Below, one piece after another: positions 1-64,000 of a stretch of 64,000 nt of DNA. The notes beneath the pieces were generated by a model. That model had not been told where the DNA came from. It saw only the letters and a program-made list of their open reading frames with translations, and searched no databases. Each line of letters opens with the position of its first letter. Position 1 is the stretch's first letter. Both the position numbers and the translations under genes were made by a program. Source of the stretch: Geodermatophilus sp. YIM 151500 (GTDB lineage Bacteria; Actinomycetota; Actinomycetes; Mycobacteriales; Geodermatophilaceae); the NCBI RefSeq assembly GCF_025716945.1, contig NZ_JAOVZT010000012.1, positions 39,402 to 103,401 of the forward strand, in the 5' to 3' direction.

Positions 1-1
1 G

Positions 2-34
2 GCCGCCCCGGAGAAGCACGACGACGAGGGCTGA
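2..34 (+). CDS. 3' end of an upstream gene (partial)
   Basis: The first bases read in frame as AAPEKHDDEG followed by TGA at 32-34. Only ten C-terminal residues, mostly charged, lie in the window, so no function can be given. The downstream FhuF-like gene starts about 100 bases later on the same strand. Confidence 0.4.
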   Translation, partial: AAPEKHDDEG

Positions 35-130
35 CCGGCGCCCGGCCGGTGCGCGCCCGCGGGCCGGGCGCCGGGCCGGCACGCGCCCGCAGGCGGGGCG
101 CGGGGCCGGGCGCCGGGGCGGGACGTCGCG

Positions 131-838
131 GTGAGCGCCACCGCGGCGGTGGCCCTCGCGGCCGCCGGGGACCTGGGCCCGTTCATGGCCGTCGACGCGA
201 CGCCGGGTCCGGACTGGGTCAGCTGGGCCGACGTCGTCGGCGAGCCGGTCGTGCTCCGCGACCGGGTCCGGCAGGCCCGGGAACTGCTGGCTCCCGTGCC
301 CGGCGCCCCGGTCGTCGAGCCGCGGGTGGCGGCCTCGATCGTGCACCTCGGGCTCGTGGCGCGGCTGCTCTCGCCACTGCTCGGCGCCGCGCTGGTGACC
401 GGCGTGCTGCCGGTGGCCGCGCCCGACCGGGTGCACCTGCGCCCCACCGGCAGCCACCCGCTGCCGCTCGCCCTCCCCGGCGCGGACGCGGTGCCGGTGA
501 GCGGCGCCGACGAGGTGGCCGGCGCACTGGGCCGGCACTGGCTGACCCCCGCCGTCGAGCCGCTCGACGCGGCGGTGCACGACCGCTTCCGGCTCTCCCG
601 GAAGGTGCTCAGCGGCAACGTCGTCTCGGCCGTGGCCGGGGCGCTGCGCACCGCCGCGGGCGCCCGGCCGGAGCTGGCGCGGCGGGCGGCGGACGTGCTG
701 GACGCCGTCCTCACCGACGGCCCGCTGGCCGGCACCGGGCGGCGGCGGGACGACGGCTCGTTCGTCCGCCGCTCGTGCTGCCTCTTCTACCGGCTGCCCG
801 GCGCGGGCACCTGCGCCGACTGCGTGCTCACCGGCTGA
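131..838 (+). CDS. (2Fe-2S)-binding FhuF-like protein
   Basis: This 235-residue protein begins at a GTG. Its C-terminus carries C216-C217, C228 and C231, the Cys-Cys-x10-Cys-x2-Cys pattern of the C-terminal 2Fe-2S domain of FhuF-type ferric-siderophore reductases. Members of that family reduce iron released from siderophores on the cytoplasmic side. The N-terminal part has no catalytic motif I recognise and no membrane segment. No siderophore biosynthesis or uptake gene is adjacent, so the substrate is unknown; the family call rests mainly on the cysteine motif. Confidence 0.75.
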   Translation: MSATAAVALAAAGDLGPFMAVDATPGPDWVSWADVVGEPVVLRDRVRQARELLAPVPGAPVVEPRVAASIVHLGLVARLLSPLLGAALVTGVLPVAAPDRVHLRPTGSHPLPLALPGADAVPVSGADEVAGALGRHWLTPAVEPLDAAVHDRFRLSRKVLSGNVVSAVAGALRTAAGARPELARRAADVLDAVLTDGPLAGTGRRRDDGSFVRRSCCLFYRLPGAGTCADCVLTG

Positions 839-1045
839 CCCGGCAGGCTGACCCGGCACGGCAGCGGCCCGCCGTCCGTCCGTGGCAACCGCGGCGAGCC
901 CGTCGCCGTCCCCGGGCGCGGCCACCCGCGAGCGCCCTCCCCGCCCCGTGCGCGCCCCTCCCGTTCCGGAGCCGGACCGGCCCGATCGGGTGACGGCGCA
1001 CGCCGGTGACCTGCGCGGACGCGCCCGAGCCACCACGCTGTACCG

Positions 1046-2059
1046 GTGCCGCTGACCGCCCCCGGGCTGCCCGACCTGCCACCGGAGCTGCGCGGCCCGG
1101 TGGCGGTCGCGCTGGCCAAGCCGGTGCGGTCGATCCCCGCGGCGAGCGCGCTGCCCGGCGGTTGCCGCTACGAGCCCAAGTGGGACGGCTACCGGCTGGT
1201 CGTGGTGCGCGGGGCGACGTCCACCCGGCTGTGGTCCAAGCAGGGCCGCGACCTGACCGACCGCTTCCAGGACGTCGCCACCGCCGCGATCGCCCAGCTC
1301 CCGCCCGGCAGCGTCGTCGACGGCGAGGTGGTCGTCTGGAACGGTGACCGGCTCGACTTCGGCCTGCTGCAGCAGCGCATGGTCGCCAACCCGCGCCGGC
1401 TCGGCCCGCAGATGACCGCGCACCCCGCCTCCTTCGTCGCCTTCGACCTGCTCGCGGCCGGCGGGGTCGACCTGCGCGGCGAGAAGCTGCGCGAGCGCCG
1501 GGCCGCGCTGGAGGACCTGGCCGCCCGCTGGGCGCCGCCGCTGCAGCTCTCCCCCGTGACCGCCGACCCCGCCGAGGCCCGCCGCTGGTTCGACGACTGG
1601 CGGGTGGCCGGGGTCGAGGGCCTGGTGGCCAAGGGCGCCGCCACGCCGTACCGGCCCGGTCGCCGCGAATGGCTGAAGGTCAAGTCGTGGGAGTCGACCG
1701 AGGTGGTCGCCGGCGGCGTCATCGGTCCGCTCGAGCGGCCCGGCCAGCTCGTCGCCGGCACGTACCGGGACGGCGAGCTCGTGGTGGTCGGCCGCACCAG
1801 CCCGCTGTCCCCGCAGCAGGCCCGGGAGCTGGCCGCCGTCCTCGAGCCCGCCGGGCCGGACCACCCGTGGCCCGACCGGATCGGCACCGGGCGCTTCGGC
1901 GGCGGCCGGCTGTCGGTGCCGCTCACCCGGGTGGTCCCCTCGGTCGTCGTCGAGGTGAGCGCCGACGCCGCGCTGACCGCGGGGGTCTTCCGGCACCCGC
2001 TCCGCTACGTGCGGGTCCGGCCGGACCTCCGCCCGGAGGACCTCGACCCGCTGCCCTGA
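1046..2059 (+). CDS. ATP-dependent DNA ligase (LigC/LigD ligase-domain type)
   Basis: The 337-residue product has the nucleotidyltransferase motifs of ATP-dependent DNA ligases: motif I EPKWDGYR with the adenylated lysine at K45, motif III around FVAFDLLA, motif IV VEGLVAKG and motif V WLKVKS, followed by an OB-fold region. It seals nicks through an enzyme-AMP intermediate. The length fits the stand-alone actinobacterial ligases related to the ligase domain of LigD, used in end-joining and base excision repair rather than replication. No polymerase or nuclease domain and no ku gene are next to it. The GTG start lies close before the conserved region; a convergent marR gene follows 25 bases later. 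Confidence 0.9.
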   Translation: MPLTAPGLPDLPPELRGPVAVALAKPVRSIPAASALPGGCRYEPKWDGYRLVVVRGATSTRLWSKQGRDLTDRFQDVATAAIAQLPPGSVVDGEVVVWNGDRLDFGLLQQRMVANPRRLGPQMTAHPASFVAFDLLAAGGVDLRGEKLRERRAALEDLAARWAPPLQLSPVTADPAEARRWFDDWRVAGVEGLVAKGAATPYRPGRREWLKVKSWESTEVVAGGVIGPLERPGQLVAGTYRDGELVVVGRTSPLSPQQARELAAVLEPAGPDHPWPDRIGTGRFGGGRLSVPLTRVVPSVVVEVSADAALTAGVFRHPLRYVRVRPDLRPEDLDPLP

Positions 2060-2084
2060 GCGACCGTCGCGGCCGCACCGCCGG

Positions 2085-2609
2085 TCAGGGATCCTGCGGC
2101 ACCCGGCCGAGGGTGAGCAGGAACCGGCGGAGCAGGCCCGCCAGCTGCGCCCGGTCGTCGTCGTCGAGCCCGTCGAGCAGCGTGCGCTCCGTCTCGAGGT
2201 GATCGGGCAGCGCGGCGTCGAGGGCGGCCCGCCCGGCGGAGGTGAGGCTGACCACGACCGCGCGGCCGTCGTCCGCACTGCGCCGCCGGGTGATCAGGCC
2301 CCTCTCCTCGAGCCGGTCCAGCCGCTGGGTGATGGCGCCGGAGGTGACCAGCGCGGTGCGCATGAGCGCCGTCGGGGTGAGCTGGTAGGGCGGGCCGGCG
2401 CGGCGCAGCGCGGCGAGGACGTCGAAGGACGGCGCGTCGAGGCCGTGCCGGGCGAAGGTCGCGCGCTGGGCCAGGTGCACCTCGCGCTGCAGCTGGGTGA
2501 TCCGGCCGATGATCCCCATCGGCGAGCAGTCGAGATCGGGCCGTTCCCGCCGCCACTGCGCAAGGATGCGGTCGAGGGCGTCCTCGACCGCATCCTCGGC
2601 GGCGGTCAC
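2085..2609 (-). CDS. MarR family transcriptional regulator
   Basis: The 174-residue protein has a central winged helix-turn-helix typical of MarR: the recognition region around TSGAITQRLDRLEERGLI and the wing with RRRSADDGRAV. Such proteins are dimeric repressors, often responsive to phenolic or drug-like ligands. The gene is convergent with the DNA ligase and lies downstream of the MEDS-domain gene on the same strand after a 177-base gap in which I see no gene. The start is a GTG; a later start is possible, since the first twenty residues precede the usual family N-terminus. Confidence 0.85.
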   Translation of the reverse strand: MTAAEDAVEDALDRILAQWRRERPDLDCSPMGIIGRITQLQREVHLAQRATFARHGLDAPSFDVLAALRRAGPPYQLTPTALMRTALVTSGAITQRLDRLEERGLITRRRSADDGRAVVVSLTSAGRAALDAALPDHLETERTLLDGLDDDDRAQLAGLLRRFLLTLGRVPQDP

Positions 2610-2786
2610 CGGACCGGTCCGGGGAGCGATCGGCGCCGGCGCTCCGCTCCCCCGTCCACGGCGGATACCTCAGCAGTGAGCGATCCGGCACGTCAAGCCG
2701 CTCCGGCACGACCATCGCGGAGCCGCCACCGCAGGGGCGCTCGCCGCCGCAGCCGGCCACGGCGGAGCCGCTCGCCGTGTCGGGGC

Positions 2787-3875
2787 CTAGCGCAGCGCGG
2801 TGCTGAGCCGGACGGCGAAGCCCGCCCGGCGCGGCAGCACGTCGACGTGGTCGCACAACTTGCGGGCCAGCCACAGCCCCATGCCGCCCCGGCCCAGGTC
2901 GTCGCCGTGCGCCGGCCAGTACCCGTACAGGGGGTCCGGGAGTCCGGGCCCGCAGTCGGCGATGACGCAGACGAGCCGTCCGGCCGACGCCCACAGCCGC
3001 GCCGAGACCGGCGGGGCGCCGTGCCGGAAGGCGTTGGCCGCCATCTCGCTGAGCGCCAGGTGCAGGTCGTCGCGCTGGTCGCGGTCGGGCACGCTCGCGG
3101 ACAGGGTGGCGCCGATGGCGTGCCGCAGCTCCGGCAGGGTCGGGGCACGGTCGACGGCGAGCAGCGGCGGGGTGTCCTCGATCGGCTCGCGCGGCACGTC
3201 CAATCCCCGGACGAACTCGACCGGATCGACGAAGTCGGGGCTGGCCCGCCAGTCGTCGCCGGCGACGAGCGGGTGGGTGACGCCGGCGCTGCGCACCAGC
3301 GCGGCGGGCAGTTCCCGCGCGTCGTAGAGGCACAGGGCGGTCACCGGCACCGTGCCGAGCATCGCGTTGGCGACCGACTCGAAGCACTGCCCCTCGCGCA
3401 CGTCGCGCGGCGCGGCCCCGAAGTCGACCTGGGCGAGCAGGCGCAGCCGCCCCGATCCGCGGGTGGTGGCGCGCTCGGCCAGGCGGCCGGTGTGGCTGAA
3501 CACCTCGGGGGCGCGGGAGGAGAACAGGCAGATGCGAGGATCGAAGTCGACGGCGCCGGCCCGCTCGCCCAGCGCCTCGGTGAGCCGGCGTTCGAGACCG
3601 GGCCGGGCCCCGACGACGGTCAGGTCGTCGGCGTCGAGGCCCGCGGTGACGTACTCGACAGCGAGCGACAGCAGCTGCTCGTCGGTCTCGACCACGGCTG
3701 CGGCGTGCCGGGCCGCGCGGGACGGTCCACCGCCCGCCATGCGGGCACCGGCAGACGCGACCGGCTCCGTCGCTGCGCGCGGCGCTCCGTCCACATGCCC
3801 CTCGACCGGTCGGGCCGGTGCCGGACCGGCCGTCGTGCTCGCCGCTCCTGCAGCGGATGACTGTTTACAACCCAT
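2787..3875 (-). CDS. MEDS-domain sensor with RsbW-like ATPase domain
   Basis: Residues about 55-210 resemble the MEDS (DcmR-like sensory) domain, with a central arginine-rich loop and the sequence VTALCLYD. The C-terminal 130 residues form a histidine-kinase-like ATPase of the RsbW/anti-sigma type, with an N-box containing SEMAANAFRHG and a G-box containing GRGGMGLWLARKL. Proteins of this layout are thought to act in partner-switching control of sigma factors. The first 45 residues are Ala/Gly/Pro-rich and the true start may be the ATG at 3740. The base composition around 3855-3880 is unusually AT-rich for this window, which fits a promoter there and the later start. Confidence 0.75.
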   Translation of the reverse strand: MGCKQSSAAGAASTTAGPAPARPVEGHVDGAPRAATEPVASAGARMAGGGPSRAARHAAAVVETDEQLLSLAVEYVTAGLDADDLTVVGARPGLERRLTEALGERAGAVDFDPRICLFSSRAPEVFSHTGRLAERATTRGSGRLRLLAQVDFGAAPRDVREGQCFESVANAMLGTVPVTALCLYDARELPAALVRSAGVTHPLVAGDDWRASPDFVDPVEFVRGLDVPREPIEDTPPLLAVDRAPTLPELRHAIGATLSASVPDRDQRDDLHLALSEMAANAFRHGAPPVSARLWASAGRLVCVIADCGPGLPDPLYGYWPAHGDDLGRGGMGLWLARKLCDHVDVLPRRAGFAVRLSTALR

Positions 3876-3922
3876 TGTCCACGACCGGGGTCACCGGCCT
3901 GCCAGCGGCGCCCGGCTCCGGC

Positions 3923-4570
3923 TCACCCCAGCGGTGCCGCACCCCGCCGACCGGCGCAGGACGCCGTCCCGAGCCAGGTGTGCGGCGCACCCTGGTAGCA
4001 CCATCCCAGCCGCGGCCGTCGCGCGCTCACCCACAGCGCGGGCACCCGCTTGTCGCCGCACCGCGACCCGGCCAGCGAGAAGCAGTTACGCGCACGCAGC
4101 ACGCCCGGGTCGGAGACGAGCACCGACAGGCCCTCGGCGACGGTCAGCGGCGAGCGGCCGGCCCCGGTGATGCGGGGCAGCACGTCGGCGGGGGTCTGGT
4201 CCAACGTCTCCGGCCCCGTGTCGACGTCGAGCAGCAGGTACGGCCCGGAGGGCACGTCGATCTCCGGCAGCGGCCGGAACCGGGCCAGGTCGGCGGCGTC
4301 CATGGTGGTGAACCCGGAGCCGCCGAGGGTGTGCACCGCGCCCAGCACGTCGACGACCGGGAGGTCCGGCAGCACGACCACGAACGGGACGCCGGTGCTC
4401 CCTCCGTCGTCGGCGGGCAGCTGGTCGCGCAGCGGCTCCAGCCACGCCCGGAAGCACGTCTCCTTGAGGTCGAGCAGGGCCGGCAGGCCGGTGGTGGCGA
4501 GGGCGTCGACCTGGCGGTCGAACTCGAGCTCGGCCTCGGTGGGGAGCCTGGCTGCGGGCAGCGCGGACAT
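3923..4570 (-). CDS. DUF5701 family protein
   Basis: From the ATG at 4570, preceded by a GAGG ribosome-binding site, the protein is 215 residues. It matches my recollection of DUF5701, an actinobacterial family of unknown function, through segments such as LKETCFRAWLEPLRDQLP and the long conserved C-terminal half with GRSPLTVAEGLSV and CFSLAGSRCGDKRVPALW. It has no signal peptide or membrane segment. The conserved cysteines could bind metal, but that is inference. It is divergent from uraD over 197 bases. Confidence 0.7.
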   Translation of the reverse strand: MSALPAARLPTEAELEFDRQVDALATTGLPALLDLKETCFRAWLEPLRDQLPADDGGSTGVPFVVVLPDLPVVDVLGAVHTLGGSGFTTMDAADLARFRPLPEIDVPSGPYLLLDVDTGPETLDQTPADVLPRITGAGRSPLTVAEGLSVLVSDPGVLRARNCFSLAGSRCGDKRVPALWVSARRPRLGWCYQGAPHTWLGTASCAGRRGAAPLG

Positions 4571-4767
4571 CGGACCTCTCTTCCGGCCGCACGGGCGCGG
4601 CCGCGGAGCGGGCGGACCACGGCAGCGCCTTCGGCTCCCCCGCGCCACCGGCCCGCCAGCTTAGCGAGTCGGTCCGGCGCGCCGCCTCCGGCCGGCACCC
4701 GACCGTGTGACACCTCCCGACGTCCACGGGCGGGCGGCGGACGAGGGCGGGCTGGCATCCTGCCGGG

Positions 4768-5265
4768 GTGAGCGCCCTCGACACCTTCAACGACGAGCCT
4801 GCCGACCGGGCGGTGCAGGCGCTGCGGGCGTGCAACGCCGCGCCCCGTTTCGCCGCCGAGCTCGTGGCCGGCCGGCCCTACCCCGACGTCGACACGCTGG
4901 TCCGGCGGGCGGAGGAGGTGGCGCGCGGCCTGCCCTGGGCGGAGGTGGCGGTGGCGCTGGCCGCGCACCCGCGGATCGGCGACCGGGTGGAGGGGTCCTC
5001 GCCGGAGGCGGAGGCGTCACGGCAGGAGCAGAGCGCCATGGCCGGGGCGGACGCCGGCACCAGGTCCGCGCTGCTCGACGGCAACCGCGCCTACGAGGAG
5101 CGCTTCGACCACGTGTTCCTCATCCGGGCGGCGGGGCGCACGCCGGAGGAGATGCTGGCCGAGCTGCACCGCCGGCTGGACAACGACGAGGAGACCGAGC
5201 AGGCCGAGGTGACCGAGCAGCTCGCGCAGATCTCCGCGCTCCGGGTGCGCGGGATGGTCTCGTGA
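4768..5265 (+). CDS. uraD: 2-oxo-4-hydroxy-4-carboxy-5-ureidoimidazoline decarboxylase
   Basis: The 165-residue protein carries the OHCU decarboxylase signatures AHPRIGD, with the catalytic histidine, and SRQEQSAM, as well as YEERFDHVFLIRAAGRTPEEML. It converts OHCU to S-allantoin, the last step of urate oxidation in purine degradation. The usual partners, urate oxidase and hydroxyisourate hydrolase, are not in the window, so this gene is separated from the rest of its pathway or their genes lie elsewhere. It starts with GTG. A long hairpin lies directly downstream, between it and the convergent LiaF-like gene. Confidence 0.92.
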   Translation: MSALDTFNDEPADRAVQALRACNAAPRFAAELVAGRPYPDVDTLVRRAEEVARGLPWAEVAVALAAHPRIGDRVEGSSPEAEASRQEQSAMAGADAGTRSALLDGNRAYEERFDHVFLIRAAGRTPEEMLAELHRRLDNDEETEQAEVTEQLAQISALRVRGMVS

Positions 5266-5279
5266 GCGGGCCTCGAGGG

Positions 5280-5330
5280 GCGAGCGGAGGAGATCCGTGC
5301 GGGCGACCCGCAGGGATCTCCTCCGCTCGC
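5280..5330. terminator. bidirectional hairpin, shared family, copy 1
   Basis: Two 17-base arms, 5280-5296 and 5314-5330, are perfect reverse complements. The 17-base loop contains a second pairing, TGCGGG with CCCGCA around CGA. The hairpin lies between the convergent uraD and LiaF-like genes and would work on both transcripts. The loop sequence is shared with the hairpins at 23841-23890 and 45592-45639. Confidence 0.8.
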
Positions 5331-5331
5331 G

Positions 5332-5829
5332 TCACCGGGGGACGCCGACCGCCGGGTCGCCCGTCTCGAGGCCCACCCCGCCGAGGAACACCCGCGCGTG
5401 CACCCGCAGGTCGGCGAACCGCTCGTCGTCCGTGCGGTGCAGGTGCGCGTCGGTGCCCACGCCGCCGATCCCGCGGGTGCTGGTCCAGACGCGCCAGTCG
5501 CGCGGCACGGTCACGGCCAGGCCGCCCAGCAGCGCGCGCACCGTGACGTCGACCCCACCGGGCACGCGCGGGACACCGGTGAGGTCGAGGTGGCCGCCGG
5601 CCATCAGCAGGTCCACGCGGACCCGCGACAGGTGGTCGTTGTGCGGGCGCAGCACGACCTCGCCGAGCGCCCGCACCCGCCGGATGCCCGCCGTGCTCTC
5701 GTCCCCCTCGTCCTTGCGGCGGGCCACCAGCCGACCGCCGAGCGCCAGCCCGCCCTGCAACGCCAGCCACCCGGCGACCCAGGGCAGGGCCCGGCGCAGC
5801 GCGGGAGGCAGGGAGCGCGACGTCGTCAT
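5332..5829 (-). CDS. LiaF-like C-terminal domain protein
   Basis: Taking the ATG at 5829, the protein has 165 residues. An N-terminal hydrophobic segment, about residues 15-33 (WVAGWLALQGGLALGGRLVA), is probably a membrane anchor. The rest is a beta-rich domain in which phrases such as VTVRALLGGLAVTVPRDWRVW resemble the C-terminal domain of LiaF and related cell-wall stress proteins. LiaF restrains a cell-envelope stress two-component system in Bacillus; no such system is next to this gene, so the role is open. An in-frame extension upstream to 6006 is compositionally unlike coding sequence and overlaps the chemoreceptor gene. Confidence 0.65.
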   Translation of the reverse strand: MTTSRSLPPALRRALPWVAGWLALQGGLALGGRLVARRKDEGDESTAGIRRVRALGEVVLRPHNDHLSRVRVDLLMAGGHLDLTGVPRVPGGVDVTVRALLGGLAVTVPRDWRVWTSTRGIGGVGTDAHLHRTDDERFADLRVHARVFLGGVGLETGDPAVGVPR

Positions 5830-5929
5830 GCCGCACAGCCTGCCCGGAGCCCCGGGCCGCTGACCAGCGGAGCCCCGCCGGCCGGCTCCCGGTGGCGGAC
5901 GCCCGGTTGCCGGCTCCGGTGGCCGCGGC

Positions 5930-7516
5930 TCAGTACCGGAAGCGCGCGACCGCGCTCTGCAGCGACCCGGCCATGCGTGCCACCTCGTCGATGGCCGCCC
6001 GCGCATCGGTCATGGCCCGGGTGGTGGCGTCGGTGGCCCCGGCGACGGCCGTGATGCTCTCGCTGATCCGGCCCGCCGACACCGCCGCCTCGGAGACGTT
6101 GCGGTTCATCTCGGTGGTCGTGGCGGTCTGCTCCTCGACCGCGGCGGCGATGGTGGCCTGCGAGTCGTTGATCAGCCCGATGATCGAGGAGATCTCGCCG
6201 ATCGCCCGGACGGCGCCCTCCGTGTCGGCCTGGATGGCCTCGACGCGGGCGGTGATGTCCTGGGTGGCCTTGGCCGTCTCCTGGGCGAGCTCCTTGACCT
6301 CGTTGGCGACGACGGCGAAGCCCTTCCCGGCTTCCCCGGCCCGCGCGGCCTCGATGGTCGCGTTCAACGCCAGCAGGTTGGTCTGCTCGGCGATGCCCGT
6401 GATCACCCTGACCACGTCGGCGATCTCCAGCGACGACTCGCCCAGCGTGGCCACCGTGGACGTCGTCGCGTCGGCCACCGTCACCGCCTGGGCGGCGACC
6501 CGGGACACCTCACTGGCGTTCTGCGCGATCTCCCGGATGGAGCTGCCCAACTCCTCCGAGCCCGCCGCGACGGTCTCGAAACCGGCCAACACGCGGCCCG
6601 CCTCGCCGGACACCGCACCGCTGTGCGCGGACGACTCGTCGGCCAGGCGGGACAGGTCCCGGGCCGACGCCGACAGCTGCTCGGTGGCCGCGGCCAGGGT
6701 CGCGGAGCTGTCGCCGATCGTCCCGACGACGGCGCGCACGGAGGACATCGCGGCCTCCAGCGCCGCTGCCATCGTGCCGACCTCGTCGCGGCTCGTGACG
6801 CCGGTCGACCCGCGCAGGTCGCCGTCGGCCATCGCCGTGACGACCGCGCCGACCCGGCGCAGCGGCCCGACCACCGACCGGGTGACGACCCAGCCGAGCG
6901 CGACGAGCAGCAGCGCTCCTCCGGCGGCCACCGCCAGCGCCTGCCCGGTCGCCGCGCGCCGCTGGTCGGCGCTGGCCTGCGCCGCCTCCCGGGCGAAGGC
7001 CGCCACGGCCTCCTCCATGAGCGGCAGCTCGTCCTCGAGCACCGCGAAGTCGGCGGCGAACCGGGGGTACGCCGCCTGCGCGGCGAGCGGGTCCGTGCCG
7101 GCGGTCGCCACGATGGCCGCCGCCGAGGCCAGGTAGTCGTCGACGGCGGGCACCACGGCCTCGACGGCGGCGGTGACCTCGGGGCCGACGTCGTCCGCGG
7201 CGGCCTCGGCCAGGATCTCCCGGAACGTGGCGTCGTGCTCGGCCAGGTCGGCCGCCGCGCCCTCGTAGAGGGGGCCTCGCCCGCCGCTGAGCAGGGCCTG
7301 CAGGACGTCGGCCCGGACGGCGTCGTGCATCATGTCGGCCATCAGGACGTCGCCGGTCACCTCCGCCCCGGCGAGCAGGTCGTCCGCGCGCTCACCGGCG
7401 CCCCCGAGCGCCTGCACGGTGATGGCCGCGAAGGCGCCGAGCGTGAGCACACCCGACGCGACGAGGGCTCCCAGCTTGACGCCGAGCGGGCGGTCGGACC
7501 AGACGGTGCGGGCCAT
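5930..7516 (-). CDS. methyl-accepting chemotaxis protein
   Basis: From the ATG at 7516, with AGGAG six bases before it, the product is 528 residues. It has a membrane segment at about 12-34, an extracellular helical sensor of about 155 residues, a second membrane segment near 190-212, a HAMP linker and a long cytoplasmic signalling coiled coil. The hairpin tip is recognisable: [19 protein letters not shown] with [16 protein letters not shown]. Receptors of this kind control CheA. No che or flagellar gene is in the window, and no C-terminal CheR/CheB tether is visible; the protein ends in FRY. Confidence 0.93.
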
Positions 7517-7725
7517 GGGAGCTCCTGCGCGGAGGTCGGTCGGTGCTGGCTGCACCCACCCGTGAGCCCAGGTTCGGCAGGGCCGGTCTCCCGCTCCAGG
7601 CGAACCGGCGGCCGCGGCGGGGCCGCCGCCCCGCCCGCACCGGTGGCCTCCCCCGCCCCGCCGGCCCCGGCGACCCGCGGACGGCCACCCCGCCGGTCCG
7701 CCCGCCCTCCGGCAGCCGGCGGCGT

Positions 7726-8850
7726 TCAGCGGCGGGTGGAGACGGCGACGACGAACCGCGGCCCGCGGGACACCAGCCGGGTCGGGCCCACCAGCCGCCG
7801 CAGCGCGCCGCGATGGGGCAGGGAGCCGTTCCAGACCGTCCACAGCTCGCCGCCGGGCCGCAGCAGCCGCGCTGCTCCGGCGAACAGCCGGTCGGCGGCG
7901 GTCGTCACCACCGCCGGGCCCAGGTGGAACGGCGGGTTGCAGACGACGAGGTCGGCGCTCGCCGGCCGCAGCGAGTCGCCGGCGTCGTCGCGCCCCACGC
8001 GTACCCGGTCGGCCAGCCCGTTGGCGGCCGCGGAGGCGACGGCGGAGGCGACGGCCGCCGCGGACTGGTCGACGGCCGTGACGGACAGCCCCGGCCGGGC
8101 GCGGGCCAGCGCGGCGGCCAGCACGCCGGTGCCGCAGCCCAGGTCGACGGCGGTCCGGGCCTCCGGCGCGGCGCGGTCGAGCACCGCGAGCAGCGCACGG
8201 GTGCCGGCGTCCACCTTCGTGCCCGCAAACGCCGCTCCGTGCGCGCGGACGGTGAGCCCGAGGTCGGGGTGGTGGCGTTCCCGCGGGAACGTCGGGCGCC
8301 CCGGTCGCGGGCTGCGGGCGACCAGCACCCGCGACTTCTGCCGCGCCAGCGTGGCGGACACGTCGCCGAAGGAGTCCGCGAGGACGTCGTTCATGGCGTG
8401 CGTCATGTGCTTGACCCGGCCGCCGACGAGCACGGTCACGTCCGGGGCCGCGCCCGCGGCGAGCACCTCGGCGACCTCGCGCAGCGCGTCCAGCGCCTTG
8501 GGCACCCGGACCAGGACGAGCCGCGCGCCGTCCGCCAGCTCCGACGTCAGCGGCACCGGGCGGAAGCCGCCGGTCAGCCCGGTCCGCTCGGCGTTGCGGA
8601 CGAGAGCCCGCTCGCCGACCAGCAGGTCCTGGTGCACCCGGACACCGGTGGCCCCGGCCGCGGCAGCGCCCAGGGTGAGCGCGCCGTAGGAGTCGTCGAC
8701 GACGGCGACCTCGCCGGGACCGCAGCTCCGCACCAGGTCAGCGGCGGTGTCGAGCAGCAGCCGGTCGGTGGCGTCGACGGCGACCAGGTCGGGCGCGTCG
8801 ACGTCCGGCTCCCGGCGCAGCGCCGCCAGCACGTCCTCGGCGTCGGACAT
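7726..8850 (-). CDS. RsmC/RlmG-like class I methyltransferase
   Basis: The 374-residue protein has the two-domain form of rRNA guanine-N2 methyltransferases. The degenerate N-terminal half is followed by a SAM-binding domain with DLGCGTG at about residue 236 and the catalytic NPPFH motif typical of N-methylation of exocyclic amines. By family it modifies a guanine in 16S or 23S rRNA; the exact position cannot be told from sequence. It lies 15 bases downstream of the haloalkane dehalogenase gene and is probably cotranscribed with it. Confidence 0.85.
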
Positions 8851-8865
8851 GGCCGTCTCCGACGG

Positions 8866-9780
8866 TCAGGGGTCGGGGGTCGCAGCGACGAGGTCGGCGA
8901 CGACGCGGGCGAGCTCGGGGCCGGCGTCCTCCTGCAGGAAGTGCCCGCCGGCCAGCGTCACGTGCGGCCGCCCCCGCGCGCCGGGGACCCGCTCCTGGAA
9001 CACCCGGTCGCCGCCGCGGGTGATCGGGTCGCCGTCGGAGAACGCGGTCAGGAACGGCGCGTCCCAGCGGGCGAGCACCTCCCACGCGGCCCGGTTGGCG
9101 GCAGCCGCGGGGTCGTCGGGCCTCGTCGGCACGAGGGCGGGGAACACCCGCGCGCCGGCCTTGTAGCGGTCGTCGGGGAAGGGCGCGTCGTAGGCGGCCA
9201 GCACGCCGGCTGGGAGCTGCGACACGGTGCCGTTGGCGATGACCCGCCCGACGTCGAACCGGTCCGACGTCGCCGCGAACCGCTGCCACGTGAGGAACGC
9301 CTCGCTCACCGGCTGCTCACCGGTGGGCAGGAACGTGTTGGCGACGACCACCCGGGCGAAGCGGCCGGGGTGCTCGGCGACCAGCCGGAGGCCGATCAGC
9401 CCGCCCCAGTCCTGCCCGACGAGGGTCACCCCGCGCAGCCCGAGCCGGTCGAGCAGCGCCTCGCGCATCCACCCGACGTGCCGGGCGTAGGTGTAGGCCG
9501 CGCGCTCGACGGGCTTGTCGGAACGCCCGAACCCGACCAGGTCCGGGGCGACCACCCGCAGGCCCGCGTCGACGAGCACCGGGACGAGCTGCCGGTAGAG
9601 GTACGACCACGACGGCTCGCCGTGCAGCAGCAGGACCGTCTCGCCGTCCTGCGGCCCCTCGTCGACGTAGGCGACCCGGAGCCGGCCGCCCGCGGTGTCG
9701 TCGACCTCGACGTACCACGGCGGGTAGCCGAACCCGGGCAGGTCGGTGAAGCGCTCCTCGGGCGTCCGCAGGACCTCCAC
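8866..9780 (-). CDS. haloalkane dehalogenase
   Basis: This 304-residue alpha/beta hydrolase shows HGEPSWSYLYR at the oxyanion region and the nucleophile elbow VGQDWGG with D124 as nucleophile and W125 as halide ligand. A catalytic acid is likely in FSDGDPI and the catalytic histidine lies in GGHFLQED. The enzyme hydrolyses carbon-halogen bonds to alcohol and halide. The length and the DLVGFGRSDKP segment match subfamily I dehalogenases of the DhlA/DhmA kind. msrA ends 27 bases upstream and the methyltransferase follows closely, suggesting one transcript. Actual substrates are unknown. Confidence 0.88.
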   Translation of the reverse strand: MEVLRTPEERFTDLPGFGYPPWYVEVDDTAGGRLRVAYVDEGPQDGETVLLLHGEPSWSYLYRQLVPVLVDAGLRVVAPDLVGFGRSDKPVERAAYTYARHVGWMREALLDRLGLRGVTLVGQDWGGLIGLRLVAEHPGRFARVVVANTFLPTGEQPVSEAFLTWQRFAATSDRFDVGRVIANGTVSQLPAGVLAAYDAPFPDDRYKAGARVFPALVPTRPDDPAAAANRAAWEVLARWDAPFLTAFSDGDPITRGGDRVFQERVPGARGRPHVTLAGGHFLQEDAGPELARVVADLVAATPDP

Positions 9781-9807
9781 GGGTCGCGACGCTACCGGGG
9801 GACGGCG

Positions 9808-10461
9808 TCAGACCCCCGGCAGGCCGACCGGGCAGGAGACCCCGGTGGAGTGCACCGGGCAGTAGCCGTGCGGCACCTTGAACAGGTACTGCTGGTGGTA
9901 GTCCTCGGCGTAGAAGAAGTCGCGCAGCGGGGCGATCTCGGTGGTGATCTCGCCGTAGCCGGCGGCTGTCAGCCGCTCCTGGAAGGCGTCACGGCTGGCC
10001 TTGGCCGCGGCCTCCTGCTCGGCGGACTGCGTGTAGATCGCCGAGCGGTACTGCGTGCCGACGTCGTTGCCCTGCCGCATGCCCTGCGTGGGGTCGTGGT
10101 CCTCCCAGAAGACCTTGAGCAGCTGCTCGTAGGAGATCTGCGCCGGGTCGAACACCACGAGCACGACCTCGGTGTGCCCGGTCCGGGCCGAGCAGACCTC
10201 CTCGTACGTCGGGTTGGGAGTGTGCCCGCCGGCGTAGCCGGCCGCGGTCGAGTAGATCCCGGGCGTCTCCCAGAACACCTTCTCGACTCCCCAGAAGCAC
10301 CCGGCGCCGAAGACGGCGGTCTGCATCCCCTCGGGGAAGGGCGGCTGGATGCGGTTGCCGTTCACCGCGTGCACCTCGGGGACGTGCGGGAGCGGCTCGG
10401 CGCGGCCCCTCAGCGCGTCGTCGGCGGACACCAGCTGCGTCTTGGCCCGGGAGAAGAGCAT
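9808..10461 (-). CDS. msrA: peptide-methionine (S)-S-oxide reductase MsrA
   Basis: With the ATG at 10461 the protein is 217 residues. It has the catalytic GCFWG motif with C55 and resolving cysteines near the C-terminus ([12 protein letters not shown]). It repairs methionine-S-sulfoxide in proteins using thioredoxin. The N-terminal 45 residues ahead of the catalytic domain match the longer actinobacterial MsrA type. An in-frame extension to 10557 is rejected because it is unlike any MsrA. It heads a probable operon with the dehalogenase and methyltransferase genes. Confidence 0.95.
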
Positions 10462-10563
10462 GCCCCGAGCGTAGGCCGGGCCCGCAACCCGCTCGCCCGC
10501 CCCGGAACCGGCCGGCGGAGTGCCGAGCGCGAGGAATCCTCGCCTCCCGCAGTCCACCTCCGG

Positions 10564-11583
10564 TCAGGAGAACAGGGCGCTGTAGCCGTTGAGCGCCGGC
10601 TGCCCGCCGAGGTGGGCGTAGAGCACCGTGGACGACGGGTCGATCTCCCCGCGGCCGACCAGGTCGATGGTCGCCGCCATCGACTTCCCCTCGTAGACCG
10701 GGTCGGTGACCATGCCCTCGGTGCGGGCGGCCAGCTCCATCGCCCGGATCGTCGTCCCGTCGGGGATGCCGTAGGTGCCGGCGTGGTAGCGCTCGTCGAG
10801 CTCCACGTCGTCGGCGGTGATCGGCCGCCGGAGCCCGATCGCGTCGGCCGTGCGCCGGGCGATGCGCAGCACCTGGTCGCGGGTCTCGGCCGGCTTGGCC
10901 GAGGCGTCGACGCCCAGCACGCGGCGCGGCCGGCCGCCGTCCTCCGCCAGCTGCGCGAACCCGGCGACCATGCCCGCCTGCGTCGACCCGGTCACCGAGC
11001 AGACGACGACCGTGTCGAAGAAGACGCCGAGCTCGGCCTCCTGCGCGGCCACCTCGTGCGCCCAGCCGGCGAAGCCGAGCCCGCCGAGCGGGTGGTCCGA
11101 GGCGCCCGCCGGGATGGCGTACGGCTTGCCCCCGCGGGCCTCGATCTCGGCGAGCGCGGCCTCCCAGCTCTCCTTGACGCCGATGCCGAAACCCGCCTTG
11201 ACCAGCCGGACGTCGGCGCCGGCCAGCCGGCTGAGCAGGATGTTGCCCACCTTGTCGTACACGGCGTCGGGCCAGTCGACCCAGCTCTCCTGCACCAGCA
11301 CGCAGTGCAGCCCGACCCGCGCGGCGACGGCGGCGACCTGCCGGGTGTGGTTGCTCTGCACCCCACCGATCGACACCAGCGTGTCGCAGCCCTGCGCGAG
11401 GGCGTCGGCGACGAGGTACTCGAGCTTGCGCGTCTTGTTGCCGCCGTACGCGATGCCGGAGTTGCAGTCCTCCCGCTTGGCCCAGACCTCCGCTCCGCCG
11501 AGGTGCGCGGTGAGCCGGTCGAGCCGGTGCACGGGGGAGGGGCCGAACAGCAGCGGGTAGCGGGGGAAGTCGGCCAGGCTCAC
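10564..11583 (-). CDS. acdS: 1-aminocyclopropane-1-carboxylate deaminase
   Basis: The GTG at 11583 gives 339 residues, the normal length. It is a fold-type II PLP enzyme with the cofactor lysine K50 in [10 protein letters not shown]. The residues that separate true ACC deaminases from D-cysteine desulfhydrases are both present: Glu in DPVYEGKSM and Leu in YAHLGGQP. It splits ACC, the ethylene precursor, into 2-oxobutyrate and ammonia, a trait of plant-associated bacteria. The start overlaps the stop of the upstream GntR gene by four bases (GTGA), so the two are one operon. Confidence 0.95.
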
Positions 11584-12251
11584 GGGTGCTCCTCGGGGTC
11601 GGTGGGTGCGTCGGCGAGCTCGTCGAGCAGCGCCGTCCAGATCTCGGTGGTCAGGCCGACGACGGCGGCCACGTCGCCCGCCGCGCACGCGTCGATGAGC
11701 CGCGCGTGCCGTTCCGCCGAGCCGCGGGCGCCGTCGGCGGCGAAGCGGCTGCGCTCGAGGCGGCGGATCAGCGGGGTGAACCGGTCGACGGTGGCCGTCG
11801 CGGCGGCGTTGCCCAGCCGGGCCAGCAGCACGCCGTGCAGCTCGTCGTCGGCGACCAGGGCCGCGTCGACGTCCCCGGCCGCCACGGCGACGGTGAAGCG
11901 GTCGTTCGCCGCACGCATGGCCGCCACGTCGTCGCCGGTCAGCCGGCCGGTGGCCTCCCGGGCGGCGAGCTCGTGCATCGCCCGGACGACGGCGGCGGCG
12001 TCGCGTACCTGGGGCACGGCCAGCTGGGTCACGCGGGTGTGGCTCTGCGGCTTGGCCTCCACCAGCCCCTCGTCGGCCAGCCGCGTCAGCGCCGCGCGCA
12101 CCGGCGCGACAGACAGCCGCAGCCGGCTGGCCAGCTCGGCGTCCTTGATGACGCTGCCCGGCGCCAGCTCCCCGGTGACGATCGCCGCCCGGAGTCGTTC
12201 CAGTGCCTGGTCCCGGAGCAGGGTGCGGCCGACCGGCGACAGGCTGGGCAC
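11580..12251 (-). CDS. GntR family regulator with FCD domain
   Basis: The 223-residue protein has an N-terminal winged helix with the GntR pattern ([20 protein letters not shown]) and an all-helical FCD ligand-binding domain. FCD proteins sense small carboxylates through a metal site. Translational overlap with acdS and a perfect palindrome at the start codon suggest that it represses its own operon until ACC or a related compound is present; that ligand is inference. The start is GTG. Confidence 0.9.
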
Positions 12252-12285
12252 ACTGACATCTCAGATGTCAGTGGGGCGGATGTCA
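12251..12285. promoter_or_regulatory. palindromic operator of the GntR-acdS operon
   Basis: Positions 12251-12261 (CACTGACATCT) and 12263-12273 are perfect reverse complements around a single central C. A further half-site ATGTCA lies at 12280-12285. The palindrome abuts the GntR start codon, where a bound repressor would block transcription initiation or elongation. The assignment to this regulator rests on position. Confidence 0.65.
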
Positions 12286-12372
12286 AGGGGTGAGCCAGAG
12301 CTCCGGCGGCACCGGGCGGCGTCCGGTGGCGCCGCCCGCGTGCAGCGGGGGCTGCCGGACGGTGCCGAGGTG

Positions 12373-12924
12373 TCAGGCGCCCGGGGGCGGGACGTCGTCG
12401 TCCGCCAGCCGGGCCCACAGCAGCTCGTCGTGCTTGCGCCCGTCGCCGTACCGGAACGACCGGCGCAGCCGGCCCTCGCGGCGGAAGCCGGCCTTCTCCG
12501 CGACCCGGCCGGAGGCGGAGTTCTCCACGGCGTGGCAGAGCTCGATGCGGTCGACGGGCAGGCTGCTGAAGGCCCAGCGGCAGACCGTGTCGACGGCGCG
12601 GCCGGCGATCCCCCGGCCGCGGGCCGCGGCCACCGTCCAGTACCCGATCTGCGCGTCGCCCTGCAGCGGGTCGATCGAGTGCAGCGAGACCGAGCCGAGC
12701 AGCTCCCCGGTGTCGCCGTCCACCACGGCCCAGGAGGCGGCGGTGCCCGACGACCACTCGCGGCGCCGGGCGACGAAGCCCGCGGCGTCCTCGCGCGAGG
12801 CCTCGCCCTGGCCGTTCCACAGCTGCAGCTCGGGATCCTGGATCGCCGCCCAGACGTCGTCGACGTCCTCCAACCGCCACGGCCGCAACCGCAGCGGACC
12901 GGCGGCCAGCTCGATCGGTTCCAC
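12373..12924 (-). CDS. GNAT family N-acetyltransferase (RimJ/RimL type)
   Basis: From the GTG at 12924 the product is 183 residues. It has the GNAT acetyl-CoA site (AAARGRGIAGRAVD) and the C-terminal GFRREGRLRRSF region of the RimJ/RimL subfamily, followed by a short acidic-proline tail. Members acetylate protein N-termini or small amines. The reading frame stays open for more than 2 kb upstream, but that part is antisense to the Mut7-C and ykoE genes and is not coding. No clear ribosome-binding site is seen, so the start is uncertain by a few codons. Confidence 0.85.
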   Translation of the reverse strand: MEPIELAAGPLRLRPWRLEDVDDVWAAIQDPELQLWNGQGEASREDAAGFVARRREWSSGTAASWAVVDGDTGELLGSVSLHSIDPLQGDAQIGYWTVAAARGRGIAGRAVDTVCRWAFSSLPVDRIELCHAVENSASGRVAEKAGFRREGRLRRSFRYGDGRKHDELLWARLADDDVPPPGA

Positions 12925-13032
12925 GGCGTCGATCGTGCCGGAGCCGGCCGCCCGACCGCGCGCGGCGCGGGGCCCCGCGGCCCGGACGGCGTCGGTCTGG
13001 CCATCACCGCCGGGAAGGGGTAGCCCGGGGGC

Positions 13033-13767
13033 GTGACCGACACCGGCGACGTCCTCGTGCGGGTGGCCGGGCCGCTGGCCTTCCTGCTCCCGGGCCGCGA
13101 CCGGGCCGGCCGGGTGCGCCGGCTGGCGCACGATCCGGATGCCACGGTCGGGCACGTCGTCCAGGCGGCCGGGGTGCCGCTGACCGAGGCGGGCGAGCTG
13201 CGGGTGGACGGCGCCGCCGCCGGACCGGACGACCGACCCGGGCCGGGCGCCGTCGTGGACGTCGGGACGGCGCCGCGCCCGGAGCCCACGCCGCCCGGCG
13301 GCTTCCTGCTCGACGTCGGCCTCGGCGCGCTGACCCGCCGGCTGCGGCTGCTCGGCCAGGACGCCGCCTGGTCCGCCGACGCGGACGACCCCGACCTGGT
13401 CGCCACCGCGGTCGCCGAGCGGCGGGTCCTGCTCACCCAGGACCGCCGGCTGCTCATGCGCCGCGCGTTCGGCCGGGACGGCACCGCGCGCGGCGCGCTC
13501 GTCCGCGGGAGCGGGACCGAGGCCCAGCTGGCCGACGTCCTCGACCGGTTCGCGCCGTCGCTCGCGCCGCTCACCCGCTGCACGGCCTGCGGAGGGCCGC
13601 TGGTCGACGTGGCGAAGGAGGAGGTGGCCGACCGGCTCGAACCCGGGACGCGGCGCACCTACGAGCGGTTCTCCCGCTGCCGCTCGTGCGGGCGCGTCTA
13701 CTGGCGCGGGGCGCACGCCCGCCGCATCGACGCGCTGGTCGAGGCGGCCGCGCGTGCGGTGCGCTGA
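13033..13767 (+). CDS. Mut7-C RNase domain protein with ubiquitin-like N-domain
   Basis: The 244-residue protein begins with a ubiquitin-like domain of about 80 residues. It is followed by the Mut7-C region (GFLLDVGLGALTRRLRLLG, LTQDRRLL), a PIN-like RNase fold, and a zinc ribbon with the pairs CTAC and CRSC. Bacterial members are predicted RNases without assigned substrate. The GTG start is 108 bases from the divergent GNAT gene. The TPP riboswitch begins soon after the stop codon. Confidence 0.85.
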   Translation: MTDTGDVLVRVAGPLAFLLPGRDRAGRVRRLAHDPDATVGHVVQAAGVPLTEAGELRVDGAAAGPDDRPGPGAVVDVGTAPRPEPTPPGGFLLDVGLGALTRRLRLLGQDAAWSADADDPDLVATAVAERRVLLTQDRRLLMRRAFGRDGTARGALVRGSGTEAQLADVLDRFAPSLAPLTRCTACGGPLVDVAKEEVADRLEPGTRRTYERFSRCRSCGRVYWRGAHARRIDALVEAAARAVR

Positions 13768-13829
13768 CCTCCGGGGACGGCCCCGGCGCCGTGATCGCGG
13801 ACGGGCTAGGCTCGGCGGCACAACCGAAG

Positions 13830-13918
13830 ACACCACAGGGGAGCGCCACGGCGCTGAGAGTGCGGGACACCGCAGACCCTCGAACCTGATCCGGGTCATG
13901 CCGGCGCAGGGAGTTGGG
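13830..13918 (+). promoter_or_regulatory. TPP riboswitch (THI element)
   Basis: The leader contains the conserved TPP aptamer elements in order: the opening CAGGGGAGC stem, GCTGAGAGTGCGG, then CAGACCCTCGAACCTGATC and CCGGGTCATGCCGGCGCAGGGA. It ends about ten bases before the ykoE start, so control is probably at translation initiation. Binding of thiamine pyrophosphate should switch off the ykoEDC transporter operon. Confidence 0.95.
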
Positions 13919-13926
13919 AGGCATCC

Positions 13927-14535
13927 ATGGCCGAGCAGGCCGTCCGTCCGTCGTCGACCGGGCCCGCGGGGAAGCGCTGGCGCACCGTCGATATCGTCGT
14001 CACCGCCGTCCTGGGCGTCGCCTTCGGCGTCGTCTTCTGGGCCTGGGGCCTGCTGTGGGCCGCGACCGGCGCCGCCTTCGACGCGTTCCCGCCCGCGCAG
14101 GCCGTGCTGTACGGGATCTGGCTGATGCCCGCGGTCGTCGCGCCGCTGATCGTGCGCAAGCCCGGTGCGGCCCTGTTCGCCGAGCTCGTCGCCGCGACCG
14201 TCTCCGCGCTGCTCGGCTCGGCCTGGGGCGGCGTCGTCCTCGTCTACGGCCTGCTGCAGGGTCTGGCCGGTGAGGCCGGGTTCGCCGTCTTCGGCTACCG
14301 CCGGTTCGGCTGGTTCCCGGCGCTGCTGGCCGCGGCGCTCGCCGGCCTGATGGCCGCCGTGCTCGACCTCCTGTACTACTACCCGCTCTGGTCGGGGACC
14401 TGGAAGGCCACGTACACCGCCGTCGTGGTGGCCAGCACCGCCGCGATCGCCGGGGTCGGCGGCCGGGCGCTGGTCCGTGCCGTGGCGCGCACCGGCGCGC
14501 TGAGCTCCTTCGCCGCCGGTGGCAGCCGCGTCTGA
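13927..14535 (+). CDS. ykoE: ECF transporter substrate-binding component YkoE
   Basis: The 202-residue membrane protein has five or six hydrophobic segments and matches the YkoE family of energy-coupling-factor S components. These bind thiamine or its hydroxymethylpyrimidine precursor. Placement under a TPP riboswitch and directly before the ATPase and EcfT genes supports this. The ATG lies after GGGAG. The last codons overlap the start of ykoD by 17 bases. Confidence 0.93.
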   Translation: MAEQAVRPSSTGPAGKRWRTVDIVVTAVLGVAFGVVFWAWGLLWAATGAAFDAFPPAQAVLYGIWLMPAVVAPLIVRKPGAALFAELVAATVSALLGSAWGGVVLVYGLLQGLAGEAGFAVFGYRRFGWFPALLAAALAGLMAAVLDLLYYYPLWSGTWKATYTAVVVASTAAIAGVGGRALVRAVARTGALSSFAAGGSRV

Positions 14536-16045
14536 ACCTGCCGTTCCCGTGCGCCGACCCGGTCCCGCGGGGACCCGGCCCGTGCCCGCCGCCGGCGGGG
14601 CGCCGGGAGGCCCCCGGCCCGCCCGGGTGGTGGCGCGGGGGCTGGGCGTGCGGCACGCGTCCCGGCACGCGTGGGCGCTCACGGACGTCGACGTCGTCGT
14701 CGGACCGGGCGAGCGGGTGCTGCTCACGGGCGCCTCGGGGTCGGGCAAGTCGACGCTCCTGGCCGCCGTCGCCGGGCTGCTCGAGCACGAGGGCACCGAG
14801 CTGCGCGGCGGGCTGACCGTCGACGGCGTCGACCCGCGCGCCGCCCGCGACCGGCTCGGCCTGCTCGCCCAGGACCCCGACAGCCAACTGGTCATGACCC
14901 GCGCCGGGGACGACGTGGCCTTCGGCCTGGAGAACGCCGGCCTGCCGCCGGAGGCCATCTGGCCGCGGGTCGACGAGGCGCTGGCCGACGTGGGCTTCGG
15001 CTACGACCGCGAGCGGCCCACCCAGGCCCTCTCCGGCGGGGAGAAGCAGCGGCTGGTGCTCGCCGGGGCGCTGGCCCGCCGGCCCGGGCTGCTGCTGCTC
15101 GACGAGCCCACCGCGCAGCTCGACCCGGACGGCGCCGCGCTGGTCCGGTCGGCGGTGGCGCGGGCGACCGCCGACCGGGGCGCCACCGTGCTCGTCGTCG
15201 ACCACGACGCGGCGCCGTGGTTGCCCCTCGTCGACCGCGTGGTGGAGCTCGTCGGCGGGAGCCTGGTCGAGCACGGCCCGGACTGGCGGCCGGCGCCGCG
15301 CGCGGCGGGCCTCCGGCTGCCGCCGGCCCCGGACGGACCGGTCCTGCTCGCCGCGGAGGCCGCCGGCTTCACCTACCCGGGTGCTACCACCCCCGCGCTG
15401 CGTCCCACGGACGCCGCGCTGCGGGCCGGTCGGGCGCTGGCCCTGACCGGCCCGAACGGCACGGGTAAGTCGACGCTGGCGCTGCTGCTGGCCGGCCTCC
15501 GCGCGCCCACCACCGGCCGCGTCGAGGCGGCCGCGGAGCTCGCCGCCGGCGTGCGCCGCGGCGTCCGGGCGCCGCACCGGTGGCGGGCCGGCGAGCTGGT
15601 CACCCGGATCGGCACGGTGTTCCAGCACCCCGAGCAGCAGTTCCTCACCGGGCGGCTGCACGACGAGCTGGCCCTCGGGCCGCTGCGGTCCGGCGGGCAC
15701 GCGACGGCCGCCCGGGCCACCGCCGAGGCCCTGCTGGAGCGGCTCGGCCTGACCGCGCTCGCCGACGCCAACCCGTTCACCCTCTCCGGCGGGCAGCAGC
15801 GGCGGCTGTCGGTGGCCACCGCGCTTGCCACCTCGCCGCGGGTGCTGGTGCTCGACGAGCCGACCTTCGGCCAGGACGCCGCGACCTGGCGGGAGGTGGT
15901 CACACTGCTCGCCGAGCAACGGGCGCGTGGCTGCGCGGTCGCCGTCGTCACCCACGACGCCGACCTGGTCGACGTCCTCGCCGACGACCGCCTGGTCCTG
16001 CCCGCCCGGCGCGGCGCGCCGGCCCCCGACGGGGGACGGCGGTGA
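14519..16045 (+). CDS. ykoD: duplicated ECF ATPase YkoD
   Basis: One 508-residue chain contains two ABC ATPase domains. The first has Walker A GASGSGKST at 71-79 and signature LSGGEKQRL; the second has GPNGTGKST and LSGGQQRRL. Each has its own Walker B with DEP. This fused form powers the YkoE/YkoC thiamine-precursor transporter. The GTG start overlaps ykoE and the stop overlaps ykoC by four bases, so the three are translated together under the TPP riboswitch. Confidence 0.95.
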   Translation: MAAASEPAVPVRRPGPAGTRPVPAAGGAPGGPRPARVVARGLGVRHASRHAWALTDVDVVVGPGERVLLTGASGSGKSTLLAAVAGLLEHEGTELRGGLTVDGVDPRAARDRLGLLAQDPDSQLVMTRAGDDVAFGLENAGLPPEAIWPRVDEALADVGFGYDRERPTQALSGGEKQRLVLAGALARRPGLLLLDEPTAQLDPDGAALVRSAVARATADRGATVLVVDHDAAPWLPLVDRVVELVGGSLVEHGPDWRPAPRAAGLRLPPAPDGPVLLAAEAAGFTYPGATTPALRPTDAALRAGRALALTGPNGTGKSTLALLLAGLRAPTTGRVEAAAELAAGVRRGVRAPHRWRAGELVTRIGTVFQHPEQQFLTGRLHDELALGPLRSGGHATAARATAEALLERLGLTALADANPFTLSGGQQRRLSVATALATSPRVLVLDEPTFGQDAATWREVVTLLAEQRARGCAVAVVTHDADLVDVLADDRLVLPARRGAPAPDGGRR

Positions 16046-16806
16046 CCGCGTCGCTGGCGCTGGGACCGGTGCCCGGGGTCCGGCTGGCGCGGATCAACCC
16101 GGTGGCGCAGCTGACCGCTGTGGGCGTGGTCACGCTCACCCTGTTGACCAGCCTGGACGTGGTCACCCCCGCCGTCGTGCTGGCCGCCGAGCTGTGCCTG
16201 TTCCCGGCGGCCGGGCTCGTCCGCCCGGGGGTGGTGTGGCGGCGCACCTGGCCGGTGCTGGTCGGCGCGTCGAGCGTCGCCGTGGTCAACGTGCTGCTGG
16301 CCGAGGACGCGGGCGTCGTCACCGGGGTCGGCCTGGCGCTGCGCGTCGTCGGGCTGGCGCTGCCCGGCGTGCTGCTGGTGGCCTCGACCGACCCGGTGCG
16401 GCTGGCCGACGCGCTCACGCTGCACTGGCGCGTGCCGACCCGCTTCGCCTTCGGCGCGCTGGCCGCGGTGCGGCTGGCGCCGCTGCTGGTCGCCGAGTTC
16501 GAGGCGATCCGGCTGGCCCGGCGCACGCGCGGGGTGGACGCCGGCCGCAACCCGGTCGCCGCCGTGCGGCTCCTGGCGGGCGCGGGCTTCACCCTGCTGG
16601 TCGGGGCGGTGCGGCGGGCCACCCGGCTGGCGACGGCGATGGACGCCCGCGGCTTCGACAGCGGCGTCCGGCGGACGAACGCCCGCGGCTCGGTCCTGCA
16701 CGCGCGCGACACCGTCTTCGTCGCCGCCACGGTGGCCGTGTGCGCCGCCGCGGTCGGCCTGGGCCTCGTCCTGGGGACGTGGGACCCGGTCTTCGTCGGC
16801 GGCTGA
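16042..16806 (+). CDS. ykoC: ECF transporter transmembrane component YkoC (EcfT)
   Basis: The 254-residue membrane protein belongs to the EcfT/CbiQ family. It has several membrane segments and the two coupling-helix arginine motifs, seen in RLARRTRGVDAG and ATAMDARGFDSG. It joins the YkoD ATPases to the YkoE substrate binder. Its GTG forms a GTGA overlap with the ykoD stop, completing the operon. Confidence 0.93.
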   Translation: MTASLALGPVPGVRLARINPVAQLTAVGVVTLTLLTSLDVVTPAVVLAAELCLFPAAGLVRPGVVWRRTWPVLVGASSVAVVNVLLAEDAGVVTGVGLALRVVGLALPGVLLVASTDPVRLADALTLHWRVPTRFAFGALAAVRLAPLLVAEFEAIRLARRTRGVDAGRNPVAAVRLLAGAGFTLLVGAVRRATRLATAMDARGFDSGVRRTNARGSVLHARDTVFVAATVAVCAAAVGLGLVLGTWDPVFVGG

Positions 16807-17111
16807 TCCCGATCGGACCATCGCCAGCGGCTCCGGGTCCACCCCCGGGACGGCGTCCAGCGGGCTCACCTCGCTCGCGCCGTCCCGCCGGGGCGTCCTG
16901 GCCCGCGACGCCCCCCGGCACCGGCCCGCCGCCCTGCTGGTGGAGGGCATCCGTGGTCAACTGGCCACGGATGCTGTGCCGCGGACCCGACGGTCACCCG
17001 CCCGGGGGTGACGCCCGACCCAGCAGGGTTTGGGCGCGCGGCGGGCAGCCCATAGGAAGGTGTCAGGCCGGCCGACCCGACGGTGGCCCCGCAGACGAGG
17101 GAGACCGCACG
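16807..17111. other. intergenic region after ykoC with a hairpin
   Basis: No gene is seen in these 305 bases. A hairpin with perfect 10-base arms (16947-16956 and 16965-16974, arm GCATCCGTGG) and an 8-base loop may terminate the ykoEDC transcript. The end of the region must hold the promoter of the next gene, but I see no convincing hexamers. Confidence 0.5.
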
Positions 17112-17552
17112 GTGACAGGGGACGCGGCCGGGCCGAGCTGGCCGACCGCGAGCCCACCGCCCGCCGGCCCGGCCCTGCGCTGGGAGCTTGGCGACGTCGC
17201 CGAACTGCCCCGCGTGCGCGCCGACGTCCGCCGTCACGTCACCGCCACCGGGTCCCTCGGCGACCGCGCCGCCGACCTGCTCGACCAGCTCGTGCTCACC
17301 CTCGACGAGATGGCGTCGAACGCGCTGCGCCACGGCGGTGGCCGCGTCGAGGCGGCGGTGCGGACGACCGGCGACGCCTTCCTCGTCGAGGTCTCCGACC
17401 AGGCGGCGCACCGGCCGCCGGTGCCCGCCGTCGACCGCGACCCCAGCGAGGGCGGCCTGGGGCTCTACCTCATCGCGGAGCTGGCCACCGAGCACGGCTG
17501 GTACGTGCGCGACGGCTGCAAGCACGTCTGGGCGCTGCTGCGCCGCGGCTGA
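17112..17552 (+). CDS. RsbW-like anti-sigma factor / ATP-binding protein
   Basis: The 146-residue protein is a stand-alone histidine-kinase-like ATPase of the RsbW type. It has the N-box LDEMASNALRHGGG and the G-box with GGLGLYLIAELA. Such proteins bind and phosphorylate anti-sigma-factor antagonists in partner switching. It is a close relative of the protein at 24714-25256: both share RPPVPAVDRDP and end in KHVWA-x-L. The start is GTG after GAGGGAG. No sigma factor or antagonist gene is adjacent. Confidence 0.8.
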   Translation: MTGDAAGPSWPTASPPPAGPALRWELGDVAELPRVRADVRRHVTATGSLGDRAADLLDQLVLTLDEMASNALRHGGGRVEAAVRTTGDAFLVEVSDQAAHRPPVPAVDRDPSEGGLGLYLIAELATEHGWYVRDGCKHVWALLRRG

Positions 17553-17574
17553 GCGCCGCGCGGGGATGCCGGTG

Positions 17575-19449
17575 TCAGCGGCCGGCCGCGTAACCCTGCA
17601 TGCCACGCGGGTTGGCCGCCGCGCGCAGCACGCCGGTCTCCGGATCGCGGCTGACCGCCGACAGCCGGCCCAGCGACCACGGTCCGGACACGGTGACCGT
17701 GTGCCCGCGGCGGCGCAGCTCGGCGATCACGTCCTCGCCGATGCGCGACTCGACGACGACCTCGCCCGGAGTCGTCTGGCGCGGGTAGAACGACGACGGG
17801 AAGCTCGTGGTGTGCCAGGCGGGCGCATCGATGGAGGCCTGCAGGTCGAGCCCGCGCACGGTGTGGGCCAGCCAGAAGCACAGCTGCCACTGCTCCTGCT
17901 GGTCTCCCCCGGGGGTGCCGAAGGCCATGACGGGGACGCCGTCCCGCAGGGCCAGCGAGGGCGTGAGCGTGGTGCGCGGCCGCTTGCCCGGGGCGAGGGA
18001 GTTGGGCAGGCCGCGGTCGAGCCAGAACATCTGCGCCCGGGTGCCGAGCGGGAAGCCCAGCTCGGGGATGACCGGTGAGCTCTGCAGCCAGCCGCCGGAC
18101 GGCGTGGCCGAGACCAGGTTGCCCCAGCGGTCGACGACGTCGATGTGGCAGGTGTCGCCCCGGGTGGTCCCGCGGGCGTCGACGGTGGGCTCGCCGACGC
18201 CCGCTGCGGTGGCCGCCCCGGCTGCGGCGAGCGACGGCGCGGTGCCCGGCCGGTCGGTGCTGATCCGGCGCGGGAGGAGCGGCGGCGCCCCCGCCGGCGA
18301 TCCGGGCCGCAGCTCGGTGCTGGCCCGCTCGCCGATCAGCGTCCGCCGCTCGGCGGCGTAGTCCGCGGAGAGCAGCCGGTCGACCGGCACGTCGCCGCTG
18401 TCGCCGTACCAGGCCTCCCGGTCGGCCATGGCCAGCTTCACGGCCTCGACGGCGGCGTGCACGGTGTCGGCGTCCGGACCCGTGCCCCCGGGGCCGTCCG
18501 GGCCGGCCGCCCCGTCCCCGGCTGCGGCACCCCGTCCGCGCGCGGACCGCACCGCCGGGACGCCGTCCAGCATCGCCAGCGCCTGGAGCAGTGCCGGACC
18601 CTGCGACCACGGCCCGGCCTTCGCGAGCGTCCACCCGCGCCAGTCCAGCGTGACCGGCGGCTCGTAGCCCGGCGTCCACGTGGCCAGGTCCTGCCCGGTC
18701 AGAAACCCGGGGTGATCACGACCGGAGTCGTCCCTCACCGGGTACCGGCAGAAGCTGTCGATCGCCTCGGCGACGAATCCGGAGTACCAGGCCGCCAGGG
18801 CCGCGTCGATCTGTGCCTCTCGGGTGGGTCCGTGCGCTGCGTCGAGCAGGCGACGGTAGGTCGAGGCGAGGACCGGGTTGCGGAACGGACGGCCGGCGGC
18901 CGGAGGTGCACCGTCGGAGGAGAGCCAGGTGGCGGCCGAGGTCGGCCAGTGGGTGCGGAAGTGCTCGGAGACCGAGGCGACGGTCGCGGCCACCCGGGGA
19001 ACGAGGGGGTGGCCGGTCTCGGCGTACTCGATGGCGAAGCGGAGGACGGCGTCCAACGGCTGGGTGCCGTGGTCGCGCAGCAGGGTCAGCCAGGCGCCGA
19101 CGGCGCCGGGGACGGTGGCGGCGAGGAGGCCGGTGCCCGGGACGAGGTCCAGCCCGAGCTCCTCGAAGGCCTCTACGGTGGCTCCGGCGGGGGCGACCCC
19201 CTGACCGGACAGAACGACGGGTCGCCCCGCGTCCGAGCCGGACCCCCCGCGGGCGAGGACGACGGGGACCTCGCCCCCTGGGCCGTTGAGGTGGGGCTCG
19301 ACGACGTGCAGCGTGAAGCCGGCGGCAACGGCGGCATCACAGGCGTTGCCCCCCGCCTCGAGGGTCGCCATGCCGGCGGCCGTGGCCAGCCAGTGCGTGG
19401 TGGCGACCATGCCGAACGTGCCGGCGAGCTCGGGCCGTGTGGTGAACAC
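17575..19449 (-). CDS. ggt: gamma-glutamyltransferase family protein
   Basis: The 624-residue protein is an Ntn-hydrolase of the gamma-glutamyltranspeptidase family. The autoprocessing nucleophile is T433 in RGDTCHIDVVD, and the substrate loop includes SPVIPELGF and a GTPGGDQQ segment near the C-terminus. I see no signal peptide, so it is probably a cytoplasmic YwrD-like member. Such proteins act on glutathione or gamma-glutamyl amides. A low-complexity insert of about 30 residues precedes the small subunit. The gene is convergent with the RsbW-like gene. Confidence 0.9.
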   Translation of the reverse strand: MFTTRPELAGTFGMVATTHWLATAAGMATLEAGGNACDAAVAAGFTLHVVEPHLNGPGGEVPVVLARGGSGSDAGRPVVLSGQGVAPAGATVEAFEELGLDLVPGTGLLAATVPGAVGAWLTLLRDHGTQPLDAVLRFAIEYAETGHPLVPRVAATVASVSEHFRTHWPTSAATWLSSDGAPPAAGRPFRNPVLASTYRRLLDAAHGPTREAQIDAALAAWYSGFVAEAIDSFCRYPVRDDSGRDHPGFLTGQDLATWTPGYEPPVTLDWRGWTLAKAGPWSQGPALLQALAMLDGVPAVRSARGRGAAAGDGAAGPDGPGGTGPDADTVHAAVEAVKLAMADREAWYGDSGDVPVDRLLSADYAAERRTLIGERASTELRPGSPAGAPPLLPRRISTDRPGTAPSLAAAGAATAAGVGEPTVDARGTTRGDTCHIDVVDRWGNLVSATPSGGWLQSSPVIPELGFPLGTRAQMFWLDRGLPNSLAPGKRPRTTLTPSLALRDGVPVMAFGTPGGDQQEQWQLCFWLAHTVRGLDLQASIDAPAWHTTSFPSSFYPRQTTPGEVVVESRIGEDVIAELRRRGHTVTVSGPWSLGRLSAVSRDPETGVLRAAANPRGMQGYAAGR

Positions 19450-20183
19450 CCCGACACCCTAGGTGCCCGCGCCGGGGCCGGCTCCGCGCCGGGGAGCCCG
19501 TTGGAGGGCGCGGTGGAGGGCGCGGTGGAGGGCGCGCCGGGGATCGCGGCCGGCGGCAGCACCGGCTCCCGGACCGACGGCGCCGCGACCGTGGGGGTGC
19601 TGGGCAGCTCGCGCAGCACGACCGGTGCGTCGACCGCGCGGACCGGCGGGTCGTCCCACGTCGCGCGGTAGGTCCGCCGCGGCGGCGGCGCACCCCACGC
19701 CAGGTGGGCGCCGTCCGGCCCGGCGCCCCACAGCGCCGCCCGGCGGTGCAGCGTCCGCAACCGCAGCCGCAGCCGCCCGAGGAGGGAGGACGGGGCATCC
19801 GCCGGGGCGGCGGCCGCCGGACCACCCGGCAGCGTCGGCTGCGGAGGCCGCCAGGCGGCGCCCGGGGCGGCGCCGGGATCGGCGCCGGCGCCGGCGGCCG
19901 GGGTGCCGGGCGCCGGCCTGCGCTCGCCCGGGGCCGGGAGGCCGGAGGCCGGGATGCGGGCGCTGGGCGCCGGCGGCACCTGCCGCAGCGGGACGGCGCG
20001 TGGGATGCCGCGCGCGGCCGGGGACCGGTACGCCGCCGAGCGCCGCGGGCGAGGGCCCTGCCGGACGAGCACGTCGGCCCGGTCGAGCACGTCGATCAGC
20101 CCGGCGAGGCTCAGCCCTGCGTCGCCCGCCGCCGGGGCGGCCGGCGCGGTCGACGCGGGTGCGGTGGCCTGCTCGGAGCCCAT
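19173..20183 (-). CDS. hypothetical Ala/Pro-rich protein, probably shorter than the open frame
   Basis: The ATG at 20183 follows a perfect AGGAGG site and codon use is strongly coding. The predicted protein is disordered, rich in Ala, Pro and Arg, with a helical stretch near residues 24-40 (SLAGLIDVLDRADVLV), an Arg-rich patch (RLRLRLRTLHRR), and an APST repeat encoded by three 12-base units at 19503-19538. The frame has no stop until 19173, which would overlap the ggt gene by 277 bases. A one-base shift near 19460 would end it at a TAG there. I do not recognise the family. Confidence 0.5.
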   Translation of the reverse strand: MGSEQATAPASTAPAAPAAGDAGLSLAGLIDVLDRADVLVRQGPRPRRSAAYRSPAARGIPRAVPLRQVPPAPSARIPASGLPAPGERRPAPGTPAAGAGADPGAAPGAAWRPPQPTLPGGPAAAAPADAPSSLLGRLRLRLRTLHRRAALWGAGPDGAHLAWGAPPPRRTYRATWDDPPVRAVDAPVVLRELPSTPTVAAPSVREPVLPPAAIPGAPSTAPSTAPSNGLPGAEPAPARAPRVSGCSPHGPSSPARSAWSPPRTGWPRPPAWRPSRRGATPVMPPLPPASRCTSSSPTSTAQGARSPSSSPAGGPARTRGDPSFCPVRGSPPPEPP

Positions 20184-20513
20184 GCACGTCCTCCTGGAGT
20201 CGGTGACCGCGGCCGGGGAAGGTGCCGCGGTCAGGAGGAAAGGTAAGGAGCGGACGGCCCCGCGGCGCCGCTCCGCGGGGACTCCCGGGAGGCGCGTGAC
20301 CCAACCGTTGCGCACCCCCTCGCGCGCGGCCGACGACCGCTCCCCCGCCGTGATCACTTGTCGACAAGCGGGTGGTCCGCACGCGGGAAAAGCGGCCGGG
20401 AGGCGCACGGTCACCCGAAGACGCCTCGGGCGCGGACGGCGTGTCGTGCACCCGGACGGGTGACGCACCCGTGCCGAATTGCCGCTCCGCCGCTCCCTGC
20501 ACAGACTCGCCCG
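20184..20513. other. divergent intergenic region with two palindromes
   Basis: The 330 bases between the hypothetical gene and the permease contain no convincing gene. Two inverted repeats stand out: TGACCGCGG at 20204-20212 with its complement at 20225-20233, just upstream of the hypothetical gene, and a perfect 12-base palindrome CTTGTCGACAAG at 20357-20368. Both are placed where operators or leader hairpins would act. Confidence 0.45.
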
Positions 20514-21977
20514 GTGAGCGATCCCGCCCGGCCCACGGGTGCCGGCGCCGGCGCCGGCACCGGCAGCGACACCAGCTCCGGCGGCGACACCAGCACCGGC
20601 GGCGACGCCGCCAAGGACGCCGACACGAACGGCGACACCGACGGCGACACGAGGCTCAAACGGGCGGTCTCGGTCCGGCTGCTCTACCTGTTCATCCTCG
20701 GCGACGTGCTGGGCGCGGGCATCTACGCGCTCGTCGGCGAGGTGGCCGCGGAGGTGGGCGGCGCCCTCTGGGTGCCGCTGGTGGTCGCCCTCGGGCTGGC
20801 CCTGCTGACCGCCGCCTCCTACGCCGAGCTGGTCGGCAAGTACCCGCGCGCCGGCGGGGCCGCCGTGTACGCGGAGAAGGCGTTCCGGCGTCCGGAGGTG
20901 TCCTTCCTGGTCGGCTTCTGCATGCTCGCCGCCGGGGTGACCAGCGCGGCCGGTCTCACGCTCGCCTTCGCCGGCGACTACCTGGCGGTGTTCGTCGAGG
21001 CACCCACCACGGTCACCGCGGTCGTCTTCCTCGTCGCGCTCGCCCTGGTCAACGCGCGGGGCATCTCGGAGTCGGTGCGGGCCAACGTGGTGATGACGGT
21101 GGTCGAGGTCAGCGGGCTGCTGCTCGTCGTCGTCCTCGGCGCGGTCGTGCTCGGCCGAGGCGACGGCGACCTGGGCCGGGTCATCGACTTCCCCGACGGC
21201 GTCCCCGCCGGCTCGGCGGTGCTGGCCGCGGCGCTGATCGCCTACTACTCCTTCGTCGGGTTCGAGGTGTCGGCCAACATCGCCGAGGAGGTGCACTCCC
21301 CGGCGCGGGCCTATCCGCGGGCGCTGTTCGGCGCGCTGGCCACCGCCGGCGTGGTGTACCTGCTCGTGGCGCTCGCCGCCGCGGCGGTCGTCCCGGCCGA
21401 CACCCTGGCCGGCTCCTCCGGCCCGCTGCTGGAGGTCGTCCGCGCGGCCGGTGCCGGCGTCCCCGGCTGGCTGTTCAGCGCCGTCGCGCTCACCGCCGTG
21501 GCCAACGGCGCGCTGCTGGCCATGATCATGTCGAGCCGGCTGGTCTTCGGCATGGCCGAGCAGGGCCTGCTGCCCCGGTCGCTGGGGCGGGTGCTACCCG
21601 GCCGCCGCACGCCGTGGGTGGCGATCGTCGTCACGACCGCGGTGGCGATCGCCCTCACGCTCACCGGCACGCTGGCCGACCTGGCCACCACCGTGGTGCT
21701 GCTCCTGCTGCTGGTCTTCCTGAGCGTGAACACCGCCGTCCTGGTGCTCAAGCGCGACACCGTCGACCACCGGCACTTCGTGACGCCCCGCGCGGTGCCC
21801 GTGCTGGCCATCGGCTCCTGCGTGCTGCTGCTGTGGCAGCAGGAGGCCGGCACGTGGCTCCGGGCGGGCATCCTGCTCGCGGTCGGCGTGCTGCTGTACC
21901 TCCTGACCCGGCCGGCCCGCCGGCGCGGCGAGCCCCTGGACGACGACCGCCCGGGTGAGGCCGCGGCGGCCCGCTGA
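20514..21977 (+). CDS. APC superfamily amino acid permease
   Basis: From the GTG at 20514 the protein has 487 residues. The first 45 are a hydrophilic Gly/Asp/Thr-rich tail, followed by about twelve membrane segments. The first of these holds the APC signature GDVLGAGIYALVGEVA, and a later SFVGFEVSANIAEEV matches the conserved glutamate region of amino acid permeases. It is likely a proton-coupled amino acid or polyamine importer; the substrate cannot be read. It converges with the ATP-grasp gene 13 bases downstream. Confidence 0.9.
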   Translation: MSDPARPTGAGAGAGTGSDTSSGGDTSTGGDAAKDADTNGDTDGDTRLKRAVSVRLLYLFILGDVLGAGIYALVGEVAAEVGGALWVPLVVALGLALLTAASYAELVGKYPRAGGAAVYAEKAFRRPEVSFLVGFCMLAAGVTSAAGLTLAFAGDYLAVFVEAPTTVTAVVFLVALALVNARGISESVRANVVMTVVEVSGLLLVVVLGAVVLGRGDGDLGRVIDFPDGVPAGSAVLAAALIAYYSFVGFEVSANIAEEVHSPARAYPRALFGALATAGVVYLLVALAAAAVVPADTLAGSSGPLLEVVRAAGAGVPGWLFSAVALTAVANGALLAMIMSSRLVFGMAEQGLLPRSLGRVLPGRRTPWVAIVVTTAVAIALTLTGTLADLATTVVLLLLLVFLSVNTAVLVLKRDTVDHRHFVTPRAVPVLAIGSCVLLLWQQEAGTWLRAGILLAVGVLLYLLTRPARRRGEPLDDDRPGEAAAAR

Positions 21978-21990
21978 GCCGGGTCCACAG

Positions 21991-22863
21991 TCAGCCCAGC
22001 CGGGCGGCGAGGGCGGCTGCGACGCGCGCGGCCGCGCCGTCGTCGGTGGTGAGGAAGAGGCTGGGCTCGGTCAGCTCCAGCTCGAGCAGCACCGGGCCGC
22101 CGTCCGGCCCGGGCACGAGGTCCACCCGGGCGTACAGCGGCGGCGCCCCGGTCCGGGCCGCGACCGCGGCGAGCACGCGGTCGCCCACCTCCCGCTGGGC
22201 GGCCGTGGGAGTGCGCGCGGTGATCGTCTCGGCGGCGAACAGGCCCTCGCCCAGCGGCCCGCCGGCCAGCAGCGCGTCCTTGCGGAAGGCGTGGCTGAAG
22301 GCGCCGTCGACGTACACCAGCCCGGTCTCGCCCTCGTCGTCCAGCCGCTCGAGGTAGGGCTGCACCATGACCACCCGCCCGCCGGCGAGGACGGCCGCGG
22401 CGAAGTCGCGGGCCGCCGTCCGCTGCCCCGGCCGGAACCGGGCGGTGTCCCGGGCGCCGGCCGACACGGCCGGCTTGACGACGACGTCCTCACCGACCGC
22501 CAGCGCGGCGTCGAGGGTCGCCGGGGTGCCGGACCAGGCGGTGGGGACGACGGGCAGCCCCGCGGCGGCCAGCTCGGTGAGATACCGCTTGTCGGTGTTC
22601 CAGGTCAGCACGTCGGCGGGGTTGAACAGCGCGGTCGCCGCCTCCACCGCACGCGCCCAGGCGAGGAAGTCGTCGCGGCGGGGGGCGTAGTCCCAGGTCG
22701 AGTGGACGACCACGGCCCCGGCCGCCGCCCAGTCGACGCGCGGATCCGCCCAGTCGGCGACCGCCGCCGCCACGCCCGCCTCGGCGAGGGCGGCCAGCAG
22801 CAGCGGCTCGTCCTCGTCGGTCCCGGCGGCCGACGCGCAGCTGGCGAGGAGCACGGAGGACAT
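21991..22863 (-). CDS. ATP-grasp domain protein
   Basis: The 290-residue protein resembles the glutathione-synthetase/RimK branch of ATP-grasp enzymes. The N-terminal domain has HSTWDYAPRRDDFLAW and NP..LTWNTDKRYL. The ATP-binding lysine is in DVVVKPAVSAGARDT, and metal ligands are near the C-terminus in LLELELTEPSLFL. This sequence type occurs in uncharacterised carboxylate-amine ligases and in DcsG of cycloserine synthesis. The substrate is unknown. It starts with ATG only 14 bases from the divergent nucleoside hydrolase start. Confidence 0.8.
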   Translation of the reverse strand: MSSVLLASCASAAGTDEDEPLLLAALAEAGVAAAVADWADPRVDWAAAGAVVVHSTWDYAPRRDDFLAWARAVEAATALFNPADVLTWNTDKRYLTELAAAGLPVVPTAWSGTPATLDAALAVGEDVVVKPAVSAGARDTARFRPGQRTAARDFAAAVLAGGRVVMVQPYLERLDDEGETGLVYVDGAFSHAFRKDALLAGGPLGEGLFAAETITARTPTAAQREVGDRVLAAVAARTGAPPLYARVDLVPGPDGGPVLLELELTEPSLFLTTDDGAAARVAAALAARLG

Positions 22864-22877
22864 GCGGCGATCCTGCC

Positions 22878-23843
22878 GTGCCGCCGTCCTGGCACGATGC
22901 GCCGGTGCCCGCGCCGACCCCCCTGGTGATCGACACCGACCCCGGCATCGACGACGCGCTGGCGATCCTGCTGGCGGTGGCCAGCCCGGAGGTCGACCTG
23001 CGGCTGGTCACCACGGTGCACGGCAACGTCGACCTGGCGCGGACGACGGAGAACGCGCTTCGGGTGCTGCACCTGGCCGAGCGGTCCGACGTCCCGGTGG
23101 CCGCCGGCGCCGCCGACTCGCTGGTGCACCCGCAGCCGCGGCGCGCCGGGCACGTGCACGGGGAGGCCGGGCTCGGCGGCGTGGTGCTGCCGCCCTCGCC
23201 GGCGACGGTGGACCCCCGCCCGGCCGTCGTCGCGCTGGCCGACCTGCTGACCCGCTCGGCCGAACCGGTGACGGTCGCCGCGATCGGCCCGCTGACCAAC
23301 CTGGCGCTGCTGCTGCGGGTCTTCCCCGCGGAGGCTTCCCGGATCGGCCGGCTGGTGGTCATGGGCGGATCGGCCGCGGCCGGCGGCAACGTCACCGCGG
23401 TCGCGGAGTTCAACGCCTGGGCCGACGCCGAGGCCGCGCACGTCGTGCTCTCGTCCGCGCTGCCGACGGTGCTGGTCGGCCTCGACGTCACCCGCCCCAC
23501 CGTGCTGACCGCGGCCGGCATCGAGCGGTTCGCCGCCGCGGGGCCGGTGGGCGAGCGGGCCGCGGCCATCCTCGGCGACTACGTCGACGAGCCCCGCGAC
23601 GGGCACGGCACCCCGGGGATCGTCGTCCACGACGCGCTGGCGCTCACCGAGGCGATCGTCCCCGGGACGCTGGGCACGGTCCGCCGCGACGTCGTCGTCG
23701 ACACCACGCTCGGAGCCGGCCGCGGGCAGACGCTGGTCGACCGGAGGTCGGTGTCCCGCGCGCCCACGGCGGTCGAGGTGGCCGAGACCGTCGACCCCGC
23801 CGCCGCGACCGAGTTCCTGGTCGGCCGCCTCTGCTCCCTCTGA
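22878..23843 (+). CDS. inosine-uridine preferring nucleoside hydrolase
   Basis: The 321-residue protein carries the calcium-binding signature DTDPGIDDALAI of nucleoside N-ribohydrolases and the conserved FNAWADAEAAHVV and HDALAL segments. It releases the base from purine or pyrimidine ribonucleosides in salvage. Two GTG starts are possible, 22878 and 22905; the second removes nine residues ahead of the fold. The stop codon at 23841-23843 is itself the first part of the downstream hairpin. Confidence 0.92.
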   Translation: MPPSWHDAPVPAPTPLVIDTDPGIDDALAILLAVASPEVDLRLVTTVHGNVDLARTTENALRVLHLAERSDVPVAAGAADSLVHPQPRRAGHVHGEAGLGGVVLPPSPATVDPRPAVVALADLLTRSAEPVTVAAIGPLTNLALLLRVFPAEASRIGRLVVMGGSAAAGGNVTAVAEFNAWADAEAAHVVLSSALPTVLVGLDVTRPTVLTAAGIERFAAAGPVGERAAAILGDYVDEPRDGHGTPGIVVHDALALTEAIVPGTLGTVRRDVVVDTTLGAGRGQTLVDRRSVSRAPTAVEVAETVDPAAATEFLVGRLCSL

Positions 23844-23890
23844 CCGGAGTGGATCCCGTGCGGGTGACCCGGGCGGATCCACTCCGGTCA
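23841..23890. terminator. bidirectional hairpin, shared family, copy 2
   Basis: The 16-base arms, 23841-23856 and 23875-23890, are perfect reverse complements, and each begins with the TGA stop codon of the gene it follows. The 18-base loop carries GTGCGGGTGACCCG. It separates the convergent nucleoside hydrolase and GAF-ANTAR genes, which have only 44 bases between their stops. The loop sequence matches the copies at 5280-5330 and 45592-45639. Confidence 0.85.
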
Positions 23891-24574
23891 GCGCGGCTGG
23901 GTGGAGGCGACGATGCCGGTGGCGATCTCCCGCAGCTTGCGGTTGTAGCGCTGGGAGGCCTCGCGCAGGATGTCGAAGGCCGCGTCCGCGTCCACGTGCC
24001 GCTGGGCCATCAGCACGCCCTTCGCCTGCTCGATGACCGCGCGCGACTCCATGGCCAGCCGCATGTTGCGCGCCTGCTCGACGACCTGCGCGTGCGCCTC
24101 GGCGTTGGCCACCGCCACCGCGACCGCCTCCGCGACCTCGCGCCCGGCAGCCAGCGACTCCTCGCCCGAGAAGGCGCCGGGCTGCGTGGAGTAGACGTTG
24201 AGCGCGCCGATGGCCGCGCCCTGGTAGGGCAGCGGCACCGACAGCGAGCTCCGGACGCCGACCCGCAGGACGTGGGACGCGTAGTCGGGCCAGCGCCGCT
24301 CGGTGCGCATGTCGTCGACCCGCAGCGTGATACCGCCCCGCCCGGCGTCCATGCACGGTCCGTAGCCGCGCTCGTACTGCAGCTCGTCGGCGGCCAGCGC
24401 CATGTCGCCGTGGTGCGCGGCGGTGAAGGGCTCCTCGCCCCGGATGAGGGTGATCGACGTGGCCTCCGCGCCCGGGATCGCCCCGGCGGCGATGCCGACG
24501 ACCTCGGTGAGGACCTCCGACAGGGACCGCTCGGCCAGCACCACGCGGCTCAGCTCCCGCCACAGTTGCTGCAC
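23888..24574 (-). CDS. GAF-ANTAR transcription antitermination regulator
   Basis: The GTG at 24574 gives 228 residues. An N-terminal GAF domain of about 150 residues contains VRSSLSVPLPYQG and IGALNVYS. It is followed by an ANTAR RNA-binding domain (ESRAVIEQAKGVLMAQRHVDA, FDILREASQRYNRKL). ANTAR domains bind paired hexanucleotide RNA hairpins and prevent termination. The ligand of the GAF domain and the target RNAs are unknown. It is divergent from an RsbW-like gene over 139 bases. Confidence 0.88.
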   Translation of the reverse strand: MQQLWRELSRVVLAERSLSEVLTEVVGIAAGAIPGAEATSITLIRGEEPFTAAHHGDMALAADELQYERGYGPCMDAGRGGITLRVDDMRTERRWPDYASHVLRVGVRSSLSVPLPYQGAAIGALNVYSTQPGAFSGEESLAAGREVAEAVAVAVANAEAHAQVVEQARNMRLAMESRAVIEQAKGVLMAQRHVDADAAFDILREASQRYNRKLREIATGIVASTQPR

Positions 24575-24713
24575 GGGCCCAGTGTGCCCGGCGGGCACCC
24601 CCCCTCGCCGTCCACCCTTTCGCGCAACGCGACGGTTTCGGTCAGGATGGGGACGGCCGGGCGCAGCCGGCCGGCCGGGCGGAACCGTGCGCGGCGGAGA
24701 CGAGGGGGAGGCG

Positions 24714-25256
24714 ATGGCGGAGGCGACGGCCGGGCACCCGCCCACGGAGCCGTGGCCCTGCCTGCCCGTGCCCTCCGTCCCCGGCGACGTCTGGCACTGG
24801 CACCTGGAGGCGATGCACGTCGTCTCGCGCGTGCGGTCGGACCTGCGGGCCCGCATCGCCCACCCGTCGGTCGCGCTGGGCTCCACCGAGGACGCGCGCG
24901 ACGGGATGCTCCTCGTGTTCGAGGAGCTGGCCTCCAATGCGCTGCGGCACGGCGGCGGGCAGGTGCGCGCGCTCGTCGTCGCCGGTCCGGGCGCCTGGCT
25001 GCTCGACCTGAGCGACGAGGCACCCGACCGGCCGCCGGTCCCCGCGGTCGACCGCGACCCGGCCCTCGGTGGCATGGGCCTGCACCTGGTCGCGCAGCTG
25101 TCCCTCGACTACGGCTGGGAGCGCCGTCCCGGGCGCAAGCACGTGTGGGCCCGGCTGCCGTCCGGGCGGGACGACGGACCGTCCGGCGGGGGCCCGTGGT
25201 CTCGGCGTGGCCGGCTGCCCGAGCCGCGACGGCCGGGGGCCTGGCGCAACGACTGA
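24714..25256 (+). CDS. RsbW-like anti-sigma factor / ATP-binding protein
   Basis: The 180-residue protein is a histidine-kinase-like ATPase of the RsbW group, with the N-box FEELASNALRHGGG and G-box GGMGLHLVAQLS. It closely resembles the protein at 17112-17552, including RPPVPAVDRDP and a KHVWARL end, and adds a basic Gly/Arg-rich tail of about 30 residues. The ATG follows GGGGGAG. The neighbouring GAF-ANTAR gene is divergent; a shared signal is possible but not shown. Confidence 0.82.
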   Translation: MAEATAGHPPTEPWPCLPVPSVPGDVWHWHLEAMHVVSRVRSDLRARIAHPSVALGSTEDARDGMLLVFEELASNALRHGGGQVRALVVAGPGAWLLDLSDEAPDRPPVPAVDRDPALGGMGLHLVAQLSLDYGWERRPGRKHVWARLPSGRDDGPSGGGPWSRRGRLPEPRRPGAWRND

Positions 25257-25286
25257 CCGGCCTGGGCCGGCCCTGCCGTACCGCCG

Positions 25287-25925
25287 TCAGTCGCTGAGCC
25301 GGGCGCGCTCCTCGCGCAGCGCCTGGAACACCCGGCGGCGCACCCGGTCCTGGTCCTTCTCGGCGATGTCGGGGAAGCGGACCGACATCGACCAGCGGGC
25401 ACCGCGCGCCTGGACGCGCACCACCTCGGCCTTCACCTGGAGCGGGCCCGACTCCAGGTCGATCCGCAGGTCCATGGTGGAGCCGGCCTCGGGCAGCATG
25501 CCGAAGCCCTCGAGCAGCAGCCGGGCGCCGTTCTCGCTCAGGTCGGCGGTCTCGCCCGTCAGCTCCAGGCTGCCGAGGCCGGCCTCCAGCGGCAGCACCA
25601 CCCGGCCGCGCACCGCCGTCCGCCGCTGGCTGACCTCGGCCGGTCCGGTCATCCGCAACCGCCAGCGCAGCACCGCACCCTGCTCGACCGCGGTCACCTC
25701 GGCGGGCGCGGTGCGGAAGTCGTCCTGCCCCTTCCAGAACAGCTCGACGACGCTGCCGACCGACACCACGGCCTGCTCCACGAAGTCGCCGGCCGACGGC
25801 CGGAGCACCACCGTGTCGTTCTGCACCATCTCGACACGCGCGGACACCGAGACACCGCGTCCGGTGAGCGACACGTGCGCCTCGCTCTGCTCTTCCGGAT
25901 GGTCGATGCCGGGCACGCTCGTCAT
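25287..25925 (-). CDS. PilZ domain c-di-GMP-binding protein
   Basis: The 212-residue protein has an N-terminal YcgR-like beta domain and a C-terminal PilZ domain. The c-di-GMP-binding arginines are in QRRTAVRGR and the second motif in DLSENGARL. Such proteins read out c-di-GMP, classically in motility or polysaccharide control. It lies 229 bases downstream of the NYN gene and less than 3.3 kb from the GGDEF-EAL gene that could set the messenger level. The 229-base gap shows no gene. Confidence 0.88.
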   Translation of the reverse strand: MTSVPGIDHPEEQSEAHVSLTGRGVSVSARVEMVQNDTVVLRPSAGDFVEQAVVSVGSVVELFWKGQDDFRTAPAEVTAVEQGAVLRWRLRMTGPAEVSQRRTAVRGRVVLPLEAGLGSLELTGETADLSENGARLLLEGFGMLPEAGSTMDLRIDLESGPLQVKAEVVRVQARGARWSMSVRFPDIAEKDQDRVRRRVFQALREERARLSD

Positions 25926-26154
25926 CGGTCCACTCCGTTCCTGTCCCTGCCGCTCGGCCCCGCGTGCGGCATGCGCCGCGCGCAGGGGACGGTAATCGCC
26001 CCGGCGGCCCCCTGACGGCCCGGGTCGGACGACGCGCCGCCCGGTCGGGCCGCCGTGCCGCCCCAGTCTCCCCGCCGCGGCGGGTGGCCGCGCACGGCGC
26101 AGTGCCGCGGCAGTGGCCGCGCACGCCGCCGTGCCACGGCGGGCACCCGGTGGG

Positions 26155-27003
26155 TCAGCCGTTGCGGCGCGCGGTGTAGCTGCTGACGAACTCGCGCAGG
26201 CTGCGGGTGGGGCGCAGCCACGCGCCGTCCGGGGGCAGCGCGTCCAGGCGCACCCGGTCCAGCGGAGCGGCGAACGCGCCCGGCACGTCCTCGATGTCGA
26301 TGAAGTCCAGGACGTCGGACCCGATCGCGTACCCGGCGACCTCGCTGAAGGCGACCACGACGACCTGCACCCCGGAGCGGGCCAGCTCCTCGAGCGGCTC
26401 GGCGAAGTTCCGGCCGTCCCCGGAGAAGACCACGAGGCGGCGCAGGCGGTGGCTGTGCCGGCGCACCTCGATGTGGTCGAGCATGTCCTGGTCGATGTCG
26501 TCGTCCGGCTGGGCCTTCGGTCGGGCGAAGACCGCGAAGCCGAACCCGCGCAGCGCCTCGACCCAGCGCTGCAGCGAACCCACCACCGGCGGGATGTTGG
26601 CGAAGACGCACGCCTCGACCTCGGGGGCGTCGGGCGCGGCGGGATCGCCGGCCCCCTCGACGAACCAGGCGGCGATGGCGTCGAACCGTGGGCGGGAGGC
26701 CGCGGTCGGGCGGGCGCCGATCACCGTCGACAGGGTCATGTCGATGTTGGGCGCGTCCCAGATCAGCAGGTCGAGCACCGGCCTCGACGGGCCCGCAGCC
26801 CGGGCACCGAGCGGCTCGGTCCCGGGGCCCTCGTCGAGGTCGACCTCGTCCTCCGGGTCGGCCAGCACGGCAGTGTCGTCGAGATCGTCCAGCACGGGTG
26901 CAGTCTGCCGGTCGGCGACCGGCGGACCGGCGGGGGTCGTCGCGCGCCGCGCGACCCGGCGGGTGCGGCCGGCGCCGCCGACGGCCGGCGGCTCAGCGGC
27001 CAT
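26155..27003 (-). CDS. NYN domain protein (LabA-like)
   Basis: The 282-residue protein has a disordered, acidic N-terminal 75 residues followed by a NYN domain. The start of that domain, LLIWDAPNIDMTL, and the later VVFSGDGRNFAEPL supply the acidic residues expected in PIN-like RNases. NYN proteins are predicted metal-dependent RNases. The ATG lies inside the end of the GGDEF-EAL gene, an 11-base overlap, so the two are probably cotranscribed and translationally linked. The typical fourth Asp position reads GDGRN rather than GDGDF, so activity is uncertain. Confidence 0.82.
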   Translation of the reverse strand: MAAEPPAVGGAGRTRRVARRATTPAGPPVADRQTAPVLDDLDDTAVLADPEDEVDLDEGPGTEPLGARAAGPSRPVLDLLIWDAPNIDMTLSTVIGARPTAASRPRFDAIAAWFVEGAGDPAAPDAPEVEACVFANIPPVVGSLQRWVEALRGFGFAVFARPKAQPDDDIDQDMLDHIEVRRHSHRLRRLVVFSGDGRNFAEPLEELARSGVQVVVVAFSEVAGYAIGSDVLDFIDIEDVPGAFAAPLDRVRLDALPPDGAWLRPTRSLREFVSSYTARRNG

Positions 27004-29149
27004 GGGGACGACGGACCCCGCCGGCCGGCGCCCCCGACGCCGCGGCCACCTCCGCGATGCGGCACAGATCGCCGCCGGCCGCCTCCACCCGGCGCACCCA
27101 GCCGGGCACCTCGTCCGCGGGCATCGGCCGGCCGAGCAGCCAGCCCTGAGCCAGGTCGCAGCCGGCCGCGCGGACCATCCGCAGGTGGTCGACGGTCTCG
27201 ACGCCCTCGGCCACGGAGCGGATGCCCAGCGTCCGGGTGAGCGCGACGATCGCGGCCAGCACCGCGCCGGTGTCGCCCGAGGCGGCGCGCTCGGCGGCGG
27301 CCAGCAGCGACCGGTCGATCTTCAACGTGCCGATCGGCAGCGCGAACAGCTGGGCCAGCGACGACCACCCGGTGCCGAAGTCATCGATGGCGATCCGCAC
27401 GCCGATACCGCGCAGCACGGTGAGCTGGTCCTCGGCGCGGGTCGGGTCCTCCGCGACGCTGGTCTCGGTCAGCTCCAGCACGAGCTGCTCGGGTGCCAGG
27501 CCCGAGTCGCGCAGGGCGAGGCGGACGTCGCGCACCAGCGTCTCGGTCGCGAAGTGGCGGGCGCTGACGTTGACCGACATGCGCAGGTCCATGCCCTCGG
27601 CGGCCCAGGCCGCGGCCTGCGCCGTGGTCTCCCGCAGCAGGCGCCGGGTGATCGGGATGACCTGACCGGTCTCCTCGGCCACCGACAGGAACGCGTCGGG
27701 CAGCAGCAGGCCGCGCTGCGGGTGCTGCCACCGGACCAGCGCCTCCAGCCCCTCGACCAGCCCGGTGTCCAGCCGCACCACCGGCTGGTAGTGGACGACG
27801 AGCTGGTCGATGGCGTCGTCGCGCAGGCGGGTGGCCACCTCCAGCCGCCACCGGGCCGCCTCGCGCAGCCCCGGTGAGAACAGGTGCACGCGGTCGCGGC
27901 CGGCGCTCTTGGCGGCGTACATCGCGGCGTCGGCGTCACCGAGCAGGGTCTGCGCGTCGTGCGTGCCGAGGTGGGCGACGGCCACGCCGATGCTGCTCGA
28001 CAGCGGGACGGACAGGCCCTCGGCGGGGAAGGGCAGCGCGAACGAGGACTGCAGGCGGAAGGCGAGGGCCGCGGCCTCTGCGGAGTCGCAATCCCTGGCC
28101 AGGACCAGGAACTGGTCGGCGCCCAGCCGGCCGACGGCGTCACCGGGACGGACCTGGTCGAGCAGCCGGGTGGCGACCTGGGCCAGCAGCACGTCGCCGA
28201 TGTGGTGGCCGAGGGAGTCGTTGATCGTCTTGAAGCCGTCGAGGTCGAGGTGGAGCAGGGCCGTGCTGTTGCGGCCGTCGCGCCGTCCGGCGGCCTCGTC
28301 GAGCGCGTCGTCGACCAGCCGCAGCATCCGCCGGCGGTTGGGCAGCCCGGTGAGCTCGTCGTGGCCCGCCTGCCACTGCAGCGCCTGCTCGCTGCGGACC
28401 CGCTCGGTGATGTCGGTGTGCGAGACGACCACCCGGTCGGAGCCCTCCACCCGGGAGGCCTGCAGCCGGAACCAGAACGTCGTCGTGCCGAAGCGGCCCT
28501 CGTAGTCGAGGTCGAACGTCCGATGGGCCCCGTCCGGGGTGCCCGCGAGCAGCCGGTGCAGGCCGGCGGTCAGGACGGCGTGGTCGTCGGGCGACAGGCC
28601 CAGGGCCATCGCCTCGAGGTAGTCGTCACCCAGTTGGCCGGGCTGCTTGCCCTCCCGGCGGAGCAGCTCGCCGTTGGCGTGCCAGGCGCGGTTGGCCGAC
28701 AGGATCCGCAGGTCGTGGTCGACCAGGACGGTCGGCGCCGGCAGCGCCTCGAGGACGCCGGCGAGCTCGTGCAGCGCGGCGGCGTGCCGCTCCTCGCGCC
28801 GCCGCCGCTCGTCGATGTCGCGGAAGAGGACCGAGATGCCGTTCGGGTCGGGGAACGCCCGCAGCTCGTACCAGCGCTGCTGGTGGCTGTGCAGGTGCTC
28901 GAAGACGCGCGGCTCGCCGTGGCGCACGACCTGGGCGAGCCGGCGCGCGAGCGACCGGCCCGCAGCCGTGGGGAAGCACTCGAGAAGGGTGCGGCCCAGC
29001 ATGTCCTCGGCGCGGCGGTCGAGGAGCCGCTCGGCGGAGGCGTTGAGGTAGGTGAAGCGCCAGGAGCGGTCGAGGTGCGCGACGGCGTCGGGTACCGCGG
29101 CCAGCGGATCGGGCTGCGCCGACCGCGCCCCGTGCTCGTCTGGGTGCAC
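26993..29149 (-). CDS. PAS-GGDEF-EAL cyclic di-GMP phosphodiesterase
   Basis: The 718-residue protein has two PAS domains (about 10-115 and 125-255), a GGDEF domain (about 260-425) and an EAL domain (about 440-690). The GGDEF site is degenerate, reading RLGADQF, so cyclase activity is unlikely. The EAL domain keeps EALVRW, NVSARHF, ELTET, DDFGTGWSSL and AEGVET, so it should hydrolyse c-di-GMP to pGpG. There are no membrane segments; PAS domains would provide sensing. It heads the c-di-GMP block with the NYN and PilZ genes. Confidence 0.92.
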   Translation of the reverse strand: MHPDEHGARSAQPDPLAAVPDAVAHLDRSWRFTYLNASAERLLDRRAEDMLGRTLLECFPTAAGRSLARRLAQVVRHGEPRVFEHLHSHQQRWYELRAFPDPNGISVLFRDIDERRRREERHAAALHELAGVLEALPAPTVLVDHDLRILSANRAWHANGELLRREGKQPGQLGDDYLEAMALGLSPDDHAVLTAGLHRLLAGTPDGAHRTFDLDYEGRFGTTTFWFRLQASRVEGSDRVVVSHTDITERVRSEQALQWQAGHDELTGLPNRRRMLRLVDDALDEAAGRRDGRNSTALLHLDLDGFKTINDSLGHHIGDVLLAQVATRLLDQVRPGDAVGRLGADQFLVLARDCDSAEAAALAFRLQSSFALPFPAEGLSVPLSSSIGVAVAHLGTHDAQTLLGDADAAMYAAKSAGRDRVHLFSPGLREAARWRLEVATRLRDDAIDQLVVHYQPVVRLDTGLVEGLEALVRWQHPQRGLLLPDAFLSVAEETGQVIPITRRLLRETTAQAAAWAAEGMDLRMSVNVSARHFATETLVRDVRLALRDSGLAPEQLVLELTETSVAEDPTRAEDQLTVLRGIGVRIAIDDFGTGWSSLAQLFALPIGTLKIDRSLLAAAERAASGDTGAVLAAIVALTRTLGIRSVAEGVETVDHLRMVRAAGCDLAQGWLLGRPMPADEVPGWVRRVEAAGGDLCRIAEVAAASGAPAGGVRRPHGR

Positions 29150-29355
29150 TCTGCCCGCTCTCCGTCCCCTGCGTGCGGATCACCGGTTCGCGACGTGACT
29201 CACGGCACGCGGGCACCCGCTACGCCGACGGCGACCCGCACCCGAACCGGTGCTCAGGGTAGTAGCCCGGACCGGCTCGCACGCCACCGTGACGACGGTC
29301 GCGTCCGACGCCGCAGGTCACGCCGCCGCCGCTGTCCGCCCGTCGGGGACGTCGA

Positions 29356-29769
29356 TCAGCGTGCTGGCGGCGCGGGGAGGTCGGCGGTCACCAGGCGGCG
29401 CAGCGCGAGCCGGGCGAGCGGCGCGTAGGTGACGACCAGCGGGGCGGGCCCGGTGATGCGCAGACCCGTCGTCGTGCCGCCGTCCGGACCGGGCGCCACC
29501 CAGTGCACCAGCCGCAGCCGCACCGGGCCGACGTCCACCTGCCAGGACCACCGGCGGTCGGTCTCGTCGACGGTCGCCACGACGAAGGGCACCGCCAGGC
29601 CGAGCGGGCCGCGCACCCGCCCCCCGGCTCCGGCGCGGAGCCGGGCGGCCGGCGTGTCCACGCCGGTGATCTGCGGCGACCACTGCGGCCAGCGCGCCGG
29701 GACGGCGTAGCGCTCCCACACCTCGGCGGGGTCGACCGGCCCGGTTGCGTGCAGCGTCACGGTCGTCAC
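29356..29769 (-). CDS. SRPBCC family protein
   Basis: From the GTG at 29769 the protein has 137 residues with the START-like SRPBCC fold pattern: an N-terminal strand and helix (PVDPAEVWERYAVPARWPQWSP), alternating strands, and a C-terminal helix (LARLALRRLVTADL). Such proteins bind hydrophobic ligands or act as cyclases. No function can be assigned. An in-frame ATG at 29802 adds 11 residues that do not look conserved. The 206 bases between it and the GGDEF-EAL start hold nothing I can name. Confidence 0.75.
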   Translation of the reverse strand: MTTVTLHATGPVDPAEVWERYAVPARWPQWSPQITGVDTPAARLRAGAGGRVRGPLGLAVPFVVATVDETDRRWSWQVDVGPVRLRLVHWVAPGPDGGTTTGLRITGPAPLVVTYAPLARLALRRLVTADLPAPPAR

Positions 29770-29829
29770 GCATCCTGCGTGCCCGCGCCGCGGGTCGGGC
29801 ACACCCGCCGGCCGGCCCCCGGTCCGGGG

Positions 29830-31113
29830 TCAGGCCACCGGGCCGCCGAGGAGCAGCTGGCGGAGCAGGTGCAGGGCGAGCGTGACGGACCGGTCCCGCA
29901 CCGTCGTCCGCGACCCGGGCAGGACGACGGCGCGCGACTGCCGCCCGTCCGGACCCGCCGCGCACAGGTGCACCGTGCCGACCGGCTTGGCCGGTGACCC
30001 GCCGCCGGGCCCGGCGATGCCGGTGATGCCCACGCCGAGGTCGGCGCCGAACCGGTCGCGCGCGCCCTCGGCCAGGGCGACCGCGACCTCCGCGCTGACC
30101 GCCCCGTGCGCGACGAGCAGGTCGGCCCCGACCCCGACGACCTGCTCCTTGGCCGAATCGGCGTAGACGACCGCGCCGCCGAGCACGTAGGCCGACGACC
30201 CCGCCCGCTCGGTGAGGCGGGCGGCGAGCAGGCCGCCGGTGCACGACTCGGCGGTGGCGACGGTCAGCCCGCGCTCGGCCAGCGCTCCGGCGACCAGGTC
30301 GTCGACGGTCGGGCCGGCGGAGAACAGCGTGTCGCCGAAGCTGCCGCGCAGCAGCGCCGCGAGGCCGTCGTAGGCCCGCTGCCGCTCGGCCGGGAAGCGC
30401 GTCACGATCTCCAGTTCGCCGTCGCGCAGGCAGGTGGTGATCTCCAACCCGGCCAGCTCGGCGTCGTGCTCGCGCAGCACCGCGGCCAGCTGGCTCTCCA
30501 GCGTCCCCCACAGCCGCACCGTCTCCTGGCGCAGCTCGGCCCCGCCGGCGAGCACCCGCGCCACGACGTCCGTGGCCAGCGCGGCCGGCCACATGCCCCG
30601 CAGCTCGGCCGGCGGCCCGGGCAGCACGAGCACCGGCGGACCGGCGCGGCCCTCGACCGGGGGGACGACGAGTCCCGGCGCGGTGCCGACCGGCTCGAGC
30701 ACGGTCGCCCCGATGGGCACCCGCGCCTGCTTGCGCACCCCGGCAGCGGTCGCCACGGGGTCGGCCCGCCAGCCCCGGCGGGCCATGAGCCGCTCCACGA
30801 TCGCCCCGATCCGCTCCTCCAACGCGGGGTCGACGGCGGACGGACGCCCCTGGAAGTCGCCGACCAGCTCGGCGGTGAGGTCGTCGGCCGTGGGACCCAG
30901 CCCCCCGGTGGTGACGACCAGGTCGAGGCCGGCCCCGGTCAGGAAGGCGAGGGCGGCACGCAGGTCGTCCGGGCGGTCGCCGACGACCACCACGTGGCCG
31001 ACGTCGACACCGCGGAGGCGCAGCTCCTCGGCCAGCCACGGGCCGTTGCGGTCGGCGACCCGACCGGTGAGGACCTCGGTCCCGGTGACGACGATGCCGG
31101 CGCGCGTGCCCAC
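29830..31113 (-). CDS. cinA: CinA-family nicotinamide-nucleotide amidohydrolase
   Basis: The GTG at 31113 gives 427 residues. The N-terminal domain is MoCF-like (TGTEVLTGRVADRNG, TTGGLGPTADD), and the C-terminal domain is the NMN deamidase (AESCTGGLLAARLTE, VVYADSAKEQVVGV, GITGIAGPGGGSPAKPVGTV). The C-terminal domain turns NMN into nicotinate mononucleotide in pyridine nucleotide salvage; the N-terminal domain may act as an ADP-ribose pyrophosphatase. Both domains look intact. It is divergent from the proline-rich membrane protein gene. Confidence 0.92.
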   Translation of the reverse strand: MGTRAGIVVTGTEVLTGRVADRNGPWLAEELRLRGVDVGHVVVVGDRPDDLRAALAFLTGAGLDLVVTTGGLGPTADDLTAELVGDFQGRPSAVDPALEERIGAIVERLMARRGWRADPVATAAGVRKQARVPIGATVLEPVGTAPGLVVPPVEGRAGPPVLVLPGPPAELRGMWPAALATDVVARVLAGGAELRQETVRLWGTLESQLAAVLREHDAELAGLEITTCLRDGELEIVTRFPAERQRAYDGLAALLRGSFGDTLFSAGPTVDDLVAGALAERGLTVATAESCTGGLLAARLTERAGSSAYVLGGAVVYADSAKEQVVGVGADLLVAHGAVSAEVAVALAEGARDRFGADLGVGITGIAGPGGGSPAKPVGTVHLCAAGPDGRQSRAVVLPGSRTTVRDRSVTLALHLLRQLLLGGPVA

Positions 31114-31257
31114 CCGCCCGACCCTAGGTGGGTGCCACCCGTCCGGGCAGGTCGGACGCGGACGGGCCGGCGCCTCCCCGCTGGCCGGCCACCGCGCGGC
31201 TACGGTGCAGGCGGAGAGGTCCGCACCCGCGGACCCCGAGCGCCGCGAGGAGGCCCC

Positions 31258-32193
31258 GTGAGTGCGCCGTCCGATCCCCAGCAGCCCGCCGGGTCCGGGC
31301 AGCCCTCCACGCAGGAGATCCCGATCGCCCAGCCGACGGGCGAGCAGCGCCCGGCCGCCGCCCCTCCGCCGCCGGCCGGCCAGCCGGTGCCGGGCCAGCC
31401 CGTGCCGGGCCAGCCGGTGCCGGGCCAGCCCGTGCCGGGCCCGACCGTGAACCCGGGTCAGACGGCACCGGCCGGCCTCGGCGGGCCGGCCGGGCCGCAC
31501 GCAGCGACGAGACCCGGAGCGCCGTCCGAGCACCCCGAGGTCCCCCTGGTCGCACCTCCGCCGCTGCCCCCACCCCCGACGGGCAGCACCGCGTCCGGGG
31601 CCCGCCCTCCGCTGCCGCCGGCACCCGGGCAGGCGACCCCGTCGGCGCCGCAGCCGCCGTCCTGGCCCGACACGCTGGTCGACCGTCCGCAGCCCGGGGG
31701 TCGGCACGACGACCCGTCGCGGACCACCGACTTCGTTCCCGGCCTGGGAAGCGGCGCGACGCCGAAGCCGCCGCGCGCCCGCCGCAGACTTCGCGTCCCG
31801 GGTGACCGCGGGATGCTGGCGGCGGTGGGGCTGGCCGCGCTGTCGGTGGTGCTGCTGCTCGGCGGCCTGTCCACCGGCGCCGTCGACCTCTGGACGCTCG
31901 CGCCGCTGTGGTCGGCGTTCGCCACGCTGACCGCGGTCATCGGACTGCTGACGCTGGTCGCGGGTGTCGCCGGCGGCGACGGCGCGCGGTCGGCGACGGC
32001 CGTCCGCGGTGTCGCGGCGGGCGTGGCGGGACTGGCGATCTTCTGGCTGCTGGTCGTGCTGCCCGTCGTCGCGAGCAACGCCGGTTTCCTGTGCACGATG
32101 GCGCTGCTCTGCCTGGGCGGGGCGCTGTGGCTCGGCCGCCGCCGGGACACCGGCGCCCCCTCCGGGCCGGGAGGGCCCGCGGCCGGCGGCTGA
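31258..32193 (+). CDS. proline-rich membrane protein, hypothetical
   Basis: From the GTG at 31258, after GAGGAGG, the protein has 311 residues. The first 180 are a disordered Pro/Gly/Ala-rich cytoplasmic region containing four PVPGQ-type pentapeptides. The C-terminal 125 residues hold four membrane segments, the first near AAVGLAALSVVLLLGGL. This layout is common in actinobacterial membrane proteins of unknown function. It lies convergent to a Ser/Thr kinase gene; such disordered tails are often kinase substrates, but that is inference. Confidence 0.7.
   Translation: MSAPSDPQQPAGSGQPSTQEIPIAQPTGEQRPAAAPPPPAGQPVPGQPVPGQPVPGQPVPGPTVNPGQTAPAGLGGPAGPHAATRPGAPSEHPEVPLVAPPPLPPPPTGSTASGARPPLPPAPGQATPSAPQPPSWPDTLVDRPQPGGRHDDPSRTTDFVPGLGSGATPKPPRARRRLRVPGDRGMLAAVGLAALSVVLLLGGLSTGAVDLWTLAPLWSAFATLTAVIGLLTLVAGVAGGDGARSATAVRGVAAGVAGLAIFWLLVVLPVVASNAGFLCTMALLCLGGALWLGRRRDTGAPSGPGGPAAGG
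31384..31443 (+). repeat. four tandem 15-base units
   Basis: Units 31384-31398, 31399-31413, 31414-31428 and 31429-31443 follow the pattern C(C/G)(G/C)GTGCCGGGCCAG and encode repeated PVPGQ pentapeptides. Units one and three match, as do two and nearly four, suggesting duplication of a 30-base pair. Confidence 0.85.
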
Positions 32194-32238
32194 CCGGCCG
32201 GCGGCGCAGGTCGCCGCCCGGTCCCTCCGCGCCCGGTG

Positions 32239-34065
32239 CTACGCCCCCGCAGGAGCGGTGCCGGTCCCGGCCGGCGTGCCGCCGGTCACCGCCGGGCTCC
32301 CGCCCGGCCCGCCGGTGCGCCCCGGACCGGTGGCGCCAGCGCTGCCCGTCGGCTCCTCGGCGCCGAGCGACGCAGTGGGCTCGTTCGCGTCCGCCGGCTC
32401 CGTCGCGATCGCGTCCGCCGGGTCCGTCGCGGTCCCGCCCGCCGGCGCGGTCGTGGTCGGGTCGGTCGGCTCGGTGGCGGTCCCGTCCGTCGGCTCGGGC
32501 GCAGTGGGGTCGGTCGACTCGGTCGGCTCCGTGGGTTCGGTCGGGTCCGTCGGCCCGGTGGTCCCGGACGGGTCGGTGGTCCCGGACGGGTCGGTGGTCC
32601 CGTCGGGTTCCGTCGGCGGAGCCGGATCCGTGGGGATGCCGGCGGACGGCGTCGGCTCGGGCGTCGGCTCGGGGGCGTCCTCGGACACCTGTTCGGGAGC
32701 CGGTGCGGCCGGTGGATCGGGCTCCGGAGCCGGCGGGGGTGCGGGGTCACCGGCCGGCTCCGGCACGGTCGGCGGAGGGCCGGCCGGCGGGACCGCGAAG
32801 CGGACGACGACCCGGTCGCCGGGGACGAGCGGGGTCCCGGCCGGGTCGACGGCGGTGACGGTGCCGGGCTGCGCGGTGGCCGAGACCTCCTCCTCGCGCT
32901 GCACGGCGAGCCCGCGGGCGGCCAGCTGCACGGCGACGTCGTCGACCGGGCGGCCGACGTAGTCCTCGGCGACCAGCACGACGGCCACGCCGTCGCGCTG
33001 CTCGGCTGCGACGGCCGTCGAGTCGGGGACGTCCCCGGTGACCGCCTGCACCACCCCGGTGGCCAGGCCCGCCCCGGCGAGCACGCCGAGGACGCCGAGC
33101 GCGACGGGCACCCTCCGCCGGGCCCGCCGCGCGGGGGGCCGGGCGGACCGCGGGCCGCCGACGCCCTCCCCGCGTCCGGCCGCCGCGGCGGTGACCGCGA
33201 CCGTGTCGGGGACGTCGCCGATCGGGCGGCCCGCCCGGACGTCCTCGACGGCCGCGGCGAAGGCCGCGCCGTCGGCCATCCGCGCACGGGGGTCCTTGGC
33301 CAGCGCGCGGCGCACCAGGCGCCGCACCCGGTCGGGGAGGTCGCCGGGCAGCGGCTCGGGCTCGTCGCGCACCTGCTTGAGCGCGATGGTCACCGCGTTG
33401 TCGCCGTCGAACGCCGGATGCCCGGTGAGGCACTCGTAGCCGATCAGCCCGAGCGCGTACACGTCGCTGGCCGGGGTGGCGTGCCGACCCTCGGCCTGCT
33501 CGGGCGAGAGGTACTGCGGGGTGCCGATCACCTGGCCGGTGCGGGTGAGCGCGACGCTGCGGGCCGACCAGGCGATGCCGAAGTCGGTGATCTTCACGTC
33601 GCCGTCGCGGGTCACCAGGATGTTGCCGGGCTTGACGTCGCGGTGCACCATCCCGGCGCGGTGCGCCTGGGCCAGGGCGGCTGCGGTCTGCGAGAGCAGC
33701 GAGAGCGTGGTCGCGGTGTCCAGCCGACCCTCCCGGCGGAGCAGGTCCGACAGCGGCTCACCGTCGACCAGCTCCATCACCAGGTAGGCGAGCGTCTCCC
33801 CGCTGCCGTCGGCGGCGGGCACCTCGCCGTAGTCGTAGACGGCGGCGATGTGCGGGTGGCTAAGCGCGGCGGCGTTCTGCGCCTCGGCGCGGAACCGGGC
33901 CAGGAAGGTCCCGTCGCCGGTGTACTCGCTGCGGAGGACCTTGACCGCGACGGACCGGCCGAGCAGCGCGTCGCGGGCGCGCCACACCTGCCCCATGCCA
34001 CCGGCGGCGATGAGCCCGACGAGCTCGTACCGGTCGCCCAGGCGGCGTCCTCCGGGTTCGACCAC
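32239..34065 (-). CDS. serine/threonine protein kinase with one PASTA domain
   Basis: From the GTG at 34065, with GAGGAG nine bases before it, the protein has 608 residues. The kinase domain occupies about 10-275 with the glycine loop AAGGMGQVW, K42, HRDVKPGN and DFGIAW. A single membrane segment lies near 318-341, then one PASTA-like domain (about 355-415) and a long extracellular Thr/Glu/Pro tail of nearly 190 residues. PASTA domains bind muropeptides or lipid II. It is a paralogue of the kinase at 62193-63983, but stands alone and is divergent from an enoyl-CoA hydratase gene. Confidence 0.92.
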   Translation of the reverse strand: MVEPGGRRLGDRYELVGLIAAGGMGQVWRARDALLGRSVAVKVLRSEYTGDGTFLARFRAEAQNAAALSHPHIAAVYDYGEVPAADGSGETLAYLVMELVDGEPLSDLLRREGRLDTATTLSLLSQTAAALAQAHRAGMVHRDVKPGNILVTRDGDVKITDFGIAWSARSVALTRTGQVIGTPQYLSPEQAEGRHATPASDVYALGLIGYECLTGHPAFDGDNAVTIALKQVRDEPEPLPGDLPDRVRRLVRRALAKDPRARMADGAAFAAAVEDVRAGRPIGDVPDTVAVTAAAAGRGEGVGGPRSARPPARRARRRVPVALGVLGVLAGAGLATGVVQAVTGDVPDSTAVAAEQRDGVAVVLVAEDYVGRPVDDVAVQLAARGLAVQREEEVSATAQPGTVTAVDPAGTPLVPGDRVVVRFAVPPAGPPPTVPEPAGDPAPPPAPEPDPPAAPAPEQVSEDAPEPTPEPTPSAGIPTDPAPPTEPDGTTDPSGTTDPSGTTGPTDPTEPTEPTESTDPTAPEPTDGTATEPTDPTTTAPAGGTATDPADAIATEPADANEPTASLGAEEPTGSAGATGPGRTGGPGGSPAVTGGTPAGTGTAPAGA

Positions 34066-34288
34066 GGGGGCGGCTCCTCGGGCAGTGGGCTCGGGCGGCC
34101 GGGCCGCTCCCGGGCCGCCCGGGGGAACCCTCTGATGGACTCCCACCAACGGTTGTCCACATCCGGCTCCGGATACACATCGATCCGGGGCGCCGGCACC
34201 GCCCGGCCCCGCCGGATCAAGAGCACGGGCATGGCAAGGTGGCCGACGGCCGGGCCCGGCGGCGGTCCGGCGGAGAGGCGGGACGACG

Positions 34289-35080
34289 ATGTCCGAGACC
34301 ACGACCGGCGAGCTCGTCACGCGGGACGACGCGGCCGGTGTCGCGACCCTGACCCTGCAGCGCCCGGGGCTCTCGCACGCGTCGCGGCGCGAGCTGCTCG
34401 ACCGGGTGCGGGAGGTGGCGGAGGACGACGCCGTCCGCGCCGTGCTGCTGACCGGCACGGGGCGGGCGTTCTGCGTCGGCCAGGACCTCGCCGAGCACGT
34501 CGCGGAGCTGCGCGCCGGCGGAGGCGACGCGCTGTCGGTGGTGGAGGAGGAGTACAACCCCCTGGTCCTCGCGCTGGCCGACCTGCGGGTGCCCGTGGTG
34601 GTGGGCATCAACGGAGCGTGCGCCGGCGCCGGGCTGGGGCTGGCCCTCGCCGGCGACCTCCGGGTCGCCGCGGCGGGCGCGAAGTTCACCACGGCGTTCA
34701 CCGGGGTGGGGCTCGGCAGCGACTCCGCGCTGGCGTACCGGCTGGTCCACGCGGTCGGCGCCTCACGGGCGGCCGAACTGCTGCTGCTGCCCGAGCCCTT
34801 CCCGGCCGAGACGGCGGCGGCGTGGGGGCTCGTGCACCGGGTGGTCGCCCCGGAGCAGGTGCTGGCCGAGGCGGAAGCGCTCGCCGCGCGGCTCGCGGCC
34901 GGTCCGACCGCCGCTCACCGGGCGGTCAAGACCGTGCTGGCGGCCGCGGCGACCGACTCGCTGCGGGAGACCCTGGCGCGCGAGGCGCGGCTGCAGACCG
35001 AGCTGGGTCGCACGGCCGACCACCGGGAGGCGGTGGAGGCCTTCGTGGCCAAGCGGGCGCCGTCCTTCGTCGGCGGGTGA
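34289..35080 (+). CDS. enoyl-CoA hydratase/isomerase family protein
   Basis: The 263-residue crotonase-fold protein shows the first oxyanion loop GRAFCVGQDLAEH and the second, NGACAGAGLGLALAGDLRVAA. The aspartate after VGQ and the GSDSALAYRL segment resemble PaaG/PaaB-type hydratase-isomerases of phenylacetate degradation, but no paa genes are adjacent. The ATG is well placed after GGAGAGGCGGG. The 223 bases shared with the divergent kinase gene must hold both promoters. Confidence 0.88.
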   Translation: MSETTTGELVTRDDAAGVATLTLQRPGLSHASRRELLDRVREVAEDDAVRAVLLTGTGRAFCVGQDLAEHVAELRAGGGDALSVVEEEYNPLVLALADLRVPVVVGINGACAGAGLGLALAGDLRVAAAGAKFTTAFTGVGLGSDSALAYRLVHAVGASRAAELLLLPEPFPAETAAAWGLVHRVVAPEQVLAEAEALAARLAAGPTAAHRAVKTVLAAAATDSLRETLAREARLQTELGRTADHREAVEAFVAKRAPSFVGG

Positions 35081-35119
35081 CCGTCCGGCGCCGGCGGGCC
35101 GGCGTCCGGTAGCAGGTCA

Positions 35120-35156
35120 CCTGCCGCCGGGGCGTCCCCCACGTCCCGGCGGCAGG
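35120..35156. terminator. bidirectional hairpin terminator
   Basis: Perfect 12-base arms at 35120-35131 (CCTGCCGCCGGG) and 35145-35156 enclose a 13-base loop. The hairpin lies between the convergent enoyl-CoA hydratase gene and the 75-residue protein gene. It lacks the loop sequence of the three-copy hairpin family. Confidence 0.75.
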
Positions 35157-35159
35157 GGG

Positions 35160-35387
35160 TCAGCGGGCCAGCGTGCTGCAGGCCGGGCAGACGTCGCGGG
35201 CGACGACCGGCCACTGCTGCTCGGTGCTGATCCGGGCGAGCGAGCCGCACACGGTGAGCTCGCAGGCGCCGTCGACCTCCGACGGCGGGCGGTGCACCTC
35301 GACCGCGTGCCACAGCGCGGTCGTCGGGCCGTGGGCCCGGCTGCGTGCGGCGGCGAAGACGAGGGCGGGGGCGGTCGGAGCGGTCAT
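35160..35387 (-). CDS. small conserved protein with cysteine pairs
   Basis: The 75-residue protein begins at an ATG and has strongly coding third positions. It contains WHAVEVHRPP, two separated cysteines (CELTVC) and a C-terminal CPAC. This resembles short actinobacterial proteins that end in a possible zinc-binding CxxC, all of unknown function. It is divergent from the metallo-hydrolase gene over 88 bases. Confidence 0.6.
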   Translation of the reverse strand: MTAPTAPALVFAAARSRAHGPTTALWHAVEVHRPPSEVDGACELTVCGSLARISTEQQWPVVARDVCPACSTLAR

Positions 35388-35475
35388 GCCCCAACGGTCG
35401 GCACGGGCGGACCGGCGCCTGACGGTCCCGGGAACCGGACTCACCCGGAAGGGGGGATCCCGGCAGGATGGGCCC

Positions 35476-36114
35476 ATGGAGCTCCAGAAGCACGGGCACG
35501 CGTGCGTCACGCTCGGCAAGGACGAGCGACGGCTCGTCGTCGACCCGGGCGCGTTCACCAACCCGGCCGCCCTGTCCGGCGCGGACGCCGTCCTCGTCAC
35601 GCACGAGCACCCGGACCACTTCGAGCCCGAACGGCTGCGCAAGGCCCTGGACGCCGATCCCGCGCTCGAGGTCTGGACGAACCGGTCCGTGGCCGAGCGC
35701 CTGGAGGGGTTGGGCAACCGGGTGCACGTCGTCGGTCACGGCGACGCGGTGGAGATCGCCGGGTTCGACGTGCACGTGCACGGGGAACTGCACGCCGAGA
35801 TCCACCCCGACATCCCGCGGATCCTCAACGTCGGCTTCCTGGTCGACGAGACGGTGTTCCACCCCGGCGACGCGCTGACCGTGCCGGACGAGCCGGTGGC
35901 CACGCTGCTGGTGCCGATGCACGCCCCCTGGTCGCGGACCGCCGACGTCATCGACTTCGTGCGGGCGGTGCAGGCCGACCAGGCGTACGCGGTGCACGAC
36001 GGGCTGCTCAACGACACCGGTCTCGGCGTCGTCGGCGGCCTGCTGGGCGAGCGCGGGCCCGGCACGCCCACGCCGTTCAGCCGGCTGGCCCCCGGGGAGT
36101 CCGTCGAGCTGTGA
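35476..36114 (+). CDS. MBL-fold metallo-hydrolase
   Basis: The 212-residue protein has the metallo-beta-lactamase metal site THEHPDHF plus downstream histidines in HGELHAEIH and VFHPGDAL, and it matches the UlaG-like subset of the fold (MELQKHGHACVTL). Substrates of such proteins are usually cyclic or phosphodiester bonds and cannot be predicted here. The start ATG is clear. It converges with the GlsB-like gene 30 bases downstream. Confidence 0.85.
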   Translation: MELQKHGHACVTLGKDERRLVVDPGAFTNPAALSGADAVLVTHEHPDHFEPERLRKALDADPALEVWTNRSVAERLEGLGNRVHVVGHGDAVEIAGFDVHVHGELHAEIHPDIPRILNVGFLVDETVFHPGDALTVPDEPVATLLVPMHAPWSRTADVIDFVRAVQADQAYAVHDGLLNDTGLGVVGGLLGERGPGTPTPFSRLAPGESVEL

Positions 36115-36144
36115 GGGCTCCCCGGGGCAGCCGGGCGCCGGACG

Positions 36145-36423
36145 TCAGCGCAGGGCGCGCCGGCTGCGACCGCCGCTGAGCGCCTCGGCGGTCCCCACCA
36201 GGAGCACGGCGGCGACGACGGCGATGACGAAGCCGATGACGTTCAGCTCGAAGATGCCGCCGGTGCCGATCAGGCTGGCGATGATGCCGCCGATCAGCGC
36301 GCCGACGACGCCGAGGGCGATCGTCCCCAGCATGCTCAACCGCTGCTTGCCGGGCGTGATGAGCCGTGCGAGCACGCCGATGATCAGGCCCACCACGATG
36401 AGGCCCAGGATGTCCCACAACAC
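36145..36423 (-). CDS. GlsB/YeaQ/YmgE family stress response membrane protein
   Basis: The 92-residue protein has three membrane helices with the glycine-rich family pattern: LIVVGLIIGVLARLITPGKQ, then a second helix with GVVGALIGGIIASL, and a third before a short basic tail. Members are induced in general stress. On the same strand a GGGTAT hexamer at 36500-36505 could be part of a general-stress promoter, but no good partner element was found. Confidence 0.88.
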   Translation of the reverse strand: MLWDILGLIVVGLIIGVLARLITPGKQRLSMLGTIALGVVGALIGGIIASLIGTGGIFELNVIGFVIAVVAAVLLVGTAEALSGGRSRRALR

Positions 36424-36597
36424 GGTGCTCTCCTCCGCTCTGCGGCGCCGGGCGCCGGCACCGTGCCGGACACGACGCGCCGCTGTGGCAAGAACGTCGA
36501 TACCCGCGGTGACGTGCCCTGACGCACCCGTCGCCCGGAGGGGGGACGGCGCGGCGCAGCACTGCGTGCCGTCCCGATCGCGCGGCCGGCCGACCGG

Positions 36598-37059
36598 TCA
36601 GTCCGCGCGCTGGGCGATGTGCTCGGGCAACCGGTCGAGCTCGGCGGCGAGGGTGCGCCGCACGAGGCGCCGGTCGGCCGGCCCGCGCAGCACCCGGCGC
36701 AGCGGGGTGCCGCCGGAGGCCGCGCGGGAGAGGGCCATGCGCACCCGGGTGCCCCCGGTGCCCGTCGGCGCCAGCTCGATGCGCGTCGTCCAGGTCTCGG
36801 CGTGCACCCGGAGCAGGCTGGTGACGACCCGGGGCGGTTCCCACTCGACGATCTCCCCGCGCGCGGCGCCGTCGGCGACCGGCGCACCGTCCTCGCGGCG
36901 GCCGGGCACGCAGGAGAACGTCGCTCCCCGGCCTTCGCCGCGGACGACGTAGGACACGTCGCAGACCGCGCAGTAGGGCGCCAGCTCGGCCAGCGCGCGC
37001 CAGACCCGCTCGGGTGGCTCGGCCACCTCGCGCTCCCCGGACGCCGCCGTCGTGCCCAT
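36598..37059 (-). CDS. SRPBCC family protein
   Basis: The 153-residue protein is a START-like SRPBCC domain: EVAEPPERVWRALAELAPYCAV at the N-terminus, alternating strands, and a long C-terminal helix with DRLPEHIAQ. It is not closely similar to the one at 29356-29769. Its start lies six bases after the stop of the GntR-UTRA gene, so it is probably the second gene of that transcript. No ligand can be assigned. Confidence 0.8.
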   Translation of the reverse strand: MGTTAASGEREVAEPPERVWRALAELAPYCAVCDVSYVVRGEGRGATFSCVPGRREDGAPVADGAARGEIVEWEPPRVVTSLLRVHAETWTTRIELAPTGTGGTRVRMALSRAASGGTPLRRVLRGPADRRLVRRTLAAELDRLPEHIAQRAD

Positions 37060-37065
37060 CCCGCC

Positions 37066-37806
37066 TCAGCGCCCGCCGACCGACACCTCGAACTCCACCT
37101 GGCTGACGTCCGGGCGCAACCGGGAGAAGCTGTGCACCAGCGGGTGGCCGGTGCTGTCGCGCACGGTCGTGCGCACCACGAGCAGCGGCGACCCGGCGAT
37201 GACCCGCAGCAGGTCGGCCTCCTCGGGGGCGGCCGTGCCCACGTCGACGACGATGCGCGCGTGCGCCAGGTCGGCGCCGTACTCCCGCCGCAGGTACTCG
37301 TACAGCGAGCCCTCGCTGAAGTCCTGCTCGGCGGCCTTCGGGTAGAGCGCGGCGGGCAGGAAGCTGTGCGCCACGTGGTTCGGCGCACCGTCGACGCTGC
37401 GCAGCCGCTCCAGCTCGACGACGTCGGTGGCGGTGTCCAGCGACAGCTCGGCGGCGACGTAGGCCGGGGCGGGCACGACCCGCTGGGTCAGCACCGTGGT
37501 GCCGACCTGGGCGCCCTGCTCGGTCATCACGGAGTTGAACCCGGCGATGCGGTGCACGAAGCTCTCGCGGTACTCGTGCCGGATCGCCGGCCGGGTGACG
37601 TAGGTGCCGCGCCCCTGCTCGCGCACCAGGTGCCCGTCGGCGACCAGCCCGTCGACCGCCCGGCGCAGCGTGATGCGGCTGACCCCGTACTCGGCGCACA
37701 GCACCGGCTCGGGGGGCAGCAACGTGTGCTCCGGCAGCCCGGAGACCCGCCGCCGGAGGTGCTCGCGGACCGAGAGGTACTTCGGTCCTGCCACGGGGCT
37801 CGCCAC
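37066..37806 (-). CDS. GntR family regulator with UTRA domain
   Basis: I prefer the GTG at 37806, giving 246 residues; the open frame reaches an ATG at 37854. The N-terminal winged helix (YGVSRITLRRAVDGLVADGHL, REQGRGTYV) is followed by a UTRA ligand-binding domain (LYEYLRREYG, RDSTGHPLVHSFSRLRPD). UTRA regulators sense sugars or sugar phosphates. The later start is favoured because the longer frame would run through a putative operator at 37829-37850. The divergent pfkA suggests control of sugar catabolism. Confidence 0.88.
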   Translation of the reverse strand: MASPVAGPKYLSVREHLRRRVSGLPEHTLLPPEPVLCAEYGVSRITLRRAVDGLVADGHLVREQGRGTYVTRPAIRHEYRESFVHRIAGFNSVMTEQGAQVGTTVLTQRVVPAPAYVAAELSLDTATDVVELERLRSVDGAPNHVAHSFLPAALYPKAAEQDFSEGSLYEYLRREYGADLAHARIVVDVGTAAPEEADLLRVIAGSPLLVVRTTVRDSTGHPLVHSFSRLRPDVSQVEFEVSVGGR

Positions 37807-37828
37807 AGGCCAAAGGTACTGCCCGAGG

Positions 37829-37850
37829 AGACGTCTGGACGTCATGTCGT
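37829..37850. promoter_or_regulatory. candidate GntR-UTRA operator, site A
   Basis: This 22-base site, with core TCTGGACGTCATG, matches the site at 37980-38001 in the same orientation, differing at three or four positions. It lies just before the regulator start. The GTCTGGAC part resembles the GTCTAGAC core of DasR-type sites. Confidence 0.55.
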
Positions 37851-37979
37851 CCAAGACGTCCCACGGAGGCGGGAGACGGCCCGGTCGACCGCACGTGGGC
37901 CGGCCGCCGTTGGGTCGGCTGCCGTTGGGTGGGCCGTGTCCGGGGCGCGGGGTGACGGAGCCGACACGCTGCGGACCCG

Positions 37980-38001
37980 AGACATCTAGACGTCATGACG
38001 T
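37980..38001. promoter_or_regulatory. candidate GntR-UTRA operator, site B
   Basis: The site has core TCTAGACGTCATG and contains a perfect 12-base palindrome ACGTCATGACGT. It repeats site A 151 bases away and lies 46 bases before the pfkA start, so one regulator could control both divergent transcripts. Confidence 0.6.
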
Positions 38002-38047
38002 ATCGTCGGCCGGGTCCTGGCCACCACCACCCGAGGGAGAGCGGCCG

Positions 38048-39076
38048 GTGCGCATCGGTGTCCTCACCGGCGGGGGCGACTGCCCCGGCCTCAACGCCGT
38101 CATCCGGTCCGTCGTGCGGACGGCGACCACCCAGTACGACAGCACGGTGCTCGGCTTCCGCGACGGCTGGCGCGGTCTTCTCGAGGACCGGACGACGCCC
38201 CTGGACGTGGCCGCGGTCGACGGGCTGCTGACCCGCGGGGGGACGACGTTGGGCTCGGCCCGCGTGGCGCCCGAGAAGCTGCACGCCGGCATCGCGCAGA
38301 TGAAGGGCGTCCTGGCCGCGCACGGGGTCGACGTCCTGATCCCGATCGGCGGCGAGGGCACGCTGACCGCGGCCCACCTGCTGTCGGAAGCGGGTGTACC
38401 GGTGGTCGGCATCCCGAAGACCATCGACAACGACATCGACTGCACGGACCTCACGTTCGGCTTCGACACCGCGGTGAGCATCGCCACCGAGATGATCGAC
38501 CGGCTGCACACCACGGCCGAGTCCCACCAGCGCGTGCTGCTCGTGGAGGTCATGGGCCGGCACGCGGGCTGGATCGCCCTGCACGCCGGGCTGGCGGCCG
38601 GGGCGCACGTCACGCTCGTGCCCGAGGAGCCCTTCGACGTCGACGAGGTGGCCCGGCTGGTGACCGCCCGCTTCGAGCGCGGCGACTCCCACGTGATCGG
38701 TGTGGTCGCCGAGGGCGCCACGCCGCTGCCGGGCAGCATGCCGCTGCGGGACGGTGGCGTCGACGAGTACGGGCACCGGCGGTTCACCGGCGTGGCCCAG
38801 CAGCTCGGCGAGGAGCTCGAGCGGCGCACCGGCAAGGAGGTGCGCACCACCGTGCTCGGCCACGTGCAGCGCGGGGGCACGCCGACGTCGTTCGACCGGG
38901 TGCTCGCCACGCGCTTCGGCCTGCACGCCACCGTCGCCGCGCACGAGGGCGGCCACGGCCAGATGGTCGCGCTGCGGGGCACCGAGATCGAGCTGGTCCC
39001 GCTCGCCCGGGCGGTGGCCCGCCTCAAGACGGTGACCCCGCGCCGGCTGGCCGAGACCGGCGCCTTCGTCGGCTGA
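38048..39076 (+). CDS. pfkA: 6-phosphofructokinase
   Basis: The 342-residue enzyme has GGGDCPGLNAVIR at the nucleotide site, PKTIDNDI with the catalytic aspartate, and MGRHAGWIA and GHVQRGGTP at the fructose-6-phosphate site. The donor-specificity loop reads GGEGTL, as in actinobacterial PfkA of mixed group III; by that family it is likely ATP-dependent, though a PPi-using form cannot be excluded. It commits glucose to glycolysis. GTG start after GAGGGAGAG. A GntR-UTRA regulator is divergent and two repeated sites lie between. Confidence 0.95.
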   Translation: MRIGVLTGGGDCPGLNAVIRSVVRTATTQYDSTVLGFRDGWRGLLEDRTTPLDVAAVDGLLTRGGTTLGSARVAPEKLHAGIAQMKGVLAAHGVDVLIPIGGEGTLTAAHLLSEAGVPVVGIPKTIDNDIDCTDLTFGFDTAVSIATEMIDRLHTTAESHQRVLLVEVMGRHAGWIALHAGLAAGAHVTLVPEEPFDVDEVARLVTARFERGDSHVIGVVAEGATPLPGSMPLRDGGVDEYGHRRFTGVAQQLGEELERRTGKEVRTTVLGHVQRGGTPTSFDRVLATRFGLHATVAAHEGGHGQMVALRGTEIELVPLARAVARLKTVTPRRLAETGAFVG

Positions 39077-39145
39077 CCGGCCCGGCATCCCCACCCTTCC
39101 GGACCGGAAACGTCCGCAGATCGGTCGCGCCTGTGGCCGCGACGG

Positions 39146-39160
39146 GTTGCGCACCGCAAC
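39146..39160. promoter_or_regulatory. palindrome before the TetR gene
   Basis: GTTGCG at 39146-39151 and CGCAAC at 39155-39160 form a perfect inverted repeat with a 3-base centre, ending nine bases before the TetR start. A TetR dimer would commonly bind such a site to repress its own gene. Confidence 0.5.
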
Positions 39161-39169
39161 ATTGTTCGC

Positions 39170-39751
39170 GTGGCCCCCGCGAACCGTCGTGAGCAGCGCA
39201 AACGGGACACCAGCGAGCGCATCGCCGCGACGGCCATGCGGCTGTTCCAGGAGCAGGGGTTCGACTCGGTCAGCGTCTCGGCCATCGCCGCCGAGGCCGG
39301 CGTGACGGTGCCGACGTTCTACGCGCACTTCGCGAGCAAGGAGAACGTGCTCATCAGCCTGCCCACGCGCGAGGAGCTCGCGGCGGTGCTGGCCCGGCTG
39401 CCGGCCGAGCTGCCGCTGGCCGAGCGGGTCCGCGGCGCGATCCGGCTGTGGCTGCGGCACTTCGACACGAACATGCGGCAGGCCGTGCTCGACCGGTGGC
39501 GGATCATCGCGGCGACGCCGTCGCTGCGCGTCAAGGCCGCGGAGTTCGAGCGGGCCACCGCGGGGCTGGTGCTCGACGCGCTCCGGCACGGCCCGGACGA
39601 GGGGACGTCGCGGACGCAGGCCCAGGTCGCCGTGCCGGCGCTGATGGCGGCCTACACGCAGATCCTGCTGCGCTGGGCGGAGGAGGACGGGGCGCGGGAG
39701 CTCGACGTCGTCGCGTCGGAGGTGCTCGACGAGCTCCGCCGCGCGCTCTGA
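39170..39751 (+). CDS. TetR family transcriptional regulator
   Basis: The 193-residue protein has the TetR helix-turn-helix (RIAATAMRLFQEQGFDSVSVSAIAAEAGV with TVPTFYAHFASKENVL) and a helical ligand domain typical of short TetR proteins. The target is unknown: the neighbours are pfkA upstream and a convergent metallophosphoesterase. The palindrome at 39146-39160 suggests self-regulation. GTG start. Confidence 0.9.
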   Translation: MAPANRREQRKRDTSERIAATAMRLFQEQGFDSVSVSAIAAEAGVTVPTFYAHFASKENVLISLPTREELAAVLARLPAELPLAERVRGAIRLWLRHFDTNMRQAVLDRWRIIAATPSLRVKAAEFERATAGLVLDALRHGPDEGTSRTQAQVAVPALMAAYTQILLRWAEEDGARELDVVASEVLDELRRAL

Positions 39752-39793
39752 CCCGGGCCGTCCCCCGCCGGCGGAGCGCGGACGGCGCGCCGG

Positions 39794-41065
39794 TCACGCG
39801 CGCGGCGCGCGCAGCTCCACGACGGCGACCTCCGGCCGGGCCCCGATGCGCATCGCCGGGCCCCAGTAGCCGGCGCCGGACGTGACGTACAGCTGCGTGT
39901 CCCCCACCCGCGACAGGCCCGACACCGCGGGCTGGTCGAGCCGGATGGCGTAGTCGAAGGGCCACAGCTGGCCGCCGTGCGTGTGACCGGACAGCTGCAG
40001 GTCGACCCCGGCCCGGCGCGCCTGCTCCACCATGACCGGCTGGTGCGCCAGCAGCACCACCGGCGTGGCGTCGTCCCGGCCGTCGAGCGCGGCGTCGAGG
40101 TCGGCGCCGTGGCCCGGGACGCCGAAGTCCGCGGCGATCCGGTCGTCGATGCCGGCCAGGTCGAAGGAGGCCCCACCGCGGCGGATGGGCACCCGCTCGT
40201 TGCGCAGCACGTCCACGCCGAGCGTCGGCAGGTGCCTCATCCACGGCAGGGTGTCGACGAAGTACTCGTGGTTGCCGGTGACGAAGTAGACGCCCTGCTC
40301 GCTCACCAGGTCCGCCAGCGGTGCGACGTCCTCGCGCAGCTCGTCGACGCCCGCGTCGACCAGGTCGCCGACGATCGCCACGACGTCCGGGCGCTGGGCG
40401 TTGACCACCTCCACCAGCCGCTCGAAGCGCCGTCCGCCGTAGGTGGCCGACAGGTGGCCGTCGGAGAAGGTGACGATGCGCAGCCCGTCGAGCCGCGGGT
40501 CCAGCCGGGGCAGGGTGACCGGTACCCGCCGCACGACCGGGGTCGTGTTGGCCAGGTACGCCCCGGTGCCGGCCGTGCCGAGGGCGACCACGCCGGCGGT
40601 CACGGCGAGGCCGCGGGCCAGCAGCCGGCGCCGGGACGGATCCGCGACGGTGTCGACGTGGCTGTCCGCGTGGTCCTCCCGGACCGCACCTCCGTGCGCC
40701 TCGCGGTCCTCCCGGACCGGACCGGCGTCGGGCGCCGTCCCACCGGCGATCGGAGCCCCTTCGTCGCCGTCGGGCGGAGTCCGGGCGCCACCCGACGCCG
40801 CAGGCCCGAGGAGGCGCACGGCGAGGCGCACCGGCTCCAGGGCGAGGAGCGCGAGGAAGGCGTAGAACGCGACGCCGAGCCAGCTGAAGCCGATCCACTC
40901 GACCGCGGCGGCGGCGTCCAGGGGCAGCGAGTCCCCGAGCAGGACGGCGGCCGCCGGCAGCAGAGCGAGCAGCACGGTGAGCGCGGTGAGCCGCCGGCGC
41001 AGCCGACCGGGCACGGTGGTGCTGCGGACCAGCCGGAACCACAGGTAACCGTGCAGCAGCAGCAT
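39794..41065 (-). CDS. membrane-anchored metallophosphoesterase
   Basis: From the ATG at 41065 the protein has 423 residues. The N-terminal part has two or three membrane segments, a disordered linker, then a further segment with an Arg pair (RRRLLARGLAVTAGVVALG). The catalytic calcineurin-like domain follows with SDGHLS, GDLVD, GNHEYF and SGHTHGGQ. It resembles YaeI/YkuE phosphodiesterases acting on the envelope side. The reading frame continues upstream of the ATG into a clearly hydrophobic stretch, and a CTG at 41113 has a GGAGG site, so the true N-terminus may be longer. Confidence 0.88.
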   Translation of the reverse strand: MLLLHGYLWFRLVRSTTVPGRLRRRLTALTVLLALLPAAAVLLGDSLPLDAAAAVEWIGFSWLGVAFYAFLALLALEPVRLAVRLLGPAASGGARTPPDGDEGAPIAGGTAPDAGPVREDREAHGGAVREDHADSHVDTVADPSRRRLLARGLAVTAGVVALGTAGTGAYLANTTPVVRRVPVTLPRLDPRLDGLRIVTFSDGHLSATYGGRRFERLVEVVNAQRPDVVAIVGDLVDAGVDELREDVAPLADLVSEQGVYFVTGNHEYFVDTLPWMRHLPTLGVDVLRNERVPIRRGGASFDLAGIDDRIAADFGVPGHGADLDAALDGRDDATPVVLLAHQPVMVEQARRAGVDLQLSGHTHGGQLWPFDYAIRLDQPAVSGLSRVGDTQLYVTSGAGYWGPAMRIGARPEVAVVELRAPRA

Positions 41066-41206
41066 GGCGAGCAGGACGACGGTGCCGAACCCCAGCAGGC
41101 CGATGATCGACAGGGCGGACCTCCGGGGCGGGACAGGAACGGCGCCGTCGACGGTACGGCCCCGTGGTGTCGGACGCGCGGACCGCGCCGGACGTTCCCG
41201 CCGGTG

Positions 41207-42904
41207 TCAGCGCTTCTTCGTCGCCTTGGCCAGCACCCGGTGCACGGCGGGCTCCATCGCCCAGAAGGCGGCCTCGGCGCGGGTGGCCCGTGCCTCCTCC
41301 AGCCCGTGCAGCCGGCCGTAGGTCCAGGCGTTCTCGCCCGCACCGGCGGCGGCGATGCCCAGCCGCCGGCAGAGCTCGCGGGTGACCTGCGTGTCCTGCC
41401 GCTCGCCGAGGACGTCCTGCACCTGCTCCATGCAGTCGACCAGCGCCTGCACCCGGCCGCCGAGCTCGCCGGCGGCCACCTCCCCGGTGTAGCGCACGCG
41501 CTTGGCGGCCTTGCGCAGCTCGTGCAGGGCGTGCCCCCGCCCGGCGTCGTCCGCCCCGCGGGCCGCGTCGAGCCGTCGGCCCAGCCGCCTGCCGCTGCGG
41601 CGCACCGCGCGCCGCAGCACCGGCGCGGCGGGCGCGCCCGCCCGGTCGGCGAGCGGAGGATCGGCGACCAGGGCGTGCAGGTCGTCGACCAGCCGCAGGT
41701 AGCGGGCGTCGGACAGCGCCGCCGAGGCGCGCTCGGCACCCTCCTGCGCCTCCCGGATCCCGGTCTGCTGGAGCCGGGCGGCGACCGGGCCGAGCACCAG
41801 CTCCGCCGGCTCGGCGGTCACCACCTGGCGCAGGTGCGCGAGCGCGACCTCGTGGTCGCGGGCATCGGAGAGCTGCTCGCCCAGCCACCTGAGCTCCGCC
41901 CGCAGCGGGTCGGTGGCCTCCCGGTCCAGCACCGTGCGGAAGGAGGCGAGGATGCTGCGCAGCCGGCGGCAGGCCACGCGCAGCTTGTGGACGGCGTCGG
42001 GCTGGTCGGTGCGGACCATCACGTCGGCGTCCCGCAGGGTCACCAGCTGCGCCGTGACGGCGGCGAGGACGACGTCCGCCCCGGTCGCCCCCCGTCGCGC
42101 GGCCGCCTCCGCCGCCGCCTTCTTCGCCTTGCCCGTCGCTGCGCCCTGGGGCAGCGCCGCCGCGGGCCGGACGCCGTCGGCCCGGGCGGCCAGCCGCGCG
42201 GCAAGCACCCGCCCGAGCTTGGAGGCCGCCGCCGACGGACGTGCGCCGGCGGCGAGCAGCCGGTCCCCGACGGCGGCGAGCAGCGCCTCGCCGTCGGGTG
42301 CCCCGCCGGTGACCGCGTCGCCGTCCGCCGCCTGACGGCTCGACGTGTGACCGCCCGCCGTACCACCATCGGCCGGGTTCCCGCCCTCGGCGTCGCCGAC
42401 CAGCTCGACCTCGACCTCGCGCCACTGCAGCTCCTCGGCGGGCTCCCCGGGGGCGCCGGCGGGCGCGCTGGCCGTCACCGAGTCGTCGGCGACCTCCGCC
42501 AGCGCGCGCCCCTCCGCGTCCCGCAGCACGGTCACCAGCCGCTGGGTGCGCAGGGTGGCCACCGGCGCCGTGGGCGAGGTGCGCACCACACCGGCGATCA
42601 GGTCCCGCAGCGCCCGGGGAGGCGTCTTCTGCGCGCGGCCGAGCGGCTCGTGCTGCTCGCGGCGCGCGCCCGCCGAGGCCGGCAGCTTGAGGTGCCACCC
42701 GGCGTCCGCGCCGCCGGTCCGCCGCCGCAAGGTGATCGCCGCGCGCAGCAGCCGCAGGTCGGCGGTGTCGTGGTACACGGCCTCGAGCCGGTGTTCGACG
42801 GGGTCGTCGGCCGACGCGACGCCGTCGACGGCGGTGAGATCGGGCAGTGCGAAGGACGGGTCCACGTCGAACTTGCGCTCGACCTCCAGGTGCGTTCCGA
42901 CCAT
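41207..42904 (-). CDS. CYTH and CHAD domain protein
   Basis: The 565-residue protein starts with a CYTH domain: EVERKF supplies the ExExK signature of the triphosphate tunnel fold. It ends with a CHAD domain, about residues 285-560, rich in paired histidine/arginine motifs (VHKLRVACRRLRSILASF, LHELRKAAKRVRYTGE). CHAD domains bind inorganic polyphosphate and often accompany CYTH triphosphatases. A poorly conserved linker with Gly/Ala/Thr-rich composition separates them. It is divergent from the nuclease-like gene at 43066. Confidence 0.93.
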   Translation of the reverse strand: MVGTHLEVERKFDVDPSFALPDLTAVDGVASADDPVEHRLEAVYHDTADLRLLRAAITLRRRTGGADAGWHLKLPASAGARREQHEPLGRAQKTPPRALRDLIAGVVRTSPTAPVATLRTQRLVTVLRDAEGRALAEVADDSVTASAPAGAPGEPAEELQWREVEVELVGDAEGGNPADGGTAGGHTSSRQAADGDAVTGGAPDGEALLAAVGDRLLAAGARPSAAASKLGRVLAARLAARADGVRPAAALPQGAATGKAKKAAAEAAARRGATGADVVLAAVTAQLVTLRDADVMVRTDQPDAVHKLRVACRRLRSILASFRTVLDREATDPLRAELRWLGEQLSDARDHEVALAHLRQVVTAEPAELVLGPVAARLQQTGIREAQEGAERASAALSDARYLRLVDDLHALVADPPLADRAGAPAAPVLRRAVRRSGRRLGRRLDAARGADDAGRGHALHELRKAAKRVRYTGEVAAGELGGRVQALVDCMEQVQDVLGERQDTQVTRELCRRLGIAAAGAGENAWTYGRLHGLEEARATRAEAAFWAMEPAVHRVLAKATKKR

Positions 42905-43065
42905 CGCCCGTCCTCCGTCCCGCGGCGCGTCGGCTCCGCCCCGCCCTGCCCGACGCTATGCCCAGGCCGCGGCGCCCACCACGGCACTCGGCGTCCGCGT
43001 GCCGGCCCGCGGCGGAGGGGCGAACCCGGCGGGCGGCGCCGGCCGCCTGGCTACGGTGGGCGGCG

Positions 43066-44166
43066 ATGCCTGCCGATCCGGACCGCCGCCGGTTCGCCCT
43101 CGCCGCGGCGTGGCCCTGGGTGGCGTGGGCGGTGGTCCGGCTCGCCGGGGCGGAGCGCGGGTTCCCGCTCGTCCCCGCCATGGCCTTCACGCCGTACGCC
43201 GCCGGCACCGCGGTGCTGCCGGTGCTCGCCGGTCTGCGGGCCGGATCACCCGGAGCCACGGCGCTGGGCGCCGGCGCGGCGGCGGCGCTCGCCGCCGCCG
43301 CGCTCGGTCGCGCCCGGCGACCGCACGACCTGCGACCGCGCACCCGGCGGGCTCGGTCCGGGCGGGCTCGAGCCGGGCAGGCTCGAGCCGGGCGGGTGGC
43401 CGCCGGCACGCCGCTGCGGGTGGCCACGGTCAGCCTGCGGCTGGGGCTCGCGTCGGCCGAGGCGGTCGTCGACCTGGTGCGCGACCGCGGCGTCGACGTC
43501 CTCTCGGTGGCGGAGCTGACCCCGGACGCCGAGCGGCGGCTGGCCGCGGCCGGGCTCGGTGACCTGCTCCCCCACGCGTGCGTGCGCCGGGCCCGGGCCG
43601 GCTCGGTCGAGTCGGCGTCCGGCGCCGTGTGGAGCCGGCTCCCGCTGGAGGCCGCCGGAGCCGTGCCGGGCACGTACGAGCAGCCGACCGCCCGGCTGGT
43701 CCCCGGGACGCTCGACGGCGGCCCACCGGTCGAGGTGACCGCCGTGCACTCCGCCGCACCGGCCACCGGGCCGCGCTCCGTGCGCGACTGGACCCGTGAC
43801 CTCGCCGCCCTGCCCGTCCCCCGGCCGGGCGCCCTGCGGGTGTTGGCGGGGGACTTCAACGCGACCGCCGACCACGCCGCGTTCCGGCGGGTGCTGGCCG
43901 CCGGATGGCTGGACGCCGCGCAGGCGGCCGGGCGGGCGCTCGCCTGGACCTGGCGGCCGCTGCGGCTGCCGATGCCGCGGCTGACGCTGGACCACGTGCT
44001 GGTCGACCCGCGGATCACCGTGGCCGGGGTCGGGTTCGCGCGCCTGGCCGGCAGCGACCACCGGGCGGTGGTCGCCGACCTGCGGTTGCCCGCGGTCGCC
44101 GGTCGACGCCCGACGGGCCCGGCCGGTCCGGTTGACGCGCCACCGGTCCTGCCCGGGACGGCCTGA
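43066..44166 (+). CDS. endonuclease/exonuclease/phosphatase family protein
   Basis: The 366-residue protein has N-terminal membrane segments (WPWVAWAVVRLAG, a second near TPYAAGTAVLPVLAG, a third in the Ala-rich stretch) and an EEP catalytic domain outside the membrane. Recognisable motifs are LAGDFNATADH and SDHRAVVADL with the final histidine. Such proteins hydrolyse phosphodiesters; membrane forms may act on nucleic acid or phospholipid outside the cell. A basic linker encoded by imperfect repeats (GRARAGQARAGR) joins the parts. ATG start. Confidence 0.85.
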   Translation: MPADPDRRRFALAAAWPWVAWAVVRLAGAERGFPLVPAMAFTPYAAGTAVLPVLAGLRAGSPGATALGAGAAAALAAAALGRARRPHDLRPRTRRARSGRARAGQARAGRVAAGTPLRVATVSLRLGLASAEAVVDLVRDRGVDVLSVAELTPDAERRLAAAGLGDLLPHACVRRARAGSVESASGAVWSRLPLEAAGAVPGTYEQPTARLVPGTLDGGPPVEVTAVHSAAPATGPRSVRDWTRDLAALPVPRPGALRVLAGDFNATADHAAFRRVLAAGWLDAAQAAGRALAWTWRPLRLPMPRLTLDHVLVDPRITVAGVGFARLAGSDHRAVVADLRLPAVAGRRPTGPAGPVDAPPVLPGTA

Positions 44167-44397
44167 CGGCCGAACGGCCCGCACGGCGACGGGCTGACGC
44201 GTGACCGGTCCGGCCGGGGCCGGGCACCCGCGGCGGAGGCTTTCCCCCGGCCCGCTGACGTGGCATGTTCACGCCCGCGCCCGCCTGGGCACGCCCGGTC
44301 CCGACCGGCGCCCGACGACGCCCGACGGCACCCGACAGGGCACCGTCGGCGCTCGACGGCCAAGCAGCCGCCGGCCCCGACAGGGAGGCACGCGCCC

Positions 44398-45594
44398 GTG
44401 TTGAACGACCGTGAGCTGTCCGCCGCCGTGGGGAGCACCGCCTACGACGCCGACGGCGAGAAGATCGGCACCGTCGAGCACTTCTTCGTCGACGACGTCA
44501 CCGGCGCGCCGACCTGGGTGGCCGTGAGCACCGGGCTCTTCGGCACCCGGCACTCCGTCGTCCCGGCGGCCGAGGCGGCCTTCGCCGACGGCGTGCTCCG
44601 GCTCCCCGTCCGCAAGGACGCGGTCAAGCACGCCCCGCACGTCGACACCGACCACCTCGACGCGGCCTCGGAGTCCGAACTGCGGCGGCACTACGGGCTG
44701 GGCGGACCGCCCCCCGGGACCGAGGGGACCGGCACGGGCACCGAGGGGACCGGCGCGGGCACCGAGGGGACCGGCGCGGGCACCGAGGCGGCGGGGCCGA
44801 GCACCGCGCCCGGTGCGGCGCCGTCCGGACCCGGTGCCGCGCCGACCGGGTCACCGGGTACCGCGACGTCCGGCGGACCGCCCACGGCTGCCGACCCGGC
44901 GGTCCGGGACGCGACTCCGGGGAGCGGCCCACCGACGCCGGAGGACGAGGGCGGCGGCGGGCGCGACCGGCCGTGGTCACCCACGGAGACCGGTGTGGTG
45001 CCCGTGGGCGCCGTGCGCGGTGCGACCGACGCCGAACCGCCCGGCCCGGTCGCCGTCACCGACGCCGAGGTGGCCGCTGCCCGGCGCGGCGACGACGGGA
45101 CACCGGCCGGCGAGCCCGGCGCGGAGGGCGCGGCCGCGCAACCGGACCGGACGGCCGGGGAGGAGGCCGGGACGGCCGCGGCCCGGGCGGGCGGGATGGT
45201 GCGCGGCGAGGAGCAGCTCCGGGTGCGGACCGAGTCGGTGCCCGACCGCCGGGTGCGGCTCGTGAAGTACGTCATCACCGAGGAGGTGCAGGTCACCGTC
45301 CCGCTGCGGCGGGAGGAGTTCCGGCTGGAGGAGGTGCCGGTCGGGGAGGACCCGGCCGGCGGCGACGTCGCCGGGCCTGCGGTGACGGGTGAGTCCCTCG
45401 CCCCGGGCGGACCGACGGGTGAGGCGCCCGGCGGCGGGCTGCCGGCCGAGATCGTGCTGCACGCCGAACGACCCGTGGTGGGCGTCGAGGTGGTGCCCGT
45501 GGAACGCGTGCGCCTGCGCATCGAGCAGGTGACCGGCGAGGAGCGGGTGACCGAGCGGGTGCAGCGGGAGCAGGTCGTCGCCGACGAGAGCTGA
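44398..45594 (+). CDS. PRC-barrel and DUF2382 domain protein
   Basis: From the GTG at 44398, after GGGAGG, the protein has 398 residues. It has an N-terminal PRC-barrel (AYDADGEKIGTVEHFFVDD, TRHSVVPAAEA), a long Gly/Thr/Pro-rich low-complexity middle with a 7-residue tandem repeat, and a C-terminal YsnF/AvaK-like DUF2382 domain (EQLRVRTESVPDRRVRLVKYV, VPLRREEFRLEEVPV). This pairing is usual in actinobacterial stress proteins. The 231 bases before it contain no gene. A hairpin of the three-copy family begins at its stop codon. Confidence 0.9.
   Translation: MLNDRELSAAVGSTAYDADGEKIGTVEHFFVDDVTGAPTWVAVSTGLFGTRHSVVPAAEAAFADGVLRLPVRKDAVKHAPHVDTDHLDAASESELRRHYGLGGPPPGTEGTGTGTEGTGAGTEGTGAGTEAAGPSTAPGAAPSGPGAAPTGSPGTATSGGPPTAADPAVRDATPGSGPPTPEDEGGGGRDRPWSPTETGVVPVGAVRGATDAEPPGPVAVTDAEVAAARRGDDGTPAGEPGAEGAAAQPDRTAGEEAGTAAARAGGMVRGEEQLRVRTESVPDRRVRLVKYVITEEVQVTVPLRREEFRLEEVPVGEDPAGGDVAGPAVTGESLAPGGPTGEAPGGGLPAEIVLHAERPVVGVEVVPVERVRLRIEQVTGEERVTERVQREQVVADES
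44719..44781 (+). repeat. three tandem 21-base units
   Basis: Three units of 21 bases, 44719-44739, 44740-44760 and 44761-44781, encode TEGTGAG-like heptapeptides in the linker of the PRC-barrel/DUF2382 protein. The second and third are identical and the first differs by one base. Such repeats vary readily in length. Confidence 0.85.
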
Positions 45595-45639
45595 GCCGGA
45601 GTGGATGCGTGCGGGTGACCCGCAGGTCCACTCCGGTCA
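45592..45639. terminator. bidirectional hairpin, shared family, copy 3
   Basis: Arms CCGGAGTGGA (45596-45605) and its complement (45627-45636) are flanked by the two stop codons. The inner part pairs again, TGCGGG (45610-45615) with CCCGCA (45619-45624) around TGA. It separates the convergent DUF2382 and carbon-nitrogen hydrolase genes and matches the copies at 5280-5330 and 23841-23890. Confidence 0.8.
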
Positions 45640-46410
45640 GCGGCGGTCGGCGAGGAAGCGGAAGCGGTCGCGGGTGGCGGCCACCTCGGCCGGGTCGACG
45701 TCGGCGACCAGCACCGTCTCCACGCCGGCCGCGGTGGCCAGCAGCTCTCCCATGGGGCTGACGACGCGGCTGTCGCCCACGTGCTCGGTGCCGTCACCGG
45801 CCGTCCCGACCCGGTTGCAGCCGACCACGTACGCCTGGTTCTCGATCGCCCGGGCCTGCAGCAGCGCCTGCCAGTGCAGCCGCCGCGGGCTGGGCCAGTT
45901 GGCGGGGACGAGGAAGACGTCGGTGTCGCGGGCGGCGTGCCAGAAGACGTCGGCGAAGCGCAGGTCGTAGCAGATGAACGGGGTGACCCGCAGGCCGGCG
46001 ATCTCCACGGTGACCGGCTTGTCGCCGGCGCGGAAGCGCTCGTGCTCGCCGGCGTGGGTGAACGGGTGCAGCTTGCGGTAGCGGTGCACCGACCCGTCGG
46101 GCCCGGCCATGACCAACGAGTTGTACGGCAGCCCGGCGTCCGCTCCCCCGTCGGCGACCACCTCCGGGCAGCTGCCGGCCACCCAGACGCCGTGCTCGGC
46201 GGCCTGCGCGGCCAGGAACCGCGCCGACGGCCCGCCCTCGGGCTCGCCGATGCCGGGCGTCATCGAGAAGCCGGTCGAGAAGGTCTCCGTCAGCAGCACC
46301 AGCTCGGCGCCGAGACCGACGGCGCCGGCGACCAGCGGGGCCAGCCGCGCGAAGTTGGCCTCGCGGTCCTCCCAGACGATGTCGTGCTGCACGGCGGCGA
46401 TCCGGGTCAT
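45637..46410 (-). CDS. carbon-nitrogen hydrolase (omega-amidase type)
   Basis: The 257-residue protein has the nitrilase triad: Glu in LTETFSTGF, Lys in RYRKLHPFTHAGE and Cys in ICYDLRFADVF. The TFSTGF segment and length fit omega-amidases, which hydrolyse 2-oxoglutaramate or 2-oxosuccinamate. Its ATG overlaps the stop of the aminotransferase gene by four bases (ATGA). The pair matches the known glutamine transaminase-omega-amidase pathway, where the amidase makes transamination irreversible. Confidence 0.9.
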   Translation of the reverse strand: MTRIAAVQHDIVWEDREANFARLAPLVAGAVGLGAELVLLTETFSTGFSMTPGIGEPEGGPSARFLAAQAAEHGVWVAGSCPEVVADGGADAGLPYNSLVMAGPDGSVHRYRKLHPFTHAGEHERFRAGDKPVTVEIAGLRVTPFICYDLRFADVFWHAARDTDVFLVPANWPSPRRLHWQALLQARAIENQAYVVGCNRVGTAGDGTEHVGDSRVVSPMGELLATAAGVETVLVADVDPAEVAATRDRFRFLADRR

Positions 46411-47609
46411 GCCATCCTCCTCAGCCGCTCGACGGCCTCGCCGAGCACCTCGTCGCGCTTGCAGAAGGCGAACCGCACCAGGTGCCGGCCCAGGTGCGCG
46501 TCGGCCGGGTCGTAGAACACCCCGGACGGCACCGCGACCACCCCGGCCCGGGCGGGCAGCTCGCGGCAGAACGCCAGCCCGTCGCCGTCCGGCCGCACCG
46601 GCCGGACGTCGACCGTGGCGAAGTAGGTGCCCTGCGGGCAGACGACGGGCAGCCCGCCGGCGGCGAGCCCGTGGACCAGCAGGTCACGACGGCGCTCGAG
46701 GTCGCGGGCGATGCCCGTGAAGTGCTCGTCGGGGAGGTCGAGGCCGACCGCGACGGCCGGCTGGAACGGCCCGCCGTTCACGTAGGTGAGGAACTGCTTG
46801 GCCGTGCGGACGGCGGCCACGAGGGCCGGCGGCCCGCAGATCCAGCCGATCTTCCAGCCGGTCGTGTTGAACGTCTTGCCGGCGCTGCCCACGACCAGCG
46901 TGCGCTCCCGCATGCCCGGCAGGGTGGCGATCGAGGTGTGCCGGGCCGCGCCGAACACCAGGTGCTCGTAGACCTCGTCGGTGAGGACGAGCAGCCCGCT
47001 CTCGGCGGCGAACGCCGCGACGGTCCGCAGCTCGTCGGTACCGAAGACCTTGCCGGTCGGGTTGTGCGGGGTGTTGAGCAGCAGCAGCCGGGTGCGCGGC
47101 GTGACCGCCCGGCGCAGCTCGTCGGCGTCGAAGGTCCACGGATCGGTGGTCGCCGTCCCGGCGTCCGGGGCCGGGGCGCGCAGCGGCACCGCGCGGACGA
47201 CGCCGCCGGCCATGGCCACGGCGGCGGCGTAGCTGTCGTACATCGGCTCGAACAGCACCACCTCGTCGCCCGGCTCGAGCAGGGCGAGCAGCGCGGCGGT
47301 CAGCGCCTCGGTGGCCCCGGCGGTGACGAGCACCTCGCCGTCCGGGTCGTAGACCAGCCCGGTGAACCGGCGGTGGTGCCGGGCGACGGCGTGCCGGAGC
47401 TCCGGCAGGCCGGGTCCGGGCGGGTACTGGTCGTGCGCCGTGCCGATGGCCGCGCGGGCGGCCTCGAGCACGGGCGCCGGGCCGGGGTAGTCCGGGAAGC
47501 CCTGGCCCAGGTTGATCGAGCCGGTGGCGACCGCGAGAGCGCTCATCTCCGCGAACACCGTCGTCCCGAAGCCCTGCAGCCGGGCCGACAGGTAGGGCGT
47601 CCGCGTCAC
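46407..47609 (-). CDS. PLP aminotransferase (glutamine/methionine transaminase-like)
   Basis: From the GTG at 47609 the enzyme has 400 residues. It is a class I/II fold-type I aminotransferase with INLGQGFPDYPGP, the NTPHNPTGKVF motif and the PLP lysine in SAGKTFNTTGWKIGW. It resembles kynurenine/glutamine transaminase and YbdL-type enzymes. Pairing with the overlapping omega-amidase gene suggests that it uses glutamine to aminate 2-oxo acids such as ketomethiobutyrate. A palindrome at 47634-47647 lies 25 bases before the start. Confidence 0.92.
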   Translation of the reverse strand: MTRTPYLSARLQGFGTTVFAEMSALAVATGSINLGQGFPDYPGPAPVLEAARAAIGTAHDQYPPGPGLPELRHAVARHHRRFTGLVYDPDGEVLVTAGATEALTAALLALLEPGDEVVLFEPMYDSYAAAVAMAGGVVRAVPLRAPAPDAGTATTDPWTFDADELRRAVTPRTRLLLLNTPHNPTGKVFGTDELRTVAAFAAESGLLVLTDEVYEHLVFGAARHTSIATLPGMRERTLVVGSAGKTFNTTGWKIGWICGPPALVAAVRTAKQFLTYVNGGPFQPAVAVGLDLPDEHFTGIARDLERRRDLLVHGLAAGGLPVVCPQGTYFATVDVRPVRPDGDGLAFCRELPARAGVVAVPSGVFYDPADAHLGRHLVRFAFCKRDEVLGEAVERLRRMA

Positions 47610-47633
47610 CCGGCCAGCGTCGCAGAAGGAGCG

Positions 47634-47647
47634 GTTCCACGTGGAAC
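47634..47647. promoter_or_regulatory. parS-like 14-base palindrome
   Basis: GTTCCACGTGGAAC is a perfect palindrome. It differs from the canonical ParB site GTTTCACGTGAAAC only at two symmetric positions. Its position about 9 kb from the tRNA-Leu/fhaA operon, which is near the origin in related genomes, fits a parS site, though it could equally be an operator for the aminotransferase. Confidence 0.45.
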
Positions 47648-47700
47648 GGCCCGCCCCCGTCGGCGTCCCGCCCCGGACACGCCGCGGGAGGGGTCCGCCC

Positions 47701-47916
47701 TCATCCGACGCGGACGTCGTCCATGCCGTCGACGGAGACGACGTCGCCGCGGCGCAGTTGCCGGCCGCGGCGCTCCTCGGGCTCGCCGTTGACCCGGACG
47801 GCACCGGCCAGCAGCACGTCCTTGACCTGCGCGCCGGTGTCGGCGACGTCGGCCAGCTTGAGCAGCTGGCCCAGCCGGATGGTGTCCTCGCCGGGACGGA
47901 GCTCGATCGTGCGCAC
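47701..47916 (-). CDS. S4 domain RNA-binding protein
   Basis: The 71-residue protein is a single S4 domain of the YbcJ/YaaA type: IRLGQLLKLADVADTG, VRVNGEPEERRGRQLRRGDVV. Such proteins bind structured RNA, probably in ribosome or tRNA metabolism. Its stop is 91 bases from the aminotransferase start. The MOSC gene ends six bases upstream, so it is probably the last gene of that transcript. Confidence 0.9.
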   Translation of the reverse strand: MRTIELRPGEDTIRLGQLLKLADVADTGAQVKDVLLAGAVRVNGEPEERRGRQLRRGDVVSVDGMDDVRVG

Positions 47917-47921
47917 GGACC

Positions 47922-48650
47922 TCAGTCCAGCACGGTCGCCTCGTCCCCGCGGCGCACGGTGCCGGGCCGCTCGACCAGCGCGCCGACGGCGAGGGTTCCC
48001 CCGCGCTCGCGGTGGATGGTCTTGAGCACCGAGGTGTCACGGCCGACGGCGCCCGGCTGGGGACGGGTGACCATGACGCAGCGCGGGATGTGCGTGACGA
48101 CGGCCAGGACGGCGTCACCCAGCCCGATCCGGCGACCGACCAGCACGTCCTCCCCGACGCCGTCGAGCAGCACGTTGGACCGGAACCGCCGCGGGTGCCA
48201 GCCGCCGGTCGTGCCCGTGGACACCAGCGACACCCGGGTGCCCGGGTCGTCGTGGAACGCGCCGGCCGCGCCGTCGAAGGGATGCCACGGACCGGCCTCG
48301 TCGGTGGCGTCGTCGAGGTTCTCGTAGCGGCGGGCGCCGGGCGCGTCGGCGACCGACCGCAGCGCGACCCGGCGGCCGGTCCAGGCGGAGAGGGCGGCGT
48401 CGTCGGCGGCGACGGTGCCGTCGGGCAGCACGACCTCGACGCCGCCGTCGGGACGCGTGCGCGCCGCCGCGAACAGCAGGTCGGGCACCCGGCGGGCGGT
48501 CAGCCCGAAACCGGTGTCGAGGTCGAACAGCGCCCACTGCCGGTCGCCCTGCACGCCCTCCGCGCCGAGCCGGGCCGCGTCCAGCCGCTCGCCCTGCAGC
48601 GACTTGACCGGGTACCGCCAGAGCTCGACGACGGTGAGCGCACGGCTCAC
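47922..48650 (-). CDS. MOSC domain protein
   Basis: From the GTG at 48650 the protein has 242 residues. The N-terminal MOSC_N beta-barrel (VVELWRYPVKSLQGE, DRQWALFDLDTG) and C-terminal MOSC domain (RRFRSNVLLDG, HIPRCVMVTRPQPG with the expected cysteine) are both present. MOSC proteins bind molybdenum cofactor and act in sulfur or N-hydroxyl metabolism. The start overlaps the epimerase stop by four bases (GTGA), so the two genes are linked in one transcript. Confidence 0.9.
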   Translation of the reverse strand: MSRALTVVELWRYPVKSLQGERLDAARLGAEGVQGDRQWALFDLDTGFGLTARRVPDLLFAAARTRPDGGVEVVLPDGTVAADDAALSAWTGRRVALRSVADAPGARRYENLDDATDEAGPWHPFDGAAGAFHDDPGTRVSLVSTGTTGGWHPRRFRSNVLLDGVGEDVLVGRRIGLGDAVLAVVTHIPRCVMVTRPQPGAVGRDTSVLKTIHRERGGTLAVGALVERPGTVRRGDEATVLD

Positions 48651-49594
48651 GCCGCGGTCCAGGCCAGGCTCCAGGTCCCGGCCCACGCCTCGCCCGGGGC
48701 CAGGACGACGAGGTCGACACCGTCGGCCAGCGCGTTGGGCGGGCAGGTCATCGGCTCGACCGCCACGCTGCGCCGCCGCTGGCCCTCCGGCAGCGTGTCG
48801 CCGGTGTAGAGCTGCAACCACCGCCAGGTGGGGTCGACCGCCAGCTCGAGCGTCCCCGCGGCGCCGCGGAGCGTGGTGCGCGCCCAGCCGTCGCCGTCCC
48901 GCACGAGATCGGTGACCGCGTCGTCCAGGGCTCGGCCGCCGAGCCGGCCGACGGCACCCTCGAACGGCGAGCGGCCGCCCGTGGGCAGGCCGCCGTCGAG
49001 GTCGAGCGCGGTGCGCGCCGGCACGGCGAGCTCCGCGTCGTCGACGTCGCCGTCCGCCGTGGCGCCCACGGACAGGTACGGGTGCATGCCGGCGCCGAAG
49101 GGCGCCGCGCCGTTCCCCTCGTTGCGGACGCGGACGGTGACGGTGAGCCGGTCGGGCGCCAGTGCGTAGTCGATCGCCGTGGCGAGGCGGAACGGGTAGC
49201 CGGACCGCGGCTCGACCACGGTGCCGACCGTCACGGCCGCGCCGTCGGCCGCGACCACGGTCCACGGCTGCCACGACAGCAGGCCGTGCATCGCCGTCGG
49301 CTTCTCCGGCGAGGCGACGTCCAGCTGGAGGTCCTGCCCCTCCCACCGCCACCGGCCGTCGCGGATCCGGTTCGGCCAGGGCAGCAGGACGCCACCGCGG
49401 CGGCCGTCCGGCACGGTGCCCGCCGGGTAGCCGTCGAGCACCGCCCAGTCGCCGACGACGAGCTCGCGCAGGCCGCCGCCGCACAGGTCGACCGCGAGCC
49501 GAGCCGCTCCTGCGGACAGCTGCACCTCGGTGGGCTCGATCGCAGGCCAGGGCCGGTCGTCGACGGGGAGGGCGGGAACGTCGCTCACCGGCAC
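48647..49594 (-). CDS. aldose 1-epimerase family protein
   Basis: The 315-residue protein has the galactose-mutarotase fold signatures: PWPNRIRDGRWRW, the catalytic histidine in AMHGLLSWQPW, GMHPYLSVG, and the likely catalytic glutamate in AVEPMTCPPNAL. It interconverts sugar anomers. Members of this group often act on hexose-6-phosphates or unknown sugars. The first dozen residues are poorly conserved, so the start could be slightly later. It heads the transcript with the MOSC and S4 genes. Confidence 0.9.
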   Translation of the reverse strand: MPVSDVPALPVDDRPWPAIEPTEVQLSAGAARLAVDLCGGGLRELVVGDWAVLDGYPAGTVPDGRRGGVLLPWPNRIRDGRWRWEGQDLQLDVASPEKPTAMHGLLSWQPWTVVAADGAAVTVGTVVEPRSGYPFRLATAIDYALAPDRLTVTVRVRNEGNGAAPFGAGMHPYLSVGATADGDVDDAELAVPARTALDLDGGLPTGGRSPFEGAVGRLGGRALDDAVTDLVRDGDGWARTTLRGAAGTLELAVDPTWRWLQLYTGDTLPEGQRRRSVAVEPMTCPPNALADGVDLVVLAPGEAWAGTWSLAWTAA

Positions 49595-49660
49595 ACTCCA
49601 CCACAGCCGGGCGCCGGGGACAGCCTCCGTCCGAACCCGGCTCCGGCGGCCGCCCGGCCC

Positions 49661-50305
49661 TCAGCCGTTCCCGAGCGGGTCCTCGTCCTTGCCGAGCAGC
49701 GAGACGCGCACGAGAGCGGCCGCGAAGCGGGCCAGGTCGTCGGGGCCGACGAGATCGGCGAGCGCGCCGACGTCCCGGGGCAGGCCTGCCCGTTCCGCGC
49801 CGTCACGGGCGCGGTCGTCGAGGTAGGGGCGCACCCACGGCCACACGGCCTGCACCTCGCGGAGGAACACCGCCGCACCGGTGGCGCCGATGCCCTTGAC
49901 CTCCTGGAGCAGCTCGGCCGCGCGGTCGACGTCGCCGCCCGCCTCCTCGGCCAGCTTCCGCAGGTCGCCGCCGTACCGGTCGAGCACCAGCTGGGCTGCC
50001 TCGCCGAGCTGGGTGGCCGTGCGCTCGTCGTAGCGGCGGTAGGAGCCGCGGCCGAGCGCGTCCACGCGCTCCTGCCAGTCGGCGTCGCGCATCTTCTCCG
50101 GGGTGGTCATGCCGGCCTCGGCGAGCTCGCGTGCCGCGGCGACGGCGATGTCCGCGCTGATCCGCGCCGAGAGCAGGTCGGCGAGGACGAGCAGCCGGAA
50201 CAGCGGGGCCGGCGCGTCCTCGAGCCGGATGCCCGCCTCCTGGGCGTAAGTCGTGCCGTACCGGTCGAGCACGGCGCGGGCGGTGTCCCGGTCGGAGCGG
50301 CTCAC
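49661..50305 (-). CDS. HhH-GPD family DNA repair-like protein
   Basis: The 214-residue helical protein matches the endonuclease III-like HhH-GPD group. The helix-hairpin-helix is LLQEVKGIGATGAAVFLREVQ, followed by a region corresponding to the catalytic Asp loop. It lacks the C-terminal four-cysteine cluster of endonuclease III. Family members excise damaged bases, but this small group has not been assigned a lesion. It is divergent over 268 bases from the DUF222-HNH gene, which has a LexA-like box. Confidence 0.8.
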   Translation of the reverse strand: MSRSDRDTARAVLDRYGTTYAQEAGIRLEDAPAPLFRLLVLADLLSARISADIAVAAARELAEAGMTTPEKMRDADWQERVDALGRGSYRRYDERTATQLGEAAQLVLDRYGGDLRKLAEEAGGDVDRAAELLQEVKGIGATGAAVFLREVQAVWPWVRPYLDDRARDGAERAGLPRDVGALADLVGPDDLARFAAALVRVSLLGKDEDPLGNG

Positions 50306-50542
50306 GGACGGCGGGCTACCCGGACCGGCACCCGCTACCCCTGCGCGTGCCCGGAGGCTGACCGCGCGGAAGCGAGACCGGGCGCGACGACGCGCTCGGC
50401 GGTGGGGCGGCCGGAGGGCGCCCGCTGCCGGGTGTCCTCGCCCGGGCCGTGGGGCCTCCTCGTCGTCATCCCGAGATCATGCTGGTCGGAAGCCCGTGAC
50501 GGACCGGTTCCGTCAGTGCTGTCCGCTAGCGTGCACCCGTCG

Positions 50543-50558
50543 TCGAACACCTGTTCGG
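50543..50558 (+). promoter_or_regulatory. LexA-type SOS box
   Basis: TCGAAC-ACCT-GTTCGG matches the actinobacterial SOS box TCGAAC-N4-GTTCGA at every position but the last. It lies 16 bases before the GTG start of the DUF222-HNH gene, where LexA would block transcription. Mycobacterial 13E12-repeat genes of the same family are known members of the LexA regulon, which supports the call. Confidence 0.72.
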
Positions 50559-50573
50559 AAGGAGGGGTCGGCC

Positions 50574-51815
50574 GTGTCGCAGTTGCGCTCGTTGCTCGAC
50601 GAGCTGGCTGCTGCCGATCCCGCCGGACTCGACGTCGAGGCGCTGACCGGCGAGGAGCTGCGCGACGGGCTGCCGGCCGTGCAGGCCGCGATCAACCGGC
50701 TCACGGCGCTGCAGACCCGCATGGTGGCCGCCGGGGAGGCGCAGCAGGTGCACGCCGTCGACGGCATGCGCTCGATGAAGAGCTGGCTGACCGGGCACTG
50801 CCGCCTGTCCGGCGTCGCTTCGGACGCACTGGTCCGTGCCGGGCGGCGGCTGCGCCGGCTGCCCGAGCTGGCCGCCGCTTACGACGACGGCGACGTCACG
50901 CCCGCGCACGTGGCGGAGGTGACCAAGGGCGTGACCCCGGCCCGGATGGCGCGGGCAGCAGGGATCGGCGTCGACCACGGCGAGACCGACCGGCTGCTCG
51001 CCGAGGCGGCCCGCCGGCTCGGCCCGGAGGACACCGCCCAGGTGGTGCGCCGGTGGGTGATCGGGGTCGACCCCGACGGCACGCTGGACGACGACGCCGG
51101 CCGGCCGCGGGTCTTCCGCATCGCGTCGTCCTCGGGTGGCCGGCACCACCTGTCCGGCCACCTCGATGCGGCCGGCGCCGAGACGGTGCACACCGTGCTC
51201 GAATCCATCATGGGCGGCGATCGCCCGGCCGGAGACACCCGCACGCACGCCGAGCGGCAGGGTGACGCCCTGGTCGAATTGGCGCGGCAGGCGCTGATCG
51301 GCGGTAACCTGCCCGCCGTCCGCGGGGAGCGGGCGCAGGTGCGCGTGACCATCGACTGGCAGAGCCTGTGCGCTGCGACCGGTGCCCTCGGGATCGCCGG
51401 CGGACGGCTGGCCTTCGCCGGGCCGATCACTCCCGAGACCGCCCGACGGTTGGCCTGCGACGCGTCGGTGGTCCGGGTCATCACCGGCCCCGACGGACTG
51501 CCGCTCGACGTCGGCCGCGCCCGGCGCACCGCCAGCGAGGCCATCCGCCGGGCCGTCGAGCTGCGCGACGGCCACTGCGTCTTCGCCGGCTGCAGCGCGC
51601 CGCCCGCCTGGTGCGACGTCCACCACGTCGTGCACTGGGCGCACGGCGGCCCGACCTCCTGCGACAACGGCGCGCTCGTCTGCGAAGCCCATCACACCGC
51701 CGTCCACGAGGGCGGGTTCAGCCTGCGCCGCAACCCCGGCACCGCCGTCTGGCACACCTACCGCCCCGACGGCTCGGAGGTCCTGCCCCGCGGCCCCACC
51801 CCGCTCCGGCTGTGA
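50574..51815 (+). CDS. DUF222 domain HNH endonuclease (13E12 family)
   Basis: The GTG at 50574, after AAGGAGG, gives 413 residues. An N-terminal DUF222 helical domain (AAINRLTALQTRMVAAGEAQ, SWLTGHCRLS) is followed by a C-terminal HNH nuclease motif (CVFAGCSAPPAWCDVHHV, DNGALVCEAHHTAVHEGG). This family, multicopy in many actinobacteria, is related to the mycobacterial 13E12 repeats. Its role is unknown; induction by DNA damage is suggested by the LexA-like box just upstream. It is divergent from an HhH-GPD gene. Confidence 0.92.
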   Translation: MSQLRSLLDELAAADPAGLDVEALTGEELRDGLPAVQAAINRLTALQTRMVAAGEAQQVHAVDGMRSMKSWLTGHCRLSGVASDALVRAGRRLRRLPELAAAYDDGDVTPAHVAEVTKGVTPARMARAAGIGVDHGETDRLLAEAARRLGPEDTAQVVRRWVIGVDPDGTLDDDAGRPRVFRIASSSGGRHHLSGHLDAAGAETVHTVLESIMGGDRPAGDTRTHAERQGDALVELARQALIGGNLPAVRGERAQVRVTIDWQSLCAATGALGIAGGRLAFAGPITPETARRLACDASVVRVITGPDGLPLDVGRARRTASEAIRRAVELRDGHCVFAGCSAPPAWCDVHHVVHWAHGGPTSCDNGALVCEAHHTAVHEGGFSLRRNPGTAVWHTYRPDGSEVLPRGPTPLRL

Positions 51816-51902
51816 GGCGCGGATCGGGAACCGGCGAACCCGTCGAGCCGGGTCGTGCACGCGGTCGTCGGACGGCGGCCCCCGGCTTCCGCTGCGCCGC
51901 GG

Positions 51903-51938
51903 GAGCCGACGGAGCTGACGGAGCCGACGGAGCCGACG
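51903..51938 (+). repeat. four tandem 9-base units
   Basis: Four units of GAGCCGACG, the second with one change, lie in the 224-base gap between the HNH and acyl-CoA dehydrogenase genes. The tract is outside the assigned coding regions. Confidence 0.75.
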
Positions 51939-52039
51939 GCGGAGCCGATCGGCCGGGACCCGGCGCCCTCGCTCCGACGGATCGCCGCGGGCCGGCGCCG
52001 GTACCGTCGTCCGTGCCGTCTCAGCGTCGAGGAGGAGCC

Positions 52040-53203
52040 GTGCCGGTCGACCGCGAACTGCCCACCGAGGAGGCGCAGGACCTCATCGCGCTGACGCGCG
52101 ACCTGGCCGACCGTGAGCTGGCTCCGCGCGCCGCGAAGTACGAACGCGAGGAGCGCTTCCCGCGCGAGGTCTTCCGGACGCTGGGGGACGCCGGGCTGAT
52201 GGGCCTGCCGTTCCCCGAGGAGGTGGGCGGCGGTGGCCAGCCCTACGCCGTCTACCTGCAGGTGCTCGAGGAACTGGCGATGCGGTGGGCCAGCGTCGCC
52301 CTCGGCGTCAGCGTGCACACGCTGTCCTGCTCGCCCATCGCCCGGTACGGCACCGAGGCGCAGCGCCGCGACCTGCTGCCCGAGATGGTCGGCGGCACCC
52401 TTCTCGGCGCGTACTCGCTCTCCGAGGCGCACGCCGGCTCCGACGCCGCCGCCATGAAGGCCTCGGCCACGGCCACGGACGACGGCTGGATCGCCCGCGG
52501 GGAGAAGGCGTGGGTCACGCACGGCGGGCACGCCGACTTCTACACGACCTTCCTGCGGACGCCGGCGGACGGCCCCCGGGGCATCTCCTGCTTCCACCTC
52601 ACCCCCGACCTGCCCGGGTTCGGCGCCGCCCGGCCCGAGGAGAAGATGGGCCTGACCGCGTCGACGACCGCGGCGCTGCGGCTGGACGACGTCCCGATCC
52701 CCCGTGACCGCCTCATCGGCGAACCCGGCCGGGGCATGGCCATCGCGCTGGGGGCACTGGACTCCGGGCGGCTGGGCGTCAGCGCCGTGGCCGTCGGGCT
52801 CGCCCAGTCGGCCCTCGACCTCGCCGTCCGGTACGCCACCGAGCGGGAGGCCTTCGGCCGGCCGATCGTCCAGCACCAGGGCGTGGCCTTCCTGCTGGCC
52901 GACATGGCCGCAGCCGTGGAATCCGCGCGGGCCACCTACCTCGCCGCCGCGCGTCGCAAGGACGCCGGCAAGCCGTACGCGCGGCAGGCCAGCATCAGCA
53001 AGCTCGTGGCCACCGACGCCGCGATGAAGGTGACGACGGACGCGGTCCAGGTGCTCGGCGGCGCCGGGTACACCCGCGACCACCCGGCCGAGCGGTACAT
53101 GCGCGAGGCCAAGGTCATGCAGATCTTCGAGGGCACGAACCAGATCCAGCGCATGGTGATCGGCCGGCTGCTGGCCGGGGAGGCGGCTCCCGCGGCGGGC
53201 TGA
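52040..53203 (+). CDS. acyl-CoA dehydrogenase
   Basis: From the GTG at 52040, after GAGGAGG, the enzyme has 387 residues. It shows FAD-binding segments AYSLSEAHAGSD and WVTHGGHADF, RLGVSAVAVGLAQ, QVLGGAGYTRDHP and the catalytic glutamate E364 in IFEGTNQIQR. It matches butyryl/short-chain acyl-CoA dehydrogenases, which oxidise acyl-CoA to enoyl-CoA and pass electrons to ETF. The open frame extends far upstream, overlapping the HNH gene, but that part is not coding. No other beta-oxidation gene is adjacent. Confidence 0.93.
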   Translation: MPVDRELPTEEAQDLIALTRDLADRELAPRAAKYEREERFPREVFRTLGDAGLMGLPFPEEVGGGGQPYAVYLQVLEELAMRWASVALGVSVHTLSCSPIARYGTEAQRRDLLPEMVGGTLLGAYSLSEAHAGSDAAAMKASATATDDGWIARGEKAWVTHGGHADFYTTFLRTPADGPRGISCFHLTPDLPGFGAARPEEKMGLTASTTAALRLDDVPIPRDRLIGEPGRGMAIALGALDSGRLGVSAVAVGLAQSALDLAVRYATEREAFGRPIVQHQGVAFLLADMAAAVESARATYLAAARRKDAGKPYARQASISKLVATDAAMKVTTDAVQVLGGAGYTRDHPAERYMREAKVMQIFEGTNQIQRMVIGRLLAGEAAPAAG

Positions 53204-53249
53204 CACCGCGGCCCGGCGGCGGGCTGACACGGCGGCCCGGCGGCGGGGC

Positions 53250-53298
53250 GAAGCCTGCCGGCCGACGCGGCAGGGGGGCCGAAGCCTGCCGGCCGACG
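53250..53298 (+). repeat. direct 18-base repeat with nearby decayed repeats
   Basis: GAAGCCTGCCGGCCGACG occurs at 53250-53267 and 53281-53298. Just before it, at about 53200-53245, two copies of a CTGACAC-GCGGCCCGGCGG unit repeat the end of the acyl-CoA dehydrogenase gene including its stop. The 151-base gap appears to have grown by local duplication. Confidence 0.75.
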
Positions 53299-53354
53299 GC
53301 GGCGGGCCGAGCGCGGCCGCCCCATCCGTCGGTGCTGCCGTGCACGATCCGGCC

Positions 53355-53831
53355 ATGGCCTCCTTCGCCGACGTCGAGACCGAGGAGCCGGAGTTCGCCG
53401 TGCGCGTGCGGGCGGCCTTCGACGCCCACCGGCACAAGATCCTTGCGACGCTGCGTGCCGACGGTGCACCGCGGGTCAGCGGCATCGAGGCCGCGATCGC
53501 CGGCGGCGAGCTGTGGCTGGCCGGCATGCCCCGATCGGTGAAGTTCGCCGACCTGCGCCGCGACCCCCGCATGGCGCTGCACAGCGGCAGTGACGAGCCG
53601 GACGGCTGGTCGGCGGACGCCAAGGTGTCCGGACAGGCCGTGGAGGTCGTCGACGTCGCGGGTCGCGCCCGCTTCGCCGCGGCGACCGGCACCCCGGCCG
53701 ACGGCGACTACGAGCTCTTCCGCATCGACCTCGACCAGGTCGTCCTCACGGGCCTGAACGCCGAGCGCAGCGCCCTGGTGATCGCCTCCTGGCGGCCCGG
53801 CCGCGGGCTCACCCGGGTGGAACGCACCTGA
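53355..53831 (+). CDS. pyridoxamine 5'-phosphate oxidase family protein
   Basis: Taking the ATG at 53355 the protein has 158 residues; a GTG at 53340 would add five. It has the split beta-barrel pattern of flavin-binding PNPOx-like proteins: HKILATLRADGAPRVSGIEAAIAGGELWLAG, KFADLRRDPRMALHS, and FRIDLDQVVLTGL. Members bind FMN or F420, but substrates vary. F420-dependent reductases of this fold are common in actinobacteria; which cofactor is used here cannot be told. Confidence 0.82.
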   Translation: MASFADVETEEPEFAVRVRAAFDAHRHKILATLRADGAPRVSGIEAAIAGGELWLAGMPRSVKFADLRRDPRMALHSGSDEPDGWSADAKVSGQAVEVVDVAGRARFAAATGTPADGDYELFRIDLDQVVLTGLNAERSALVIASWRPGRGLTRVERT

Positions 53832-53948
53832 GCCTTCCGACGACGAGTGGGAACACGGCGGCCGCGGCGGGCGTCCATCCGGGTGGAGTGCGGTGGACCA
53901 CCGGCAACCCCGGGGCCCACACTGGAGCACCCGAGGAGGAGAGCCGCG

Positions 53949-54440
53949 ATGCCCGAGCCCCACCTGCGTGCCGGAGATGCCGACCGCACCGCCACGGCCG
54001 ACCTCCTGGGCAAGCACATGGCCGCCGGGCGGCTCACCCTCGACGAGTACGACGAGCGGTTGGCCCGGGCCTACGCGGCGAAGACGTACGGCGAGCTGGC
54101 CGAGCTGACCGCCGACCTGCCGTCCGCGCGGCCCGCCGCGACGCCGGCTCCGGCGACCCGGCCGCCCACCGCACCGCGACCGCACCCGGTGGCCATGCGA
54201 TCGTGCGGCGGCAGCCCGTGGAGCCGGCCCGGGCACCGCGACCTGGCCCACGCCTGGCGCGCCTGGCTGACCACCTCGATCACCGTGCTGGCCATCTACG
54301 TCATGACCGGCGTGATCGGCGGATTCGGCTACCCGTGGCCGGTGTGGGTGATCGGTCCGTGGGGGCTGGTCCTCCTGGCGCAGACCAGCGCGCAGCGCCT
54401 GGGCCTCGACGGCGACCGCGGCCGGCAGCTCGGCTCCTGA
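53949..54440 (+). CDS. DUF1707 domain membrane protein
   Basis: The 163-residue protein starts with a DUF1707 domain (LRAGDADRTATADLLGKHMA, GRLTLDEYDERLARAYAA), then a Pro/Ala-rich linker and two hydrophobic segments near the C-terminus (TSITVLAIYVMTGVIGG and VWVIGPWGLVLLA). DUF1707 is a short actinobacterial domain of unknown function, often fused to membrane segments. The ATG follows GAGGAGAG. The linker is variable in such proteins. Confidence 0.85.
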   Translation: MPEPHLRAGDADRTATADLLGKHMAAGRLTLDEYDERLARAYAAKTYGELAELTADLPSARPAATPAPATRPPTAPRPHPVAMRSCGGSPWSRPGHRDLAHAWRAWLTTSITVLAIYVMTGVIGGFGYPWPVWVIGPWGLVLLAQTSAQRLGLDGDRGRQLGS

Positions 54441-54522
54441 CACCACCCGTGGCCGCGGGTGGGTGCCCGGCAGCCCGGCCGGGTAGGGGCAGGCGACCGA
54501 CCGGAACGATCGAGAGGCCGCC

Positions 54523-54915
54523 ATGCACACCATGACCAACCGCTTCACCGAGGCGCTGCACCGGATCGACAGCGATCGCGACGTCCAGCCCATGGTCGAC
54601 CTCACCGGCGACGACGCCGAGCTGATCAAACTCGACGAGCACCACGAGACGACGGGCAAGGACGGCGCGAAGACGTTCTGGGAGGACTACCGGAACGTCT
54701 TCGGCGAGCTGGAGACCACGTTCACCAACAGCATCGTCGGCGAGCGCAGCGCGGCGCTGGAGTGGACGTCGGAGGGCACGCTGCGCAACGGCAAGCAGTT
54801 CCGCTACCGCGGGGTCACCGTGATCGAGGGCGACGACGAGGCGCTGACCGGCGTCCGGACGTACTACGACTCGGCGGCCTTCCTGCAGGAGAGCGCCGGG
54901 GCGGCGCGGTCCTGA
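54523..54915 (+). CDS. NTF2-like (SnoaL-type) protein
   Basis: The 130-residue protein has the NTF2 fold pattern: an N-terminal helix (FTEALHRIDSDRD), FWEDYRNVFGELETTF, and strands ending in FRYRGVTVIEGDDEALTGVRTYYDS. Such domains bind small hydrophobic ligands, including polyketides, or act as steroid-like isomerases. No function can be assigned. The ATG is clear and a strong hairpin follows the stop codon. Confidence 0.82.
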   Translation: MHTMTNRFTEALHRIDSDRDVQPMVDLTGDDAELIKLDEHHETTGKDGAKTFWEDYRNVFGELETTFTNSIVGERSAALEWTSEGTLRNGKQFRYRGVTVIEGDDEALTGVRTYYDSAAFLQESAGAARS

Positions 54916-54941
54916 CCCGCAGGCTCCACCCGGCCCGGACG

Positions 54942-54980
54942 GCGGCGCGGCCCCGAGGTCTCCCCTCGGGGCCGCGCCGC
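54942..54980 (+). terminator. intrinsic hairpin after the NTF2-like gene
   Basis: The 17-base arms 54942-54958 and 54964-54980 are perfect reverse complements around a 5-base loop (TCTCC). It has no following T-run, as is common in actinobacteria. It lies 26 bases after the stop codon. Confidence 0.8.
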
Positions 54981-55056
54981 GCCGACGCGCGGTCACGGCC
55001 CGCCAGCCGCGTGATGGTCACGCTCGTCCCGTCCCCCGAGCTGCTGGTCGCCGATT

Positions 55057-55074
55057 TACCTTAGCCCTAAGGTA
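55057..55074. promoter_or_regulatory. palindrome overlapping the NmrA-like gene promoter
   Basis: TACCTTAG at 55057-55064 and CTAAGGTA at 55067-55074 form a perfect inverted repeat in an unusually AT-rich patch. It ends six bases before the ATG at 55080, with no ribosome-binding site between. TAAGGT could be a -10 element for a leaderless transcript, and the palindrome an operator over it. Confidence 0.55.
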
Positions 55075-55079
55075 TCGGC

Positions 55080-55940
55080 ATGATTCTGGTGACGGCGGCC
55101 GGCGGCACGACGGGCCTGGCGGTGACCGGGGCGCTGACGGCACGGGGCGTGCCGGTCCGGGCGCTGGTCGGCTCCGATCGCGCCCGGGCGGCCCTCGAGG
55201 CGCACGGCGCGCAGGTCGTCCGTGGTGATCTCGAGGGCGATCTCGGCGCGGCTCTGGACGGCGTCGAGTCGGTGTACGCCATCTGGCCCAACTTCGACGA
55301 GGGCGAGGTCGCGGGGGCGCCGCGGCTGTTCCGGGCAGCGAGAGCCGCGGGCGTCCGGCGGGTCGTCTACCACTCGGTTCTGCGACCGGGCCTGCGCGTC
55401 ATGCCGCACCACGCCGGCAAGGCAGCCGCGGAGGAGCAGCTGGACGCGGTGGGAGTCGCCTGGCGGGTGCTGCAGCCGTGCGCCTACGCCGACAACCTCG
55501 ACGCCGCCGTGCGGGAGGCCGTCGAGACCGGGCAGCTGCGCAGTGCGTGGGGCCTGTCCCGGCCGCAGTCGTTCGTCGACGTGCGGGACGTCGCCGAGTG
55601 CGCGGCCGTGCTGCTGACCGAGGAAGGGCTGGACTCGGGCACCTTCGAGGTGGCGGGCCCGGAGCCGCTGACCGCCGCCGACCTGGCCGAGCGGGTGACG
55701 GCCGTCAGCGGGCGGGACGTCGTCGCCGTCGATGCGCCCGCATCCCCCGACCGCGGCACCTACGCCGGACGCTGCCTGGCCACCATGTTCGACTGGTACC
55801 GGGACCACGGCTTCGCCGGTAGCCCCCGCGTCGCCACGGCCCTGCTCGGCCGGCCGCCTCGCAGCTACACCGACCACCTGGCCGACGTCCTCGGCACCGT
55901 GGGCGGCGCAGCGGAGGGCGTTCCTCCGGCCAGCAGCTAG
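55080..55940 (+). CDS. NAD(P)H-binding NmrA-like oxidoreductase
   Basis: The 286-residue protein has an N-terminal Rossmann motif (ILVTAAGGTTGLAVTGAL, in place of the usual GxxGxxG) and the later segments HHAGKAAAEEQL, WRVLQPCAYADNLD and FEVAGPEPLTAADLAERV. It matches atypical short-chain dehydrogenases of the NmrA/quinone-oxidoreductase 2 type. These may act as redox sensors or quinone reductases. There is no ribosome-binding site before the ATG, so it may be translated from a leaderless mRNA. Confidence 0.87.
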   Translation: MILVTAAGGTTGLAVTGALTARGVPVRALVGSDRARAALEAHGAQVVRGDLEGDLGAALDGVESVYAIWPNFDEGEVAGAPRLFRAARAAGVRRVVYHSVLRPGLRVMPHHAGKAAAEEQLDAVGVAWRVLQPCAYADNLDAAVREAVETGQLRSAWGLSRPQSFVDVRDVAECAAVLLTEEGLDSGTFEVAGPEPLTAADLAERVTAVSGRDVVAVDAPASPDRGTYAGRCLATMFDWYRDHGFAGSPRVATALLGRPPRSYTDHLADVLGTVGGAAEGVPPASS

Positions 55941-56120
55941 GAAGACCACCGCGGCCGACGCGGACGCGGGCGGGCTCCCGGAGGCGCTCGGCGAGGTCGC
56001 GGCGGAGCCGGCGCGGCAGGACAGCACGTGGGACGAGCAGAACCATCCCGATGGCGCCGGGGATCGAGACGGGATCGGAGCTTCCCTCGGGGCGGGGGAC
56101 GGCCACGGCCGCCGGGAAGT

Positions 56121-56138
56121 CCTGGGGCATCCCCCAGG
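56121..56138 (-). terminator. terminator of tRNA-Leu
   Basis: CCTGGGG (56121-56127) and CCCCAGG (56132-56138) form a hairpin with a 4-base loop. On the minus strand it begins seven bases after the end of the tRNA gene. Confidence 0.65.
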
Positions 56139-56144
56139 AACGGG

Positions 56145-56227
56145 TGGGCAAGGGGGGAGTTGAACCCCCACGTCCTTCCGGACACACGGACCTGAACCGT
56201 GCGCGTCTGCCATTCCGCCACTTGCCC
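56145..56227 (-). tRNA. tRNA-Leu (anticodon CAG)
   Basis: Read on the minus strand, the acceptor stem GGGCAAG pairs with CTTGCCC. The anticodon arm is CACGG-TTCAGGT-CCGTG with anticodon CAG, a variable arm is present, and the T arm is GGGGG-TTCAACT-CCCCC. The length is 83 bases with discriminator A; CCA is not encoded. A tRNA-Leu(CAG) beside the fhaA operon is also found in mycobacteria. Confidence 0.95.
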
Positions 56228-56435
56228 TGGCGATCACCGAGACTAGCAGCCGGTGAGCGGGGACCCGGTGGGGGTCCGTCGCGAGCCGGGCACACGCGGT
56301 CGGGTCCTGAGCCCCCGCGGACCGGCGTGCGGACGGCGGTCGGCGGTGCGTCGCGGCTACGCACCCGGACGGGACCCGGTCGCACGGCTACGATCACGGG
56401 TGCACAACCGACCATGCCGACGCGAAGGAGCGACT

Positions 56436-57239
56436 GTGGGTGTGCTGCAGCGCTTCGAGCGTCGCCTCGAGGGCATGGTCGGCCTTGCGTTCGCCCGCAT
56501 CTTCAAGGGCAAGGTGCACCCGGCGGAGATCGCCAACGCGCTCCAGCGCGAGGCCGACGAGCAGCGCTCGGTGCTGGGCGAGGGCCGCGTGCTCGCGCCG
56601 AACGTCTACGTGGTGCGGCTCGGCGAGGCCGACTACGGCCACCTGGCCCAGTGGTCCGACCAGCTCGCCGTCGAACTCGCCGACATGGTCACCGAGCACA
56701 TCGAGGACGAGGGGTACCAGGTCTTCGACAAGGTGACCGTCCGCCTCGAGCGCGACGACGACCTGCCCACCGGCGTGTTCGAGGTCAGCTCCCAGGTCGC
56801 CGACCCCGCCCGGCCGGCGTCCGGGCACGTCCCCGCGTCACCGACCGGGCACCCGTCGCTCCCGCCGCTGCCCCCGCTGCGCGGACGGGTGGCGTCCGAC
56901 ACCGGCCGGCAGTCCCCCTCGGTGGTCGGCCGCGCCGGCACGCGGACCGGCGCCACGCACGTGCTGGTGGTCGACGGTCCCGGCACCCGGCACGAGCTCA
57001 CCACCGGCCGCAACGTCATCGGCCGCGGCACCGAGGCCGACATCCGACTGCCCGACACCGGGGTGAGCCGCAAGCACGTCGACGTCGTCCTCGAGCAGGG
57101 CACCGCCTGGGCCGAGGACCTCGGCTCGACCAACGGCACCCTGGTCAACGGCCGGCGGATCACCCGGCACGCACTGTCGGACGGCGACGTGATCCGCATC
57201 GGCCACTCGGTCCTGGTCTACCGGCAGGACGGCGCGTGA
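56436..57239 (+). CDS. fhaA: FhaA: DUF3662 and FHA domain protein
   Basis: The GTG at 56436, after GAAGGAG, gives 267 residues. The N-terminal DUF3662 domain (VGVLQRFERRLEGMVGLAF, VHPAEIANALQREADE) is followed by a Pro/Ser-rich linker and a C-terminal FHA domain, about residues 178-265 (GRGTEADIRLPDTGVSRKH, LGSTNGTLVNG). FHA domains bind phosphothreonine. In mycobacteria FhaA binds phosphorylated MviN/MurJ and the PknB system and controls peptidoglycan synthesis. The shorter linker is unlike the long one of the mycobacterial protein. It is the first gene of the operon. Confidence 0.93.
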   Translation: MGVLQRFERRLEGMVGLAFARIFKGKVHPAEIANALQREADEQRSVLGEGRVLAPNVYVVRLGEADYGHLAQWSDQLAVELADMVTEHIEDEGYQVFDKVTVRLERDDDLPTGVFEVSSQVADPARPASGHVPASPTGHPSLPPLPPLRGRVASDTGRQSPSVVGRAGTRTGATHVLVVDGPGTRHELTTGRNVIGRGTEADIRLPDTGVSRKHVDVVLEQGTAWAEDLGSTNGTLVNGRRITRHALSDGDVIRIGHSVLVYRQDGA

Positions 57240-57322
57240 CGGCGCGAGCGAACCAGAGCAGGACACGCACCGCGCCGGCCGGCGAGGCGGGCACCGCAAC
57301 CGGGCGGGGGGTGGCCGCGTGA
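57236..57322 (+). CDS. micro-ORF bridging fhaA and fhaB
   Basis: A 28-codon frame starts at a GTG overlapping the fhaA stop (GTGA) and ends in a TGA overlapping the fhaB GTG start (GTGA). It is basic and Ala/Arg/Thr-rich, VTARANQSRTRTAPAG followed by EAGTATGRGVAA. I recognise no homologue. It could be a real peptide, a coupling leader, or chance, given how rare stops are in this composition. Confidence 0.3.
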   Translation: MTARANQSRTRTAPAGEAGTATGRGVAA

Positions 57323-57774
57323 CCGAGATCGTCGTGCAGGTCTTCCGGTTCGGGTTCCTGCTGCTGCTCTGGCTGTTCATCTTCGCCGCGTTCCGCGTCG
57401 TCCGCGCCGACCTGTTCGGCGGCCGGGCCGGCCGGGTGACCGCCGTGCCCCCCCGCGCCGCGACCGGCAAGAAGCGGCAGCGAGGGCCGAAGACGCTCGT
57501 CGTCACCGCCGGGCCGCTCAGCGGGACCAAGATCACGCTCGGGGACCAGCCGATCCTCATCGGCCGCGCCGACGACTCGACGCTCGTGCTCACCGACGAC
57601 TTCGCCAGCTCGCGGCACGCCCGCCTGACCAACCGCGGCGGCCAGTGGTACGTCGAAGACCTCGGCTCGACCAACGGCACCTACCTCGACCAGCAGCGCG
57701 TGCAGGGCCCGCTGCTGGTCAACCCCGGTCAGCCGATCCGCATCGGACAGACGGCGCTGGAGCTGCGCACATGA
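57319..57774 (+). CDS. fhaB: FhaB/FipA: membrane-anchored FHA domain protein
   Basis: The 151-residue protein has an N-terminal membrane segment, about residues 6-26 (FRFGFLLLLWLFIFAAFRVV), a basic linker and a C-terminal FHA domain (GRADDSTLVL, SSRHARL, VEDLGSTNGTYLD). FhaB binds phosphothreonine peptides and in mycobacteria links PknA/PknB signalling to FtsZ and the septal machinery. The GTG start overlaps the end of a micro-ORF. Confidence 0.95.
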   Translation: MTEIVVQVFRFGFLLLLWLFIFAAFRVVRADLFGGRAGRVTAVPPRAATGKKRQRGPKTLVVTAGPLSGTKITLGDQPILIGRADDSTLVLTDDFASSRHARLTNRGGQWYVEDLGSTNGTYLDQQRVQGPLLVNPGQPIRIGQTALELRT

Positions 57775-57808
57775 CGGCTGCCGGGCCCCGCGGACGGGCG
57801 GGTTCGCG

Positions 57809-57812
<4 letters not shown>
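57771..57812 (+). CDS. micro-ORF bridging fhaB and pstP
   Basis: A 13-codon frame, MTAAGPRGRAGSR, starts at an ATG overlapping the fhaB stop (ATGA) and ends in a TGA overlapping the pstP GTG (GTGA). The pstP start lacks a clear ribosome-binding site, so ribosomes may reach it by reading this frame. It may also be chance. Confidence 0.3.
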
Positions 57813-59253
<1,441 letters not shown>

Positions 59254-59254
<1 letters not shown>

Positions 59255-59298
59255 TGAGCGCCGCAGGCTCCGGAACCCCACCGGAGGTGCGTCGGTGA
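59254..59298 (+). CDS. micro-ORF MSAAGSGTPPEVRR, copy 1
   Basis: A 14-codon frame starts at an ATG sharing one base with the pstP stop (TGATG) and ends in a TGA overlapping the GTG start of an identical second copy. Its 3' end includes a GGAGGT that serves as a ribosome-binding site for the second copy. See the 41-base duplication. Confidence 0.35.
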
Positions 59299-59335
59299 GC
59301 GCCGCAGGCTCCGGAACCCCACCGGAGGTGCGTCG
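59254..59335 (+). repeat. 41-base tandem duplication between pstP and rodA
   Basis: The unit 59254-59294 is repeated at 59295-59335 with a single difference, in the first base (A or G). Each copy contains a start codon and, near its end, the ribosome-binding site GGAGGT for the next frame. Confidence 0.95.
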
Positions 59336-59339
59336 ATGA
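59295..59339 (+). CDS. micro-ORF VSAAGSGTPPEVRR, copy 2
   Basis: The second copy of the 14-codon frame starts at a GTG overlapping the stop of the first (GTGA) and ends in a TGA overlapping the rodA ATG (ATGA). Apart from its first and last codons it is identical to copy 1. The preceding GGAGGT sits six bases ahead of the GTG. Confidence 0.35.
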   Translation: MSAAGSGTPPEVRR

Positions 59340-60751
59340 CCGGGCCGTCCACCGACCCGCGGGCCCCCGCGGCCGGGACGGCGCCGCCGAAGCGGCGCGG
59401 CACGGAGCTGGCGCTGCTCGGCTTCGCCGTGCTGATCACGGTGGTGGCCCAGTGCGTCGTCGACCTCACGGTGACCGGGTCGCTGAGCCCGGAGCTGGCC
59501 ACGTTCAGCACGTGGATCGCCGCGCTGTGGGTCGTGGCGCACCTCGTCGTCCGCCGGTTCGCGCCTTACGCCGACCCGCTGCTGCTGCCCACGGTCGCCC
59601 TCCTGGTCGGCCTCGGTCTGGCGGTGATCCACCGGCTGGACCTCGCCGCCACGCAGGTCGACTCCCCCGTCACGCGCGAGGACGCCCCGGTCCAGCTGCT
59701 CTGGGCCACCATCGGCGTCGCGTTGTTCGTCGCGGTGCTCGTCGTCGTCCGCGACCACCGGTCGCTGTCCCGGTTCGCCTACACCCTGGCCCTGGTCGGC
59801 CTGGTGCTGCTGGCCGTCCCGGCGCTGCTGCCCGCGTCGATCTCCGAGGTCAACGGGGCCAAGATCTGGATCCGGGTGGCCGGCTTCTCCATCCAGCCCG
59901 GCGAGTTCGCCAAGATCTGCCTGATCGTGTTCTTCGCCGCCTACCTGGTCGACAAGCGCGAGGTGCTGGCGCTGGCCAGCCGCCGGGTCATCGGCATCGA
60001 GCTGCCCCGCGGCCGCGACCTCGGTCCGGTCCTGCTGGCCTGGGTGATCTCCATCCTGGTGCTGGTCTTCGAGCGCGACCTGGGCAGTTCGCTGCTGCTG
60101 TTCGGCATCTTCGTCGTGATGCTCTACGTGGCCACCGAGCGCTCCAGCTGGCTGCTCATCGGCCTGGGCCTGTTCGCCGGCGGCGCCCTCGTCGCCTACC
60201 AGATCTTCGGCCACGTGCAGGCCCGGGTCGACACCTGGCTGGACCCCTTCGCCTACCGCGACGGGGCCGGCTACCAGCTGGTGCAGTCGCTGTTCGGGCT
60301 GGGCACCGGTGGCCTGTTCGGCGCCGGGCTCGGTGGCGGGCGCCCGGACCAGGTGCCGGTCGCCAAGAGCGACTTCATCGCCGCCGCGATCGGCGAGGAG
60401 CTGGGCCTGTTCGGCCTGGTCGCCGTGATCATCGTCTACCTGGTGCTCGTCGAGCGCGGCCTCCGGACGTCGCTGATCGTGCGCGACTCCTTCGGCAAGC
60501 TGCTGGCCGCGGGCCTGGCCTTCTCGCTGGCCTGGCAGACCTTCGTCGTCCTCGGCGGGGTCACCGGCCTGCTGCCGCTCACCGGCCTCACCACGCCGTT
60601 CCTCGCCTACGGTGGGTCGTCGCTGGTCGCCAACTTCGGCCTGGTCGCACTGCTCGTGCGGATCAGCGACGCCGCCCGCCGGCCGGCCACGCCCGCCGCC
60701 GCTCCGCTGCCCAAGCTGGGTGACGCGCCCACCGAGGTGGTGCGGCCGTGA
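59336..60751 (+). CDS. rodA: RodA/FtsW-type peptidoglycan glycosyltransferase
   Basis: The 471-residue SEDS protein has about ten to twelve membrane helices and conserved segments NGAKIWIRVAGFSIQPGEFAKI, VFERDLGSSLLLFGIFVVMLY, KSDFIAAAIGEELGLFG and YGGSSLVANFGLVALLVRISD. SEDS proteins polymerise lipid II and work with class B PBPs, here the pbpA product. The ATG overlaps the end of a micro-ORF, and the stop overlaps the pbpA start (GTGA). Confidence 0.95.
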   Translation: MTGPSTDPRAPAAGTAPPKRRGTELALLGFAVLITVVAQCVVDLTVTGSLSPELATFSTWIAALWVVAHLVVRRFAPYADPLLLPTVALLVGLGLAVIHRLDLAATQVDSPVTREDAPVQLLWATIGVALFVAVLVVVRDHRSLSRFAYTLALVGLVLLAVPALLPASISEVNGAKIWIRVAGFSIQPGEFAKICLIVFFAAYLVDKREVLALASRRVIGIELPRGRDLGPVLLAWVISILVLVFERDLGSSLLLFGIFVVMLYVATERSSWLLIGLGLFAGGALVAYQIFGHVQARVDTWLDPFAYRDGAGYQLVQSLFGLGTGGLFGAGLGGGRPDQVPVAKSDFIAAAIGEELGLFGLVAVIIVYLVLVERGLRTSLIVRDSFGKLLAAGLAFSLAWQTFVVLGGVTGLLPLTGLTTPFLAYGGSSLVANFGLVALLVRISDAARRPATPAAAPLPKLGDAPTEVVRP

Positions 60752-62193
60752 ACGCCCCGCTGCGCCGCGTCGCGATCAGCGTGCTGGTCCTGTTCACGCT
60801 GCTCATCGTCAACGTCAACTACATCCAAGTCGTTCGCTCCGACGAGCTGCGCCGCGACCAGGGCAACACCCGGGTGCTCGCCGAGGAGTACAACCGCGAG
60901 CGCGGCTCGATCATCGTCGACGGCACCGAGGTCGCCCTGTCGGTGCCGACCGACGGACGGCTGACCTACCTGCGCCAGTACCCGCAGGGCCCGGAGTACG
61001 CCGCGGTGACCGGCTACTACTCCCTGGTCTACGGCAACGCCCTCACCGAGTACGCCGCCAACGACGTGCTCTCCGGCAACGACCCGCGGCTGACCCTGCG
61101 CCGGCTGTCCGACCTGTTCACCGGCCGCGACCCGGCCGGCGGCGACGTCCTGCTCACCCTGGACGCCGCCGTCCAGGAGGCCGCGATGACCGCGCTCGGC
61201 GACCGGACCGGCGCGATCGTGGCACTGGACCCCCGGACGGGGGCCGTGCTCGGCCAGGCCAGCACCCCGACGTACGACCCCAACCAGCTGTCCAGCCACG
61301 AGCCGGACGCCATCCGCGCCTACTGGGACCAGCTGCAGGCCGCCGACCCCGAGCCGCTGTTCAACCGGGCGATCAGCGGCAGCTTCTCGCCCGGCTCGGT
61401 GTTCAAGGTGGTCGTCTCCGCGGCCGCGCTCGCCGACGGCTACGAGCCCGACACCGCCGTCCCCGCGCCGGACGTCTACGAGCTGCCCGGCAGCTCGGCG
61501 ACCCTGGAGAACTTCGACGGCTCCAGCTGCAACGGCGGGGCGGACCAGCCGTTGATCGAGGCACTCACCATCTCCTGCAACACCGCCTTCGCCGAACTCG
61601 GTGTCGCACTGGGTGAGGAGCGGCTGCGGGAGACCGCGGAGGCCTTCGGCATCGACGGTGAGGGCTTCGAGATGCCGCTGCAGGTCGAGGCCAGCACGCT
61701 CGGCGAGATCGAGGGCGACGCGCAGCTGGCGGTCAGCTCCATCGGCCAGCAGGACGTGCAGCTGACCCCCATGCAGGCGGCCATGGTCGCCGCCGCGATC
61801 GCCAACGGCGGCGTCCTGATGTCCCCCTACCTGGTCGAACAGGTCCGCGCCCCGGACCTGTCGGTCATCGACCAGACCGATCCCGAGGAGCGGCAGCGCG
61901 CCGTCTCCGCGGAGGTGGCGGAGCAGCTGACCGAGATGATGCGCAGCGTCGTCGACAACGGCACCGGCCGGGCCGCGCGGCTGCCCGGCATCCAGGTGGC
62001 CGGCAAGACCGGGACCGCCCAGGTCGCCGAGGGCGTGCCCGACCACAACTGGTTCATCGGCTTCGCGCCGGCCGACGACCCGCAGATCGCCGTGGCCGTC
62101 TTCGTCGCCAACGGCGGCGGCACCGGCGGCGGCGTGGCCGCACCGATGGGCCGCGACGTCATGGCCGCCCTGCTCGCCGGGCAGGGGGGCTGA
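60748..62193 (+). CDS. pbpA: PbpA: class B penicillin-binding protein (transpeptidase)
   Basis: The 481-residue protein has an N-terminal membrane anchor (VAISVLVLFTLLIVNVNYIQVV), a short dimerisation region and a transpeptidase domain with all three motifs: S217-V-F-K220, S276-C-N and K420-T-G-T. It crosslinks peptidoglycan with its SEDS partner RodA. The start overlaps the rodA stop by four bases and the stop overlaps the kinase start by one base (TGATG), which suggests fixed-ratio synthesis. Confidence 0.96.
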   Translation: MNAPLRRVAISVLVLFTLLIVNVNYIQVVRSDELRRDQGNTRVLAEEYNRERGSIIVDGTEVALSVPTDGRLTYLRQYPQGPEYAAVTGYYSLVYGNALTEYAANDVLSGNDPRLTLRRLSDLFTGRDPAGGDVLLTLDAAVQEAAMTALGDRTGAIVALDPRTGAVLGQASTPTYDPNQLSSHEPDAIRAYWDQLQAADPEPLFNRAISGSFSPGSVFKVVVSAAALADGYEPDTAVPAPDVYELPGSSATLENFDGSSCNGGADQPLIEALTISCNTAFAELGVALGEERLRETAEAFGIDGEGFEMPLQVEASTLGEIEGDAQLAVSSIGQQDVQLTPMQAAMVAAAIANGGVLMSPYLVEQVRAPDLSVIDQTDPEERQRAVSAEVAEQLTEMMRSVVDNGTGRAARLPGIQVAGKTGTAQVAEGVPDHNWFIGFAPADDPQIAVAVFVANGGGTGGGVAAPMGRDVMAALLAGQGG

Positions 62194-63983
62194 TGGCACT
62201 GGCCACCGGCAGCCTGCTCGCCGGCCGTTACGAGATCACCGCCCACATCGCCACCGGCGGGATGGGCGAGGTCTGGCGCGCCCGCGACCGGGTGCTCGAC
62301 CGGACGGTGGCGGCCAAGGTGCTGCGCGCCGAGTACACCGGCGACCCCAGCTTCCTGGCCCGCTTCCGCAACGAGGCGCGGCACACCGCGGCGCTCACCC
62401 ACCAGAACATCGCCTCGGTCTACGACTACGGCGAGACGCTCGACGAGACGGGCACGCGGCAGCTGGCCTTCCTCGTGATGGAGTTCGTCGACGGCCACCC
62501 GCTGGTCACCATCCTCCACCAGGAGGGCCGGCTCCCGGTCGACTGGACGCTGCACGTGCTGCAGCAGTCCGCCGAAGGTCTGTCCGCCGCCCACCGCGGC
62601 GGCGTGGTGCACCGCGACATCAAGCCGGGCAACCTGATGGTCCGGCCCGACGGCGTGGTCAAGCTGACCGACTTCGGCATCGCCCAGGCCCGCGACGCCA
62701 CCCCGCTGACCAAGACCGGGATGGTCGTCGGGACGGCGCAGTACCTCTCGCCCGAGCAGGCCCAGGGCATGGAGGTCACCGCGGCCTCCGACGTGTACTC
62801 CCTGGGCGTCGTCGCCTACGAGTGCCTGGCCGGCGTCCGGCCGTTCGACGGCACCTCCCAGGTGGCCATCGCCCTGGCGCACATCAACCGGCCGCCGCCG
62901 CCGCTGCCCGGTGACATCCCGCCCGCGGTGCGCCTGCTGGTCGAGCGGGCTCTGGCGAAGAACCCGGCCGACCGCTTCCCGGACGGCGCCGCCTTCGCCG
63001 AGGCCATCCGGCGGGTGGCCAACGGCGGGGCGCTCTCCGCCACCCCGACGCTGACGACGCCGACGCCGGTCGTGGGTGCCGCCGACGGCCGGACCGAGGT
63101 GTTCGCGACCCCCACCGGAGCGGCCGCGGCTGCTCCGGGCGCGGCCGCCGGGGCCGCCACGCCGGGCACCGAGGCCGACCGGCCCATGCCACCGCTGCGC
63201 GCCCCGTCCGACGACGAGGACGCCGTCGCCGACCGCGGTCCCGTCACCGGGCCCGGGACCGGCGCGGGCGACGTCCGGCGGGCGCGGCGGGCCCACGGGG
63301 CTCCGTCCCGGCGCCCGCCCTGGATCTGGGCCGCCGTCGTCCTGCTGGTGCTCCTGCTCGGGGGCGGCGCCTGGCTGGCGTTCGGCGGCGACGCCGACGA
63401 GCGCAGCGGGACCACCCCGGCCTCCGACCCGACGGGCACCGCGACCAGCGCGCCGGCCGACGGCGTCGCCCTCGACGCGGCCGCCTACGTCGGGGAGCCG
63501 GTCGACGCCGTCGAGACCGCGCTCACCGACCTCGGGCTGACCGTGTCCCGCGAGGCCGCCGGTGAGGACCAGCTGGTGGGCGCCGGCGAGCCGCTCGAGG
63601 CGGGCGACGTGGCGGCCCTCTCCCCCGGCTCCGGCACCGTCCCCCCGGGCACCGAGGTCGTGCTCTACGTCGCCGAGGAGGCCTACCCGCCGGAGGAGGC
63701 CCCGGAGGCGCCCGCCCCGGCGCCCGAGGCGACGTCCGAGGCGCCGGCTCCGCCGACCGCGGAGCCCTCGACCTCGGCCGCGGCACCGACCACGAGCGCG
63801 CCGCAGGGTCCGACCGCGACGGCGACCCGGACCAGCGCCGCGCAGACCTCGTCGACGCCGACGACCGACCAGGCCCCGGGCAGCCCGGCGAACACGCCGC
63901 CGTCCACGACGGCCGGCCAGGCACCGGGCAGCGCGGCGCCCGAGGAAGCAGGAGGCCAGGCGGCGCGGAGCCCGGCCGGGTGA
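62193..63983 (+). CDS. pknA: serine/threonine protein kinase, PknA position, one PASTA domain
   Basis: The 596-residue protein has a kinase domain (about 10-275; glycine loop ATGGMGEVW, K42, HRDIKPGN, DFGIAQ), a membrane segment at about 376-396 (WIWAAVVLLVLLLGGGAWLAF), one PASTA-like domain (about 424-490) and a Thr/Ser/Pro-rich tail. By position after pbpA it corresponds to PknA. Mycobacterial PknA has no PASTA domain, so this one differs. It likely phosphorylates FhaA/FhaB partners and cell-wall enzymes, opposed by PstP. Its stop overlaps a following start (GTGA). Confidence 0.93.
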   Translation: MALATGSLLAGRYEITAHIATGGMGEVWRARDRVLDRTVAAKVLRAEYTGDPSFLARFRNEARHTAALTHQNIASVYDYGETLDETGTRQLAFLVMEFVDGHPLVTILHQEGRLPVDWTLHVLQQSAEGLSAAHRGGVVHRDIKPGNLMVRPDGVVKLTDFGIAQARDATPLTKTGMVVGTAQYLSPEQAQGMEVTAASDVYSLGVVAYECLAGVRPFDGTSQVAIALAHINRPPPPLPGDIPPAVRLLVERALAKNPADRFPDGAAFAEAIRRVANGGALSATPTLTTPTPVVGAADGRTEVFATPTGAAAAAPGAAAGAATPGTEADRPMPPLRAPSDDEDAVADRGPVTGPGTGAGDVRRARRAHGAPSRRPPWIWAAVVLLVLLLGGGAWLAFGGDADERSGTTPASDPTGTATSAPADGVALDAAAYVGEPVDAVETALTDLGLTVSREAAGEDQLVGAGEPLEAGDVAALSPGSGTVPPGTEVVLYVAEEAYPPEEAPEAPAPAPEATSEAPAPPTAEPSTSAAAPTTSAPQGPTATATRTSAAQTSSTPTTDQAPGSPANTPPSTTAGQAPGSAAPEEAGGQAARSPAG

Positions 63984-64000
63984 GCCGACACCCCCGCGCC
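63980..64000 (+). CDS. start of the next operon gene (partial, probably pknB)
   Basis: A GTG at 63980 overlaps the kinase stop as GTGA and opens the frame VSRHPRA before the window ends. In related operons the second kinase, pknB, follows here, but seven codons cannot confirm it. Confidence 0.4.

What the first reader, a model, noticed from the sequence alone, without database searches (positions are those of the whole stretch)
57236..63983. Unbroken start-stop chain across the fhaA-to-kinase operon, with micro-ORFs filling every gap
Seen directly: from fhaA to the window end no base is left untranslated in at least one chained frame. The three apparent gaps are each exactly filled by a micro-ORF whose start overlaps the previous stop and whose stop overlaps the next start (57236-57322, 28 codons; 57771-57812, 13 codons; 59254-59339, two of 14 codons). 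The junctions read GTGA, ATGA or TGATG. The remaining gene pairs overlap directly. This would let ribosomes reinitiate along the whole operon and hold kinase, phosphatase, SEDS and PBP at fixed ratios. Caveat: stops are rare at this GC content, so once the overlapping starts exist, each gap has about a one in three chance of being in a fitting frame.
Basis: partly seen in the sequence, partly recalled or inferred. Interest (0 to 1): 0.7.

Follow-up and report, generated by a model that had tools for sequence, protein, structure and literature searches.

The report
Micro-ORF linkers in cell-wall operon
In this group of actinobacteria the gaps between cell-division genes are bridged by tiny throw-away reading frames, some of them small copied DNA repeats, which keep an unbroken start-stop path for ribosomes although their sequence and length drift freely.

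Summary
The chain is real at the stated coordinates and is not chance. In 91 family loci the chained gaps vary in length (7-223 nt), yet the junctions stay chained or directly overlapping: fhaA-fhaB 85/89, fhaB-pstP 90/90, pknA-pknB 80/87. Parsimony counts about 107 length changes in gaps of 5 nt or more and about 10 changes to or from unchained. Of 23 gaps whose length is a multiple of 3, 14 are rescued by a second micro-ORF. Codon positions in the three larger linker sets evolve alike, unlike in real genes, so the path seems selected, not the peptide. The same frame bias holds across 794 kb of this genome (28/37 against one third; controls uniform). This repeat and a 77-bp one carry an ORF with a Shine-Dalgarno-like end and sit on stop/start overlaps, with filled/empty sites between relatives, like mycobacterial MIRUs. 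Best reading: selected termination-reinitiation coupling, some linkers supplied by MIRU-like insertions. Fixed protein ratios are untested; the pknB linker carries a conserved promoter-like -10.

The parts
56436..57239 (+). fhaA
   Evidence: Pfam FhaA_N 8.9e-42 and FHA 1.4e-19
57236..57322 (+). linker micro-ORF 1, 28 codons, GTGA...GTGA; possibly a decayed 77-bp repeat
   Evidence: end-to-end but weak match to the 77-bp profile (4.4 bits, E 3.5; 12 of 1000 shuffles as good)
57319..57774 (+). fhaB
   Evidence: NCBIfam FhaB_Rv0019c 1.1e-57, above cut-off; no Shine-Dalgarno match found at its start
57771..57812 (+). linker micro-ORF 2, 13 codons, ATGA...GTGA
   Evidence: no significant match to either repeat
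57809..59254 (+). pstP (PP2C phosphatase)
   Evidence: NCBIfam Stp1_PP2C_phos 4.4e-65, 219.4 bits, below the 230 cut-off; Pfam PP2C_2; no Shine-Dalgarno match found at its start
59254..59298 (+). linker micro-ORF 3a, 14 codons, TGATG...GTGA
59295..59339 (+). linker micro-ORF 3b, 14 codons, GTGA...ATGA
59255..59295 (+). 41-bp interspersed repeat, copy 1 (inverted CTCCGG/CCGGAG, GGAGGTG near its end)
   Evidence: TRF period 41, score 167, highest of the window; other genomic sites in relatives
59296..59336 (+). 41-bp interspersed repeat, copy 2
59336..60751 (+). rodA (SEDS)
   Evidence: Pfam FTSW_RODA_SPOVE 2.9e-82
60748..62193 (+). pbpA (PBP), direct 4-nt overlap with rodA
   Evidence: Pfam Transpeptidase 5.2e-65, PBP_dimer_2; overlap in 87 of 87 testable family loci
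62193..63983 (+). pknA (Ser/Thr kinase), TGATG overlap with pbpA
   Evidence: Pfam Pkinase 5.5e-42, PASTA 5.4e-6
63980..64000 (+). start of linker micro-ORF 4 (52 codons, runs on past the window to pknB)
   Evidence: L033:8382-8540

Best explanation
The micro-ORFs are expendable linkers that keep the ribosome path continuous. A ribosome that terminates at the upstream gene meets a start codon overlapping that stop (RTGA or TGATG), translates the linker, terminates on the next gene's start codon and reinitiates there; this bridges gaps that would be too long for efficient reinitiation. Selection acts on the frame and the two overlaps, not on the peptide (shown by comparison). That the overlap works by termination-reinitiation is inferred from known coupling biology. 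Some linkers arise by insertion of small MIRU-like repeats (41 bp at pstP-rodA here, doubled in tandem; 77 bp at the same and other junctions in relatives) that carry their own start, an ORF and usually a Shine-Dalgarno-like end, and sit on stop/start overlaps, so coupling is not broken; they then decay by indels that keep the chain (insertion shown by filled/empty sites; what moves them is unknown).
For: Family loci (91, from the 106 of 112 genomes with a pstP hit): chained or direct in 85/89, 90/90, 86/90, 87/87, 84/87 and 80/87 for the six junctions in order. Of 243 gaps of 5 nt or more, 214 are 1 mod 3 and chained by one ORF, 14 are 0 mod 3 and chained by two, 15 are unchained. Minimum length changes in such gaps 40, 23, 11, 33 with changes to or from unchained 2, 0, 3, 5 at fhaA-fhaB, fhaB-pstP, pstP-rodA, pknA-pknB. 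Independent sister pairs with different gap lengths: both chained 20/22 (one uses the L184 artefact), 12/12, 1/2, 13/16. Substitutions per site at codon positions 1/2/3: 0.304/0.287/0.265, 0.233/0.216/0.169 and 0.220/0.251/0.207 in the fhaA-fhaB, fhaB-pstP and pknA-pknB linkers against 0.160/0.115/0.276 (rodA) and 0.215/0.150/0.268 (pbpA). Genome-wide frame bias with uniform controls. In 40 loci of other families of the order and class the same junctions are unchained in 16 of 40 (fhaB-pstP) and 10 of 39 (pstP-rodA), so the chain is not forced by the genes. Repeats: 77-bp family, 41-bp family, filled/empty junctions. Literature: distances of about 20 nt almost abolished coupling in E. coli and Haloferax (PMC10666635 abstract).
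Against: No translation data. Some changes counted as frame-keeping are repeat insertions, which are in frame by construction. Exceptions remain: fhaA-fhaB L054, L057, L230, L193; pknA-pknB L059-L061, L191, L222; pstP-rodA L214 and L228 (L228 would overlap directly with a start 12 nt upstream). The small pstP-rodA set shows a gene-like substitution pattern, 0.20/0.11/0.25 over 17 pairs. Six of seven unchained pknB starts still have a Shine-Dalgarno match. A genome of another order showed no clear bias (5 of 10, p 0.21), and replicate loci from named relatives were not significant (4/7, 3/4, 3/6; 80 of 117 loci used). Five of the 26 unchained junctions outside the family would chain with another start. 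Other studies report coupling over longer gaps (PMC12548453 section 6). Micro-ORFs 1 and 2 of the window are not proven repeats.
Confidence: 0.72

Rival explanations
1. Chance: stops are rare at 75% GC, so a fitting frame appears about one time in three once overlapping starts exist.
For: Wrong frames of the same gaps are also often stop-free: 79/100, 68/96, 22/26, 94/152.
Against: 28 of 37 genome gaps fit, controls uniform; about 107 length changes with about 10 changes to or from unchained.
Confidence: 0.02
2. By construction: RTGA-targeted repeats insert with an in-frame ORF, and the chain is a by-product without later selection.
For: 77-bp copies are mostly in frame and sit on stop/start overlaps; filled/empty sites.
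Against: Linkers of many lengths stay chained and 14 of 23 gaps of length 0 mod 3 are restored by a second ORF (one of the 14, L184, is an artefact, and three are tandem 41-bp repeats). The pknA-pknB linkers show neither repeat by eye yet 80/87 are chained. The own-genome bias persists after removing gaps with 77-bp motifs, 27 of 36 (the filter removed only 2 gaps).
Confidence: 0.1
3. Coverage rather than coupling: translating the gap shields the RNA from Rho termination or cleavage; exact reinitiation is secondary.
For: Many gaps are 80-220 nt, long enough to be untranslated stretches; polarity through Rho loading on untranslated RNA is established (PMC12548453 passage).
Against: Coverage does not need ends that overlap exactly by 4 or 1 nt; gaps of only 7-19 nt are chained too.
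Confidence: 0.25
4. The micro-ORFs encode functional small proteins.
For: The 77-bp repeat peptide is recognisable across genera.
Against: Similar substitution at all codon positions in the three larger linker sets and wholesale length change; recognisability of repeats follows from copying.
Confidence: 0.04

Closest known systems
MIRU, mycobacterial interspersed repetitive units (Supply et al. 1997; recalled, not read; seen only through passages of PMC12548453)
   Same: Short repeats placed at start codons, with an ORF coupled to the gene by a -4 overlap (passage). From memory: tandem copies, 77-bp units at senX3-regX3, and the proposal of insertion at DTGA sites.
   Different: Sequence homology to mycobacterial MIRUs was not tested. 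Here one size class is 41 bp, the named hosts are Geodermatophilaceae, Pseudonocardia and others, and most chained gaps of this genome carry no recognisable repeat.
Coupled small ORFs of mycobacteria (Shell et al. 2015, PMC4633059, passages)
   Same: RTGA tetramer; linkage conserved while the peptide is not (one example shown there).
   Different: Those start at leaderless transcript ends; here they lie between operon genes and are coupled at both ends.
Termination-reinitiation at -4/-1 overlaps (Huber et al. 2023, PMC10666635, abstract)
   Same: Same overlap geometry.
   Different: There the two genes overlap directly; here one or two micro-ORFs restore the geometry across gaps of up to 223 nt.

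Membership tests
MIRU-like interspersed repeats | short repeat in several copies per genome | tested here: met
   77-bp profile: 14 matches at E <= 0.001 in this genome (E-values rough). 41-bp: two copies here, at one locus only; six further sites in five of 108 family genomes
MIRU-like interspersed repeats | ORF whose ends overlap the neighbours' stop and start | tested here: met
   77-bp: 113 of 125 distinct copies spanned exactly by one ORF, 65 with coding-like ORFs on both sides (the pattern required TGA and RTGA at the ends). Of 26 profile hits examined, out of 49 loci held, 23 end on a coding start and 15 are coupled at both ends
MIRU-like interspersed repeats | insertion at stop/start overlaps | tested here: met
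   filled and empty junctions in close relatives, 77 bp (L206/L196, L224/L228) and 41 bp (L036/L180, L040/L208)
MIRU-like interspersed repeats | sequence homology to mycobacterial MIRUs | not tested
   no mycobacterial MIRU sequence was compared
Termination-reinitiation coupling | start and stop overlapping by 4 or 1 nt | tested here: met
   all junctions from fhaA to pknB in this genome
Termination-reinitiation coupling | downstream translation depends on upstream translation | not testable with these tools
   needs a reporter assay
Leaderless coupled sORFs (Shell 2015) | ORF begins at the transcript's 5' end | not testable with these tools
   no transcript start data; the linkers start on an upstream gene's stop inside the gene cluster

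The most novel reading that the evidence does not exclude
In this actinobacterial family continuous ribosome passage through operons is itself a selected trait across the genome, and mobile RTGA-targeted micro-elements act as portable couplers: they settle where they preserve coupling, and they supply operons with new linkers that are then kept in frame.
Probability: 0.35. Interest if true: 0.8.

Novelty: new variant of a known kind. Interest (0 to 1): 0.64.

Why it matters
It gives comparative evidence, with many length changes and uniform controls, that selection can act on an unbroken translation path rather than on the peptide that fills it. It makes the open question of how far ribosomes can be passed along an mRNA by reinitiation directly testable in a core cell-wall operon. 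It also describes MIRU-like coupling repeats outside mycobacteria, and warns that some intergenic gaps in high-GC genomes may be translated linkers.

Tried and rejected
Rfam on 55-64 kb: only the tRNA-Leu reached threshold. RNA structure of the pstP-rodA gap as the explanation: not more stable than shuffles (z 0.60); single repeat units are only mildly more stable than shuffles (z -2.08, -1.43, -1.15). The 41-mer as a dispersed repeat in this genome: only the two tandem copies with up to 3 mismatches. Plasmid collection for the 77-bp repeat: only short weak matches in 5 records. Homology of micro-ORF 2 (57771-57812) to either repeat: not significant. Peptide-level selection: not supported by the three larger linker sets. 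A first count of open wrong frames was wrong because it included the upstream stop codon; it was redone. The first profile-hit context table ignored strand and was redone. Generality in another order: inconclusive. Conservation of other chained operons in relatives (parA-like, trpE-like, holB-like) could not be tested because no sequence was returned. Pure stop-rarity chance was rejected. Ribosome-profiling work on pervasive translation in M. tuberculosis (PMC9094748, passages) was looked at; the passages seen do not treat coupling.
Full report
WHAT IS THERE. The six genes are fhaA-fhaB-pstP-rodA-pbpA-pknA, a set that I recall as conserved in actinobacteria; the families are supported by Pfam and NCBIfam, with several NCBIfam scores below their cut-offs. 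Beyond the window the chain continues: a 52-codon ORF starts on the stop of pknA and stops on the start of pknB. The two 14-codon ORFs at pstP-rodA are a tandem duplication of 41 bp, the highest-scoring tandem repeat of the window.

IS IT CHANCE? A simple gene caller written here, trained on this genome's codon use, reproduced the operon except for fhaA's start, which it placed 6 nt further in. In 794 kb it gave 287 gaps of 5-250 nt between co-directional genes, 33 of them chained. With RTGA at both ends, lengths fall 4/28/5 into residues 0/1/2 mod 3, where residue 1 is the fitting one (p 1.7e-7); 25 of 34 fit when this operon is left out. Gaps with RTGA at one end or neither are uniform: 12/38, 16/60, 52/152 are 1 mod 3. 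Removing gaps with 77-bp motifs changes little, 27 of 36, but that filter removed only 2 gaps. The other chained gaps lie in unrelated places, for example between a response-regulator-like and a kinase-like gene, among cobalamin-type genes, and before a parA-like gene, where two micro-ORFs are needed (names by eye from the translations).

DOES IT PERSIST? I took 91 operon loci of the family, this genome included (and two short ones); 106 of 112 family genomes had a pstP hit. Chained / direct / neither, of those testable: fhaA-fhaB 78/7/4 of 89; fhaB-pstP 50/40/0 of 90; pstP-rodA 17/69/4 of 90; rodA-pbpA 0/87/0 of 87; pbpA-pknA 3/81/3 of 87; pknA-pknB 80/0/7 of 87. One of the 78 (L184) is an artefact of what looks like a frameshift inside fhaA. 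Of the 18 'neither' cases, 3 are direct neighbours at 0-2 nt and 4 have a linker ORF that starts 0-2 nt after the stop; 11 remain. Of 243 gaps of 5 nt or more, 216 are 1 mod 3 (214 chained), 23 are 0 mod 3 (14 chained, each by two micro-ORFs; 9 not) and 4 are 2 mod 3 (none chained). On a FastTree tree of 88 loci the minimum numbers of length changes in such gaps are 40, 23, 11 and 33, with 2, 0, 3 and 5 changes to or from unchained (p 2.6e-16, 1.1e-11, 0.0088, 1.5e-9 against a loss rate of 2/3). Sister pairs with different lengths are both chained in 20/22 (one pair uses L184), 12/12, 1/2 and 13/16. In one pair the gaps are 90 nt (two ORFs, L218) and 91 nt (one ORF, L198). In 40 loci from other families of the order and class (29 of them the best-scoring), the fhaB-pstP junction is direct in 19, chained in 5 and neither in 16; pstP-rodA is 23, 6 and 10 of 39; 2 of the 16 and 3 of the 10 would chain with another start. 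This suggests that the strictness belongs to this family.

WHAT IS SELECTED? In linkers of equal length the three codon positions change at similar rates (fhaA-fhaB 0.304/0.287/0.265; fhaB-pstP 0.233/0.216/0.169; pknA-pknB 0.220/0.251/0.207), while rodA and pbpA show the usual third-position excess (0.160/0.115/0.276 and 0.215/0.150/0.268). The small pstP-rodA set, mostly the 41-bp repeat, looks more gene-like (0.20/0.11/0.25; 17 pairs). Pairs are not independent. Overall the peptide is not what is kept. Wrong frames of the same gaps are stop-free in 62-85%, so the frame counts more than stop rarity. fhaB, pstP and pknA of this genome have no Shine-Dalgarno match in the tested spacing, rodA, pbpA and pknB do; across the family 46 of 78 chained fhaB starts lack one while 80 of 80 chained pknB starts have one.

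WHERE DO LINKERS COME FROM? Reading the linker peptides along the tree showed one 26-codon sequence recurring at three different junctions. Its DNA is a 77-bp unit (81 nt with both RTGA), with a partly palindromic 5' end and a 3' end that usually reads GCGAGGNGG shortly before the next RTGA. A profile from 15 copies finds 14 matches at E <= 0.001 in this genome, and matches in 28 of 121 genomes of the order, 13 of them of this family (strict filters, rough E-values). Of 125 distinct copies in these stretches (8 identical ones set aside) 106 are 81 nt, 113 are spanned exactly by one ORF, 102 end on the start of a coding-like ORF, 74 begin on the stop of one, and 65 do both (the pattern fixed the terminal TGA and RTGA, not the frame or the flanking genes). 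Of 26 profile hits examined, the strong or full-length ones among 49 loci held, 23 end on a coding start and 15 are coupled at both ends. This genome also holds a tandem 77-bp array interrupted by a run of 100 N.

The 41-bp unit of the window is a second repeat. In 108 family genomes it occurs in 11 (19 matches); six matches in five relatives lie at other genomic sites. At five of the six sites the unit again spans RTGA to RTGA with a 14-codon ORF ending on the start of a coding-like ORF, and at three of these it begins on the stop of one; the sixth (L441) lacks the first start codon. Filled and empty junctions are seen between close relatives: L206 with and L196 without the 77-bp unit at pstP-rodA, L224 with and L228 without it at fhaB-pstP, L036 with and L180 without the 41-bp unit. 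Micro-ORF 1 of the window may be a decayed 77-bp copy (end-to-end profile match of 4.4 bits, E 3.5; 12 of 1000 shuffles as good). Micro-ORF 2 is unassigned.

HOW IT WORKS. Shown here: the overlaps, the frame, their persistence, the weak peptide signature, and repeat insertion. Inferred: that ribosomes use the path. Reporter work elsewhere finds that coupling is nearly lost at about 20 nt in E. coli and Haloferax (PMC10666635, abstract), though other studies report longer reach (PMC12548453, section 6). A linker that turns one 79-nt gap into two -4 overlaps would restore coupling. Rho shielding could add to it. Fixed protein ratios are not shown; the pknA-pknB linker holds a TANNNT -10-like element in 80 of 80 chained copies (14.6 expected), so pknB probably also has its own promoter.

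KNOWN OR NEW. Coupled RTGA small ORFs whose linkage can be kept while their sequence is not are described for mycobacterial leader ORFs (PMC4633059, passages). MIRUs coupled by a -4 overlap are described (PMC12548453, passages; the 1997 paper itself was not read). Searches for gap-filling coupled ORFs, MIRU-like repeats, repeats in this family, or this operon showed no paper on them among the titles listed; several lists were capped and I did not open most papers. I file this as a new variant of a known kind.

LIMITS. The family name Geodermatophilaceae is an inference from the named records and from one shared contig length.

Noticed in passing
63980 to beyond the window (L033:8382-8540): The pknA-pknB linker ORF carries a -10-like TANNNT, in most copies shown at one place, in 80 of 80 chained relatives (expected 14.6): a likely internal promoter for pknB inside a linker.
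   Followed up: partly
31218-31261: Match to the 3' half of the 77-bp repeat (E 2.6e-4), ending on a GTGA that could start an ORF.
   Followed up: no
47610-47700 (- strand gap): Another chained 32-codon micro-ORF fills a 91-nt gap between an S4-domain-like gene and an aminotransferase-like gene (names by eye).
   Followed up: no
L252:1501-1760 (this genome, contig 22): Tandem 77-bp repeat array with a run of 100 N, reminiscent of a MIRU-VNTR locus.
   Followed up: partly
L253:1501-1580: A 77-bp copy stands before a cysteine-desulfurase-like gene (by eye) just behind a -10-like TACCCT, as if it were a leaderless leader ORF; its own ORF stops early.
   Followed up: no
L184, fhaA: fhaA looks frameshifted, its FHA part read in another frame; sequencing error or real, not resolved.
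   Followed up: no
L214, pstP-rodA: A 484-nt gap at pstP-rodA with no chain, the longest gap at that junction in the family.
   Followed up: no
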